From Bryoerythrophyllum caledonicum (lineage: Eukaryota; Streptophyta; Bryopsida; Pottiales; Pottiaceae), in the NCBI GenBank assembly GCA_963971425.1, contig OZ020518.1, forward strand, positions 11,042,190 through 11,106,189: a stretch of 64,000 nucleotides of DNA, given 5' to 3'. Position numbers and translations under genes: made by a program. The notes under the pieces are model-generated. The model saw only the letters and a program-made list of their open reading frames with translations. It searched no databases and was not told where the DNA came from. This document shows, in pieces, positions 1 through 64,000 of this stretch. Position 1 is the first letter of the stretch; every line of letters starts with the position of its first letter.

Positions 1-2104
1 GTACTTCCAAAGATCCTTGCAACAACACCAATGGTAATAGGCCGTTCATTTCCATCTCATGCACGGCTTTAGGTTTGACGCATAAGGGTTAAGGAAAACT
101 CTATTGTACCCCAAGTTTTCCAAAAGTTGACTAGTAGTTCTCCTACACCTTTCCAAAGCCAAGCCACCTTCTCCATGTGGTATGGGTTATTAATGTAATA
201 TCATAACATAGGGGATGACATAAGAGGTTGTTTCCTAGAAAGAGTTCATTACATCACTTATAAACTCATTGGCCAATGCGTAAGTCATGTAAAGACAACC
301 TACATTTCCTCCTCGCAATCTAAGAAATGTATGGAAGTAGGCAATATTAGTTCACGCATTGGTTTTTAAGTCGTCCCTCCATATCTAAAGTCACCATTTT
401 GTCTTAGAACAAGTCATATGAGACAAAAAAACTTCCACTCTCACTACCAATACCTTCGTGATGTTCAATTACAGAGTAATTTTAAAAATAGTCAAAGTTT
501 TAAGAAGATACACTCATTGCTTAGATAAATTATAGCTTAGTCTGGCGTAAGTATGTGGATGGTAAAAAGCTAGTAGGGGTTGAAACTTGGCAAAACTTAT
601 ATGTCATCAAATGTCGTAATTTAGCAGAGGTTATAACTCAATTGAGATTACACTTCAACAAAGGTTTAAAATTAGCAAAGGTGTAGTAGAGCATATAAGT
701 TAGCGGCAATTATAACTTAGTTGGTTATAACTTATATACAGAATGAGTATACTAGTTTATTTGTTTATATTTTATTTATTTATTTTTAATAGTAGTTAGA
801 TGTAGAAGAGCTTGATTAATACAATTGAACTTGGTGATCTCTAAACTCCAATTGGAACTAGTTTTAGCCACCTTTAAGAGTTAGGGAGAAGTCATATTGT
901 ACCATGAATCTCAACCACTCATTTTCTTCTTTGAAATAAATATTGATTCTTGGAGGCTATTTGGGTCTATTATATTGTTTGTTGAACATTATATTATATT
1001 TTAATTATATGCTATGAAATTTGAGGTAGATTCTTATGAGATCTTCGCCTTACTCAACATATATCATCAACAATGTAGAATAAATTATTGATGGTTTAAA
1101 AATAAAATTTTGCATATATAATGAGATTCTAAAATAGCATATATGGTATATGCACGGCAAAGAACACAAGTTCAAATAATATTAAAGTATCATAATATTT
1201 CATTAACTGCCAAATTTTGCTAACATTTAGTACCAAAAGCATCAAGTGGATTGAAACCCCCTCTAAAATATTGTTTTTAAAGTTGCATCTCTATATATGA
1301 GAAAACTAGTGGACCCCTTGTTGTTCCCAATAGGGCCATGGCAGTCCCAAATTAAGTCCTAGTCCTCCTTCTTGGAAATGCCGCCGAGTATCTCTTAGAT
1401 AAGTCCTCACTTTAGTTCCCGTAGTCCCTCTATGTGGATTCATTGAGGTTACCAAAAATTGTACACGTGTCGCTTCACGTACCACTTTTATCATAAGAAG
1501 ATATTGTTTGACCGCACTAGATAGTTCCATGAAGGAATCGTATATTTCAAGATATCCTTTAGAACAAACCTTTTGAATAAATCAATTTGTCTTTGTGCCC
1601 TTTCGATGAGATGTGCCCTTTGAAGGAATCCTCCATATGTGCCTTCTCGAGGAATCCTTCAAATGTGCCCTTCCATTAACTTTCATCAGAAAAATTATCG
1701 AGTTTTAAAAACTTACATACAAAAACATTAAAAAAAAGTACAGCGCACAATAATTCTAAAATCATGATTTTTATATATTAAACTTATTTAGATCAAACCA
1801 CAAAATCTACAACGCCGGGTATATAGTAAATGGCATGTTTCGAAAGTAAATAACGGGTATATAAAGTACATAATACTTATATAACAAATAAATTTGATTT
1901 TTGCATTTACATACGTATACTAAACTCGGGATTGCCTTGGTCCGTTGGGGACGACGAGGGAACTACGTCGTGGTTTGAAATACAATCATCGAAGGTGAAA
2001 GATTTAACAACAATTCAACACCAAAGATGGTAAAAGATTGAACATGAATTCAATACCCGAGTCAGACTAATGTCAAACCGACCTAATACCCGGTTGATAC
2101 CCGA
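1..2104. other. AT-rich intergenic region, no gene recognised
   Basis: No open frame here has a recognisable domain or GC-rich coding composition. Around 828-885 lies a short stretch (a 'gagcttggtgatctc' type motif followed by 'ctagttttagccacctttaag') that recurs at about 33893-33950 and more weakly at 36563-36650, so it is part of a dispersed repeat. A small 26-bp tandem repeat lies at about 1594-1672. Confidence 0.6.
1594..1672. repeat. 26-bp tandem repeat, about 2-3 copies
   Basis: The motif 'tgtgcc' followed by a 'gaaggaatcct' block recurs at about 1612, 1638 and 1664, a spacing of 26 bp, with a shorter unit before it. The units are imperfect. No coding function is suggested. Confidence 0.6.
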
Positions 2105-4252
2105 TCAGCTCTCGCGCCTTGCATGGCGGACCAGGATTTCTGCTCTGTGAGCTTTGGCAGAAGGCGGCGATCTTCCCAACGAACAACCCGCACTCAGTCG
2201 AACCAGGCTTGCGGACGCCATCACGGCCTCCGCCACCAGCGCCTGCGACGCCCACGCGTACAACGCGCCTGCAGCGTCGGCCGCCGCCGATCGCAGCACC
2301 GCCGTCGTGGAGGGCGCCATGAGGCAGTGCCCGAGCGCCTTGAACACAGGTCGAAGAATCTCCATCCCCAGAGCCACCCGCGGCCCATCGGACGGCGACT
2401 CAATGGCATCACCTTGGCGCTCCAGCTCCCGAATCAGCGAGTTGATCAGAGACGGCTCTGGAGAGCTTGATTCATCAGCATGGAGACCACTTTGTATTTC
2501 TAAGAGCTTCAGAGAAGAGTAACTGATGGCGACGTACCAGCGACGTCCCATTTTGACGGACCTCGAGTTGACCTCTTCAGATGAAACGGGTCTGGACACT
2601 CGTGCAGCTCTGCTTTACCACTGCTCAGTGCATCATCGCCAACCTGCTTCGGAGAGGAAGGGACTGACGCAGCTGCCAATTTGGCGATGGTGTCCACTTC
2701 GTTGCGCCAGCTGCAACCCCTGACTGCCCAGCTGCCACCTCAAGAGAAGCTGAATCGAGGAAGAATCATGGGTAGGCAAGAGACAGTGAGAGTGGACGAG
2801 GATGGACCGAATATGGTGAGATGTCAAGGTGCTTCACCTTCTGGCGTAGTGACACAGATCGAGCTTGGCTCTGGATGGCATGGAACTGATGCGGTTGCAG
2901 AACAAGTCGAGGGCAACTCCCACGACATCCGCGCGTTTGGTGCTCTTCACCGTGCTCTGCGGCTCCAACGCTGGACACGCTATTCCCACGTGAAGCTTCA
3001 TTCCCACGTTGTTATATTCTGAAGTAGTGAGGCAATTCCATTGTGACGATGGGTGTGGACTTGGGCTCACAAGTTGAGGCGTGTCGAGATGATCTGTTTG
3101 GCGCGGTGAATGGAACGGGGCTGCGTCCGTGAGTCGAGGTATGCTGATCATGGTTGGCTTCCCTCCTCGCGCTTTGGTTTCAGCCCCAAACAATGCTAGC
3201 AACACCGCCTCGAAACCTATCAAGAAGCCTCATCAGTGATAGAACGTCCCATGGAAATGGAAACTGAGCACGAAAATGACATTATCAGTATGTTGATCAT
3301 GGCAAATGGGAAGAAATGGCTTTCCTGAAATTATCACCAAATCCTAAATTTAGAATCGCTCCTTTAAATCATAAATGGTTAAAAAGACTATGATTTACTC
3401 CAAAATCTGTTCTGTCAATAACATCCCTTCCAAGGGAATATATGTGATAGTGAAGCTGTTGGATCTCGAGTAGGTGATAATCCTGATGTTTGATTGTACG
3501 TTGCAAACCATGACTAGAAATTACTTCATGAAAGAAGAAATTAATAATAGTCTTGGGGCAAAGGAAGCATGCAGAATCTTAAGCCAAGATAACATGTCTC
3601 GGCTCCAATTAAGTGCTTACATGAAATATTACCTGCTAAGGGTTGGTCAGGAGCAGTGGTGACACGATGGAGATACTCGCCACATAGAAGAGGAACAAAA
3701 CGAAGCACCACCAGCTGCAACTCTGCATCTTGCGTTTGATAAGTGTCGAAGAGCCATTGACACAACTCATCATTCACCTACCCACAATCACAAACAAGCT
3801 CTCAATACACCTCTTGCTCAAAAAGCAGTCTCCCCCCCAAACCATCAACCGAACCAATTCACGCAGCGCCTCATGAAAAGTCTTCAATATTGTGATTTCA
3901 AAATGATGTACATATTCTTTCAAAGATCGGCGATCGCATCTACACATTTGAGGCATACATTACAGAGTGATGTCTTACCTTCCCAGAAGCCGGTTGCAAA
4001 ATCCGCCTTGAGATTCGACCTGCTACATCTTCATCACCCAGCAACTCCTTTGCAGGCCACTTCGATTCCTGAGACACAAACAGGTTTCCCTAAAAAACAA
4101 AAAACTGAACCCACCTCACTCACGCGAGAAAGTAAAATTACAATGAGCCCTATTAAATGAATGGAATGACGGTGGGAAATTGGAGACCAGGAGGGCTCGG
4201 TACGAGTCGAAAGCGCCTCCGAGGGCAAACGTGAGCGCATGGATGCGCTCAT
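2105..4252 (-). CDS. HYC: Hyccin-family protein (PI4-kinase alpha complex subunit), five exons
   Basis: Plant hyccin-containing proteins join NPG and EFR3-like proteins in anchoring PI4K-alpha-1 at the plasma membrane, where it makes phosphatidylinositol 4-phosphate. Inferred exons (minus strand, GT-AG, phases agree) are 4252-4124, 4068-3979, 3777-3633, 3216-2838 and 2522-2105, giving about 386 residues. Family hallmarks are visible: LCQWLFDTYQ followed by ELQLVVLRFVPLL in exon 3, GFEAVLLALFGAE at the exon 3/4 junction, then PALEPQSTVKSTKRADVVGV and later EILRPVFKALGHCLMAP. The first exon is the weakest part: it has no recognised similarity, and an alternative donor at 4141 keeps the same frame. 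Exon 4 carries a poorly conserved insert of about 30 residues (QTDHLDTPQL and following). Identity is confident; the N-terminus is not. Confidence 0.82.
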
Positions 4253-4640
4253 AACCTAAATCGTCCATGTCTGATCGAATGCAATCTGGTGCGGTGACAA
4301 TAACAAGAGACGTGCAGCATAATAAACGGCAGCAACGCTGCTGACGTTGAGTTCTGGATTGATACCTACGTGACAGTGGGGCGATGCCTGGGTAATACTC
4401 TTGGGATACTCGGGTGGGCTGGCAGTTTCTTTTAGCGTTTGCAGGCATGAATCTGTGATGTATGATATGCTGATTGCTGTCAACGCTAGTAGCATATTAG
4501 CAATTTGGATACGAAAAAATGAACAAATTCTTGTTTAGAGAGAGTTGATTTTGCCCTTCGCAGTGGCACATGGTCTGAAGCACCGTTACCGTTACAAAAA
4601 GCAGTTCGAAAAGTGACTCAGATTATGAACTCTATTGTCC

Positions 4641-4665
4641 TAAGGTTTAGGGTTTAGGGTTCAGG
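4641..4665 (+). promoter_or_regulatory. Telo-box-like repeat 3' of the RPB3 gene
   Basis: The sequence contains two adjacent copies of the plant telomere-type unit TTTAGGG and a degenerate third. Interstitial AAACCCTA boxes often mark promoters of plant translation and ribosome genes. Here it lies between the 3' end of the RPB3-like gene (stop at 4700) and the 5' end of the hyccin gene (start near 4252). It could therefore belong to the hyccin promoter, about 0.4 kb upstream. Regulatory function is inferred, not shown. Confidence 0.45.
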
Positions 4666-4699
4666 AACCTCATATAAGAGAGAATCTACTTCATCATTG

Positions 4700-6348
4700 T
4701 TAATCCCAGTTCGGAGAGTTCGGAGCCGCTTCGAAGGTTTCGCTCATGTTCATATTCGCAAACCCATCAGTGACACCATCCGAGGCAGCCAGAGTTGGGA
4801 ACTGGTCGTGTGACTTCGGTGATTCTCCCTCATCTGCTGTAGTTTCCAAGGGTGATCCGTCTTCCGCGAGGCGCAGGCGAAGCAGCTTCTGCTTGAGGAT
4901 GTGGATGGCGTCAAGGAATATCTTGGCGGCGGGGATGGCGCCCGTGGACTCCACGCAGAAGACGAAAGCGTCCTCCTTCGGTTGAACCTCGAGCCACGAA
5001 GCTTGGGCGTCGCGGAGGAGCTCGTCGGTGGTGTAGGCGCCGGGGCTCACCACCTCCAGCTGCAAAGGGTAAAAGTTTGTTAGGGTTCTGGGTTTATGGA
5101 GAAAGGAAAGGGGAAATCACTTCACCTTTTCACTGTGAGGATCGAGATGGAAGACTTTTCGGAGCCCGTTCTCGGCGACGAAAGCGAGGCTGGTTTTGTC
5201 GACCCAGTCCTGCTTCTCCTGGAGCGTCATGGTGTCCATGATTGCTTCATTGATGAAGACCTCTGGCTCGTTGTGGAACGTCACGGTGGCAGTGGGCGAC
5301 CACTTGGCGTGCATGCTGCCTACGCCTTTCACGGCGATCGCGCGCAGCTGCAGCTGCTGCCCCTTGCTCAGCTCCGCGATGGTAATCGCCCTGTCGAGAA
5401 AAATGATCAGGGTTTAAGGTTTATCACACAATGAGAACGAATAACCACTTTACCTCTTCGGAGAAACATCTTGCCACGCCATCAAGTCGACGTCCGCATC
5501 CACAGGCCTCACGCTCTCATCCGATGTCACCAAGTCCCGGTCCGTCACCACCACGATCTCCCCCGAACTCGCCTTCACATTCAAGTGAAACTCAACCGAG
5601 CACCTTGGACACGCCACGCTACAATGAAAGCAAGGACACCCAAGTAATAAGAAAAAACTCCAACCTGATCTAGTTCCCCTTCCAGATCATGAAAAGAATG
5701 CAAACTAACCAGAGAATCGGTTCCAATCTGTGATCTATGAAAGGAACGCAAACAAGATCATCGGAGTATTCTACTGTGATCAGTACGTGATATCTGAAAG
5801 TTTCGCACACAAACTAGAGAAGCTGTAATCAGTGAAACTTTATTGACAGAGCCATATCTAATGATCAGTTCACTTCAGATCAATCAGATGAACTTGCAAG
5901 ACCTGCTCGCTCCATCCTCCGGTGCTTCGCAGTTGCAGTCGCCGGGGTACAACATGCGCAGGGCGCGGTGGCTGGTGAGCGGGATGAGGCCCAGGCGGTG
6001 CGCGAGGAACTCGTCCTGCAGCACGGACGTGTTCTCGCTGATCTCCACCATGTCGATGGCCAGCGTCGGCACCTCCGCCATCATGACGCGCCGCAACGCG
6101 TTCGCCGTGCTCACGTCCGTCTCGCTAAGCTTAAAGCGGAGCACGTTCTTGGAACTCATGCCCGACATGATCGACAGCTTCGGAAACCTCTGGTACGACT
6201 CATGATCAGGTCGCTCCACCTTCTCCTCCGCTGATTGCTCCATCGTCTCAGGTTGCTCCATCTTCTCCGACAGCTGCATCTCCTCAGGTTCCTCCATCGT
6301 CCCTTCCTGCAAGTCACCGACCTTCTCGGCCTCCATCTCTGGTTCCAT
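4700..6348 (-). CDS. RPB3: DNA-directed RNA polymerase II subunit RPB3-like, four exons
   Basis: RPB3 pairs with RPB11 to form the alpha-like assembly platform of RNA polymerase II (plant NRPB3/D3/E3 are shared or duplicated). Inferred exons are 6348-5903, 5618-5454, 5390-5126 and 5059-4700, with matching phases, giving 411 residues. Visible motifs are the N-terminal dimerisation block ([18 protein letters not shown], then [12 protein letters not shown] and [10 protein letters not shown]), a Cys cluster (CNC in exon 1, CPRC in exon 2) in the zinc-loop position, [17 protein letters not shown] in exon 3, and the closing [20 protein letters not shown]. Family members are usually about 320 residues. 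The excess lies in an acidic N-terminal extension of about 60 residues rich in Glu, Met and Gln, and a Ser/Asp-rich tail. Both extensions are in frame. The start at 6348 is the first in-frame ATG; a shorter start nearer PKLSIM cannot be excluded. Confidence 0.9.
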
Positions 6349-6405
6349 CGATCCTCTCGACTGACTGATTCTTCACGTGATAGACTTCCGGACTGTGATC
6401 TCAAG

Positions 6406-7200
6406 CTGCAGCTGATCGGCTCCGGTAACTGATCTTTCCAAGTTCCTGAGCATAAACGATCGTTTGAAGCTTGAAAGAAGTCAGGTGCCTCCAGATTAAT
6501 TCTAACATTTTCTTCAATTACAAGCTCAGATGCCGATTTGAAGGGCTGAGGTCAATTATGGACCTTAAAGTTACTTAACGAGGCTCATATTAAAGTGATT
6601 TGGAAGGTGAATGATCACGTCAGGTGCCTCCTGATTCACGAAACGATTACAACGTCGTAATCCCCTCAGTTCAGTGCCTGGGTATCGAGCAGGTATTACG
6701 GCAGTACCGGGCCGGGTATCACCCCAGATCATTACTTTTAAGCCCAAATAGACATGATGTTGAGAGGTTGGGGTGAAATCATGACCTACGCCTCCATCTT
6801 TCCAAGCTAAGATTTGAGAGGCTGGGTTGAATGTGGAATGATGGCAGCCGCCTCCTATTTCTGAGAACTTTGTGAATGGATTGTGCCATTGTGAGCCAAC
6901 ATGGGGACGCCATTCTTGACCCTGGGAGTCGTGTAGATGGACTTCCATTTTATTTTTGAGATTTAGTGCTTTCAAATTAATACCACAGAAGCTCTTGTGC
7001 ATCGTTACAGAAGTATTTTTTTGTTTCTGGAGATACAGTTTTTCTAAGAAATTTAACTCAAGCTGAAGGACCATTTCCCCTTGCGAGAACGTTTTCCGTT
7101 TTGGAGAGGTTCATTTATTTTCGATTTTGATCCTGAACTTTTGAAGATGTGGCATTGTAGAAGCTCCATGGGAATATACTTTTTCTTCACACCAAATCTA
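6406..7200. other. Intergenic, one unsupported 167-codon open frame
   Basis: This stretch between the RPB3-like and kinase genes contains an open frame on the minus strand (7074-6571, 167 codons). Its translation shows no recognised motif, its base composition is not like the neighbouring genes, and it includes AT-rich blocks. I could not decide whether it is a lineage-specific exon or chance. Confidence 0.4.
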
Positions 7201-7680
7201 ATTTTTTTTTAAAAAACTAATTATTCTATCCGAAGTGAAAAATTGGGGGCTCCAAAATGTCAACTACAGGCTTCTATTAGCATTGAGATTTTTCATACAC
7301 ATAAACAATGTTATTTCCTTTGAGATCTTCAGTACAAAAAAGCATTTTAACTTAAGTCAAACATTTTGAACATGGTATCAAAACGAACTCTTCTTTTCCA
7401 CATAAAAATTGGAGACTCTAATATCCTTTTACTTTTTATTTTTTCTACTACACCTTCTTATTCACACTTTGGATTCTCATCATAAAATAAATTCAACTCA
7501 CAAAAAATTAAAATGTGTACTATTGACAATTTTTAAACTTGCACTCCTTGCACAGTTTTTCAAATATACTACACCCGGGCTCTGTTTTGTCAAAAAGGAA
7601 CTAATATCATGCTCAACACGATGGTACAAACGCTGGAGCTTCTATAGTACAAGCACTGGACATCAAGTTTGCTAATCCTC
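7190..7680 (+). repeat. Dispersed repeat R1, copy 1
   Basis: About 490 bp of AT-rich sequence shares ordered blocks with 28660-29200 (same orientation) and 25015-25640 (inverted). The shared blocks include 'attgacaatttttaaacttgcactcc', the 'ctacaccc' box followed by 'ggaactaa(t/c)atca', and 'attgagattttt'. No open frame or terminal structure was found, so the class is unknown. The copy lies directly beyond the 3' end of the kinase gene. Confidence 0.6.
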
Positions 7681-7743
7681 TCATTTCATTGCAGGGAAGG
7701 AAATGTACCTTTTTCTCACCTCATCCGTTGGAAAACTCGCTAC

Positions 7744-9327
7744 TCACGAAGCTTTATAATCGCCAGTGAGCAAACCCTCATCTAGAAGCTCCTGAACCTG
7801 AGCCTGGCTAGAATCACGAACTCCAAACCACCTCTTCAGAGTCCTCACAAATCTACCCCAATGATACCGAACTCTACACATGTGTTCTGAAGCCCAGAAC
7901 TGCTCACCAATGGCTTTGAAATGCTCCGTCAAAGTCCGGAAGGTATCCTCACCGCCGTTCTTGTTGACGAACGCCACCAGAACGTCGGAGTATCGTCGGA
8001 CGAACGTCTGGGCGATCGGCCCGAATCCAAACTCCACGAACACGATCGGTCGCACCAACCGAGAATACGTCTTCAGCGTCCGCACGGTGTTAGGCCCGTC
8101 GTCGGGCAGGCTGTTGACGAACTCGTTTCCCTTGTTTACCATCCCCAAGACCGCGGGTACCTTCTCCCAAAACCGGGGAAGCTTCCAGACGCTCACGAGA
8201 GTGAACTCGGCTACGTAGCTTTGGTAGAGCGCGATGAATTCTTCGCCGAGACGCGCTGCTTCGGTTTTGCCCTGGGTTTGGAGGAGCTCGAGGTCGCCCT
8301 GGAGCGACTGGAGGATCGCGGCGGGTGGAGGTGTGTCTGTCTCCTGGCCGGACCAGATGTCTGCGAGGTCGAGGCGCCATAGGATGGGCTTGAGGTCCGG
8401 GTTGTGGAGGAGGATGTTGCGGAGGAGGTTTAGGATTTCGGCGGCGTTGGGGCGGAGGGATGCGTCCTCGAGCCAGCATCGGTGGATGAGGGAGGTGATT
8501 TCGTGAGGGAGGTGATCCGGGAGCGGTGGTCGGTTCCCGGAGAGAACGATCTTGTAGTTGCTCGCCGGCTCGTCGGGGAAGGGGAGCTCTCCCGTCAGGA
8601 TCTCGTAGCAGGTGATGGCGAAGCTGTAGACGTCGCAGGCGAAGGTGTAGGGGATTTCGGGGATCGGTGTGTTCTGAACGGCGAGGATTTCCGGTGCTCT
8701 CCAGAATCCTGTCCCGACGACGTTCGTGCCGCCGTCGAAGTCGGCGATGGCGATGGAGTGAAACTTCGGACTCGCGATGGCCGTGACCAGGACGTTCGCG
8801 GCGCGGATGTCCCGGTGCATGATCTCGCGCTTGTGGAGAGCGTGCATTCCGAGCGCGAGCTGGACGACGAGGTCCACGGCGGTGGCGTACGGGAACGGCG
8901 GCTTGCGGCGCTTTGAGTCGATCAATTCTCGCAGGTTGAGCAGGTGCTGTGGCATGACCCAGGCTATGCTGCCCTCGCCGTCGTGCACTGTGGAGTATCC
9001 CACAGCGGAGCAGACGTGAGGTGCGATGATGTTGAAGACCTTCTCGTCCCAGCGTTCCTCGGGAGGAAACGATTCGATGTGCTTGTGAATCTTGAGAGCG
9101 AGCCGGCGGCCCTGGTATTCAGCTGTGACAATCTTCGCTTCCGCTCCGCTTCCAATAGTCTTACCATGTTCCGTGATAAGAAATAGCTTATCTGATATGG
9201 CGTGCAGCGCTTCCTCCACTTCAGGCGTCTTCTGCGCGGGAATACTCTTGTCGGAATCGTCAGCAGCTCCTTCTTGCACCTCAGTAATCTCTCCGGCACT
9301 TGCAGGCTCGCCACCAGTGCTCGACAT
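7744..9327 (-). CDS. Divergent serine/threonine or tyrosine-kinase-like protein kinase, single exon
   Basis: The single open frame encodes 527 residues. The kinase domain spans about residues 50-305: glycine loop GSGAEAKIV (59-67), ATP-anchoring Lys79 in LALK, catalytic loop HRDIRAAN (171-178), metal-binding triplet DFD instead of DFG (196-198), APE (211-213), CDVYSFA (helix F Asp near 232) and a terminal Arg near 282. A region of about 220 residues follows with no recognised domain; it is rich in aromatic residues and is probably helical. The first 45 residues are acidic and low-complexity. There is no signal peptide or membrane segment. HRD, the catalytic Asp, Asn178 and the Asp of DFD are kept, so activity is plausible. 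The HRDIRAAN form resembles the loop of Src-type tyrosine kinases, but TKL kinases also vary here. Substrate unknown. Confidence 0.85.
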   Translation of the reverse strand: MSSTGGEPASAGEITEVQEGAADDSDKSIPAQKTPEVEEALHAISDKLFLITEHGKTIGSGAEAKIVTAEYQGRRLALKIHKHIESFPPEERWDEKVFNIIAPHVCSAVGYSTVHDGEGSIAWVMPQHLLNLRELIDSKRRKPPFPYATAVDLVVQLALGMHALHKREIMHRDIRAANVLVTAIASPKFHSIAIADFDGGTNVVGTGFWRAPEILAVQNTPIPEIPYTFACDVYSFAITCYEILTGELPFPDEPASNYKIVLSGNRPPLPDHLPHEITSLIHRCWLEDASLRPNAAEILNLLRNILLHNPDLKPILWRLDLADIWSGQETDTPPPAAILQSLQGDLELLQTQGKTEAARLGEEFIALYQSYVAEFTLVSVWKLPRFWEKVPAVLGMVNKGNEFVNSLPDDGPNTVRTLKTYSRLVRPIVFVEFGFGPIAQTFVRRYSDVLVAFVNKNGGEDTFRTLTEHFKAIGEQFWASEHMCRVRYHWGRFVRTLKRWFGVRDSSQAQVQELLDEGLLTGDYKAS

Positions 9328-10230
9328 GGTTGGAAGCTCAGGAGCAGTACTCTTCTAGATGCCGCTGCTCCGCAGTAAACGTCACGTCACCTCTCCTCTC
9401 CAAAGACGGTGAAGACGAATACTTTGACCTAAACGTCGACCTAGATCTTCTTGATGTGCTGCTGTACAAAAACATTGCAAGAACTGGTCACATAGCTCCG
9501 GAAGGCATAGTCCCGGAATTTGCATAATTGTCATGCAGCTCAACCGAAATGGAAATCTAGACGCAGTTCAACAAAGAGCTCTCAGAAAGGAATTACCTAA
9601 AAAACATACAGAATAAGCAGCAGAATACTGCACGAACACTCCAGGTCAACAACTCTTTAGGATGTGGATCACTTCAAAGCAGTTGATAACGATCGCAAGC
9701 CAAGTCTCTAAACAGGCAACCAGAGCGGTCCAACCCAGGATCAGGAAAAAGACAACTTGAGATCACAGGAACAAGCTAGACAAACACTCACTCGTCCACA
9801 CAAACACAACTTCCACGACGTACGATTCTGGAAATGCTCAAACAGGTTCAAAGAAATTCAGACAAGTTGGTAGAAGACGACGAATGTACAGCTAAGAGTT
9901 ACTGAAATTATCACCACTTGGGTCCAGGATTCTTGCCTCGAATCCTTGCATAATCAGCATCCGTGATGAATATTCGAGAACACTAACAACCCTCGACGTG
10001 CTGAGGCATGCGCTGTGCTAAATGCTCCGGATCGTCTTCTAGCGAAAAATAACGTGAGCACATCCGAGATTCGTCATCCTGTAGCCGTCGTCCTCGGATC
10101 CAACTTTAGAATTCCATCGAGGCCTTTGGTGCCCCCCACGAAACCTGCCCTCCCCGCACAATTTTAGTCAGCACCGTCGTCCTCGATGTTACTGTGTCGG
10201 TCTGTTTGCAAGAGGTAGAGGTGATGAACG
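9328..10230. other. Intergenic between two divergently placed genes
   Basis: The region lies between the 5' end of the minus-strand kinase gene and the 5' end of the plus-strand membrane-protein gene. It should therefore hold both promoters and 5' UTRs. I see no open frame with domain content, no repeat shared with the rest of the window and no clear TATA box placement. Confidence 0.5.
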
Positions 10231-10965
10231 ATGCATGCGCTGGAGAAACAGGCAGCGGCGCTTGCCTTTATCCACAACCACAACTGGAGGTATTTGTTAG
10301 AGGATTGGGAGAAGAGTTTGGAGTTTGCGACTTTGCGGATAGAGCGCAAGGAGACGCTGAAGTACCACGTGAAGAACGAGATCTACCAGCTGATCGGGTT
10401 CTTCGTCGTGTTCCAGGGCGTCATCCTCACGACCGTCTCGCAGTCCAACAACCTCCGCTGCGAGAACTGGTGGTCGCCGTTCCTGCTCTCTGCTATCGCC
10501 ACCGTGGCCACTCTCGGCGGCGTGGTGCTCAAGTCCTTCGACTACGTAAAATGGCGAAACGGCGTTAAGCAGCTGCAGAGCGAAGTGAAGGTAATGCGAG
10601 TAGTTTCTCGCTTCCACTGTGCAAGCTCCCACCTCCGTTTGTGCAGATTTTCTTCCAGCAGATTACTTTCTTGGAACTGAAACGGGGAGAAGGTCAGCTT
10701 GCATTGAGTTCGACGATCTCCTAACCCTAGCGCCATTGTTTTCCAGGAGCTGATAGAGCAGATCGACTTGCTGAAACAGAACGGAGACCAATTCAACCCC
10801 GTCCACCATTCCTGCACGCCCCGGGACCGGAACCGTCCGCGGACGCTGAGGTCCAAGGACCGCATCATCTTCACCACCTTCGTCTTCCTGGCGGTCAACC
10901 TGACCGGCTTCGCCGCCATCGTGCTCCTTTCGTGCCGCGCCATTCTGTGCCCTGGCAGGTTGTGA
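10231..10965 (+). CDS. Small three-helix membrane protein of unknown function, two exons
   Basis: Exons 10231-10590 and 10747-10965 join in phase 0 across a canonical GT-AG intron of 156 bp and encode 192 residues. Three hydrophobic stretches are likely membrane helices: about residues 51-69, 80-100 and 160-182. The N-terminal half is amphipathic and charged (HNHNWRYLLEDWEKSLEFA) and the segment between helices 2 and 3 is basic. There is no cleavable signal peptide. Similar short membrane proteins seem to occur widely in land plants, but I know of no assigned function. GC-rich codons and the clean intron make it a real gene. Its relation to the ORF starting 8 bp after the stop is discussed under that entry. 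Confidence 0.75.
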
Positions 10966-10973
10966 TCCGCAGC

Positions 10974-11336
10974 ATGGAACCGTGCCCGTTGCATGCTCCC
11001 CAGTCGCTCGTGGCGCGCGCCTGGCGCCTCCTGCGCGGGAAGGCGGGCTGTGTCATCCACAACGGAACCGATAGCGATATCTTCCTCTCGCGCATGACGA
11101 TGAGGAAAATCCAAGAGCCCGTGAAAACCATCGCGGCCGGGGAAGGCTGGAGAATCTACAAGAATGGGGACACTTACCAGCAGCACTGGGCGACGCTGAA
11201 CGGGACCTCCAACCTCTGCATCAGCAGCGACCTGGTGAACGACTACGAGTGCATTCACGTCATTCCCGAGCGATTACCTGACGATCCACAAGACAAACCA
11301 ACTGGAATCCGCATCGAGCTTGGAGGAAGAAGATAA
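10974..11336 (+). CDS. Hypothetical 120-residue protein directly downstream, different frame
   Basis: An open frame of 120 codons starts 8 bp after the stop of the preceding membrane-protein gene. It keeps the same GC-rich codon style through about position 11270, so it does not look like noise. The protein has no hydrophobic helix and contains VIHNGTDSDIFLSRM and GEGWRIYKNGDTYQQHW, which I do not recognise. It may be (a) a separate small gene, (b) the downstream cistron of a dicistronic transcript, or (c) a 3' exon of the upstream gene reached by splicing that skips the stop; no convincing donor/acceptor pair is visible for (c). The frame is open upstream to 10932. Confidence 0.45.
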   Translation: MEPCPLHAPQSLVARAWRLLRGKAGCVIHNGTDSDIFLSRMTMRKIQEPVKTIAAGEGWRIYKNGDTYQQHWATLNGTSNLCISSDLVNDYECIHVIPERLPDDPQDKPTGIRIELGGRR

Positions 11337-11650
11337 GCTCATCCAGACACCGTTCAACTGATTTCCTTCTCCTACGCATTTACTTTCTCATGCAACACCT
11401 AGTTTTTTAGTTGTTTTTTTTACATGGTTTCCATGTCTTTGCATTTTCAACTGTTTGTAGTCTGTGTGCTAGTTGGTTGGTGATGTAAGGTAAGGGCCGC
11501 TTCACACTTGGTGGCCAACTTGAGAGGCGGTCGATTTCCACCAATGAGGTTGCTAGAATGGCCAAAGTTCGGACTTTGGGCCTTCACCCTTGTGCCCAAA
11601 CTCCAAAGGCTGTCGTCCTACACGGCAACACTTTTGGATTGTTTTGGCCC

Positions 11651-11925
11651 TGAAACGGGACAAAACCAATTGCTCGTGACTGTTAATCGAATACACGTAT
11701 ATTAATCATGAAAATCCCGGAGTTACATGGTCGTCCCTGTTTTTATCCTCCCCTGGTTCCTTGCTTTGAGGAACGGTTGCTCTTCTTCTTGGTCTACACT
11801 TAATTGTCAAAGTTGATGGTAACTGATTTCTTATGCCTTGTATGCTAGTGGTCTATACCTATGACCGAGTTTTCACTATGATTATTTAGTAATTTCATAC
11901 AAACAACACAAAAAACGTCCTATCA
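11651..11925 (-). repeat. Gypsy 3' LTR (275 bp)
   Basis: On the plus strand it begins TGAAACGGGAC and ends CCTATCA, so termini are TG...CA. By eye it differs from the 5' LTR (18807-19081) at seven positions, all transitions, about 97.5% identity. That pattern fits a fairly recent insertion with decay of methylated cytosines. Confidence 0.93.
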
Positions 11926-11960
11926 TCTCCTTCCCAGTCTTGAGAACTTGATTTGGTGAA

Positions 11961-13193
11961 TCAAGACTGTCTATGATCTTCTCTGTGCTTATATAGTTTT
12001 AATTTTGAACCGTTGTATAACTTTGGCATAACTTCACCACTTGGTGTGCTTAATTGGTAAGAACCGTTGGAGTAGCGATTATAAATTACATAAGGCCCTA
12101 ACCATCGGGGCTTGAATTTTTGCCCATGCTGCTTGATTAACCAATTATCGATCATCAAAATCAAGTTGCCACGGTTGAACTTTACCGTTTTCTTGGCCGC
12201 ATCGTGCTTCGCTTTCCTTCGATTTTGTAATGTTTCCTAATGGAATAAAGCTTGTCGTCGTGACTCGTCTAATTTCTCTAGCATAAGAACGCGGGCCTTT
12301 AGTGACCCTGCATTGTCCATCCCGTGCTTGACTGCTGTTCGTAGTTAAACTTATTCCAGCTCGATAGGTATTGTGGCTTCTAAACCATATGCCAACTAGA
12401 ATGGCGTATATCCTGTAGCGCTCTTGTGTGCAATTCGATAGGCCCACAAGGCTTCGTTCACGTGCAAGTTCCACTCCCGCCTCTTTTCCAAAACGACTTT
12501 TCTGATGATCCTAGTCAAAATCCCATTCGTCTTCTCAACAAGACCGTTTGCCTGAGGATAGTAAGGGCTGGCGCGTCGATGCTTGACCGACAACTTTTGC
12601 ATGAGCGACGAGAGTAACTCGTTGACGAAATGAGTCCCGCGGTCCGTGACTATTTCCAACAGACAACCATATCGGCAAATAACTTGATTATAAATGAAAT
12701 GTACTGCAGTTTTCTGGTTGCATCTCTTTATAGGTGCTGCTTCTACCCATTTTGAAAGATAGTCTGTGGCCACAATCAAATATTCATTTAGTTTGGCCGT
12801 AACAGGTAGAGGTCCGACGAAATCCACTCCCCATTTCTCAAAAACTCCAGTTGGATATATTGGTTGCAACTCCATGTAGGGTATGATTCTTTTGCCGTAA
12901 GCTTGGCACTGATAACAGCTGCGACAATATTCATTTCTATCATGAAAAATAGTAGGGCAGAAAAAACCAGCTTGTAGTATCTTCCTTACAGTTGTCTCAG
13001 TAGAGAAGTATCCTCCGCATAAACCCTCGTAACATTGTTTAAGTACTTCTCTCGATTCTTCGACCGTCACAGCTCGCCTTAAGACACTGCCCTTGCCATT
13101 CTTATAGAGGTCCTCCCCAACGAGTGAGTATGTCTGACTCTGCCTTTGAAATTTTTGTCTTTGTCTTGATTTGGAGCCTTCGGGGAAACTCAA
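11961..13193 (-). pseudogene. Gypsy integrase with C-terminal GPY/F-like module
   Basis: The fragment 13193-12396 holds the zinc-binding end (CRSCYQCQAYGK) and the catalytic core: the first Asp in WGVDFVGPLP, the second in IVTDRGTHFVN, and the Glu in PQANGLVEKTNG. The frame breaks near 12396-12474. A downstream fragment (12164-11961) holds FKPRWLGPYVI, typical of the GPY/F module. No chromodomain follows before the LTR. Frame breaks make it non-functional. Confidence 0.88.
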
Positions 13194-13196
13194 TGT

Positions 13197-14546
13197 TTAA
13201 AGGTACAACTTTATTTCTTCATAACCAAAAGTGTCCGGTTCGGCCTCTGTGGCCAAAACGAAACACTTGACATCATCCGACAAAGCCCCGAGGTCTTCGT
13301 ATGGTGGAGGTCCCAGTTCGAGGAGTAGCCCTGCGTGAGAAGTCCGCGTGCCTTTGACAGTTTTCACCTCCACGTCGTAGTTCTGCAAAGCGGCCATTAA
13401 TCGTGCACTTCTCCCTTCAGGATCTTTTTGTTGCAACAACTGCTTCAAACCTTCCACGTCACTTTGTACTGAGATTGATTGGTTGCTCAAGAGCAAATAA
13501 TGCTTGAATTTTGTACACGCGAATAACAAAGCTACTCCTAACTTTTCGAGAGGAGCATACTTTTGCTCACACAAGGTTAATAGCCTGCTCGCGTAATAAA
13601 TAGGGTGCGCCCTTCCAGCCTCGTCATTTTGAAGTAGTACTGTTGCGACTGCATGTTCAGTGGCGGATGGACTTACAATGAATTGTTTGTCCCATATGGG
13701 ATTTTTGACTATTGGATCGCTCGCCAATCTTTCTTTGATATATGAGAATGCTTGCTCACACTAATCGCCCCATATGAAGAGAGACGCTTTGCTGATTAGT
13801 GCGCTAATGGGGCGCCCAATACCTGCCAAATTTGGTATAAATCGATTGTGGTAAATCGTGGCTCCCCACAATTTTGCAACTTATTCGCATGAGATGGGTT
13901 GAATCATCTCTTTTATTCGTTTCACTTTATCTGGATCCACTCGCTTGCCCCCAGCAAACTCTATATGTCCGAGAAGCGGACCTTCCTCAAAATCGACTCT
14001 GCATTTTTCAGGAGATAAAGAGCATCTGTGTTCACGCAATTTTTGAAAGGCGGCTCTGACCTGTTGCACGTGTTTGATTTGGTCGCCATATACGGCAAAA
14101 TCGTCAAGATAAATGCGGATGAATTGGCCGATGTGAGGACCAAAAAATTTTAGTTGCACTCTTTGAAAAGTGCCTCCGGCATTACACAAACCGAAAGGCA
14201 TTCTTAAATAAGCATACGTTCCCCACGGAGTAGTGAAGGTAGTATATAAGATGCTATCTTTGTGCACCTTCACTTGATGATATCCGGTGTAGCCATCACA
14301 AAAAGTAAACATTTCATGCCCCGCTACCTCGTCTAAAAGTTCATCTATATGAGGTAATGGCTGCCGATCCTTCTTTGTAAACTTATTTAATGCTTTGTAG
14401 TTTACGCACACTCGCCACTTTCCTCCTTTCTTGGGCACGATTACAGCTGGCGAGACCCACTCCGTATTTTTTACTTCTGTGATAAAACCTACTTCCAGAA
14501 AACGATCCAACTCTGCTCTTAATACGTTCATCTTTTCAGGAGCCAT
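13197..14546 (-). pseudogene. Gypsy reverse transcriptase and RNase H
   Basis: The RT part (14546-13881) contains WVSPAVIVPKKGGKWRVCV, LPHIDELLDEV, MPFGLCNAGGTFQR and the catalytic YLDDF box. The RNase H part (13727-13197) contains FIVSPSATEHAVATVLLQ and HPIYYASRLL. The two are separated by about 150 bp with at least one stop or frame change. Family assignment is firm; function is lost. Confidence 0.9.
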
Positions 14547-15021
14547 GCCCGTTTGTTTCGATCTTACTGGTCGAGCAGCTTCGGTTAATTCAATTCGATG
14601 CTCGTCTACAATAATTGCAGGTAAATCGCAATGTCTGGTTACAAAAAGGTCAGAATATTCCTACACCAATCCTTCTAAATCTGTTCTTTCTTGCATTGTT
14701 AATGTTGGCCCAAATTTGACTTTATTCAATAATTCATTTTGCCCAGTTTGTTCAACATCTTGGTCGTCAATGAATTGCATTGAATCACTGACAACTTGTG
14801 GAAGGACATCTAAAGCGTATAGCTCAGCTTCTGAAACGTCACTCTTGACACTTGAATTATCGTCAGGTTTGGACTCCTATGACGAGTCTTCCTGTCCCTC
14901 AGAACTTGAACAATCTTCCGATGAGCTGGTTTCCAACGAACTTGCACTTGCATCCGGTATTACACGTATACTGACGCAATTGTGCGAGGTATCAATCTTC
15001 ATCTTGCCTTTATCCCAATAA

Positions 15022-15348
15022 TTAACTACGCGGACTGCCCAAAATCATGGGGTATCCGCCCTTTCCTAATGAAATATCAAGTATGTGGAAATCAAGTTTC
15101 ATAGTAACTCCGTTTACAGTCACAGGGATTTGGCTTCTCTGTCCCAAAGAACGGACGCATCTTTGATCGGCAACCTTTAGTCGTATCGATGACAATTTGT
15201 TTGGCTCAAGTCCAGCTGCATTCATGAACCAACTTGATATCACATTAATGGCCGCCCCAGCGTCTATCAGACAAGCACTGACTTCGCAGCCATTAACCAT
15301 TGCTTCCACATGCGGCGACCGTAAATCTCCGCTTGCTTTCTCAGCCAC
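15022..15348 (-). pseudogene. Gypsy retropepsin-like protease domain
   Basis: The translation contains a retropepsin-like active-site segment, CLIDAGAAINVIS, where DAGA replaces the usual DSGA or DTGA, followed by the flap-side segment and an ILG..R end (MILGSPRS). The altered active-site triplet would be expected to reduce or abolish proteolysis. It lies between gag and RT as expected. Confidence 0.75.
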
Positions 15349-15677
15349 ATTGACCTCTGCAATTTATTTGCGTCTTCTTTTACTAATGCCTTCCCGTTAT
15401 TCGCGACATAATGAGGGACATCGCGCTACCAATTGGCCAATAGTAATATTTGCCGTTCGTTTACTTAAATCTTGGATTATTGAGTATTCTGATTGACCTC
15501 CACTCAATAATAAGTAAACGATGCCGATTTTGCGTCGTGGTCTCCTGATAGATTCTTGTTTGTTGGCTTGGAAACGCTTGTCTCTATGTTTCGCATGCAC
15601 CTCACGTTCTTTGTGTGGCCGACTTCTTTTAGCCATCATTACTTCAGGATCCAATTCCTAAACTCGTGACGAGGGCA

Positions 15678-16733
15678 TTACTGTAGCAGATTTACCTCGG
15701 CCAACTTAGTTGTAGAAACGGCTGGGGTTTTATCCAAGTCTGGGCAATCCGACCGATAATGACCTTTCTTTCCGCAGTTATGGCATGTAACAAACTGGAC
15801 GTTCTTGCTGGTGTTTGGCCTATTGTCTGCAACTGGGCTTTTAGAGCGCAACAAACTCTGACCTTGTATCAGGAATAACTTTAAATCTCTCATTTCCGAA
15901 ACAAGCTGAGAAATGTCATTGTTCTTGGCGGATAAGTCGCTGATAGCTTCAGTTATAGCATGAGTTGTCTGTACCAACTGGGTCACGATAGGCGTAACAG
16001 CTACTATGAGTATTTGTGGTTGCGCAATGTTGAATAGATTCGTTTATTTCTTCTGCGCAAGCGCGAGGGCCGTTTCAAAAGTGCTAGGCTCCTTCCTAGC
16101 AACTATTTCCTGTATCGTGGATTTCAAACGGCCAATAAAACTTCTTAATGCTAAAGCATCGATATTGGAGATGGTTGCTGAAGTACGATCCTCATCACCC
16201 ACTTTTACTCCATCATGCGCAACACTCGTTACTCTCAAGTTTCGCTGTATTCGGGATTGAATTTCTCTCACTCTTTCACTAAATTGACGTACTGTCTCCT
16301 CTTTACGCTACCGCATGAGGCTGAGAGTGCCCAGGAGAGTTTGATAGCTCTCTTTTTCTTGAAATTCCAAAATAAGCGTCGTTGTGAGTATGTCCCATGT
16401 TGACGGGGTTTGTTGAGTCTCATATTCGTACCAGAACGACGTTGTATCGTCAAAGTAAATGGGTAGCAACTCTAACCAGCTTTGTTCGCTTCGATCTCCG
16501 TTCGCCATGCAAACTCTCTGAAATTGTTTCAAGAAACGCTTTAGATCTTCTTTCTCTTTTCCCGTGAATACTAGTATGGAAACCATGATGATACGATTTG
16601 TTCGTTGTTCTTTCAACTTTTGATTGTCTTGACGAGACTCTTGCTCACGTCGATGCAAAAAATGTGTCCACAACGTTGCTTCGAAATGTGTGGTCAAGGA
16701 CTCCTCTCTTTCTAAATTATATCTGCTATGCAT
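15678..16733 (-). pseudogene. Gypsy gag with CCHC zinc knuckle
   Basis: Three consecutive open fragments (16733-16308, 16271-16044, 15986-15678) form a gag region. The first resembles retrotransposon gag capsid (KEDLKRFLKQFQRVC and WLELLPIYFDDTTSFWYEY). The last ends with one CCHC knuckle, CHNCGKKGHYRSDC. Stops separate the fragments. Confidence 0.82.
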
Positions 16734-16956
16734 ATGTATTTATTTTATAAAGACTTACTTGATTTTGTTGTATCAGCCATTCCGTGATTCTTACACCGTG
16801 GTATGAAATATGTGTAATTTCCACTCGTCTATAAAACTCTGCCACACGTCCAGCAAAATCTCCGCTAAACATCCACGAAACTCCGATATCTCAGCAATAT
16901 TTGGGCGTTCACTACGGCTATGGCTCTTGGTTGTTTTTGCGGGGACGTTGGATCCC

Positions 16957-17109
16957 GTGGAGGAGAAATTGAACACGATTCTGGTGCAGCACATAAGGGC
17001 TATACTTCCAGATCTTAAATCCCGTATTAGCAACCAGATGGTTGCATTGCAAAAGAAGTTGGCCAGTTACGGGGAACTGATGGATTCCAAGTCAGGACAA
17101 GGTGCATAG
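16957..17109 (+). pseudogene. Captured fragment of a dynamin-related protein gene (DRP3-type)
   Basis: On the strand opposite to the retroelement genes, about 50 codons read as a plant dynamin-related protein middle domain: EEKLNTILVQHIRAILPDL, then KSRISNQMVALQKKLASYGE and a closing SGQGA. This corresponds to the conserved stretch before the family's GQGALLLN motif. Directly after GQG the sequence CAAG/GTGCAT would fit a splice donor, so the piece may be an exon with flanking intron taken at the DNA level. It lies in the leader between gag and a truncated LTR piece. It is far too short to act as a dynamin. Confidence 0.8.
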
Positions 17110-17630
17110 GAGATGCATGACTCCGAAGCAGAGCCACAATTGTTCGTTTTCACTGCTGCTGTAGGTTTTGCTTCTAGCGCAGGTACAACCACTCTACTGC
17201 ACAGAATCAGAGACCTAACAGGCTTCCGGCGATGGATATCATGTTGTAAACCAAGCCAAAACCTAAAACGGAGCCATCTGATATAAGAATCTCCGATTCA
17301 AAACCAAGATCTCTGCCAGAACAAACAACAACACGCATCTCATATTCACGCCTACTTTGTCCGGTAGTTGTACAGCTTTCCAACCACATGAAGGCACGTT
17401 ACGAAGCCGATGAAGCAGAGGCTCATGACGAGCACCACGGTCGGCGTGATCTTCAAATGCATGATAATGAGATTTTAATAATTTTTCTTCGCTGTTGCGT
17501 CTGCATGTTGATTTTGGCTTCGGGGTACGTGCTTGATACTTATAGAGGAAAAACCTTGGGTCAATTGCTGAGCAGTTTCGAAATAGGAAATCAGGTTCGG
17601 TGATCGTATGGAACCAGGTGCGGAACCAGA

Positions 17631-17700
17631 TGAAACGGGACTAAACCAATTGCTCGTGATTGTTAATCGAATACACGTATATTAATCATGAAAACCTCTC
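17631..17700 (-). repeat. Truncated third LTR piece inside the gypsy leader
   Basis: About 70 bp match the TGAAACGGGAC end of the element's own LTRs, in the same orientation, with a few substitutions; similarity stops abruptly near 17694-17700. The adjoining inner side carries a primer-site-like TGGTTCCGCACC on the minus strand. It is the remnant of a second, related element or a recombination product. Confidence 0.85.
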
Positions 17701-17940
17701 AGTTTCCTCCTACCTGATTACATACTAATTTGGAATTGCCAAAGATTTGGAGAACTTTCACGTCCCTTTCTCGAGCCAATTCTAAACTAGTAATGAGGGT
17801 CGCATATTCAGCCTGGTTACAAGTAAGATGTTTTCCCAGATCTTGATGAAAAACTTCCTTCATTCCTGCGAGACTTTCTAAACCACTCCAGCACCAGATC
17901 CCAAACTTTTTGAACTGGAGCCGTCAAAGTTTAATTTCCA
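17701..17940 (-). pseudogene. Second RNase H domain fragment abutting the truncated LTR
   Basis: Reading 17940 to 17701 on the minus strand gives WKLNFDGSSSKSLGSGAGVV, then after a one-base frame change LESLAGMKEVFHQDLGKHLT, CNQAEYATLITSLELARE and FGNSKLVCNQV. These are the three acidic-site blocks of a retroelement-type RNase H (the last Asp is replaced by Asn). The domain is cut off at the LTR fragment. It is distinct from the RT-linked RNase H at 13197-13727, and was found only by reading across a frameshift. Confidence 0.78.
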
Positions 17941-18806
17941 AGCATGCATTGAAAGGATAACGTACCAGCGCTAGCATTGCGCCACGGATCCGATACCATA
18001 TTCACGATTCAGAGCACCAATATAATTGAATAATAGGCAATGGGACGTCAAGATATGATACCACCGCATGGCTGCAAAGAAACCAAGTTTGCACTGTAGC
18101 TGATTCTACAGTTCCTCAACTGTAACTGAAATTCCTCATCGATCAGGTGGTGGCAGCGCGAGTGCATGTGTGTTCTTCCAATGCCAAGAAGTTTGCACTT
18201 ATAATGAACGCATCGTCTCGCGCATCTGCATCGTATGTTGGGGATCCGAATTGACGCTGGAAGTTCTAAATGACGGCATCCAAGTTTCAAGGCCTGGAGA
18301 CGCACTCTGACGCCACGGTCTGCTCCGATCTGTACACGAAGTCGACGCCCAAGTGGAACACCAAAATGCACGCATCCAAGTTATTGGAGGGGTGTTGATC
18401 TTCTGGACGCTCAACTCCACGTTTGCGGATCAGGAATCGAGCTCAACGTCCAACACCGACTTCAACATGAAGAATAAATGATTGAAGCCCTCAGGTACTG
18501 GAATTAGAGTTCTTGAAAAAGGAAAGACAGTTCAGCATATGAATTGCCTTCTGCAAAAAAAATGGGTTGAGTTCGTTGTAGTATGGTAACTTGATGAGAT
18601 AGCTCGCGTACGCATCCAAAACCCCGGTAGTCTGTTCCAGTTCTTCGGGTTCCAGTGACTGAGGTGTTTGGGCGAACACATCTTCGGAGATTGCTCTCTG
18701 TCTTTTAACTTAACTAAGAATCCACGCTCACCGCTCCATGAATTATTGCTTACTCCTGGATCTCACCCTTTGACAAATTCTCCGCGGTCCCGGCAACGGA
18801 ATCAGA

Positions 18807-19081
18807 TGAAACGGGGCAAAACCAATTGCTCGTGACTGTTAATCGAATACACGTATATTAATCATGAAAACCCCAGAGTTACATGGTCGTCCCTGCTTTT
18901 ATCTTCCCCTGGTTCCTTGCTTTGAGGAACGGTTGCTCTTCTTCTTGGTCTACACTTAACTGTCAAAGTTGATGGTAACTGATTTCTTATGCCTTGTATG
19001 CTAGTGGTCTATACCTATGACCGAGTTTTCACTATGATTATTTAGTAATTTCATACAGACAACACAAAAAACGTCCTATCA
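18807..19081 (-). repeat. Gypsy 5' LTR (275 bp)
   Basis: Same length and termini as the 3' LTR (TGAAACGGGGC ... CCTATCA on the plus strand). The primer-binding-like sequence follows on its inner side near 18804-18786. Confidence 0.93.
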
Positions 19082-19470
19082 GCACCAAAGCGACGGCCTC
19101 TCGAGCAAAACTTGGGTCATCCATTTTAGTCGACCCAAACTACAATCGAGAGTCTGTCGAATTTTTTTATTAAAATTATCATAACCGACAAGATCTAGAC
19201 CGTTAGATGAAAGAGACCGAATTTCTGGGCTGATTATTTTTGGCTGATTTTTATTGGCTGATTTTTTTGGGCTGATTTTTTATGGCGTAATGATATTGGG
19301 TTTGGACTTTGGACTTGGCCTTTGGGGCTTCACACCACGACCGGCCAAACCTTCAATCTATATTATTTAATGTATTTTTTTGGCAAAAAAGTTTGGCCTC
19401 TCGCGATAGTTTGGCCACTCATTTTGACGGTCGGCCTCTCAACTTGGGCATAGTGTGAAGCGGCCCCCCT

Positions 19471-19800
19471 AAAACCAAAGGAATGTGCATAAATATGGAG
19501 AGAGGAGATAATTATACTATTATTTTTCAGTGATAGCCAATAGAATTGCAGTTCCAACCCAAGTGATTTCGTATTTTTTCGATGAAAACTGAATTAGGTA
19601 TGAATTTTCAAACTGTGCAGCCATGTTTAGTGGGTGGCCAACAATAGGTAACCAACGACCAAAAGTAAGGGTCTTGACTAAAGGCAAACCTCCATTTGGA
19701 GCTGGGTTGGTGGTATTGGGATGGAAGAGGGTTGGATATACCCCAATTTTGTAGGCGTTGGCTATGGATTTTTGTTGGTTATGGGGGGCCTTACCTTAAA
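19471..19800 (+). repeat. Dispersed repeat R2, copy 1
   Basis: About 330 bp beginning CCTAAAACC are strongly similar to 44703-45060, including 'atatggagagaggagataat', 'gatgaaaactgaatta' and 'atggaagagggttggatata'. A more diverged copy lies at about 42800-43140. No coding content. The copy directly abuts the Harbinger right end. Class unknown. Confidence 0.75.
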
Positions 19801-20103
19801 GCCTTTGAAGAGTACGTGCCAAGCAGTGCATGTTTTGAGGACAATAAGTATGATGTTTAGTGTAGTATACACGAATTGCAAACTACGGATTTAGTGTAGT
19901 GATTATACCCTAGACTAAATGCCAATTCCGAAACTATTTGTCAGTAGTGCAACTAAAAAAGTTTTATTGTTGATGTTTGGTGTGGAGTGTTGAAAGTGAG
20001 GAAAAATTTGAGTGCATTTTGAAAAACATCCATTTGCAAGAGAGTGGAGAGAGTTATGATGTGGGGGCGCACTTTTCGATACGCATCATTACTCAATGCA
20101 TCT

Positions 20104-20206
20104 TCAATGCATCCCCTAGAAATGTCCTTGATAGCATCCTCAATGCATTCTCTGGAAACGACCTTGAGAGCATCCCCAATGCATCCCTTGGAAACGACCC
20201 TCACCT
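20104..20206 (+). repeat. 36-bp tandem repeat, about 2.8 copies
   Basis: Units start at 20104, 20140 and 20176 (36 bp each) and share 'caatgcat', 'gaaa(t/c)g(t/a)cc' and 'gagcatcc' blocks. The unit is a multiple of three, so open frames run through it by chance; no gene is supported. Confidence 0.8.
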
Positions 20207-20721
20207 TCAACTTTTCAGAGTACATGTGTAATCCCATCTTGGCCCACCCTCTATCTAGTTTCAATGTATTGAGGACTCTTTAAATCATGGCTCCCACCCT
20301 TCAAATTTGTAGGGAATTAAGAGCCTTCAAAAAATGTCCCTTGAAAGCATTAATGAGGCACTTTTGGCTCAAAGTTTAATGACTCTTTTTGGTCTTCGTG
20401 CCATCAAATGAGGAGGTGTTGCCACATGGCGCAAAAGAGGTTTAGATAGCAAGGTTGACGGTCTATTTAGAGGGTGGGGTTGAGGTGCAAGACCCTTCAG
20501 GTGGCCACCCATTTTTGTAGACTCTCTAATTGTCTCTTGAGGTTAAGGGCCTAATTTACAGTTATTGCATTGAGGATGCCCTAAGGGTTTTCTTTTGTCC
20601 TCAGCTTCTTTACAACGCTAAACCTGAACTTGAAGGGAATGAAGCACCTCAAGCGCTTTGGAGCTGAAGGCCAACAAGTTTTTCACTCAATGTGAGGGGT
20701 TTGGATCATTAGATATAACAA

Positions 20722-20754
<33 letters not shown>

Positions 20755-20815
20755 CTTAGATTTTTATTTTTTATTTTATTTTTATTTTTATTTATTTATT
20801 TATTTATATATATAC
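20722..20815. repeat. AC/AT microsatellite and AT-rich low-complexity tract
   Basis: A run of CA dinucleotides changes into TA dinucleotides and then T-rich tetranucleotide (ATTT) repeats. Confidence 0.9.
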
Positions 20816-21030
20816 ACATGCACACATTGTGGAAATAAAAATGTATGAGTTTTATAGGGTGATAATAAAATATTATAAATATATGGATTAGAAAACAATA
20901 TACTATTTATTTGGATTTTATATATTCTTTAATATAAGTGTAATTTCATATAATATGTATAAATTTTACTTAGTTTTTTGAAAACATATAAAGACAATAG
21001 AAAATTTGTATGAAAATACAATATTCATAA

Positions 21031-21388
21031 GAAGAAGATGAGGAACTCTGGTCCTTGTCAAGGACCGACGTGAATATAGTGTTTGTTCATTCTCTTCACT
21101 AAGCCCATGACCACAGGACATAGGATAGTGTAATAAAACTACTTCCCCCTTTCAAGAATAAACACTTTTTTACACTATGTGCTTCTCTACACTAAGTGCC
21201 TAAGAGGCAAGCAAAATGTCATTCCCCCTAAGGCTTTTCGGATACCCATACAATGAAGTCTTAAGACCCCCGACCATAATTCGGTGGGCAATGGTGGTAG
21301 GAACCACGCCGGCATGGGGACTTGAACTCACAACCACCTCTCTGGTGTGCCATGACTCAAACCACTACACCAAGGCCATGGTGCCTTT
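21031..21388 (-). mobile_element. tRNA-derived SINE, full-length copy (family S1, copy 1)
   Basis: A 358-bp unit on the minus strand has an internal pol III promoter at its head: box A-like TGGTGTAGTGG and box B-like GAGTTCAAGTCCC. It ends with a short hairpin (GGTCCTTGACAAGGACC) and a TTCTTCTT tail rather than poly(A). A perfect 12-bp target duplication, acaatattcata, flanks it at 21019-21030 and 21389-21400. This is textbook evidence of retroposition. Other copies lie at 43554, 48897 and 50961. It needs a partner LINE for reverse transcription; none is seen in the window. Confidence 0.93.
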
Positions 21389-21414
21389 ACAATATTCATA
21401 TATTTTACTCTTAA

Positions 21415-21698
21415 CCCTTTTTAGACCTAAAGATCATTTTTGGATTGTTAAGGCACAATAATCTCCATACCAAACACTAGAAGCCACCTCCTTAAAAAAT
21501 TTAAACGAGGACATGGAGGTGGAAGATGAGCATCTATTGAGACCATTGCCTCAAAAGATTCGCGAGCTACAGCGATTTCCACGAAGTGGGATGGTAGGTT
21601 TTTATGCTGAAATGAATCTAGTGTGTAAATGTCATTCTACATGATCCATAATACTCGTAGTTTTTCACAGGCTAAACAAGCTACTTGGCCTCAAAGGG
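21415..21698. mobile_element. piggyBac-like MITE (family P1, copy 1)
   Basis: 284 bp with TIRs of the CCCTTTNNAGRCC type, flanked by TTAA at 21411-21414 and 21699-21702. TTAA duplication with CCC-starting ends is the signature of the piggyBac superfamily. It is non-coding. It forms the outer end of the left arm of the long inverted repeat. Confidence 0.78.
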
Positions 21699-21877
21699 TT
21701 AAGAACGTACCAAAGTATGTCATATTCTTGTTTTAAACCTTTTCCATTATTTAAACTCTTCACTTCATTTTCTTCACATCTCTATGTGGTTCAATTCATT
21801 TTCTTCACTTCTCCATATATAAATGTAATGGATCATAAATAAAATCCTATTATTATGCAAACTATTATATTTATTGT

Positions 21878-21922
<45 letters not shown>

Positions 21923-23319
21923 AAGTGATTATTAAAAAATTGATTAAATTTATTGTATATGAATAATGGTTTATTGACTTTTATATGCAAACCATATTAT
22001 CCCTTGGCCAAGGATCCGAAGTTGTTCTCTTTAACAAACTCTTTGATTGGATTTAAATAAATTAAATCCAACTAGATGTAAATGATTTAAATTTGTGTGA
22101 ATAAATATCATACATTTATTATTTTATATAGAGGTCTTTCTGGTCACCATAATTTAATGACACTTATGGTGCCAAGGCAAAGAGAATTATAAAATACACT
22201 TTAGTTAAAAATTTTAAATGAGCCTTATTTACAACATCTTCTCCTTGCCATTTTACAACACCTTTTGCCTACTATTTCAATCTTTGCATTCTTTACATTA
22301 GTTTTGTCATATTTTAATCTTAAACTATGCTTGACATATGCATGCTAAGAACTTGGCGAGAACAAACCTGTAACCTTTTGTGAAAATTTAGCCTATGAAT
22401 GTAATTGTTCCTCAAATGCAGGTTGCTCTGCAAGAAGCCTTAGAAGAAGTTGTGCAAGCAACGTTTGCTGTCTACAACTTTGAGGCTATTGGAAGTGGAC
22501 CTGTTTGTAGAACTGCAAGAAGCAACTCAATGCCACTTTGAATAGCCTCAAAGTTGTAGACCACATAATTTGTTGCTTGCACAACTTCTTCTTGGGCTTC
22601 TTGCAGAGCAACTAGCATTCCAGGAATAATAACATTCACAGGCTAGATTTTCACAATAGGTCACAAGTTTGTTCTCGCCAAGTTCTTAGCATGCATATGT
22701 CAAGTGTAGTTAAAGATTAAAATATGACAAAACTAATGTAAAAAGTGCAATAGAATGAAATAGTTGGAAGAAGGTGTTGTAAAATGGCAAGGAGAAGATG
22801 TTGTAAATAAGACTCATTTTAAAACTTAAACTCAAGTATATTTTATAATTCTCTTTGCCTTGGCACCATAAGTGTCATTAAATTATGGTGACCTGAAGAC
22901 CACAATATAAAATAATAATTATATGATATTTATTCACACAAATTTAAATCATTTAAATTATTTAAATCCAATCAAAAAGTTTGCTTAGGAGAACAACCTT
23001 GGATCCTTGGCCAAAGGATATTATGGTTTGCATATAATAGTCAATCAATCATTATTTATGTGCAATAAATTGAATGATTTTTTTCAAAAATCACTTCAAT
23101 GTATATATCTAGTACAATGAATATAATAGTTTGAATAATAATAGAATTTTATTTATGATCCATTATATTTGTATATAGAGAGGTGAAGAAAATGAATTGA
23201 ACCATATACGACAGAGGTGGAGAAAATGAATTGAACTATAGAGAGAAGTAGAGAAAATTAATTGAAGAGTTCAAATAATAGAAAAGGTTCAAAACAAGAA
23301 TACTTTGGTACATTCTTAA

Positions 23320-23605
23320 CCCTTTAAGGCCAATTAGCTTGTTTAGTGTGTGAAAAACTACGAGTATTATAGATCATGTAGAATGACACTTACGCCCAAG
23401 ATATGTTTCAGCACAAAAACCTACGATCCCACTTCATGGAAATCACTGTAGCTTGCCGATCTTTTGTGACAATGGTATCAATAGATGCTCATCTTCCTCC
23501 ACCTCTATATCCTTGTTCAAATTTTTCATGGAGGTGGCTTGTAGCATTTGCTATGGAGAATATTGTGCCGAAACGACCCAAAAATGGTCTTTGGGCCTTA
23601 AAGGG
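23320..23605. mobile_element. piggyBac-like MITE (family P1, copy 2)
   Basis: 286 bp, TIRs CCCTTTAAGGCC and GGCCTTAAAGGG, flanked by TTAA at 23316-23319 and 23606-23609. It is inverted relative to copy 1 and closely similar to it. It has the cleanest TIRs of the family. Confidence 0.85.
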
Positions 23606-23639
23606 TTAAGTGTATAACATATGAATATTTGATTTTCAT

Positions 23640-23960
23640 ACAAATTTTTTATTGTCTAAGCAATTGTCAATGCATTGAATCCTTGGCCAGGGAATAATAT
23701 GGTTTGCATATGAAAATCAGCTAACCTTTATGTAGATGCAATGGCTCTAATCAATTTAAAAAGATGATTTACTTAATTTATTATTACAATAAATGTAATA
23801 ATTTGCATCATAGCAGGATTTTATTTTATGATCTATTACATTTAGATATGGAGAGGTGGAGAAAATAATAATGATGAAGAAAAAAAAAGAGGGATTGAAA
23901 TAATGGAAATAATCTAAAACAAGAATATGACATAATTTAGTACATCTTTATGAGTATATG
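23640..23960 (+). repeat. Partial direct copy of the inverted-repeat arm
   Basis: About 320 bp resemble 22990-23310: 'gaatccttggccagggaataatatggtttgcatat', then an AT-rich block, then 'gatctattacatttagatatggagaggtggagaaaat'. It is more diverged than the two arms are from each other, so it may be an older copy of the sequence that was later inverted-duplicated. Confidence 0.7.
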
Positions 23961-25014
23961 AATATTTTTATTTCATTTTTTTAAATTATATAGTAGATGT
24001 AGTAAATAAATTATACACATATTATATGAGATGATACTCAATATTTGACAATATATGAACGTTGGATAAATACTTTAATTAAATTTTATAATTTGTATAA
24101 TTATATCATTTAAATATCACCATATAAATTCATACATTTTTTTCCCATATTGTATACATGTGTTTTTAATATAAAAAAATCTTGGGTTCATTTTTTGTAT
24201 GATGTATTTGCGATATGAGCTAGAGAAGGATTGAAGTCATTATTGTTTTATATAAATGATATGGTTTGATTGATGATGGAAGCACATATTATCCAAATAG
24301 AATCCACAAGAATATATTGTTTTTTACATTGATTTCATATTGTTTTATACTAAGTCAAGGGCTAGAGATTTTTCGGATATACTTTCCACAGTTGAAGTAG
24401 CTTGTATTCGGCGGATGTGCACATTTGATGAGCTAAACTATTGTTGTGCCACAAACTATAATTAAGTGTTCTTTAATATATTTTGTAGTATGTTCCCAAT
24501 GTCTTGGTGGAGATGCTCTCATGCAATAAATGATGCATGTCTCACTTAATCATTCCACCTTAGTATTTATCTACTCTTATTCCTATTTTCATTCTTACTA
24601 TCATTTTTAATACAAACGTAACTTCCGCATTGGCTCCTACTTTAACTCTCACTTTCATTTTCACTCCTTTTAATTCCATATCCAGATTTATATTATTTTT
24701 ATTGTAGAAAAATGATTCATTATATAATATAGAATTTAATTCAGTGTTTACACACTTCAATGTACAAGATGTATTGTGGAGTGTCGCCTTAACCTCTAAA
24801 TTTCCTTGACAATTTCACACCAAAAACACTTCAAAATTGGTAATTCTTGTGCAATGAGTAAGAAAGGAAAGAAATAATTTCATTCCTAGTTTTAACCGGA
24901 GGATCTCATTAAGCACTTGATAAATAACATATGCACAAATTTTCATTAACTATGATTGCATAGATTGAATGATTATAACGTTTGAAGTAGAGAAAATAGT
25001 TCATTTCATTTCGG
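23961..25014. other. AT-rich intergenic region
   Basis: Nothing recognisable as a gene or bounded element. Open frames such as 24760-24560 (minus) are short and low-complexity. Confidence 0.5.
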
Positions 25015-25640
25015 CATAGAGTGGATCGGCACACTTTGACAACATTTGGCATTAAAGTTTTGCACTACACATGGTCTAAATTTTATATCATTATGTTGAT
25101 CATAATATTAACTCCTTGTACACCAATTTTTAGAGGTAAAAATGGGGTGTAGTGCAACACTTTTTTGTTTCGTTTGTCAGATTCTCTTTCGGCTAGTGAG
25201 ATATCTTCCTTCCAAAATTTAACCCAACCCACATCTCACAGCAAAGCGAATCTGTCAAACTGTCGCCAAAAAAAAAAGCCCTGGTGTAGTGTATTCAAAA
25301 AAATTGTGCAAGGAGTGAAGGGTTCAAAAAGAGCCAATTCTCGTTAATTTTTTTGGGAACAAAATTTGTTTTAGAATGATAATCCAAACAAACAATAAGA
25401 AGGCTTACACCACGTCTTGTAATAGAAACAATAAAAGGTGAAAAGTATGAAGATCTTAGAGATTTATGTGGAAAAGAAGAAGTTATTTTGTTTCCTTGCC
25501 CAACAATGTGTGGCAATGTGTGAAAATCTTTGACTTGGAATAACATGCATTTTTCCACTAAAGACAAGAAATGTTTTTTGACAATAGGAAAGGAAATAAT
25601 ATTACTTCCTATCATTGAAAATCTCAAATTTGTTAGAGTG
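25015..25640 (-). repeat. Dispersed repeat R1, copy 2 (inverted)
   Basis: Inverted relative to the copies at 7190 and 28660. Shared blocks include the 'ggggtgtag' box, 'ttagaggtaaaaa', 'gtgcaaggagt(g)aag', 'gttcaaaaa' and the A-rich 'gaacaaaatttgttttagaatgata' stretch. No coding function. Confidence 0.6.
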
Positions 25641-27332
25641 TCCTAGCAAAAGTTTTTGGAGTTGCCCAACGTGGCTCCACTTGACAATTTTCTCTTTAAG
25701 ATGGCATAACTTTTTTTCTGTAAGTCCAATGAGAATAAAAATTATACTCCCATGTACCTCTTGTCTTCTTGCATCTTTGCACAAAATTTCAAGAACTGAA
25801 AATATGAATTGCAAATATGGGAACGTGCCCGAGATATGCAAAAGCCCACCTCAGGGCTTTTTTCTTTTAGAGGTGAATTATGCTTGGAGATACAAGTGTA
25901 CATCTACTATATAATAATAACACGCTTAGCGTTCTGCAATAGAATATATTCCATTAGACAAACAACTTTTCAACATCACTCCAACTCCTACTCACAAATG
26001 TGAATTACTTTCACCACTTCAAAAATGAACTCACCAATACTTGTTTTGCAAGAAATGACAACATTTTTGGGCACAAAGATCTTTGCATTCTTGACGGGAA
26101 ACCTTAGCCACAAATTTCAAGCAGCTCATTGCAAAAAAACAACCCACAATTCTCTTAATAAAATGACAATATTTGGTTTTATCAACCAACTATTATACTA
26201 ATATTTTCATTATTTCACTTACAAACCTCATTGTTTTCGTTCTTTCTTTGATCGAAATGAATGTTCGGCAATCCTCATGTGGTACTCCAATACTTTATAA
26301 TATTAAATGCAAATTTTCCATCCCCTTTTCATCCACATTCTCAAAAAGAGTATCACATTGTTTTGAGGATGTTATATACAACAAAGATACATTACAACAT
26401 ATTAAGTTATTCTATAGTTAGTTTTTATTGGTATTAATTAGAAAGGGAATCTTCATCTATCCAGATCACTTGACAAGTTTCACACATGGATCACCAGGAC
26501 TGCTGCAAATTGCAGCCAATAACCTATGCATTATTCATGCAACCACCAAAATTGAGTAATGAGATTCCTTCCACTTATATCATACCCCACCAACATATTT
26601 GACTTTAACACAATGTTTTATATTACATTATCCTAGGTATTAACCCTTTAGCACGGAAGAGGCTCTAGCAAGGTCGTTTTTTGCGTTTTTTTCTCTTGTA
26701 ACTCTTTCTTCAATGGTCTATCGTGTCTCGCATACCCTGAACGCATTTTGAGTTTCTTATTAGCTTTCCAATGGATCATTCCAATCTCAACGGGTACTCC
26801 AGCGAACAAAACAATGAAAAGTTGCCACTAGACCTCCTCACCACAAAATATCTTTCCACTCCAAACTCTAGTATTGGGAAGATAATGTGAGACCTTTCCA
26901 CGGGAGGTAGATTGGTGTGGAGCTTGAAGGCACATCAAGGAAGCGATGACCGACCTTGGTGAGTTCATGTGGAGAAGGTCGGAGTGTTGCAATGAAGGGG
27001 ATCAAGGGGAAGGCAACAGGTGCCAACCCAAATTGTTTACAAGGTTGGGAGCCAACAACATGGTGAAGATGCAAGCGGCACTAAGCTGGCTGGTCCAACA
27101 ACCGCCTCCTTTGAGTAGGAGGTTTGTGCTTATGGTGCAAGTGTTCTTGCTTGAATGAACCATCTATCTACGACCGTCGTCCATATTCTACCCCAACGAG
27201 CGATTTTCAAAGGGTGGGCTCTCATCTTAATGACACAAGGTCGTTTCTTTATGGCCCTCTAACTTAGGGGTTTGAAGGCTTTTTTGAAAAATTTCATGCC
27301 GATTTGGGATTATCGCCCAACTTACCATACTC
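25641..27332. other. AT-rich intergenic region; possible single piggyBac-like end at 26642
   Basis: No supported gene. A lone TTAACCCTTTAGCACGG at about 26642 has the form of a piggyBac-type left end with its TTAA target, but no matching right end was found by eye downstream. Confidence 0.5.
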
Positions 27333-27535
27333 ACCCCAACATGGTAATTCAAACACCATTAGGAGGTTTTTATTTTTAAGAAAGGACCCCAACATAGTAA
27401 TTCAAACACCATTAGGAGGTTTTTATTTTTAAGAAAGGACCCCAACATGGTAATTCAAACACCATTAGGAGGTTTTTATTTTTAAGAAAGGACTCCAACA
27501 TGGTAATTCAAACACCATTACCTGGTTTTTATTTT
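27333..27535 (+). repeat. 53-bp tandem repeat, nearly 4 copies
   Basis: Units of 53 bp begin near 27343, 27396, 27449 and 27502, each holding 'taattcaaacaccatta' and 'tttttatttttaagaaagga'. The first three are almost identical; the last has diverged at its end. The similarity between units suggests recent expansion or homogenisation. Confidence 0.92.
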
Positions 27536-28578
27536 TTAAAATTGTACCACCAATATTAAAATAGTGAGCATGTTTTGTCCACACCTCCACTCGTAATAAA
27601 CGCTTGATGGAGCAATTTACAATGATCTGTATATGCTGGTGGCAAATCTTAAGGGATGTGCATATTTTGGTGCAGGTAGCATTTTTTGGAGTAGGAGGTG
27701 TCGACAAAACATGCCCTCAAATTGTTTTTGTTTGGTGGGCCTTCTTATACTACCCATTGAAGTAAAAATCTCCATGGTGAAGCCTCTTAGATTAAATTTA
27801 GGATACGTGCTCCAAATTTGGCATAATTCTTTTCCAAAAAAGTTATGGACCCCCAAAATAGCAGGGCTAGAAAATTGATACCAATGAGGCCTTTGCCATT
27901 AAGACAAGGGCCCACCTTCCAAAAAACGCTTGTAGCACCAAAACACAGACGTCCACTCTAAAGCAAGATTGAGTTGTTTTCTAATTTCAATTCTATTGTA
28001 GGTCACCTTTAGCTAAAGTTATACACACAAAAAAAAGATGATAAAAGATTTCAAGGATTACTTTTTTAAAAATAAGATCCTTGTCTTTCTTCTCCATCTT
28101 TTTAACTTACTCTCCCACTACTGCATTTGGACCTAAGTACTGGTACAACCAATAATCAATGTTATGAATGATCAAGGGTAAGTGTAATGTATCATCCAAG
28201 CCTCAAGGTACAACTCTAAACCATCTAAGAAATTATAGTATTTGTTCCAAAAAAAGGAAAGTTTTATCTCCATATTAAACTGCAAGATCTTAATCTAAGC
28301 TAATCAACTAATATGCCTTCTAAGCGTTGATCGTATTGATTCAAAGGTTATAGTGTTTCAAATAAAGAAGAATGTTCTTCTTCTTCCTTGTATAGAGGCT
28401 GCTATAATGGGCAGCTGTTGTAATGGAAAGGGCATGTAAAGGTTGTAATGTGGAAGTATTGGATGAATGGTGATGGCTTTCTCAGTTTGGTGGGAGTGAT
28501 GACAACTTGGAACTTCGAAAAAAAATCGTTTTGTTTTGAAATTCTTATACTAGATTGTCCTTTACAAGAGCTTCATGG

Positions 28579-28580
<2 letters not shown>
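27536..28580. other. AT-rich intergenic region, no gene recognised
   Basis: Short open frames only, with no domain content or gene-like base composition. Confidence 0.5.

Positions 28581-28582
<2 letters not shown>

Positions 28583-28636
<54 letters not shown>
28583..28636. repeat. (TA)n microsatellite, about 27 units
   Basis: An almost pure TA dinucleotide run. Confidence 0.95.
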
Positions 28637-28639
<3 letters not shown>

Positions 28640-28659
28640 GATTCATGGTTTGAAAGTTA

Positions 28660-29200
28660 GTACAACTCAAAGTTAGAAATGGGGACTCCGGGCAAAGTCA
28701 AAATTTTGCTAAAAGTCTCTATTGACATTGAGATTTTCCAAATATGTAGAGAATATTACGTTCTATATAGATGTCAAAAAAAAATTCTTATCTTTAGTGT
28801 AAAAAAATATTTTAACACATGTTTACATATTTTTACACATTTCGGGCAAGCGGGGAAAAAAACTTCATATTTTTTACATAAAACCTAGAGATCTTCATAT
28901 TTTTCACTTTTTAATTTTTCTACAACAATGCGTGGTGTAAACCTTCTTATTGACCGACTACAATATCATTCTAAAACATATTAAATTCTCAGAAAAAATA
29001 AATCGTGAATTGACAATTTTTGAACCTCTACTCCTTACACACTTGTTTTGACTATGCTACACCCCTTCTCTACCTCTAAAAATTGTTGTATACGGAACTA
29101 ACATCACGTTCAACACAATGGCAAAAGATTTAGACCTTGTGTAGTGCAAAAATTTGAAGTCAAAGTTTGCTGATGCACTCAACACAGGAAAGAAAATGAA
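28660..29200 (+). repeat. Dispersed repeat R1, copy 3
   Basis: Same orientation as 7190-7680. Shares 'attgacattgagatttt', 'attgacaatttttgaacct(c/t)' and the 'ctatgctacacccc' to 'ggaactaacatcacgttcaacac' block. The copy sits next to a long microsatellite. Confidence 0.65.
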
Positions 29201-30174
29201 CCATTTTCTCGACTTCAAACACTATAAACTTCCAATCTGTGCAGTCAAAGTGTATGAAATTACACGAGTATGTTGCTTAGTAAGTCTTTATAGAGATCCT
29301 ACGGTCAAAAGGATAAACATAAGGTTTTGTTTCCGTCCTTACTCATCGCGCTAGAATCAACAATCTTGAAGTATTCTTGGTGTGAAATCTTCATGAGATT
29401 GTTGTTTTATCAGATACCTCTCCAATGAAAGCTCAATCAAGGTGAAGCAACCCAAAATTGCACACTTCATGACCCAAAACCAAAAATGACCGTGGTTTTC
29501 AGATTTTGAGTTGTCGGTTTCGTGCACCATTTCATGCATTTACCACTTCCATGCACCAATTCATGCATACTCTATTGATCGGAATTGGGTGGCCCATCGG
29601 AATTGGGTGCCCCTACCTTGAAGCGTCATTGCCTCACTTCACAAACAACTCTTTCGACGGATAAAATCTACGAATAGAGCAGATTTCACCGAACGTCATC
29701 TAGGAACGCATTACATTTTGATTTCGTCCGGACGCGCGTCGAAGAAGCGGCGGAGGAACGCGACGAAAACCCGCGCTCGCGTCGCGTGCAGTCACTCGCA
29801 AAAGATATGGGACATCAACCGACGTCAAGCAATAGTAGCAAGCTGCAAGTGACGACGGCGGGCCGAGAGCGCCCGCGCTGCGCCTTCATCGCCACGATCG
29901 GACGCTGCTCATTCATACCCCGTCCCACCATCGCCGCGCCTCTGCTTCCCTCCCGATTCGCGCCACTCGCCACTTCACCCACATGCCTCGCCCGCCCCGG
30001 ATGTTGCAATTGGACTGATCGACTGTCACGCCTTGGAAGTATTCCTCTAGGATCAGGGTTTTAGGGGTTGTGAGGACTGCTCCTGATTGAGCTGGTTGCT
30101 GGGGTTTCGGGTTTTTGGGTGAGTGATGGGGGGATGGGCTGAGGCGTGAGGAGGAGCGAGTGGTGGCGAGGGAG
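29201..30174. promoter_or_regulatory. Upstream region of the importin gene, GC-rich from about 29730
   Basis: Composition changes sharply near 29730 from AT-rich to GC-rich with many CpG sites. That marks the likely promoter and 5' UTR of the importin gene starting at 30175. A 92-codon open frame at 29786-30064 lies inside it; it shows no domain and may be an upstream ORF or chance. At 29540-29575 'ttcatgcat' units are repeated. Confidence 0.45.
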
Positions 30175-33100
30175 ATGGAGTTGCAGGCTCAGGTGGCGCA
30201 GGCGGTGCACATTCTGAATCACGACACGCAGTCTGTGAACCGCGTCGCGGCCAATCAATGGCTCGTGCAGTTCCAGAACACCGACGCAGCGTGGGAGGTG
30301 GCCACCACCATTTTGGCCATGGATTCGTCTCCCACCATGGACTTCGAGGTCGAGCTCTTCGCGGGCCAAGTCCTGAAACGCAAGGTAAAGGAAGTTGCAA
30401 CGGATTCACGGAGAGGCGACATTTTGTCGTGTTTGGAGGGCTTTTTTGTTTTGAAGACCCAATGCGATGTGAAACACGTTCATTGAGAATTTTGCAGCGC
30501 GTTTGTTGTGGAGTTGGCATTAAAATCTGGAGGGTTTGCGTGTGTGTTGATTTCTGAGGGTTTTCCCGGGTTTGAGTATGAATTAGAGGGCTTGAGTGTG
30601 AATTTTTATTGGTTTTCAGCTCGTCTTTAATGGAGAATTCAGTACAGCATTTGTTGTAGTTATTAATATCATTGATAACTACAAAATCTATGTTAAATAT
30701 ATAGGTATGGATTTTTATTCATTAGATCCAATGCGAGGCTCAACAGATTTAGTAGAGCAATTGTTTTCTAGAGTTGGCATCGAAATTCGAGGGCTTGAGT
30801 GTGAATTTTCGATTGATTTGCAGATTCAGTGTGATGTCGGAAATCTTTCTCGGGAAGGAAGAGCTGCGCTGCAAAATGCGTTGCTCATGTCTGCGAAGAA
30901 GTTTAGCAATGGGCCTTCTCAGGTGAGCATTCAATCATCATGTGAAAGTCGTTCTCTCTCTAAATTGACACAAGCACTGGTAGTGGCTCATATAACCAGT
31001 CTGGAGTCGTGATTATATATTTGCCAACGCAATGAGCATAGATTGAACAATTCCATCGAATCGCCTGGATTGTTTGTATACAAGGTTGTTTTTCATGCAT
31101 TGTTTTACATTGTAGAAAGAGATGGTTTGAATGTTTTTTTTTGTTTGATTTGGAGTTGTGTTGTGGTGGGCAGCTTTTGACTCAGATATGCGTGGCGCTA
31201 TCAGCGCTGGTGCTACGTGCAGCAGAGGCGCGGAAGCCAGTGGAGCAGTTGTTTGCGAGTCTGAATGAGCTCCAGGGCCAAGGAACCGGTAGCAACGCCG
31301 TGCTGGAGCTTCTCACTGTCCTTCCTGAGGAGGTCCTTGAGGATCAGTCGTTGCTTTCAAGCGTGGATTCCAGTCGGAGATCACAGTTTTCCAATGAAGT
31401 AAGAAGACATGACGCTTGTCCTTCAAAATAATAGACTTGGCATGTTACTAATGAAGGCTTAACGGGTTGTGTTCTTGCACTTGTTTTCTCTTCCAGATGC
31501 TATGTTGATGCGGATAGTTTATGAAGATCTACTGCTGCATATCTATCATACTTCTGGTTTGTGTGCAGATTCTATCTCACACGAGTGCAGTGCTGGAGTT
31601 TCTTCTTCAGCAAAGCGCCACTGATGGCTTGGATAAGCATAATAGGCGCACCAAGGTTCTTCGTTGCCTTCTGAGCTGGGTATGCCACTTGAAGTTTGAA
31701 CAAGGCACCTCCTCGTTTATCATTTTGAATAGTAAAAATCACCTCTAAGTAGCTCTCAAATCAGCTCAAGGCGGGTGATATATTTGGTATCTCATACAAA
31801 ACCCTTTCGTCAGACGGCTAGAACTACATTGACTTTAATTTAAATACCACCAAGCCCTCTCATACTTAACAGAAGGATAAGATCACCAAGCTTTTCTATC
31901 GACAGTGATCCATAGAATGCTTAATGATGAGCACTGAATATACTGTGCAGGTGCGGCTTGGATGCTTCTTGGAGATCCCTCAGAACAGCATACCCAGTCA
32001 CCCACTTTTGGTGTTTGTATACAGCTCCTTGCTGGTAAGAACTCCTTCATATGTCCACAATTCTTTCCTATAGCCATGAGGAACCTGATAGTTTCTGTAT
32101 ACACCAGGCTACAATAGTCAGATGTTATGTAGTGAGATATAATACATGAGCACGGTGTTTCCAATCCTCACTTATTGAGTGCTCATTCAGGATCCGAACT
32201 CATTCGATTTGGCTGTGGAGGTGCTAACAGAACTCGTCAGCCGACATGAGGTAAGATTTCTTCCGGCTTAAATCAACAGCTTCATTTCAGCAGGCCCGAA
32301 AATTTGTTAATTTTATTTTCCAGGTAATTTTTTTAATTTAAGGAGGTGTGTCGTTGCGCAGGGTTTGCCTCAAGTATTACTCCCACGGATGCTGGACGTG
32401 AAGGATCGGCTTCTGATGCCAGCTCTTGCAGCGGGTGAAGAGAGTGTTGTCAGTGGGATCGCTACTCTAATGGCGGAGCTTGGTCAGGCGGTACAAAATC
32501 GTGCATCGCTATTTCTCTCTGTATCATAACCACCTTGGGTGTCAAGTTTTTCCACAAGTTCTGCAAACGTACCGCCATAGAGGTCCTATGGTTCGTGGAC
32601 TCAAGTGCAATTATGGTAGTAAGCATTGCAAATATGTGTTTCAGGCTCCAGAATTAGTTGCACGAGGGAGCAGGGAAGCGTTGGATTTGGCGGATTCTCT
32701 CTTACGGTGTGATACATATCTTTTTCTTTTGATTGTTTATGATTTATTTATTTATAGAAAGAGGGGTGTTTAGTCCATCGATAGTTCGGCAAACAAATTT
32801 GTCCGAAGAGTATCCACTCTTGTGAACTGTTTTGCACCTGTTCATTGGATCTGAGGACTTCTGTTACCTTCTTACGTTTGAATTGGCCTTTGAGGTGTGA
32901 TGTCATTGTTGGTATTACAGCTGTGTAAGTCTAATATTTGTGTGCATGCAGATGTGTGTCGTTTCCAAGTTGCGACTGGGAAATTGCGGAATCTACTCTC
33001 CAGTTTTGGTATGTTGCCTTTCTTCCTTCGCTTCAATGACGGGACTACTCTGAGAAAACCTCTGCTCCAATCTCCTTGCCCATGAAAATTCATGTTAATC

Positions 33101-36100
33101 GAAATCCTCTGACGCTCTGACGCTGGAATGGGATATGTCGGTTTATACAGGTGCACACTTGCTGAATATTTACTCAGTGGCGAAGACACATCCGGAGATT
33201 CCTTGGAGCAGGGCACGGTTTCCATGTTCATACCTGTGTACAACACCCTTCTAGAGGCCCTGGTTACGAGGGCTCAGGTGAGAAGAGCAGATATAGGTCT
33301 GCGTAAGGGTCTGAATCGGTGAAGGCGTTATATTTCCATGTGTACTCACCCTGTTCATCGCATTTACGACAGCTTTTCTTGTTGTGAAGGTGCCAGATCA
33401 GATTGTTGAGGGTGATTATGCCGAGGAGGATCTGGATGGTGTCAGCGGACTACCAGACGGACTTGCTCTGTTCCGGAAGAATCTGGACGAGCCACTCCTT
33501 AATATCTGCCGCTTGTTGGGACCAAAGCAATTCCTTACATCGGTGTGTTGAAACAAACTCTCTCAAACCTCTTACATGTGGTGTCTTTGAGTGGTCTAGT
33601 GCTCCTTCTTGTTTGAACCAATACCTATCTGAAATCTTATTTCTCTTCACTTTGGCTAAGGTTTGGGACCGGTATATCTTTGACAGTGAACGGTGATCCT
33701 TTGGTGACAGTTACTAAGTGGAGCTGAGGCGTGGTCTCAATTCGAGTCGCCAACGCCATGGCGATCAGTGGAAGCACGCCTCTTTGCGTTACACATGGTA
33801 CAAATTCTTTCTTTGCAACTAATGACAGAACTCTTTCAGCATAAAAATTTCTCCCAAGTAGCTCTATAATTTTCCTAGTTACTAGATCAATGGCAGAGCT
33901 TGGTGGTATCTCAACTCAAGTTAGAGCTAGTTTTAGCCGCTTTTAAGGAGGAAGGAGAGGTCATGTTTCTTAGCCCCCTTTTCCCTCAGTTTGAGCTGAT
34001 TGTAGACCTATACAGTAGTAGTTTTAATGAGAAAAGAGGTCAAAACTCTTGGTAACTTTGCCACACTTTACTATAAAGATTGAGGAACGAGTAGTATTAT
34101 AAATCAAAAGAGGGGTTATCTTAATGAAACCTTGGGTGACTTTACATCCAACTCTGATTCTTTGCTACTGCATTTTTTATGACACAGGCATCAGAGGTGG
34201 TTTTGTCAGAGGGCCAGCTTTCAGACATCACACCTGTTATGCACTTGATTGTCGTTCTGCAATCAAGGTCGTCTCAGATCGATCCAAGTTTATTGCACCT
34301 GGTACGACATCCTGAATAATGTCCTCTGTTAATGATTAAGTATGTTGTTCATCAAGGACCTGCTTTTTTGAATCCATCGCATGGTCGTTCAGGTTCAGAA
34401 GTCAGCTGCTGAAGTTGTCGGAGAGTACTCAGGGTGGTTGCAAAACTTTCCTTCCATTGTCACACCATTACTGTAAGCCTCTCATATTGGATCACACTAG
34501 AAATTTTCGGTTCTTCTTGCTTAAAAGAGAGTGAAGGGTGGGATCCCAACAATTTATGACAAAGCCGTGTTGACATTTTGCAGCGCCTTTTTGGCAAGTG
34601 GTTTGACAGTCCCAGTTGCAGTGAGCGCCTGTGCTTCTGCTTTGCGAAAAGTTTGCGAGGATCTACCCAATCTGTCTCATGAATCAACCAATATTGCAGG
34701 CCTTCTGCGCATTGGAGAGGTAATTTTCAACTCTGGGTTGCTCCTGGTTTGGTTCGAATGTGAAGACTTCTGGTATTTTGCAGTGGTCAACAAATTTCAG
34801 TACCTTTTTGATTGATTGCAACATGTGATTTCAGGAGCTCCATGCTGTGCCTTTGTCTCTGGAAGAAGAGGAAGATGTGATATGTGCCATCGGCCGAGTG
34901 CTGTCTTCGCTTACGAATGTAGCTGATTTAAGCGCCGCTTTAGAGCGGTTGCTGAAGCCTAGTCATGATGCAATTGAGGCATTGGTGAGATCTCCTCTCT
35001 AATCTTACCACTTTGCTGCAGTTTCTGTGAGTTTAGTTCCTGAATCTACTGCATATTGTGGAGTAGTTTGTGCATTGCCTCATCTGAAGAAAGCATTGGA
35101 TGTTTTATGTGCGCAGTTGAATTCAGACAGTGAGGGTTCACTTAGACTTCATTCCACAGCATATTCAGCTGCTTTAGAAGCTGGCATCAGGGCAGTTCAT
35201 AGGTAAAGAGGTGATCTGAAACTGGTTATGCCTACTCCGGGTATGATATTTGTGTAGCTCTTTGAAGCTTGATAACTCGAACGTAGAATGTAAAGCTTTT
35301 GACAAAATCGGTTTTTCCTTTTCACGCGACTCACGAGACACTCTTGTGCGCTTGTGCTACAGAATAGGAGTTCTGTTCGGTCAGCTAACGGGAGCTATTT
35401 CAGTACCAGCTCATGGTGACGAACCGGTTTTGAGAATTATTGCACATTTCTGGCCCTTATATGAGAGATTACTTGCTTCCCGTCACATGGAGGATGCCAG
35501 TTTGGCGCAGATAACTTGCAAGTCGCTCTCACAGGCCATTCAAGCATCAGGTCAGTCATTTGGTGTGGTTAGAGGTATCTCAGTGCAAACCAGTGGGTCT
35601 CTTGGGGTTATTTTCTTTAATCATCTCCATAAGTCTTTGACCAGTTCTCTCTTGCGACTGCAGGGCGGTTGTTTTCTTCTTTGCTCCCAAATATCATGGC
35701 AGCCATGTCCAACGATTTTCTATCTTTCCAATCGCACGTCTGCTTTCTAAAAACAGGTGCGGTTGTGTTTTGGTTTGTTGCCTCTCTTTTGTATGGAGTT
35801 CCTCAACCGTCCTATCACATGCTTCAAAGCATGGCCTCATCCTCAATTTCGGATGTCTTACTGTCAATGTGATTTTCAGCTGGCTCATTAATACTCCTCT
35901 TATTGCTTTTTACTGCCTCACCCTCTTTCACTCGGTGTGCGAACCCTTTTCAGCTGGTGTTGCGATTGAGGAGTTTGGTCACGAGAAAGAACATGGAGCT
36001 CTTTTCGTGGAGACGTTGCTGGTGTTGACGTCCTCGGAAGCCATGGCGGCCATGACCACTTCGTATTCATGCGATCAGGAGCCAGACCTTGCCGAGGCTT

Positions 36101-37409
36101 ACTTCGGTTTATTGTCCACTTTTGTCCGCAGCTGCCCCCATGTATGGACCAGTCCCTTCTTTTCCTCATAATGTAGACCTAATGGATCAATTACAGTTGG
36201 ATCCTCATTATACTTTCACTTGCGATTAGATTTTAGTCGATCTAATATCGTTGCATGGGTACAGGAAGTTGTAGCAGCTGCAGACACGCTCTTGGAGATT
36301 TCATTCAACCGTGCATCTATCTGTTGTACAGCAATGCATCGGGGAGCAGCTTTGGCCGCAATGTCGTACATGTCAAGTGAGTTCACTTCTAACTCGAACC
36401 GTTCAGTTGTTAGTACAGGCATCTCATGACACATGTACATCTACTATTCAAAAAAGAGTTTGATCTAGTTCTTTCTTTTATGTACGTATTAGACTTATTT
36501 GAAAAGTCATCCAAAGTGTCAACCCGTCTCCACTCTAAATAGTCATTGGTTCACTAGAAGAGCTTGGTAGTCTTTCAATCGTAATCCTTCTGAAGTATGG
36601 TGGTCTCTAAACTCAAGTCAAAGTTGTTCTAATCGTCTTTGAGTGTGAAGAAAGAGTTTGCATGAGATCAACCCTGATGAAATATACGATCCATGACCTG
36701 ATCACAAGTCGTCCTTTTCTTTCCAACAGATTTCTTAGAAGTTGCGTTATCAGCAGTCACTGCCCCCAGAGGCGTTTCATTGGAGGGATCCCTTCTGGCC
36801 GCCGTCACAAGGATATGTATACAATGCGGCGAGAATGTAGTCTCAGGCATCATATATGCCTTACTAGGGGTGTCTGCCATGACGAGGGTGGGTTTCCTGT
36901 CTCTTGAGATCAATTTTTTCCTTACAGAGAGTTCTGGTTCATTAACATCAACGCTTGACGCAGGTTCACAAGGCAACCACAATATTACAGCAGCTCTCAG
37001 CTTTATGCTATCTGAGCGCAAATGCAGACAGCCAGTCGCCTCTGAATTCGACGACCCTGCAAGCCTGGCTCGTTTCCGCGGTCAGTGTTATTTCACTCCT
37101 GATCCCCTATCTTTCCCATTATTTTGCCAGAGGTTTGTGCTGAGATTATCGGCCTGCACTGTCCAGGTGCAAGCTCTCCCCTCCGAGTACTTGAAGCCCG
37201 GGGAAGTGGAGACCCTGATCCCGACCTGGCTGAAAGCCATGGAAGCGGCAGCAGGCGATGTGTACAAGTCCAAGACGTCACTTGGCAACGGAGGCCGGGC
37301 GGGCGGAGGCGGCTACATGCAAGGCGACGGCGGCCGCATGCTCAAGCGTGTGCTGAGAGAGTTCGCGGACGCCCACCGCTACACCGCTCCCACATACGGC
37401 CCCAGCTGA
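30175..37409 (+). CDS. Importin-13/transportin-3-like karyopherin beta, 24 exons
   Basis: Karyopherin-beta proteins carry cargo through nuclear pores under Ran control. Inferred exons: 30175-30384, 30824-30922, 31174-31398, 31569-31679, 31951-32034, 32191-32250, 32362-32490, 32645-32706, 32952-33008, 33151-33277, 33390-33542, 33711-33797, 34188-34301, 34393-34472, 34584-34719, 34835-34984, 35117-35202, 35363-35550, 35664-35756, 35954-36141, 36265-36376, 36730-36887, 36964-37080, 37167-37409. Lengths sum to 1023 codons with all phases compatible. Hallmarks are [19 protein letters not shown] at the N-terminus (first HEAT repeats), [49 protein letters not shown] and a C-terminal [18 protein letters not shown]. 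It matches the plant ARM-repeat importin represented by Arabidopsis At1g12930 (recalled, not searched), rather than MOS14 itself. The start is the first in-frame ATG matching the family N-terminus. Cargo unknown. Confidence 0.92.
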
Positions 37410-37437
37410 CAATCATGTTCGAAAAGGTCTTCTAGAT

Positions 37438-37880
37438 TTTCAACCACTCCTTGTAGCTATGTTTTTTTGGTCTGTGGAAATGTTAGAAAAGTCCGCGTGA
37501 TGCAAGTCCGGCGGATTATTTACTGTCCATCTTGTGCTGGTTCTTGTTTCCACATTCATTGTTTTCTGTGCACCATTTTATTGCAGCAGAGTGTCACGTT
37601 CCATGCTTTTGTCCTTGTACACGGTACAAGAAGGGTTGCTTCGAGATGTAAGTAGCGTAATGGTTCAGTTTGGGGAGGTCCTTTTAAACTCTTCTCCTAG
37701 AGTTTCAACCAATCCTTGTAGCTATATGTTTTTTTCGATCTGTGGAAATGCTAGAAAGAGCCCGCCTGATGCAAGTCTGGCGGATTATTTACTGTCCATC
37801 ATGTGCATGTCGGTGGTTTTTTTGTGCACCATTTTTCTTGCAGTTCCATGCTTTTGTTGTGGATTTTGTGCTTGTAGCAG
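37438..37880 (+). repeat. Direct duplication of about 190 bp downstream of the importin gene
   Basis: 37438-37625 and 37696-37880 share 'ccttgtagctat', 'ctgtggaaatg', 'gatgcaagtc(c/t)ggcggat', 'tatttactgtccatc' and 'gtgcaccattttt(a/c)ttgcag'. It begins 29 bp after the stop codon, so the first copy probably lies in the 3' UTR. Only modest divergence separates the copies. Confidence 0.8.
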
Positions 37881-38389
37881 GATTTGTTACATCCAGTGCA
37901 GATGACGTCCATTGGTATTTGCACTGCCTCAAGTTTTCTTTTGTTGTTTCTTTTGCATTGTTTGGTTTTGTTGCATAAGTGGGTGCTGGAAAAAAACCCG
38001 CTTGTGTCCATATCCATCTATTATATCAAGTTTCACTTTTCTAGCATTTTCTGTGAGGGAGCTTTAAGGTTCTAATTTCTACAGATGGAACAAAGACGGT
38101 TGTAACAGTATTTCAGGTCTTCCTTGCATTGTTTAGTTTGTTGCGGTTCGTGGACGCTAAAAAAACTGTCTATATTAGGAAGTGTCTTTTTAACCCCTAA
38201 AAATCTAAAGTCCCAAGGTGTGCTCTTGCAAATCTGAGCGAGCCTTTAAAATTCTTGAATTTTTTTTAATGAAGCTGTAAGGAAAATGGAGACTGTCATG
38301 AAAAAACTACACCTTGTTAGGTAGTCCCTAAACTTTTGCTACACCTCTATACACGTGATAATCTCTATACATTCAAAAGCAGTTACATC

Positions 38390-38700
38390 TCCATAACATT
38401 ACTCTCGAGAGAAGGCCTATTCCACCCAGAACAGTCATCATTTCCACAGCTCCAGAGTCTAAACTAAGGACGAAATCGGTGATTCCAGAGAGCAGGACAG
38501 ATAATCTGCCCAGAACAGGGGTCATCTCCAGAGCCAAATCGGTGAATTCAGAGAAGAGGAGGACGATTCTAGAGAGTGGCGTGGAGACGAGGCCTGTTTC
38601 AGAGGTGACCTCGACCATTTCACGCAGAACGGTCATCGTCTCCAGGTCCCGCGTCTTCTTTGCAGCGAGAGAGGCACTTGGGCTTGCAAACTGGCAGCAC
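38390..38700. repeat. Degenerate internal repeat upstream of the succinyl-CoA ligase gene
   Basis: The motifs 'cc(c)agaac(a/g)g(t/g)(g)(t)catc', 'ccagag' and 'aaatcggtga(t/a)t(t)c' recur several times in different order. A minus-strand frame (38954-38373) is open through it, giving a Leu/Val-rich repetitive translation; it overlaps the start of the succinyl-CoA ligase CDS and I do not call it a gene. Confidence 0.5.
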
Positions 38701-38790
38701 GAGCACGCTACCCGCAGAGCATTAGGGTTTAGTCTCGCACGTCCGCGCCTCCGACGCTTGCAGCGGCGCATTGCTTGGTAGAGGGCCGGG

Positions 38791-39771
38791 ATGAGAGGAG
38801 TCCGCCTTCTCGCGCGCCAGCTGGGGCGCCTGGGCGCGGCCGCGGGCGATGGCGGGCGGAGGGGGCTCTCGACGGGGGGGCCGGCGGTGTTCGTGGACAA
38901 GACGACGCGCGTGATCTGCCAGGGGATCACGGGCAAGAACGGGACGTTCCACACGGAGCAGGCGATAGACTACGGCACGAACATGGTGGGCGGGGTGACG
39001 CCGAAGAAGGGCGGGACGGAGCACCTCGGGCTGCCGGTGTTCAACACGGTGGCGGAGGCGAAGAAGGAGACCAAGGCCACCGCGACCGTGATTTACGTGC
39101 CGGCGTCGCTGGCGGCGCGCGCCATTCTGGAGGCCGTGGAGGCGGAGCTGGACCTCGTGGTGTGCATCACGGAGGGCATTCCGCAGCATGACATGGTGAA
39201 GGTGAAGTCTGCGCTGCTGTCCCAGAGCAAGACGCGCCTCATCGGGCCGAATTGCCCCGGGATCATCAAGCCGGGGGAGTGCAAGATCGGGATCATGCCG
39301 GGGTACATCCACAAGCCGGGGCGCATCGGGATTGTGTCGCGATCGGGCACGCTCACGTACGAGGCGGTGTTCCAGACCACCGCCGTCGGGCTCGGCCAGT
39401 CGACGTGCGTCGGGATCGGCGGGGATCCGTTCAACGGCACGAATTTCGTGGACTGCCTGGAGCGGTTCGTCGAGGACCCGCAGACGGAGGGCATTGTGTT
39501 GATTGGCGAGATTGGAGGCTCCGCCGAGGAGGACGCCGCGGCGTTCATCACGAAGAGCGGCACGCAGAAGCCCGTGGTGTCTTTCATCGCCGGGCTCACG
39601 GCTCCGCCGGGGAGGCGCATGGGACACGCTGGAGCTATCATTTCCGGAGGCAAGGGCACCGCGACCGACAAGATCAACGCTCTCCGAGGCGCGGGCGTCA
39701 CGGTATGTGAGTCGCCTGCCCAAATTGGAGCCACGATGCTCAAAGTTTTCAAGGAGCGTCACTTGATTTGA
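38791..39771 (+). CDS. Succinyl-CoA ligase (ADP-forming) alpha subunit, mitochondrial, intronless
   Basis: The enzyme converts succinyl-CoA, ADP or GDP and phosphate to succinate, CoA and NTP in the TCA cycle; the alpha subunit binds CoA and carries the phosphohistidine. The single frame encodes 326 residues. The first 30 are Arg/Gly/Ala-rich without acidic residues except one Asp, as in a mitochondrial presequence. The CoA-binding Rossmann part follows ([28 protein letters not shown]), then [20 protein letters not shown]. The ligase part has [25 protein letters not shown] and the active-site [12 protein letters not shown], whose His is phosphorylated. The length fits the family. Angiosperm homologues usually have introns, so a single exon may point to an old retroposed copy or to intron loss. 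All key residues are intact. Confidence 0.95.
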
Positions 39772-39846
39772 GGCGTCATGTAGTTACTGTTTAATGAGTA
39801 TCAAGCATTGAGTAGGAGTTGAGCTGATTTTCAGCTTGCAGCCCCG

Positions 39847-40283
39847 ATTTTATGTCCTTCCCGGCCTCTTTACTCTTTAGATTCGCTAAACCCTAGGAGA
39901 CACACGGTGTAGTTGCTCCACATTCTAATGGATCAGTTGCAATTGAATAAATGACATCGCTGAGAATGCTTCACGTGCTCAAGTCCGGTTGATTGAGTGT
40001 CACCACCGCTAGGACTTGTCAGGGTTTTGATGATGCTAACCCTAATGATACTGGGAAGTGACAATACGTTCACACAGCTATTTTGATTTGACGTCCTTTT
40101 TGGCCTCTATGCTCTTTAGTATTGCTAAAGCCCTAGGAGATTCACTGTGTAGTTGTATGGATCAGTTACGCTGAGAATATTTCACAGCTAATTGAGTGCC
40201 TTGAAAACAAACCACTGCTGCAGTCCAGCATATTTGGTTTCCAGAGTTTCTAGGGTTGTTATGACGCTAACCTAATGATACTA
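39847..40283 (+). repeat. Direct duplication of about 190-200 bp downstream of the succinyl-CoA ligase gene
   Basis: 39847-40045 and 40084-40283 share 'ggcctct(t/a)t(a/g)ctctttag', 'gctaaa(g)ccctaggaga', 'gtgtagttg', 'atggatcagtt' and 'gatgctaaccctaatgatact'. The arrangement resembles the duplication beyond the importin gene: a duplicated 3' flank starting shortly after the stop codon. Confidence 0.8.
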
Positions 40284-40707
40284 ACAGTGTTTTTGCCCAG
40301 TTATTGCTCTCTTGCTTAGCATTTCAGAATCGTTTTCGGTATGTTCGTGTGATATATTACGTTATGTTCTGCATTCTTACTAATGTAGTGGAATTACAAT
40401 GAAATGGATACACTTGTGTGCGGCATGAAGTAAAGTTTTCTGACAGGAAAGCCATATGAGTAATGCTGGATGCATACATCTTGATAAGCGCTCACCTTTA
40501 AAATGAAGTAGCATAAAGATCTGTATATTAGCAAAACAAGCAGCGTAGAAACTTCCTTTTCATATGCATCGAACACTGACCTTGAAATGCGTTTCATGAC
40601 CGAACTCAGATTGTACATATAACACGGTCGTGTTCAATAATGTCAGGACGTTCATTGCAGTGGAAAAAGAGGGGAGTACATGATACAAAAAGAGTACCCA
40701 ACTAACT
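40284..40707. other. Intergenic region between convergent genes
   Basis: It lies between the plus-strand succinyl-CoA ligase and the minus-strand SRP9 gene and should hold both 3' UTRs. No gene is seen. Confidence 0.5.
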
Positions 40708-41740
40708 CTACTGTCTTCTCCCTCTCCCTTTCTTTGGTTGTGGCGCTGCCGGCTCCTTGGGCAACTCTTCTGGCACCTCAGCTGAAGACAAGACAACCCA
40801 TACCTTGTCAGTACAAAAGAAAATTCAAGGTTCTCATAAAGTCAAAATGTTCACAGAGACATGAGCAGATTGCCGTTTCTGAGGACATCCACTCATCAAC
40901 GCACCATCTGGTCCTCGAGCCATCATGCTGAAAAAGGTGTTGTTGAGCTTCTCCATCTTTCTGATATCCTGGGCCTGATCTGTCTTGAACTTGAGACACT
41001 GCAAAAAAAGACGGACGGGAGGTAGGTCAGGTATTTTACAAGGAAAAACACAAGAAGAAGACCACAGATCGTTCGAGTAAATTGCACGTCCCCACATCTG
41101 TAGTCAATATGTCGGTACGAAACAACTAGTCTGAAATTGCTTGAGCGGAAGATTGCCTAGAAACAGCTTTAACGTGCTGGGAAGAATATCAACGCTCTTC
41201 AACCCTAATTCCTCGCTAGAAAGTCATTGGATTGAATCCACTTGGCAGGGACCAGATTACAAGACATGATTCTCAATACAAACACAAGGCAGGAAACGCA
41301 CAGGACTGCTCACTAATCACCTAGTTCTTAGATACTATCTACAGTCCACGGGGTCCACATTGCCTCCTAAACCCTAAAAACGACCCCAACCCTAGAAACC
41401 CCCAAACCATGCCCTAATCTTAAACCCTGCCCCTCTCAATCAACGTACCACTTTGTCGTCGGTCACTTTGAGGACCAGCTTCCCGTCACAATGCCGGTAC
41501 TTCATCACATACCGCGTCTGGACAGGAAGAACCCAACTCAAATCAGACCGCTTCTCCCACAACTCAAAGCCCTCCACAAACCCTAAACCCTACAACCAGA
41601 AGAGGGGTGGGAAACAATGGATTCTCGCGCAATAACCCTAACAAAGCCTGAGAAAGGATAGAGGATACATTGACAGGGTCCGAGCGGAACAAGACGACAG
41701 ATCGGTCCTGGAAATCGTCCCAATTCTCGACGTACACCAT
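40708..41740 (-). CDS. SRP9: Signal recognition particle 9 kDa protein (SRP9), four exons
   Basis: SRP9 pairs with SRP14 on the Alu domain of SRP RNA and helps delay translation while ribosomes dock at the ER. Inferred exons are 41740-41669, 41517-41449, 40998-40905 and 40781-40708, with compatible phases and GT-AG ends, giving 102 residues, the usual size. Hallmarks are VYVENWDDFQDRSVVLFR at the N-terminus, TRYVMKYRHCDGKLVLKVTD in exon 2, CLKFKTDQAQDIRKMEKLNN and FFSMMARGPD in exon 3, and a basic C-terminus ending KKGRGRRQ. Exon 3 and 4 sequence is conserved enough that identity is firm. An unusual purine-rich triplet repeat lies directly upstream of the start codon. Confidence 0.93.
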
Positions 41741-41742
41741 CT

Positions 41743-41858
41743 TCTTCTCCTCCTCGTCCTCCTCCTCGTCCTCGTCCTCCTCCTCGTCCTCGTCCTCCTC
41801 CTCGTCCTCGTCCTCCTTCTTCTTCTTCTCCTTCTCCTTCTTCTTCTTCTTCTTCTTG
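41743..41858 (-). repeat. GAG/GAC triplet repeat in the SRP9 5' leader
   Basis: On the SRP9 sense strand it is a run of about 115 bases of GAG, GAC and GAA triplets, ending 3-9 bases before the ATG. In the sense frame it would code Glu/Asp, but no upstream in-frame ATG with family support is visible, so it is taken as 5' UTR. The repeat unit is roughly GAGGAGGAC. Confidence 0.75.
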
Positions 41859-41870
41859 AGCTCCGGACGA

Positions 41871-42505
41871 CTTGCGATGAAGGAGATGAGATGGGTCCCG
41901 ACAAATGGAGCTCGGAATCAGAAGCAGTGTTGAAGCCAAACAGACACACGTTCACAGACGTGAGCCGAAGTTGCAGCCCTACCTCGTGCAATGTTCCTTC
42001 TCCCCCTCGTCATCATGGCAAGTGGGACCCACATTTTTGTGGGTGGACCCCTTCTATAAAGTTTTATTTTTAAAAATCCCCATTTTTATTTTATTTTTCT
42101 ACTAAAATTATAATCTACGCGGTGAACCACGCAACGATCAACCATGCAGTCAACCGTGCAGTGAACTATAGAAACACTGCAATCAACCGCGCACTTAATT
42201 GTGCAAGCAACCGTGCAAAGAACTACAAAAACACTACAATCAACTGCGCATTTAATCGCGCACTCAACCGTGTAGTGAATCATGTTTTTTTTAATAGTTT
42301 GTAATATAAAAACTACATTAAAATGGTTGGACTAATGCATTGCAAAGCAACCTCCAATTGCTAGTCATTTTTTATTAAAAAAAAGCCCAATTGGTGTTTA
42401 AAAGACCACAGTGGGGTCCGTTAGGCAAATTTGGAACTACAAGTTTCAAATTTGGCATAAAATTTTCCAAAAAGCGTCTGAGGTATTCCTCCCATGATTG
42501 ACAGA
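41871..42505. other. Intergenic region with a tandemly repeated 42120-42290 block
   Basis: 42120-42290 is made of imperfect 12-bp units around 'caaccgtgcagt' with a higher-order repeat of about 60 bp ('gaactacaaaaacactacaatcaac' twice). A plus-strand frame reads through it as repeats of N-R/H-A, which follows from the unit length and is not evidence of a gene. Otherwise nothing is recognised. Confidence 0.6.
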
Positions 42506-42509
42506 TTAA

Positions 42510-42796
42510 TCCTTTGAGGCCAATGAGTTTTTTTAGCCTGCAAGAATCTACGAGTGTTCTAGATCATGGAAAATAACATCTATGTGTAATGTACATTTCA
42601 TCATAGCCCCCATTCACGGAAATCATTTGTCGTTAACGGACGCTTGCATCGATTTTTGTGGGGATTGTCTCTATAGATGGCATCTTTCCCCACCTCTTTT
42701 ACATAGTTTAAGTCTTTCATGGAGGTGGCCTGTAGCAGTTGCTATCGAGATTATCGTGCTAAAAGAATCCGAAATGAGTTGCTAGGTCTTAAAGGG
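42510..42796. mobile_element. piggyBac-like MITE (family P1, copy 3)
   Basis: 287 bp, ends TCCTTTGAGGCC and GGTCTTAAAGGG, TTAA at 42506-42509 and 42797-42800. The interior matches copy 2 in the same orientation (for example 'ctacgagt', 'tagatcatg', 'tttcatggaggtggc'). More diverged than copies 1 and 2 are from each other. Confidence 0.8.
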
Positions 42797-42800
42797 TTAA

Positions 42801-43140
42801 GTAGTGTGCATATAAGGAGAATCCAAATAATAATGCATTTATTTTCCGGTGAGAGCCCAATAGAGTTACAATCTCAATCGAAGTGGTTTCATATTTTTCC
42901 GATGAGATGTGAACTAGTTATGATTTTTCAAAGTCGTCAGCCGTGTTTAGCCAATTTCTGCCACTAGGTACCCCCATTAGCGCCAACCAAAAGTTAGGGG
43001 TCTTAACCAATAGTAAGCCTTAATTTGGAGCTGACAAAGAGTGAATAGGTGGAAATGGGGCGGATATGGGGTGGAATTGGGACCAAATATAGAGTGGCAC
43101 TAATAGGAAGGTCGCGGTGATGGGCTGGACTACCTTAGAT
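42801..43140 (+). repeat. Dispersed repeat R2, diverged copy
   Basis: Diverged relative of 19471-19800 and 44703-45060: shares 'gatgag(a)(t/a)ctga(a/c)(t/c)tag(t)tatga', 'gccgtgtttag' and 'aaccaaaagtta(a)gggtctt'. It begins directly at the right TTAA of a piggyBac-like MITE. Confidence 0.55.
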
Positions 43141-43374
43141 TCCCTAAAACAAGAGGGCTAGAAAGATATGCCATGGGCCTTATGTTGCGAGTCATATCTT
43201 GCAGGTCTAGAAATAGCCCTTGCCATTACAAGTAGAGTAAGATTTATCATGAGGGTTCTTTGTCCGACAAAAAAAAATATAAAGATATATGTCTCTTGAA
43301 CTATGTTTGGGTTTTCATGCCTTGAGGAGTAGTGCACATCTCTACAATGTCCAGGTGGGAATACAACTACTTAA

Positions 43375-43446
43375 CCCTGTAACGCCGCGGGATTTCTGGA
43401 GACAGTGCTGTAGAGGCCCATTTTGGGCCTCTCCGGCGTTGAAGGG
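43375..43446. mobile_element. 72-bp piggyBac-like mini element (family P2)
   Basis: TTAA at 43371-43374 and 43447-43450 bound a 72-bp unit with TIRs CCCTGTAACGCCG and CGGCGTTGAAGGG and an inner palindrome (AGAGGCCCATTTTGGGCCTCT). It would fold into a nearly continuous hairpin. It is unusually small for a transposon. Confidence 0.75.
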
Positions 43447-43553
43447 TTAACTTGGAACTTACATCTACACCCACACTTAATAGATTTTTTTAATTTCTTT
43501 TTAGCCAGACATGTGATCTACAATTGGAAGTGTTTACGGCCATTTGGTAGAAG

Positions 43554-43645
43554 AAGAAGAAGAACTTTGGTTTTCCGGGAGAGGCCGGCGTGAATAGAGA
43601 ATCTGTTCATTCTACCACTAAATCAAATGTCCACAAGACAAAGGA
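43554..43645 (-). mobile_element. 5'-truncated SINE (family S1, copy 2)
   Basis: About 92 bp of the S1 3' end on the minus strand, ending in GTTCTTCTTCTTC. Flanked by the 12-bp duplication atttggtagaag at 43542-43553 and 43646-43657. The head with the pol III boxes is missing. Confidence 0.87.
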
Positions 43646-43657
43646 ATTTGGTAGAAG

Positions 43658-44700
43658 ATTTCCTTTCACAATGTTCTTCACCTTCTGCGTCTCCTATCAT
43701 GTGTAATCTATAATCCTTTATCTTGCAGAATCTTGATTTTTTGAGAAACATACGTGGATATATAATGCCTAATATTAATATCTAACCTTACAAAATTGAA
43801 CTTAACCCATGACCTCAACTTCAAGGAAATTTTGCACAACATCCAACGGTTGGTGGAATAGATTATAGTGTTTAAAGTTACCATACATTGGTAGTGAAAA
43901 CTGTGGATTTTGGAGGGTGTACTACTTTAACCATCAATAGATTCTTGCAATAATTTTCTAGTTTGAATTAGAATGGTTCACATGTGCACGAGGTTGATGG
44001 CTTCGCATTGACATATTGTAAGTGAAGAAAATTCTTATACACAATTATTAATGATTTTTTTTCTTTTTTCTACTTGATTGTATACAAAAATGTTCCAACC
44101 TTATACAAATCAAAGCGGAAGTTTCGTATGTGAATAGAGAGATCAACAATCACAAAACAATGAAGAATGTCTAAAAGACAAAGTTCAATCAAAACTTAAG
44201 ACCAAAACCAGAAATACAACATGGTATGTGGCATGGTATTCACTGTATTTTAGTGTATTTGATGTATTTTGTGTTGTAATCCTAGCCTTTCCAAGAGTTT
44301 TCTAAATCCAAATCATGATCTGATTGTTGGAGAGTGTTCATGTAACGTGTGCACAAATCTAAACCTGCTGTCTCAAAGCGTAACTCCTCATGGATTTCAT
44401 GCAAATTGAGTTTTAGCACCTCCGGTGTCCCATTTCGAGCTTCCCAGGCAGCAAAGGGTCAAGATTTTACCGCGGAGGTCTTTTGCCAATATTGACACTC
44501 TTACCTACAAGGCAGTGGGAGGCACATATCATTACTCATACGATCCAGAAGAGTGTATTGTAGTATTAAGAGTAGCATAAAAAAATGAAGTAGTGAATAA
44601 TCGGCACGATAAGTGTCACAATGCAAGGGGGCGGGTTTCCTATCCTACACTGTATGTTGAACAATTGTAATGAATTCTCCATCGTTTTACATTTAGGTTT
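43658..44700. other. Intergenic region, no gene recognised
   Basis: AT-rich sequence with no supported gene. 'gcaaagggtcaag' near 44452 resembles a piggyBac-like right end without TTAA, too weak to call. Confidence 0.5.
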
Positions 44701-44702
44701 GC

Positions 44703-45060
44703 CCCCCTAAAACCGTCAAGTTAAGGAATGAGCATATATGGAGAGAGGAGATAATTATAGTATTATTTTTCAATGATAGCCAATAGAATTATAATTCCAA
44801 CCCAAGTGATTTCATATTTTTTTGATGAAAACTGAATTAGTTATGAATTTTCAAACTGTGTAGCCATGTTTAGTGGGTGGCCAGCAATAGGTACCCCCCA
44901 TAACCAACGACCAAAAGTAAGGGTCTTGACTAATAGAAAACATCCATTTGGAGGTGAGTTGGTGGTAATGGGATGGAAGAGGGTTGGATATACCCCAATT
45001 TTATAAGCGTTGGCTATGGGTTTTTGTTGGTCATGGGGGGGGGGCTTACCTTATATGCAG
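44703..45060 (+). repeat. Dispersed repeat R2, copy 2
   Basis: Closely similar to 19471-19800 over its whole length; small indels include a longer G run near 45046 and an extra 'gtcaagtta' near the start. As with copy 1, a Harbinger-type element with GGGCCGCTTCACAC ends lies nearby (45188). Confidence 0.78.
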
Positions 45061-45699
45061 ACTGTGTTACGGGATCTCGAGAAGACCGTCTCAAGAGAGA
45101 CATAGGGGATAGTAGGCTTTGAGGAAAACACTACGCGGCTCCTGAAATACAACAACTTAGGAACACAAAATATCCATTAAACAATAAGGGCCGCTTCACA
45201 CTTGGCCAAGTCAACGGACCGTCCATCAAAAATTTCAGCCCAAACAATGTCAAGAGGCCAATTTTTTTGCTAAAAAAATACATTAAAATATACACATTGA
45301 AGCCTTTGACGAGTTGTGGTGTGAAGCCCCAAAGGTCAAGTCAAAAGGCCAAACCCCATACCATTTGCAAAGATTCCAATCATTTCTTACTACATGAATG
45401 GATCAATTTTCTGGAATTTTCCTCTCTCTCTCGCTCTCTCTTTTACCTTAGATTCTAGAAGAGAATAAATTCTTGTTCTACTTTTGGTTTTCATGGTAAT
45501 GAAGTATGTTGTAGTGGGCATTTTGGCATTGCAAAAACTTGCAATATTCCAACAAAATGTACAAATGTTGATGATGGCCGTATTTATTGCTCAAGAATGG
45601 AGGGTGGATTTTGGGAGGTCTTGTTGGCAATTTAAAGGTATGGAGGATTATTAGCCATGATTGGTGATTTATTTGGGATAAGGTTTGAGTAATACTTTG

Positions 45700-46698
45700 G
45701 TGATTGTAAGGGAATGTTGTGAGGCAATTAGGATTCATCTACAACCATTGATTTTTAAAAAGCCAACATATATGAGGATGAGGAAGATTGCCTTGAATTT
45801 GAAGCATTGCACGACATTCCCCATATATTAGGTGCAATAGATGGGAGTCATATTTCTGTCATAGCACCATCTCACAATCCTATAGCATATTAATGTAAAA
45901 AAGATTTTTATTCTTGTTTGCTCCAAGGGGTTGTAGATGCGGAATGTAAGTTCGGGACAATGACTTTGGATGGGTCACGCAAATTCATGATTGGGCTTTA
46001 TTTTAGAAATCAGAAATAGGAAAGAAGACTCTAAGAGGTTTATTTTCACCCTTTAAATTTATATACGATGCCGCATATCCTATGTGGCTCTAGTTTTATT
46101 CACCACTCAAGGAAGGGAGTGATGGTTTACTTAGGAGAAAAACTCATTGGAACTTCATCCAATCAAGCACTCAAATGGCGGTTGAAAGGGCTTTTGGATT
46201 CTCAAGGGTAGATGGCGTATATTACTTAAGCGGATTGATATGCCGCTTCAAAACGTACGGGATGTAGTTACTCGTGCATTACGTCTCCATAATCTATGTA
46301 TTATGGACAAAGATGAATTCAACATGGATTGGGTGAAGGATGCAAAAATGGAGTTGCAAGAAGAAGCTAATAGGGCTCTAGGAAATTTGCGAGAAGTAGA
46401 CATGTTCAAAGCACTTGAGTCTTCATTGAGGGAAATGAGAGAATTACAAAAAGACAATCATGAAGCTGAGGAGACACCATTCATAGAACTGGGAGAAGAA
46501 AAAGAAGAAATGGAAGAAACTAATAGAGGTCATGAAGAAACAAAGAAGGAGCGAGTTGGAAAAATGAAGAACATGTTGACCGAAGCAACTCGGGTCCATA
46601 GTATTAGCGGACAGCTTTTACAAGGCTCATGTAGCTCAAAAATAAAGGTCCAATTCAAAAATTGTACCTATAGTGGTTTGAGTTATGAATCGGAGTAA
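45700..46698 (+). pseudogene. PIF/Harbinger transposase (DDE, HARBI1-like), broken
   Basis: Fragments in order: ECCEAIRIHLQPLIFKK near 45690-45760, IPHILGAIDGSHISVIAP with the first Asp near 45820-45860, a stop (TAA) near 45893, VVDAECKFG near 45930, YDAAYPMWL, then MAVERAFG near 46173 with the catalytic Glu. A one-base deletion just after that shifts the frame; the open frame resumes as MPLQNVRDVVTRALRLHNLC (46240) and runs to 46698 with a long Glu-rich tail. Stop and frameshift make it inactive. Confidence 0.85.
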
Positions 46699-46809
46699 AT
46701 CTAGAACTTGTTAATTAGGCGATCATATTATTGATCTACTTTCTTTAATAGTTGATTTGTTCTCTCAAATGTTTTCATTAATCCTACACTAGTTTCTGCC
46801 ATCCTCTCA

Positions 46810-47858
46810 AAAATCACTAGAGATCTCTTAAAAAAACCATGTTTACCTTTTGATGTTGGCGATGGTGTTGATGACGGTGTCGAAGACGGCATACTATCCA
46901 CCTCGAGAAGAGAATTGGCTAAATTTTTTGTGATGTCATTAGCTGTAACCGAAACATGCTTAAATACGTGCTCGGCTTGATGATACTACTCGTCCATTGC
47001 ATCATAAAATTTTCTTTCTTGGCAATTGTTGCCTAAAATGACATTTGCCAATTTGTCCTCTTTGTAAAAAACAAAAACTTGAGTGAATTTCTTGTGGCAA
47101 GCTGTGGCCCTACTCTTGAACTTTGGAAGCATTACAACCATCCTTGTGTGTAACCATACCCTTGAGTCGATTCCTACACTCAAGAGAAACAAAAATTGAG
47201 CCAAAATTCTCAAAATGGGAGGGAAAGAACAATTGCAGCACATGTTGGAAGCTAAAACAAAGACTGTAAATCGTAATTGATATAAAAGAAGGATAATCAC
47301 GCGTATGTACACCCAAGGAGGGAGGAAGGAAGGCTCTCCATGGGTGTGGGGAGCTCTCTAGTGATAAGGAAGAGACTAGGGCTCAAACCCCAACGCCCTC
47401 GCCCTTCATGCCCATGCAATAGGGAAAAAGAGGGGCCGTGGTGGTCAGGTGCTAGCAGCAAAGGCCTTTAAGCCTTAAATTGGGCCTCCAATTGGCCTCT
47501 CAATCCTCAAACCTTTTGCAAATTTCAGGGTTTACGGATTAAAAAATTTACCTTGCTTATTGCCGTTTCTCTTGAAATCGGGCTACATCTCTCCTCTTTG
47601 ACCACCACGTCTTTTGCAACATTTTTCTTTGGGGTAGCCTTCTTTAGAGCAACTTTTTTTTGAGGACTCTATAATTTCACAATCCTCTCCGTCAAAAATC
47701 ATCTCTATAATTCTTTCCATTTCTACTCTTTCTATCGCTTGCTCTCTAACTTGAGCTAAAAAGGATTGAAATACACCACACAAATTCAGCCCATAAAAAA
47801 TTTCCGAACTTTCAAGGCTCCTTGCTATAGTAACAAAGGTTTTTAGAAAATTATTCAT
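46810..47858 (-). pseudogene. Harbinger accessory Myb/trihelix-like protein, broken
   Basis: Minus-strand fragments 47858-47583 and 47312-46986, with continuation to about 46810 (KHVSVTANDITKNLANSLLE), give a Lys/Glu-rich start and a conserved block FKSRATACHKKFTQVFVFYK, EDKLANVILGNN, ERKFYDAMDE. That block is typical of the second ORF of plant PIF/Harbinger elements, which helps import the transposase and bind ends. Stops split it. Confidence 0.7.
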
Positions 47859-48896
47859 CTTTTCAAAGCGTGCAAAAACAACAAGAATAAGAACGCCAAC
47901 ACCTCAAAAAAATCAAGAGAGCCAACCTAAATTTTTTTGTGAGAGAGAACAAAAGAGGAAGAGAAACAACCACTTTTCAGTCCTTGGAAAAAAACGGCCA
48001 TTTTCCCTTGTATCAAAAAAATTGGCTATTTTGATCAAATGGTCCAGATCTTGTCAGATTTTGATTATTTTATTAATAAAATTGAAGGACTCTCAAAAGA
48101 AATTTGGATCAACTAAAATGGGCAACCCACGTTTTGCTCGAGAGGTCATTGCCTTGGCGCCAAAACTCTCCAAAAGTACTGCCATGTAGGCACAATGGAG
48201 GACGACGGCCTTTGGACTTCGGGCACAAGTGTGAAGGCCCAAAGGCCAAACTTTGGCCATTCTAGCAATCTCATTAGTGAAAACCAACGACCTCTTGACT
48301 TGGGCATCAAGTGTGAAGCGGCCCTAAGATACTAAAGAATACTTACCATAATGTAAGGAGACATGTGTATCTTGGTTGCTTGCCAGGACTTTCTTCCAAA
48401 TAATGAACTTGGTGTGAACGTTGGAGCAATGTTTCATCTTGAGGGCAATGAAATTGCCCATTGTCCCCTCCGGAATGTATAGTCCCCTTCAATAAAGTTA
48501 TGTGCTTTTCCAGAACCTAACAACCACAGTTCAAGTATGGGCAACTTTAAAAGAATCTTTTACATTGACCATCGTGGGCATTACACCCATAATTGGCATT
48601 GTGCCATGCAACTCTTTGTCTAGTCACCTACCAAACCTTGATTTGATAACAAACATGCAAAAGATCTAGATTTTTTGAAGATTTTTCACATCATTATTGA
48701 AAAGATGTCAAGAGTTTAGTGCTTGCATCGGACACAAACTTCTACTGCGACACCACATCCTGTTTCTTTTGGAATTGGGCATTAATAAGAATGTTGTTGG
48801 CGCCTTGTTTTTTAAGTACATACATGGGTTGTTGATTCTACCACCTCTTGGCAAATTGAAGTGATTATTTTGAAGAGATATTGTGCTCATTGATGT

Positions 48897-49158
48897 GGAC
48901 CACCATAGTCCACCTAATTATGGTGGGGGGTCCCAAGGCCTCGTTGTATGGGGACCCACAAAGCCCTTGGGGGAGATGACATGTCGGTTGTCTCTAAGGC
49001 AATTAGTGTAGGGAAGCACTTAGTGTAGAAAAGTGTTTACCCTCGAGAGGGGGAGTAGTTCTATTACACTAGCCTATGTCTCATAGCCATATGCTTAGTG
49101 AAGAGGATGAACAAACACTATATTCACGCCGGTCTCCTTCGGAAACAGGAGTTCTTTT
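48897..49158 (+). mobile_element. 5'-truncated SINE inside the Tc1-like element (family S1, copy 3)
   Basis: 262 bp matching the S1 body from just after the tRNA-like head ('ccaccat', then 'attatggt(g/c)ggggg', 'cacttagtgtag') to the 3' end. Flanked by tcattgatgt at 48887-48896 and 49159-49168. It is the only copy on the plus strand. Confidence 0.9.
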
Positions 49159-49595
49159 TCATTGATGTAGTAGCGGTATGAGGTGATTTTGGTGATAAGA
49201 TTGCAGATTTTTAAAGGCGGATCGTGAATTGGAATGTTACATTTTTTGTATTCTTGAAAGAAGTAATAGAATTGGAGGAAGGTATAAGGTATGTCAATTA
49301 TTCAACTTGAATGTCAAAGTGTTGTGAACATTCAATGACAAGTTTTGGTGTTTATTTTCAAATATTTGGTGGTGTTTATTTGAGTTGCAAGTTTGTTTCA
49401 TAGCTGGTTTGTGGCAACCAACTTTTGTAGCATCAAAATTCTTCAATAGCACTTACATTTTTTAAGAAGGCATTCGATTCAAAGATATTGTAGCGTTGTG
49501 AAGTAAATTTCTTGCTACATACATAATGAGTAATTCTAGTGAATGCAAGCTAGATATCCAATTTAAATTGTACAACCATAAAGACTAGTCTAGAG

Positions 49596-50600
49596 TTGAC
49601 AACAAATGAGAAAGCAGTTCTAGTTGGTATACACGAAGCCAAGATGATAAGTGCGATTATTGCAAGGAATTTGGACATGCCAAAGACGGCTATCTATATT
49701 GTCATCAAAAACTTCAAGCTTTGCGGGCCTGTGGAATCTCTTCAACCAACAGGCCGACCTCAAAAACTTAATTTGCGTGATATGAGGGAGCTTGGCAAAC
49801 TATTTACGAAAAATCAAAACTTTTGGCTTGTTGGAATCATTGAAATGGCTGTCAAAGTCAGCCCCAACACATTGTAGAAGACTATTTGAAATCTTAGTTC
49901 TAGCAATCGAATTGCAGTAAAGAAGCCATTTATGAGTATGAGACACAAGGAAACAAGGTTAGAATTTGCCAGAGAGCATGTGCATTAAACTGCCAAAGAT
50001 TGGAAGGATGTCATATGGACAGACAAATCTACATTTGAAATTGGAAAGAGGTCGCGAGAAGTGAAGGTTTGGTGTCAATCTTATGGACGCTATTCTTGGG
50101 ACTATTTAGCACCAACATTTAAGTCCGGCTACACATTGGTCATGGTATGAGGTGCCTTTACAGGATTTGATATATGTCCACTAATTATCATGCCTTGTGA
50201 TAGATGGACAAGCAATAATATTGTGGAACTAATTTACAACAGTTGGTTGAGTGGGTTTTATTTCATATACAAAAGCCGTAGCAACCTTATACTCATGGAA
50301 GATGGCGCTCATGTGAATCAAACTAGCCAATCAAGGATTTCTAGAGAAGCGCATCAAATGAGAAAGCTCAATTGGCCTGCAATTTCACTGGATTTGAACC
50401 CTTGGATTGAAAACCTTGGAAAGATAGTAAAAGACTTTGTACAAAAAGAAGTCCTATCAAAGAATAAAGAAGAATTGGTCAAGATCATTCAATGGGCATG
50501 GAAAAGTGTAAGTCAAGAGATTATAGACACTCTCATTTTTAGCATGCCTTCCGGTGTAATAGCTATTATGAATGCTCGAGGCGGGCATACAAAGTGGTAG
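49596..50600 (+). pseudogene. Tc1-like transposase, DDE_3 type, broken
   Basis: The first fragment (49596-49877) has a helix-turn-helix type N-terminus (IIARNLDMPKTAIYIVIKNF, TGRPQKL). A middle part, interrupted by stops, has VIWTDKSTFEIGKRS with the first Asp. The last fragment (to 50600) has LILMEDGAHVNQT with the second Asp, NWPAISLDLNPWIENL and the ending VIAIMNARGGHTKW, as in Tc1 transposases. In LDLNP(W)IENL the extra Trp interrupts the usual LDLNPIENLW block, a further sign of decay. Confidence 0.88.
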
Positions 50601-50960
50601 CTAATTTGTTAATAAAATATCTGTTATTGTGTGATTTTACAAGTTTGTCGAGAAATATTTGAGGGACATAAAAGTAGACTCTATTACCTTTTAAACGTAC
50701 CTTACAATTTTGGATTTGGAGCTTTTTTTGAGGTTGTATTGGCATTTTGAATTTGTAGTTTTCTCACAGTTTCGGCAGTCTTTTTATCTCTATACGTAAC
50801 TTTATTGAAGGGGACTATGCACAAGGAGGTATTGCCACTTTGCACTTTAGCACGGTGCTCACCACCGTCACATCTTGTCACAGATTGTGCAAGGAACTAT
50901 CTTGAAAGCACTCCAACATGGTCCCCCACAAAGTTTAGGAAGTGGTAATCTCACTTCAAG

Positions 50961-51056
50961 AAGAAGAACTCCGGTCTCTGATGGAGACCAGAGTGAATAA
51001 AGTGTCTGTCCGTTCCATCACTAAGACCATGTCCACCAGACATAGGTTTAGTAGTA
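50961..51056 (-). mobile_element. 5'-truncated SINE (family S1, copy 4)
   Basis: About 96 bp of the S1 3' end on the minus strand, with hairpin GGTCTCCATCAGAGACC and a TTCTTCTT tail. Flanked by the 14-bp duplication aatctcacttcaag at 50947-50960 and 51057-51070. Confidence 0.9.
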
Positions 51057-51192
51057 AATCTCACTTCAAGTCCTTATAAGTGAATGGCCCAGCTCGAGGA
51101 AACATTGTGGTATAATTCCTGAAGAACGTATAAATGCTTCTCCATGTAAAACTGTTTGCAGTCGGCCACCCACGAGGTATCCTCAACCTTAA

Positions 51193-52013
51193 CCCCTAAA
51201 GTCGAAATCGACCAGAATGTGGTCGATCTGACTCTGGTCAGGCTCTCAGTTACTAAATTTAGATCGTATGAAGTTACAACCTTTTGCAGGTTGTAGAGTT
51301 TTCCCATACCTTTAAAATGACACCATTCAAGCTTCAAAATTCCTCATACTTTAGGAGATATTCACGGTCAAAGTTTGAAAACACTGTCAGGGCATGCTGA
51401 AATCTGCCCAAAACTGCGGTTTATGCTCATTTATTCTCAAAATCTGCCCAAAATCAATTAGATCGCAGTAACTTCAAAAATTCACCAAAAACTGAGATTT
51501 TTTTTTTTTCGAATTTTGTTTTTCGTACATGTAAAAGAGGCAGTAAAGCATGATCTCACCGTTTAAATTTTCAGTCCGATAATTTTTTACATGCCTTTTT
51601 AATTGTTGAAAATGGGCATTTGTATTTGTATTTCAGCATACCTCCATGTGAAAAATTAAGCATTTCTTTAGGTTTTATAGGTCCTATGAGGGTAAAAATT
51701 ATATGGACATATTCCTTACTCACATAGGAACAAGAATTTGAAGAGCCTCATGTCAAATTTCCTTTCAAAAGTGGTTTTTTGGGCCCCCAAAACAATAGTT
51801 TTCCATTCTACAACAAGGAAAAAATCTTTTTTTTAACTTTGAACATTACGATCTCACAAATGGTGAGGAATTTGAATCTAAGATTCCGTATGCATGTACA
51901 TGTACAAGTTAGGTACTAGATCTTACAGTTACATACTCAAAAATTTGTCAAAAGTTAAAAATTTTCACCGTGCATTGAAAGAGGGCAGTTTTGAGGGCTT
52001 TCGACTTTAGGGG
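51193..52013. mobile_element. 821-bp piggyBac-like element (family P3)
   Basis: TIR CCCCTAAAGTCGAAA is identical over 15 bp at both ends, with TTAA at 51189-51192 and 52014-52017. The interior is AT-rich and has no transposase. It is larger than and unrelated in sequence to family P1 apart from the first bases. Confidence 0.82.
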
Positions 52014-52590
52014 TTAACATCAACTGCACACACAGCTGGGGCAGGTAGAGGAAAATCTTTGACTGTAACACCAGTATCTCTACAAAACCTAAACACTTGG
52101 GACCGCCTCTACCGCAACACGGACACTGTTCCAAGACACCAAAATAAAAAATGTGAACATGACCCTCAATTCCAATTGCAAATATTCATACCCGAGAAAG
52201 TATAATGAAAACATGCTATTTGAGACTAATTTTGAAATAGCCGACATAATGCGGACGAAGGAGGACATGGCATGGAACGTTCACGAAAATCACGTTTTAG
52301 TGCCTAGGGTTTCCAGTGCACTCAACGTGCTGATAAGTCACTCCAACTCTAGAATGAAGGAGCGGTTTTGGTGACGTGGCCAGACGACACCAGCAGGCAA
52401 AACTTGACTTGCCATGGTTGACCACGAAGGACAAACACTAGAGGAAAACACCGGGAGTTTGGTAATGAGTTGCAAAATATACAAAATGGAGTTTACTATT
52501 GAAGGACCACCGAAACTACTTCCGATGTTCACTGGAATTGTATACTCTTTCCATCAGGCTCCAAATCAAACTCACAATCAGACTCTTCCT

Positions 52591-52750
52591 CAGTGCATCA
52601 CCCCAGAATACTTCACACTACATCAGTGCATCACCCCAGAAAACTTCACACCACATCAGTGCATCACCCCAGAAAACTTCACACCACAACCAAATCAAAC
52701 TCACAACCACACTACATCAGTGCATCACCCCAGAAAACTTCACGCACCAT
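52591..52750 (+). repeat. 33-bp tandem repeat, three units plus a displaced fourth
   Basis: Units start at 52591, 52624 and 52657; a 28-bp interruption precedes another at 52718. Each begins 'cagtgcatcaccccagaa'. The unit is 11 codons, so frames run through it; the surrounding open frame (52414-52821) has no family support. Confidence 0.9.
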
Positions 52751-53498
52751 CGGTGTCTTGGAATATGATCCACGAAAACGGTGCGAAACTGTGGAGTCTC
52801 ATCCTTTTCCAGAGATGGTGAGCCTGGTCAGGCGAAGATTCTCTCAGCGAGCTCCGTGATTTGTCGTCGCGGCAGAGCGCGTCTATGAACAGCGCCGAGG
52901 AAAGGAAACCACAAATCATTCTTCACCCCAATACCATGAACAGTGAGAGAATCTGAAAGTCGAGCTCGGAAATGGTCACCCTGTATTTTCATCTGGGCTC
53001 CCATAATGAAGACCCGAAGACGACTCCAGGTCAATAACTTATCCAACAACGAACTGGTGGTTCAAGCCCTCAACTGTTTACTACAATTTTACTTACGTCA
53101 CCACGTTGACGGCCCCCTTTTTTCTGAACTTTTCCATTGGGAGGTCAAAACGTGTGCCCCGAGATTATGAAAGGAAACGCCGACGTCCTCATGCAAGCCC
53201 CATGTGACCCCACAGTCGCCATGGAATTCAAAGTCACGTCGTTTCTCTCCGTGTCCATTCTCATGTAAATCCTTGGCTTCACACTCCAACTCCTCATCTT
53301 AGTGGAGGCGCTTCATTCTCATATATGTCCTTGGTCTCACATTCCAGCTCCTCATCGATCTCAGTCGAGGTGCTTCAATCGTTCGTTTCTGTAGAGATTT
53401 CTAAGATCAACTCTTTAGCCAGAAATAAATATTCAGCATCCTGGGACATCACAGGCTGAGAGGTTTCTAATCGGACAAAGTGCACCACACTGAGCTCT
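52751..53498. promoter_or_regulatory. Upstream region of the PAL gene
   Basis: No gene is supported here. The last 300 bp before 53499 contain a short direct repeat ('cttggcttcacactccaactcctcatc' near 53271 and 'cttggtctcacattccagctcctcatc' near 53330). That repeat could be regulatory or simply local duplication. No clear TATA box or classic AC element was identified by eye. Confidence 0.4.
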
Positions 53499-55631
53499 AT
53501 GGCTCCACAGATGAAGCTCGATGAGGCGGCTTTCTGCAATGGATCAGTAGGCGCGGATCCCCTCAACTGGGCCAAGACAGCGGCGGCCATGGAAGGCAAC
53601 CATTTGGACGAGATCAAGCGCATGGTGGCGACATACTTCGACTCCGACGAGGTCGCAATCGAGGGCGTGAACCTGACCGTGGGCCAAGTGACCGCCATAG
53701 CGCGCAGGCCGGAGGTCCAGGTCGTGCTGGACGCGGCCAATGCGAAGGCGAGGGTGGACGAGTCGTCCAACTGGGTGCTGAGCAAGATCATGAGCGGCGG
53801 GGACATCTACGGCGTCACCACGGGGTTCGGCGCCACCTCGCACCGCCGCACGCAGCAGGGCGTGGAGCTCCAGCGCGAGCTCATCCGCTTCCTGAACGCG
53901 GGCGTGCTCGTGAAGGGCCACTCGCTGCCGGCCGAGACCGCCCGCGCCGCAATGCTGGTGCGCACCAACACGCTGATGCAGGGCTACTCGGGCATCCGGT
54001 GGGAGATTCTCGCGGCCATGGAGAAGCTCCTGAACGCGCACGTCACGCCCAAGCTGCCGCTGCGCGGGACCGTGACGGCGTCCGGCGACTTGGTGCCCTT
54101 GTCGTACATCGCCGGGCTGCTCACCGCGCGCCCGAACTCCGTCGCCATCACGGAAGACGGACGTGAGGTGTCCGCCCTGGAGGGCTTGCGCATCGCCGGC
54201 GTCGAGAAGCCGTTCGAGCTGCAGCCCAAGGAAGGGCTGGCGCTCGTGAACGGCACCGCGGTGGGGTCTGCGCTGGCGTCCACCGTCTGCTTCGACGCGA
54301 ATCTGCTCGCGCTTCTCGCCGAGGTTCTGTCCGCACTCTTCTGCGAGGTGATGCAGGGGAAGCCGGAGTTCGCTGATCCGTTGACGCACAAGCTGAAGCA
54401 CCACCCCGGGCAGATGGAGGCCGCGGCCGTGATGGAGTGGCTCTTGGATGGGAGCGATTTCATGAAGGCCGCCGCCAAGGTGAACGAGACCGATCCTTTG
54501 AAGAAGCCGAAGCAGGACCGGTACGCGCTGCGCACGTCCCCGCAGTGGCTCGGGCCGCAGGTCGAAGTGGTGCGCGCTGCGACCCACGCCATCGAGCGCG
54601 AGATCAACTCCGTGAACGACAACCCCATCATCGACGCCGCGCGAGGCATTGCGCTCCACGGCGGCAACTTCCAAGGGACACCCATCGGGGTCTCCATGGA
54701 CAACCTGCGCCTCGCGGTGGCGGCCATCGGCAAGCTCATGTTCGCGCAGTTCAGCGAGCTCGTGAACGACTACTACAACAACGGCTTGCCCTCCAACCTC
54801 TCCGGCGGCCCCAACCCCAGCCTCGACTACGGCATGAAGGGCGCCGAGATCGCGATGGCGTCGTATCTCTCCGAGCTCAACTACCTCGCCAACCCGGTCA
54901 CCACGCACGTCCAGAGCGCCGAGCAGCACAACCAGGACGTGAACTCCCTGGGGCTCGTGTCCGCGCGCAAAACCGAGGAGGCCGTGGAGATTCTCAAGCT
55001 CATGAGCTCGTCGTTCCTGGTGGCGCTCTGCCAGGCCATCGACCTCCGCCATGTGGAGGAAACCATGCAGGCGGCCGTGAAGCAGGTCGTCTCGCAAGCA
55101 GCCAAGAAGACGCTGTTCATGAGCAAGGACGGCACGCTCCTCCCGTCGCGCTTCTGCGAGAAGGACCTCCTGCTCGTCGTCGAGCGCCAGCCCGTCTTCT
55201 CCTACATCGACGACGCCGCCAGCGAATCCTACCCCTTGATGGAGAAGCTGCGCGCGGCGCTCATCTCCCACGCGCTCAAGCTAGCCGACAAGGACGCCTC
55301 CAGCTCTGTGTTCGCCCAGATCCCCGTCTTCGAAGCTGAGGTGCAGGAGCGGCTGCGCATCGTGGTGCCGATCGTCCGAGAAGCGTCTGACAACAAGGGA
55401 TTGTCTTCCGTCGCCAACAGGATCCACAGCTGCAGAACGTATCCATTGTATGAATTCGTGCGGGCCGAGCTCGGGACGCAGCTCCTGTCTGGGCTGCGGA
55501 CCGTGTCGCCCGGAACCGAGATCCAGAAGGTGTTCGAGGCCATGTCCGAGGGCAAGCTCATCCGCCCTCTTCTCCGATGCGTGCAGGGATGGAACGGCGC
55601 CCCCGGACCTTTCCCAGCTCAACAACAGTGA
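53499..55631 (+). CDS. PAL: Phenylalanine ammonia-lyase, intronless
   Basis: PAL deaminates L-phenylalanine to trans-cinnamate, the entry to phenylpropanoids, lignin-like polymers and flavonoids, as a cytosolic homotetramer. The single frame encodes 710 residues, the standard length. Visible residues are the catalytic Tyr104 in [14 protein letters not shown], the Ala-Ser-Gly triad (194-196, in [16 protein letters not shown]) that forms the MIO cofactor, Phe131-Leu132 in IRFLNAG (Phe-preferring rather than Tyr-preferring), [16 protein letters not shown], and [14 protein letters not shown]. The C-terminal shielding domain is complete. Angiosperm PALs usually have one intron at a fixed place; this gene has none, as reported for several early land-plant PALs. 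Start chosen: first ATG, agreeing with family length. All catalytic residues are intact, so it should be active. Confidence 0.97.
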
Positions 55632-57385
55632 GAATTTCACTCCCCCAATTTTGATTCCAGTACAAGTAGAAACTATTCTTTGAGGCAGGCAGTCCTGTAA
55701 ATAATCCATCTCAGCTGATCTCATCTTAGCATGGTACATCTCGGAGATCAACTTCTGGTTGCGAGATGACGGATTCTTCCCGCATTGGGCAAGCTCATTC
55801 TGCAATACATATTATTCTTTGAACACGACGAAACTTGTGCACAGATTTGCTTCACAACAGCCTCTTGAGTACCATGTTGTTTGATGAAATGTGTCTAGAT
55901 GACCGTGATGTAAGTGAAGGTGGATATTCAAGATCAGGACTTACTGGTTATGCCGTGTAGGTTCAGGCTGCTAGTTCACGTGCCATGAATCCCGATGCTC
56001 CTCTCACATGCCCACATATTGTCTCGTGATTCGGGGACGCAGTGGTTCGGGGACTGACCTTGTTTCGCATGAGCTTGATTGCACTCGTGGCGCGGGCATA
56101 ATCGCTCCGTTCGGTGGTACTGTAAATTTCTGATGCTATCCAGACTTCCTCCCTTGAGGGAGAGGCCCCTGCCTGATCTCCAGGTGGTGCATAAAGCAAT
56201 CACAACCACACTTTACAAATAACTCCAAGTCAATTACATTTCCAGAACCACCTCCAAACATCTCCATCTCTTAAACCCTAACAACAAGCAGGACCTTCAA
56301 TTGTAGATGATTTGTGAATTATTGAGGGGGCTGATTATAATAATTAGAAGTGCGAAAAGATGTCAAAACTCATGGAGTCCTTGCCTCGTTTAACGGTTTC
56401 ATTTCCACAACAGCTTCTACCCTTAAACCCTGACAACAAGCACACCACCTGCAGAAGAGGATGAGTCGGAATTGGCCACTGCAGCGCGGTCCAGAAGCCT
56501 GCGAAGGTCGACGCAGGAGTCGCTGTGTGGCCACGAACACTGCAACAACGTCGCCATCGCTCCCCGATTAGGACTCAGCCCAGAATTTGGACCTTCGAAG
56601 TCGAGCTCAGCATTGTTGCGATCGACTGCAGCTGAAAGTTCAGAATGTCCTTGAAAACTCGAGAAAACAACGATTTCCAGGCACGCAATATCCTACCTCG
56701 CTAAAACCTCTGTTGTCTCTCTCTCGTCGGAGTTCTCTGGGTAAGAAGGCGCAAAACCAACGAAGTTCGTTTCACATATGGAGGGTATTCGTCCAACGAC
56801 GGTGTCGGTGTCCGCAACGCATTTCGTTGGACGGATGGACGATATTCGTTTGATGACGGTTTTGATGGACGCATCACATATCGTTCGTGCGGTAGCAGTT
56901 CACTGAAATAGTTTGACGAGAGGTCCCTTCATCAACCTCCGTCAAATGCACTCAGCCCTAAGTCAGCTCGACTGTAATCTACATGAATATCAGCTCCGTC
57001 ACGTTGTCGAAATTCTTAATAGCTACGCTGCCGTTGAAATACCTCTCAGAGATTCTCAATTTTGGTAGGGAAAGCTTGATTGTCGCTCAGATCTCTGGAA
57101 AAGATACAATTCACAGCGTGAGGACCAATTTACAAGGTCTTAGGGTCTCAGGAAACAACAGAGGCAGTTTCGAGAGTTCTGTTCTGCACTCTGCTCGGAT
57201 TTGTTTCGCTCTTCGAAACAACAGAGGTTAATTGCTAATTACCTGTTCGGGAGGTTCTGAAGTTGAAACCGAGGTTTGCGGAGTGCTCTCGATGCGGCGT
57301 CTTGGTTTTCTTGCGGCGATGCTTCTTCTTGTGGCCGTGGTTTACGTACATTGCAATACAACGATTGACGTGATCCTCGTTTGAT
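55632..57385. other. Intergenic region between PAL and the copia element
   Basis: It begins with the PAL 3' UTR. No gene is supported: open frames near 55963-56209 (minus) and 56472-56853 (plus) lack domains. 56780-56880 contains a short repeat ('attcgt(c/t)(c/t)(a/g)a(c/t)gacggt' twice). Confidence 0.45.
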
Positions 57386-57525
57386 TGATAGATTGTGCAA
57401 TAGAGAAGATATTGTGAGCAGGAAGGCGAAGCCCTTAAGTACACAATGTACGATCTAGATCTAAGTCTAACACAAGGAATGTGTTTACTGTACAATGATA
57501 ACCTTAGGATTCTGTGTAGACAACA
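57386..57525 (-). repeat. Copia 3' LTR, about 140 bp
   Basis: Plus strand begins TGATAGATTGTGCAATAG and ends GTAGACAACA, so TG...CA termini. In the 73 bases also present in the 5' LTR there are five differences by eye, about 93% identity, so this element is older than the gypsy copy. Confidence 0.85.
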
Positions 57526-57582
57526 CCCTCCCTAAATCCGGAGAAGGGTATTTGTATAGTTTGTCGTAAAACGACAGTTTCT

Positions 57583-57969
57583 TTAAGGATCAATAATGTT
57601 TGTATGGCTGAAATTTAGAAGTTGCTTGCATGACGTGAATTTAAGACGGCCTAAAGCTTTTGTAAGCATGTCGGCTGGTTGGCGATCGGTAGGGGTGTAA
57701 AAAGTGGTGAAGAAGCCTCTTTCAACCATGTCCTGAACAAAGATGAGGTGGATCTCAAAGTATTTGGTTTTGGAATGAAATTGTGGATTTTCGGAAATCT
57801 TAATTGTGCTTTGGTTGTCACACATGAGCTGAATAGGTTTTTTCCTATCAAATCCCAATTCTTGAAATAAAATTTGAATCCATCTTGCCTCTTTTGTAGC
57901 CTCGACAAGGGAACAAAACTCGGATTCAGTAGATGACAATGCAATCATGTTTGCTTCTTCGTGTTCCAA
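57583..57969 (-). pseudogene. Copia RNase H
   Basis: Contains MIALSSTESEFCSLVEATKE, LMCDNQSTIKISENPQFHSK and DMLTKALGRLKF, the standard copia RNase H blocks with the acidic residues kept. The upstream connection to RT is broken. Confidence 0.88.
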
Positions 57970-58024
57970 GTGACTGGAGTATTGTTGATCGTGAAAATAT
58001 AGGCTCTTGTAGACTTACGTTGAT

Positions 58025-59161
58025 CTAAATCTCCCCCCCAATCAGTGTCGTTGTATCCAAGTAGGGAAAATTGTCGGATCGGGGATAGAAAAGGTCCTGA
58101 GATGTGGTCCCCCATACATATCTGAGAATTTGTTTCGCTGCCTGAAGATGTGCCGTTTGTGGAGCAGAATTGTACCTTGATAACAGGTTGCCAACGAAAG
58201 TGAGATCAAGACGTGTAGTAGTTAGGAAGGACAATTTACCGATAAGGGATCTGTAGCTGGTAGGATCAACATTGGGAGTTTCGATTTGAACAAAAGTTGT
58301 AAATCGAGCAGGTAAAGGCGTCTGGGTCAGATTGCAGTCTTGCATTCCATATTCGATAAGTATGGATTGTGCGTATTCGGTTTGATGGATGTTGATGCCT
58401 TGTGGAGATAATGTGTACTCAATACCAAGAAACTTGGAAAGGAGCCCGAGGTAGGTCAACTTCCATCAAGAATGGAACCTTTCCCGAAGCCATGAGATTT
58501 TGATCGTGAAATTGCCAATAATAAAGACATCATCAACATATAGGATGGGGGGGATATATAGGTGCCCGCGACGTAGAAAGTAAAGGTTATTGTCAGCATG
58601 AGTTGGTTGAAGGCAATGTTTGCGAAGCCACCGATTAATCTCGCGATTCCAATTCCTTGCGGATTGTTTGAGACCATGTAACGATCGGTGTAGTTCACAT
58701 ACCAAGTGCTCTTGTCCTTTAACAATGTGCCCGGGTGGTTGACGCATATATACTTTCTCTTCTAAGTGACTGTTGAGGTAAGCGCTTTTGACATCCATGT
58801 GATGAATATCCCAACCCATAGTTCCAATGAGAGCGGTGACTATCTTGATGGTGTTGTATTTGGCTACTGAGGCAAAAGTTTCATGATAGTCTATACCTTC
58901 TAATTGTTGAAAACCTCTGGCAACTAGACGCGCTTTATATCTTTCAGGGATATTGCCTTGGGCCGGTTTCAACTTGAACACCCATTTGGATGAGATGGCA
59001 TGATGCCCAGGAGGTAATTCTGTAAGTGTCCATGTCGTCATATCCTGCAAGCTGTCAATTCCCTCGTGCATTGCCTTGATCCAATTGGGGTCGTCTAATG
59101 CTACCTTATAGGTGGGATTTGAATTCTCCCTGTTGCCTACGAAACCTTCGAGTCTCACCAA
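58025..59161 (-). pseudogene. Copia reverse transcriptase
   Basis: 59161-58466 contains WVFKLKPAQGNIPERYKARL, HHMDVKSAYLNSHLEEKVYM, LHGLKQSARNWN and the catalytic LYVDDVFI. A frame change near 58460 leads to 58459-58025 with FLGIEYTLSPQGI, SLIGKLSFLTTTRLDLTF and QILRYVWGTT. RT is otherwise well preserved. Confidence 0.9.
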
Positions 59162-59383
59162 AGGTCGTCTGATACGACTGGAACGGCAAAGGGGTGGTGG
59201 TGGTGGGTGACTTGGTGAAGGATCCTCAGTCGATGAGTGCCACGGTGTGTTGGGGTGAGGTGTGTACTCCGTTGTAACCGTATTGGGGTCGAGGTGGAGG
59301 TGGCATGGGGAAATGTGTCACTTCTTGAGGTTGAGTACTATCAATGGAGGGAATGATATCGTGTCTAAGGTCCATTTGAGGAA

Positions 59384-60188
59384 TCACAAGTCTGAAATGA
59401 CCTTGTCTAGCTTCAGGTAGGAAAGGAATGTCGGTCGGGGTGTGACATGAGTTTCCCTCATCATCTTAATGTCCTTGGAGATGATAATGCGATGTGTGCG
59501 TGGACAATAACATCTATATCCTTTAGTGGATTCATCTAAACCAAGAAGAATACAACTAGAGGCTTTAGGAGACATTTTGTACCTCTTTTCTTTTGGAATG
59601 TGGACAAAGACTTGTGTGCCGAAAACACGAAGCTGGGATAAATCAAGTTTCATGCGAGAAAAAACTTCTTCTGGTGTCGTGTTGGTTAGTACACGAGTAG
59701 GGACTTGATTGATAATATAAGTGGCGGTCTTGATAGCCTTGGACCATAAGTAAGATGGAATGTTGTGTTGGAAGCAAAGACATCGAGCCATCTCGACTAT
59801 AGATCGGTTTTTGCGCTCCGAAACACCATTGCTTTGAGGAGTGTAATACTGTGTGCGTTCATGGTGAATGCCAGAATCAATGAGGAGTTGTTGGAAGGCT
59901 AAAGACATATATTCGGTGCCGTTGTCTGTATGGAGTGTAATAATCTTCTTTCCTGTTTGATTTTCTATGCGGTTTTTAAATTTTTTGAATTTGTCAATAA
60001 CTTTGACCTTGGTCTTGATAAGTGAAATCCATAGTTTTTGACTATAGTCATCGATAAAGTAACAAAATATCTGGCACCATTGAATGATGGTTTCTTGATG
60101 GGACCACAAACATCACTATGAATAACTTGAAGGATATCGGTAGTCTGAGAAGTACTTGGGGAAAAGGGAAAACGCGCTTGTTTGCCTT
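59384..60188 (-). pseudogene. Copia integrase core
   Basis: 60231-59965 reads HSDVCGPIKKPSFNGARYF (first Asp region) and then shifts frame; 60109-59384 has LHTDNGTEY (second Asp), TQYYTPQSNGVSERKNR (Glu) and SRMKLDLSQLRVFGT. The N-terminal zinc part lies beyond the CACTA insertion, at 62002-62120. Confidence 0.88.
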
Positions 60189-62001
60189 CACTATAAGAAA
60201 CCCGTGTTTTTTGTAACACGGTGAAAAACATGCCTGAACGTCAAAAGTAACATGTTGTTGCGTCAATGTTGATGTCACCTAAAATCCGTCTAGATGAACA
60301 GGCTAAAAACGTCTAAAAATTTGTCATAATATGGTTGTCAACTTCTTGACATCCAACTGAACGTGGCCTGAAATGTGTGGAAAAGGGCTCCACGTAGAGG
60401 GGGGCCCATGTCTACATCAGCTATGTTTTCCTTTGGGCAACGCCACGTGGGATTTTTTTCATCCAACTCCATTTTGAGTGCGCAGTGACGTGGAATTTAA
60501 GAATTGTTGACTGGACCCGAAGAATTATGACGTGGACAACCCTCGTCAGCTGACGTCATGCTTTTAGAACATTTTTTGTCCACACAAGGCTATTACTTTT
60601 GACGTTCGTTTTGACATGCTCGTATTGCTCATGACATCAATCCTAACGTTGGCGTGTTCTGCCTATATGTTGTCATTGACCTTTTTCATGCCGGAGATCA
60701 TGTTCACTTGAACATCTAGCATGTTCTTTTGGACGTTTTTCTAAACATGTTTATAAAAAATTGCTATTCTACGTGATGTGCTCTTTAACATGGAATGAAC
60801 GTGTGACAATGTTAGTGAAGACGTCAAGCATTTGTCAGCCGTGATGTGAGGATGAACGAGCATGAGCATTAAGAAAGGGTTTAGGGTGCCTAAAAATTAT
60901 TCTTCAGACTACGTCGGAGGAGTGCGACGGCCTAGGTCACAACTTCCACGCTCAAGAGGATCTACAGAGCTGGAGTTCGGCGTTGTGTGGATAGGAGAGC
61001 TGCGGTTTGCAACTTGGTGCGACCTGCGACACGAAGAGGAATTCGGCGCGAAGATGATTGCGAGGTGGAGCTCTGCGCAAGTTTGTGTTAGAATAACGTA
61101 CCTGTAGTTCGATGCGAAGACCTCAGGACGTGCTTCACGAGTTTTAAGTGAGTCGAGGACGTACCGGCCTTGCTACTGTAGTAGCCTCTCCGCGGTGGCG
61201 AATACTGAACTTGGCTATGGCTAGGGTTTCCTAGCCATGGCTGAGGTCAGCTATGGCTGGGATTAGCCGGCTATGGCCAAAGCTCCCCTTGCGTTCTTCT
61301 TCCTTTTGAGCTCTCCCCTTGCCGTCTTGATTTGCCGCAAATCGCCTTCCTTGCTCCCAGCTAGCTCCGTCGTCACCGCTCCATGGCTCCCACCATAGCT
61401 ACTGCCATAGCCATCGCCATAGCCACCGCCATAGCCGTCGTTGCTTTGTTCTGTGACCTTCAAGTTGCCTCTTTCTACTCCTTTTGTTCTCCTAATCTCC
61501 CTCCTCTTAGCGTTGTAGTGAGCTTCGCCGCTCCCCACCTCCCACTTTTATCACCTAAGTTCAATTTGCTCTCACCTGCACTCCCAAGAGTAAAGTGTAG
61601 ATGTTGTGGAGGTTGCTTTTGTGTAAGTCGCCCTTCGGCTCTTCCTTCCTTACGACATATTTCATCCACTATGGATGAAAGCTGCCCATTTCCTCATTTT
61701 TTGCTTCTGGACAGCGGGCTGCTGTCATTCTACAGTAAAATTAAATGCAATTGTGGCTGACGTGGACATCCCGTGTTTTCATGACGTCATAGTCTGACGT
61801 GGTCACGTTTCTTTTGATGTCACCAAAAACGTGCATGTCTACGGTGACATCAACGCGTTTTGTCTTTAACAGGAACATGTTTGATGCAACGTCAAACTAA
61901 ATTTGAGGTACTGTAGCAATTTTTTGACTAACGTGTGACATCACAGAAAACACAACACGTTAGAGCCTTGACGACACCAAAAACATGGTTTTCTTATGGT
62001 G
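60189..62001. mobile_element. CACTA (En/Spm-type) non-autonomous element inserted in the copia integrase
   Basis: Ends CACTATAAGAAACCCG on the left and, inverted on the right, CACCATAAGAAAACC; flanked by the 3-bp duplication CTT at 60186-60188 and 62002-62004. Subterminal regions are rich in short ACGTC/GACGT-type motifs as in other CACTA elements. The interior has no transposase. On either side the copia frame for the integrase zinc-binding region stops and resumes exactly at the ends once one CTT copy is discounted. Confidence 0.93.
60850..61760. other. GC-richer interior of the CACTA element, possible captured host sequence
   Basis: Between AT-rich subterminal parts lies a GC-richer block with open frames at 60862-61107 (plus), 61538-61263 (minus, with a Gly/Tyr-rich GYGGGYGDGYGSSYGG) and 61383-61760 (plus). 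At 61395-61440 'gccatagc(c/t)' 9-base units repeat. I recognise no domain. CACTA elements often carry host gene pieces, so this is a candidate, not a call. Confidence 0.4.
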
Positions 62002-62540
62002 CTTGTTGACATGTTTCACAAACTATGTCTACATAAGGTAACTTGGGTAAACCGTTCACAATGTTTTGATAAGACATGGTGTGTAATGTCTTGAAATTAA
62101 TATGCCCTAGCCTTTGGTGCCAGAGAAGTACTTTGGATCGCATCCAATCACTTACTTGTACAAAACGGGCCTCATGGACTGGTGAGAGGTCTAATTGATA
62201 TAAGCCTTTATGCATCCTAGTTCCATGACCAATGATGTCTTGTGTATGTTCATCTCTGATTAACACCTCCTTGCGGTAAAACTGAATATTGTACCCCTCA
62301 TCCGCAATACGCCCAACTGATAATAAATTGCGACGAATACTAGGCACATAAAGAATGTTCTTAAATTGCTTGTATTTCCCACCAGGGAAATTAATGCTTA
62401 CATCTCGTCTTCCTACAATTCTATGTGCCTCTCTACCGGCGGCTAACATAGAGGTGTTGCTGGTACATGCTTCAAAATCTTGCACTAGGTTTGAATTCCC
62501 AGATACATGTGTGTGGCTCCTGAATCTAGCACCCATGCCG
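62002..62540 (-). pseudogene. Copia GAG-pre-integrase domain and start of integrase zinc region
   Basis: 62536-61994 contains NILYVPSIRRNLLSVGRI, then LLWHQRLGHINFKTLH and VCETC, the typical region between protease and integrase. The protease active site lies just upstream near 62540, where the frame changes and could not be read confidently. Confidence 0.82.
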
Positions 62541-62637
62541 GTCCCTCTTGACCCATGGTGGTGTTTGCTTCAATCTCGTTGAGCTTACATAGATATGTTT
62601 CTAATACGCTTTCCGCACTCTCACTGCCACTTTGATA

Positions 62638-63856
62638 TCAGTCGGAGTCAAGTTTTGAGTTGTTACCTATAGATATGTTGTTTGTTTGCGCTTTATGCCA
62701 AGGTTGTTGATTTTTTAACTTCCCCTCCAATGTCTTTACTCGGTCGATAGCCTTCTTAATGCAGTCTCGGGCAAGATGTCCAGGCTCCCCGCAGTAGTGA
62801 CACTCGTGGCCTTCTTCGTTGGAGTCGCGATTTTTGGCCACGGCCATAGGACCTGATTTGGCCACGGTCATGGGTTCTGCTTTGGCCATGGTCATAGGAC
62901 CGACCCTCGTTAGGGTTTTTGTGGGAGGAGCTGTAACGTTGGCTTCTGTCTTCGCGTCGTTCGCCGTTGTCTCCTCGCAGTTGCCTGCTATCTCTATGCC
63001 ATTGGCTGTCTCCGCGCGATCTGTGAGCGCTTCCGCTCTGTTTGCTGCTGCCGCTCTGTCCGCCGCTGCGGCCTTGTGTTCGCATGCCACCGCCTGGTAC
63101 TCGCGCGCCGCGGCCTTCTTGTCGCGGTCCGTTGTTGCTTGTTTGACTCCCTTGATGTCGCGATTGTTTTTTGAAAACCAGTGCTAGTGCATCTTCTTCC
63201 TTGTCTGCGTCCATCCTCAGCTGCATCTCTTCATCAAGCAACCGTGACTCTATCTCCAGAAAAGATGGTAAGGTGTCTCTTCATGTTTGTGTCCTGCAGA
63301 ATAACTTGTATTCGGATGACAAAGAATTTAGTAGTAACAATGTGCATAGGTCTTCAGGGATTTCTACCTCCATACCCTTAAGCTGGTCCATGACGTCCTC
63401 GACCTCAGTGATGTATTGTTCCATGCTTGTGTTGTCTTCCTTCCGCAGTGATACCAATTTCTGCAGCAGCATAAGCCTCCGAGATCCAGACTTGGATTGA
63501 TAGCAGTCTTCGAGCGCCTTCCATAGGAGATGCGGATCTTCAAATCTGCTTACAACAGGTATCATGGAGTCCTTGACTGAGTCCGTAATCGCCTGCAAGG
63601 CGATCTTCCTCCCTTCTCTTTCTACTGCAGATGCATTTCTGGATCTAGGTTCGGTGCAGTAGGTCCACACATTGTTCCTCTTTAGCAAACGTTTTAACCT
63701 ATAAGACCATACCTGATAGTTCACTTGTCCATCTAACCTACTGGTCTCTGGAATCGTGATCTCTATGTCTCTCCTAGAAGTGGTGCGTGGTGGGGCGTTA
63801 GAGCCTAGCTCAGACAATATTTCACCAACCATGTTGCTCTCGTCGGAGTTTGCCAT
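62638..63856 (-). pseudogene. Copia gag with UBN2-type capsid region and CCHC knuckle
   Basis: 63856-63281 (191 codons) starts MANSDESNMVGEIL and contains LDGQVNYQVWSYRLKRLLKR, LLWKALEDCYQSKSG and MEQYITEVEDVMDQLKGM. A frame change near 63280 leads to fragments 63241-62756 and 63090-62638; together they encode an Arg/Gly/Ser-rich stretch and one zinc knuckle, CHYCGEPGHLARDC, near 62760-62800. Confidence 0.88.
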
Positions 63857-63910
63857 GCTAGATGTGCACTACAGATCTAGATCTAATTACATACTAGGTG
63901 AGAGCCAGAA

Positions 63911-63927
63911 CCTGCGCTCTGATACCA
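63911..63927 (-). other. Copia primer-binding site
   Basis: Minus strand TGGTATCAGAGCGCAGG directly follows the 5' LTR end; the first 12 bases fit the 3' end of plant initiator tRNA-Met. Confidence 0.9.
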
Positions 63928-64000
63928 TGATAGATTGTGCAATAGAGAACATAATGTGAGCAGGAAGGCGAAGCCCTGAAGTACACAATGTAAAATCTAG
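63928..64000 (-). repeat. Copia 5' LTR, cut by the window end
   Basis: The 73 visible bases match the start of the 3' LTR at 57386 with five differences. Confidence 0.88.

Follow-up and report, generated by a model that had tools for sequence, protein, structure and literature searches.

The window analysed here is a stretch of 64,000 nucleotides of the genome of Bryoerythrophyllum caledonicum (C6:11042190-11106189), and the genome searched comprised 437 Mb in 894 contigs. The window contains two inverted arms of about 1.1 kb facing each other across a 34-nt loop, an arrangement noticed in a previous sequence-only reading and confirmed by self-BLAST, in which the inverted match spanned 21391-23629 with E = 0.0, far beyond chance. 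Each arm is a mosaic of an arm-family repeat, a MITE and a host-gene fragment; a SINE is present in the left arm only. The features are listed below with the evidence for each, and their assignment to source and copy is discussed further on.

20798-20972, plus strand: outer part of the original left arm, old transposon-family end (inverted match to 24003-24180)
20992-22498, plus strand: source copy (left arm) of the palindrome, broken by the SINE (inverted match to 22533-23657)
21030-21388, minus strand: tRNA-derived SINE-like insertion of 359 bp (left arm only; 12-bp TSD)
21411-21702, plus strand: piggyBac-type MITE, left copy, TTAA at both ends (copy comparison; empty sites in relatives)
21703-22330, plus strand: arm-family repeat of the left arm, inner portion with an approximate inner edge (copies of 68-72% identity in L003-L006 and L008)
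22338-22542, plus strand: fragment of a guanylate-binding-protein-like gene, 3' intron part followed by exon, continuous through the loop (genome matches, exon homology)
22499-22532, plus strand: 34-nt loop, in which the exon of the left half continues (self-comparison, exon homology)
22533-22696, minus strand: inverted copy of the gene fragment (genome matches)
22533-23657, minus strand: right arm, inverted copy of the left half (arm alignment, self-comparison, exon read-through)
23316-23609, minus strand: inverted MITE copy, right (11-nt deletion in common with the left copy)
23658-23674, no strand: 17-nt filler where the right arm is joined on its outer side (sequence inspection)
23675-24374, minus strand: what is left of the original right arm, the "third copy", which lacks the MITE and extends to the family terminus (self-comparison, relatives)

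Pfam searches of three small frames of the palindrome and an Rfam search over 20500-24600 gave no match. Elsewhere in the window, an uninterrupted 723-codon aromatic amino-acid lyase frame (PF00221) occupied positions 53460-55631, with an antisense open frame of 578 codons. The segment 11651-19081 was LTR-retrotransposon-like, with 275-bp direct repeats (97.5% identical) flanking integrase and reverse transcriptase frames on the minus strand. RVT_1 with an integrase core, RVT_2 and a protein kinase were also present, as were two near-tandem 98-bp copies, 95% identical, at 27333-27536.

The arms had been described as near-perfect. Alignment of 21400-22498 with 22533-23620 gave 88.8% identity (929 identical positions, 117 mismatches, 95 gap bases), so this description does not hold. 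The mismatches consisted of 69 transitions and 48 transversions (K2P 0.121). All segments of the arms were similarly diverged between left and right, with K2P values of 0.16 in the MITE, 0.075-0.106 in the arm repeat, 0.126 in 22201-22330 and 0.116 in the exon zone. The TTAA-CCC ends noticed earlier do exist (TTAA-CCC from 21411, GGG-TTAA to 23609), but they are not the borders of the palindrome, as homology continues to 20798 on the left and 24180 on the right. In self-comparison, 20992-21029 was 92% identical to the inverted segment 23657-23620. Further out, 20798-20972 matched 24180-24003 in inverted orientation at 73%, or 77% without gaps (K2P 0.279). The diverged third copy of the arm, placed by the sequence-only reading at 23640-23960, was found alongside, but it spans approximately 23675-24374 and lacks the MITE. 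It reaches the family terminus GAAAAATCTCTAGC at 24361-24374, and relatives extend up to GGAAAATCTCCGGC. The inner part of the third copy was at a K2P distance of 0.173 from the left arm and 0.219 from the right arm. That the third copy is closer to the left arm than the two outer segments are to each other is not fully explained, and counts against the explanation that we prefer below.

The arm repeat belongs to a dispersed family. Genome matches to the left arm (51 listed, from the best 40 of 1053 candidates) fell into two sets, one for the MITE part and one for the arm repeat; those to the arm repeat were 67-78% identical, plus one 52-bp piece at 81%. In relatives, the repeat was colinear and ran into the segment corresponding to 20824-21029 without MITE or SINE. 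An arm unit ending at the inner edge of the repeat was considered and rejected, as homology extends further inward. The two palindrome arms correspond to one and the same half of a TIR transposon; that the family has TIRs is read from a single copy, L036, the only one in which the terminus GGAAAATCTCCGGCC had an inverted mate. A search for a target site duplication of the family found none, and an attempted superfamily assignment gave no result, which are further points against the preferred explanation.

The end elements at the outer borders had been taken for piggyBac-type MITEs, and the copy comparison bore this out. We listed 20 copies (three in the window, the others in L007 and the 13 loci L039-L051), of which 15 were bounded on both sides by an exact TTAA and differed in their outer flanks; one row each of L007, L042, L045, L046 and L051 had one altered or missing end. 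The ends were of the CCCTTTAAGGCC type, and TTAACCCTTTAAGGCC and GGCCTTAAAGGGTTAA were the common ends. For the MITE part of the left arm, the matches listed outside the window locus were 67-77% identical. A scan of L013 gave no MITE match longer than 200 bp. In L040, L045 and L051, pairs of the same MITE lay side by side, close or abutting.

Twelve relatives retrieved at length were inspected for the MITE insertion site. In 11 of them (L009-L013, L032-L036 and L038) a total of 15 arms showed the site, each time empty, and it was empty in the third copy too; in L037 it could not be recognised. This search used a fuzzy pattern, and unrelated matches were discarded by eye. In the relatives the site showed no exact TTAA, being mostly TTAG, and was ATAA in the third copy, which again speaks against the preferred explanation. 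Compared with three other copies, both MITEs of the palindrome carried the same 11-nt deletion and are therefore read as one insertion that was duplicated. The end elements thus appear to be a single piggyBac-type MITE insertion within the arm of an older transposon family.

The genome yielded at least 120 matches to the piggyBac-type transposase domain PF13843, with 116 of 305 candidates scored; many of the matches had open frames longer than 450 aa. None occurred in the 14 control genomes. At two transposase loci, L060 and L061, TTTAAGGGTTAA was located about 0.8-0.9 kb downstream of the domain match; in 14 of 16 positions this 3' end was identical to the MITE end, and the 5' ends were found at neither locus. 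Among the first eight transposase loci (L052-L059), a TTTAAGGGTTAA-type end was seen only in L059, which is the same place as L060. L052 and L053 had TTAACCCC sites, and in the stretches retrieved from the other five neither motif was seen. A MITE survey that covered 207 plant genomes used five superfamilies and one special group, and the available portion of its main text mentions neither TTAA nor piggyBac (PMC12550479). A further inverted pair in the window, at 24788-29388 (24812-25152 and 25283-25667 against 29388-28690, 72-73%), resembled DNA beside the piggyBac-type transposases in L053 and L054. Its left start is TTAACCTCTAAATTTCC, and on the right the inspected stretch showed no clear TTAA.

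The SINE-like insertion is flanked by an exact 12-nt duplication, ACAATATTCATA, at 21018-21029 and 21389-21400. Its minus strand carries what we take to be tRNA-type A and B boxes, read by eye against the consensus. ARAGORN reported no tRNA in the 64-kb window. Relatives of the element were found at 48899-49134 of the window and in L007, L009, L010 and L011. The SINE, present in the left arm only, entered this arm later than the inverted duplication.

The centre of the palindrome gives its polarity. Among the best candidates scored, the segment 22300-22570 matched only itself, the right arm, C15:10964595-10964741 (80%) and C8:5727212-5727364 (76%). The latter two correspond to the 3' end of an intron and an exon of a guanylate-binding-protein-like gene, and the joined exons of the C15 copy matched GBP_C with E = 1.3e-11. 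In the left half, exon homology to C15 and C8 runs through the loop to approximately 22542-22550; in the right half it breaks off at 22533. This one-sided passage of the exon through the loop identifies the left half as the source and the right arm as the copy. The turn point lies at CCACTT (22533-22538), a motif also present in the complement of GGAAGTGG at 22491-22498. These comparisons indicate that the gene fragment and the MITE were in place before the inverted duplication.

We propose, with a probability of roughly 0.8, that the left half of an old TIR transposon, carrying the captured exon and the MITE, was copied in inverted orientation and joined through filler to the remnant of the original right arm, the SINE coming later. 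In its favour stand the similar divergence of all arm segments, the homology beyond the MITE ends, the empty MITE sites, the deletion common to both MITEs, the passage of the exon through the loop on one side, the GBP_C match of the C15 gene and the sister grouping of the two arms in the tree described below. In this model, an old non-autonomous TIR transposon would have captured a piece of about 200 bp of the guanylate-binding-protein-like gene, and its left arm would also have taken up the piggyBac-type MITE at a TTAA. The left half (about 20992 to 22542) would have been copied inverted, turning within the captured exon at the CCACTT microhomology, and the new right arm would have been joined through the 17-nt filler to what remained of the original one. 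As to the enzymatic mechanism, we infer that the inverted copy could have been produced by template switching during replication or by repair of a break with the opposite arm as template; a 6-nt microhomology and a filler could also arise by other routes, which tells against the proposal. Afterwards, the SINE and a TA microsatellite would have arisen in the left arm, and the arms would have drifted to their present identity. The alignments show the mosaic, its polarity, its breakpoints and the order of the insertions relative to the duplication, this order being readable because of the nested insertions and the leftover original arm. The default reading of the locus today is that of a decaying transposable element relic.

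It is possible, but unlikely, that the locus is instead an ordinary long-TIR element whose arms were homogenised by gene conversion, which would have moved the MITE and the exon from one arm to the other. When 12 arms were placed in a tree, the left and right arms of the window formed a sister pair (support 0.995), and the third copy branched next to them (0.955). Arms of one locus grouped together in four of the five two-arm loci (the exception being L010), which favours such homogenisation. Long TIRs have been proposed to attract conversion in Galileo, according to the accessible text of PMC3573991. The distribution of changes also differed by segment. In the arm repeat, 15 changes were assigned to the left arm and 31 to the right (p = 0.026); the figures were 6 and 23 (p = 0.0023) with the third copy as sole outgroup, and 14 and 28 (p = 0.044) without it. 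The MITE showed the opposite, with 25 changes on the left and 12 on the right (p = 0.047), and the total was 40 against 43. The idea of a faster-changing right arm, as from an error-prone copy, was therefore dropped. Patchy conversion between the arms, or with other copies, could account for these segment-wise asymmetries, which are a point against the preferred explanation. Plain conversion, however, leaves a single right arm, whereas here the old right arm persists beside the new one, joined to it by filler, and the exon passes through the loop in one half only.

Half-element duplication, as we propose it for the window, may have occurred in other copies of the family. Thirteen loci were examined (the window, L009-L013 and L032-L038), picked as best matches and not at random. 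An inverted second arm was present in seven of them: the window, L009, L010, L012, L013, L033 and L034. Arms of different loci were 68-80% identical, and in five loci (the window, L009, L012, L033 and L034) the two arms, or large parts of them, were more alike than this. The arms of L009 (L009:2785-7424) were 93-95% identical without gaps and 84-90% with gaps. Those of L012 were 87-88% identical in two pieces and 79% in a third, those of L033 95% over 149 bp, and those of L034 93% over 310 bp and 82% over 119 bp. L010 (74%) and L013 (73%) were not outstanding in within-locus identity. In L009, 133 bp forming the end of a further TTAA-flanked insertion were common to both arms, the full copy being in the right arm only. 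The L009 spacer was searched for a captured gene and none was recognised; about half of it was high-copy repeat. Some relatives thus seem to show similar young inverted duplications.

A long inverted repeat of this kind could act as a source of small RNAs. The predicted fold of 21389-23660 had a minimum free energy of -1359.5 kcal/mol with 969 arm-arm pairs, and 104 of 1125 21-mers were exactly common to both arms. If transcribed, the locus would give a long hairpin RNA like the one suggested for Mu killer of maize, whose architecture it resembles (PMC3440606, available text). We consider it improbable that the palindrome is a functional locus of that type, transcribed, diced and silencing copies of the MITE or arm family or the parent gene, since pairing reaches 89% and few relatives offer exact targets. 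The comparison set comprised 47 loci, some of them overlapping and about ten fetched for another reason. Exact 21-mers of the two MITE arms occurred in 4 and 5 of the 47, and those of the two arm repeats in 4 and 2, most of the 4 looking like TA microsatellite. Exact 21-mers of the gene fragment occurred in 2 loci (one place) for one arm and in 0 for the other. With so few exact 21-mers in the relatives compared, broad silencing of both repeat families looks weak today. The longest exact match to the C15 gene was 21 nt across the intron-exon border, of which 14 nt were exonic, and that to C8 was 16 nt. Present silencing of the parent gene through exact matches was rejected, the longest exon matches being 13-16 nt. 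It is equally doubtful, though conceivable, that the arm family repeatedly hairpins itself, in the sense that insertion or excision of a piggyBac-type element breaks an arm, repair from the opposite arm duplicates the half-element with its nested element and captured gene, and some of the products become Mu killer-like siRNA loci. If small RNAs map here, the locus would be a natural test of whether such hairpins recur in such families and help to silence them.

The sequence-only reading had suggested a composite or foldback transposon, in which two inverted MITEs moved the intervening DNA as one TTAA-bounded unit. The TTAA-CCC motif at both outer borders, with GGG-TTAA inside, and the presence of piggyBac-type transposases in the genome agree with it. 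We regard it as very improbable: the MITEs lie inside a longer arm, the flanks beyond both TTAA ends match each other in inverted orientation and are colinear with the repeat family of the arm, and the MITE site is empty in relatives. Among the best candidates scored, moreover, the predicted second copy of the complete 2.2-kb unit was not found, and the central fragment matched only the two arms and the two gene loci. Palindromes are prone to misassembly, but a false inverted duplication is the least credible reading of all, because the arms are 11% diverged, with the mismatches and gap bases given above, and the SINE is present in one arm only.

The origin that we prefer, inverted copying of half a TIR transposon, can be compared with several known systems. 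Pack-type TIR transposons capture host exon and intron fragments between their arms; a host fragment is common to them and the window, where it lies inside the palindrome. As in miRNA genes born by inverted duplication of their targets, for example miR163 in the accessible text of PMC5388894, the locus holds an inverted duplicate of a gene piece, but unlike in those genes the fragment has diverged so far from both parent exons that no exact 21-nt match to the mRNA is left. The foldback-type MULEs MuTAnT and FARE, as presented in the part of PMC4486113 available, also have long inverted arms and a foldback structure in plants; in contrast to them, the window shows no MULE terminus or 9-bp TSD, and MuTAnT measures about 0.2-1.6 kb. 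The closest analogues appear to be Mu killer and the Galileo "TIR1-F1-F1-TIR2" model. In the latter, one end is repaired from the other, and in extended-TIR copies internal sequence is recruited into the TIRs (PMC3573991, accessible text). Galileo is a Drosophila P-superfamily element, and the window differs by the surviving remnant of the original second end outside the new arm. In Mu killer, half of a TIR transposon was inversely duplicated, both ends deriving from the same end of MuDR, a long hairpin RNA was proposed, and the centre could not be sequenced in that study (PMC3440606, available text). Mu killer duplicates transposase sequence and silences its own family in trans, whereas in the window palindrome no transposase sequence was recognised, the cargo is a host-gene fragment plus a MITE, and the arms are 11% diverged. 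The locus would thus provide a sequence-resolved example, with polarity and breakpoints, of the conversion of half a TIR transposon into a long inverted repeat, an event of the type to which the origin of Mu killer is attributed.
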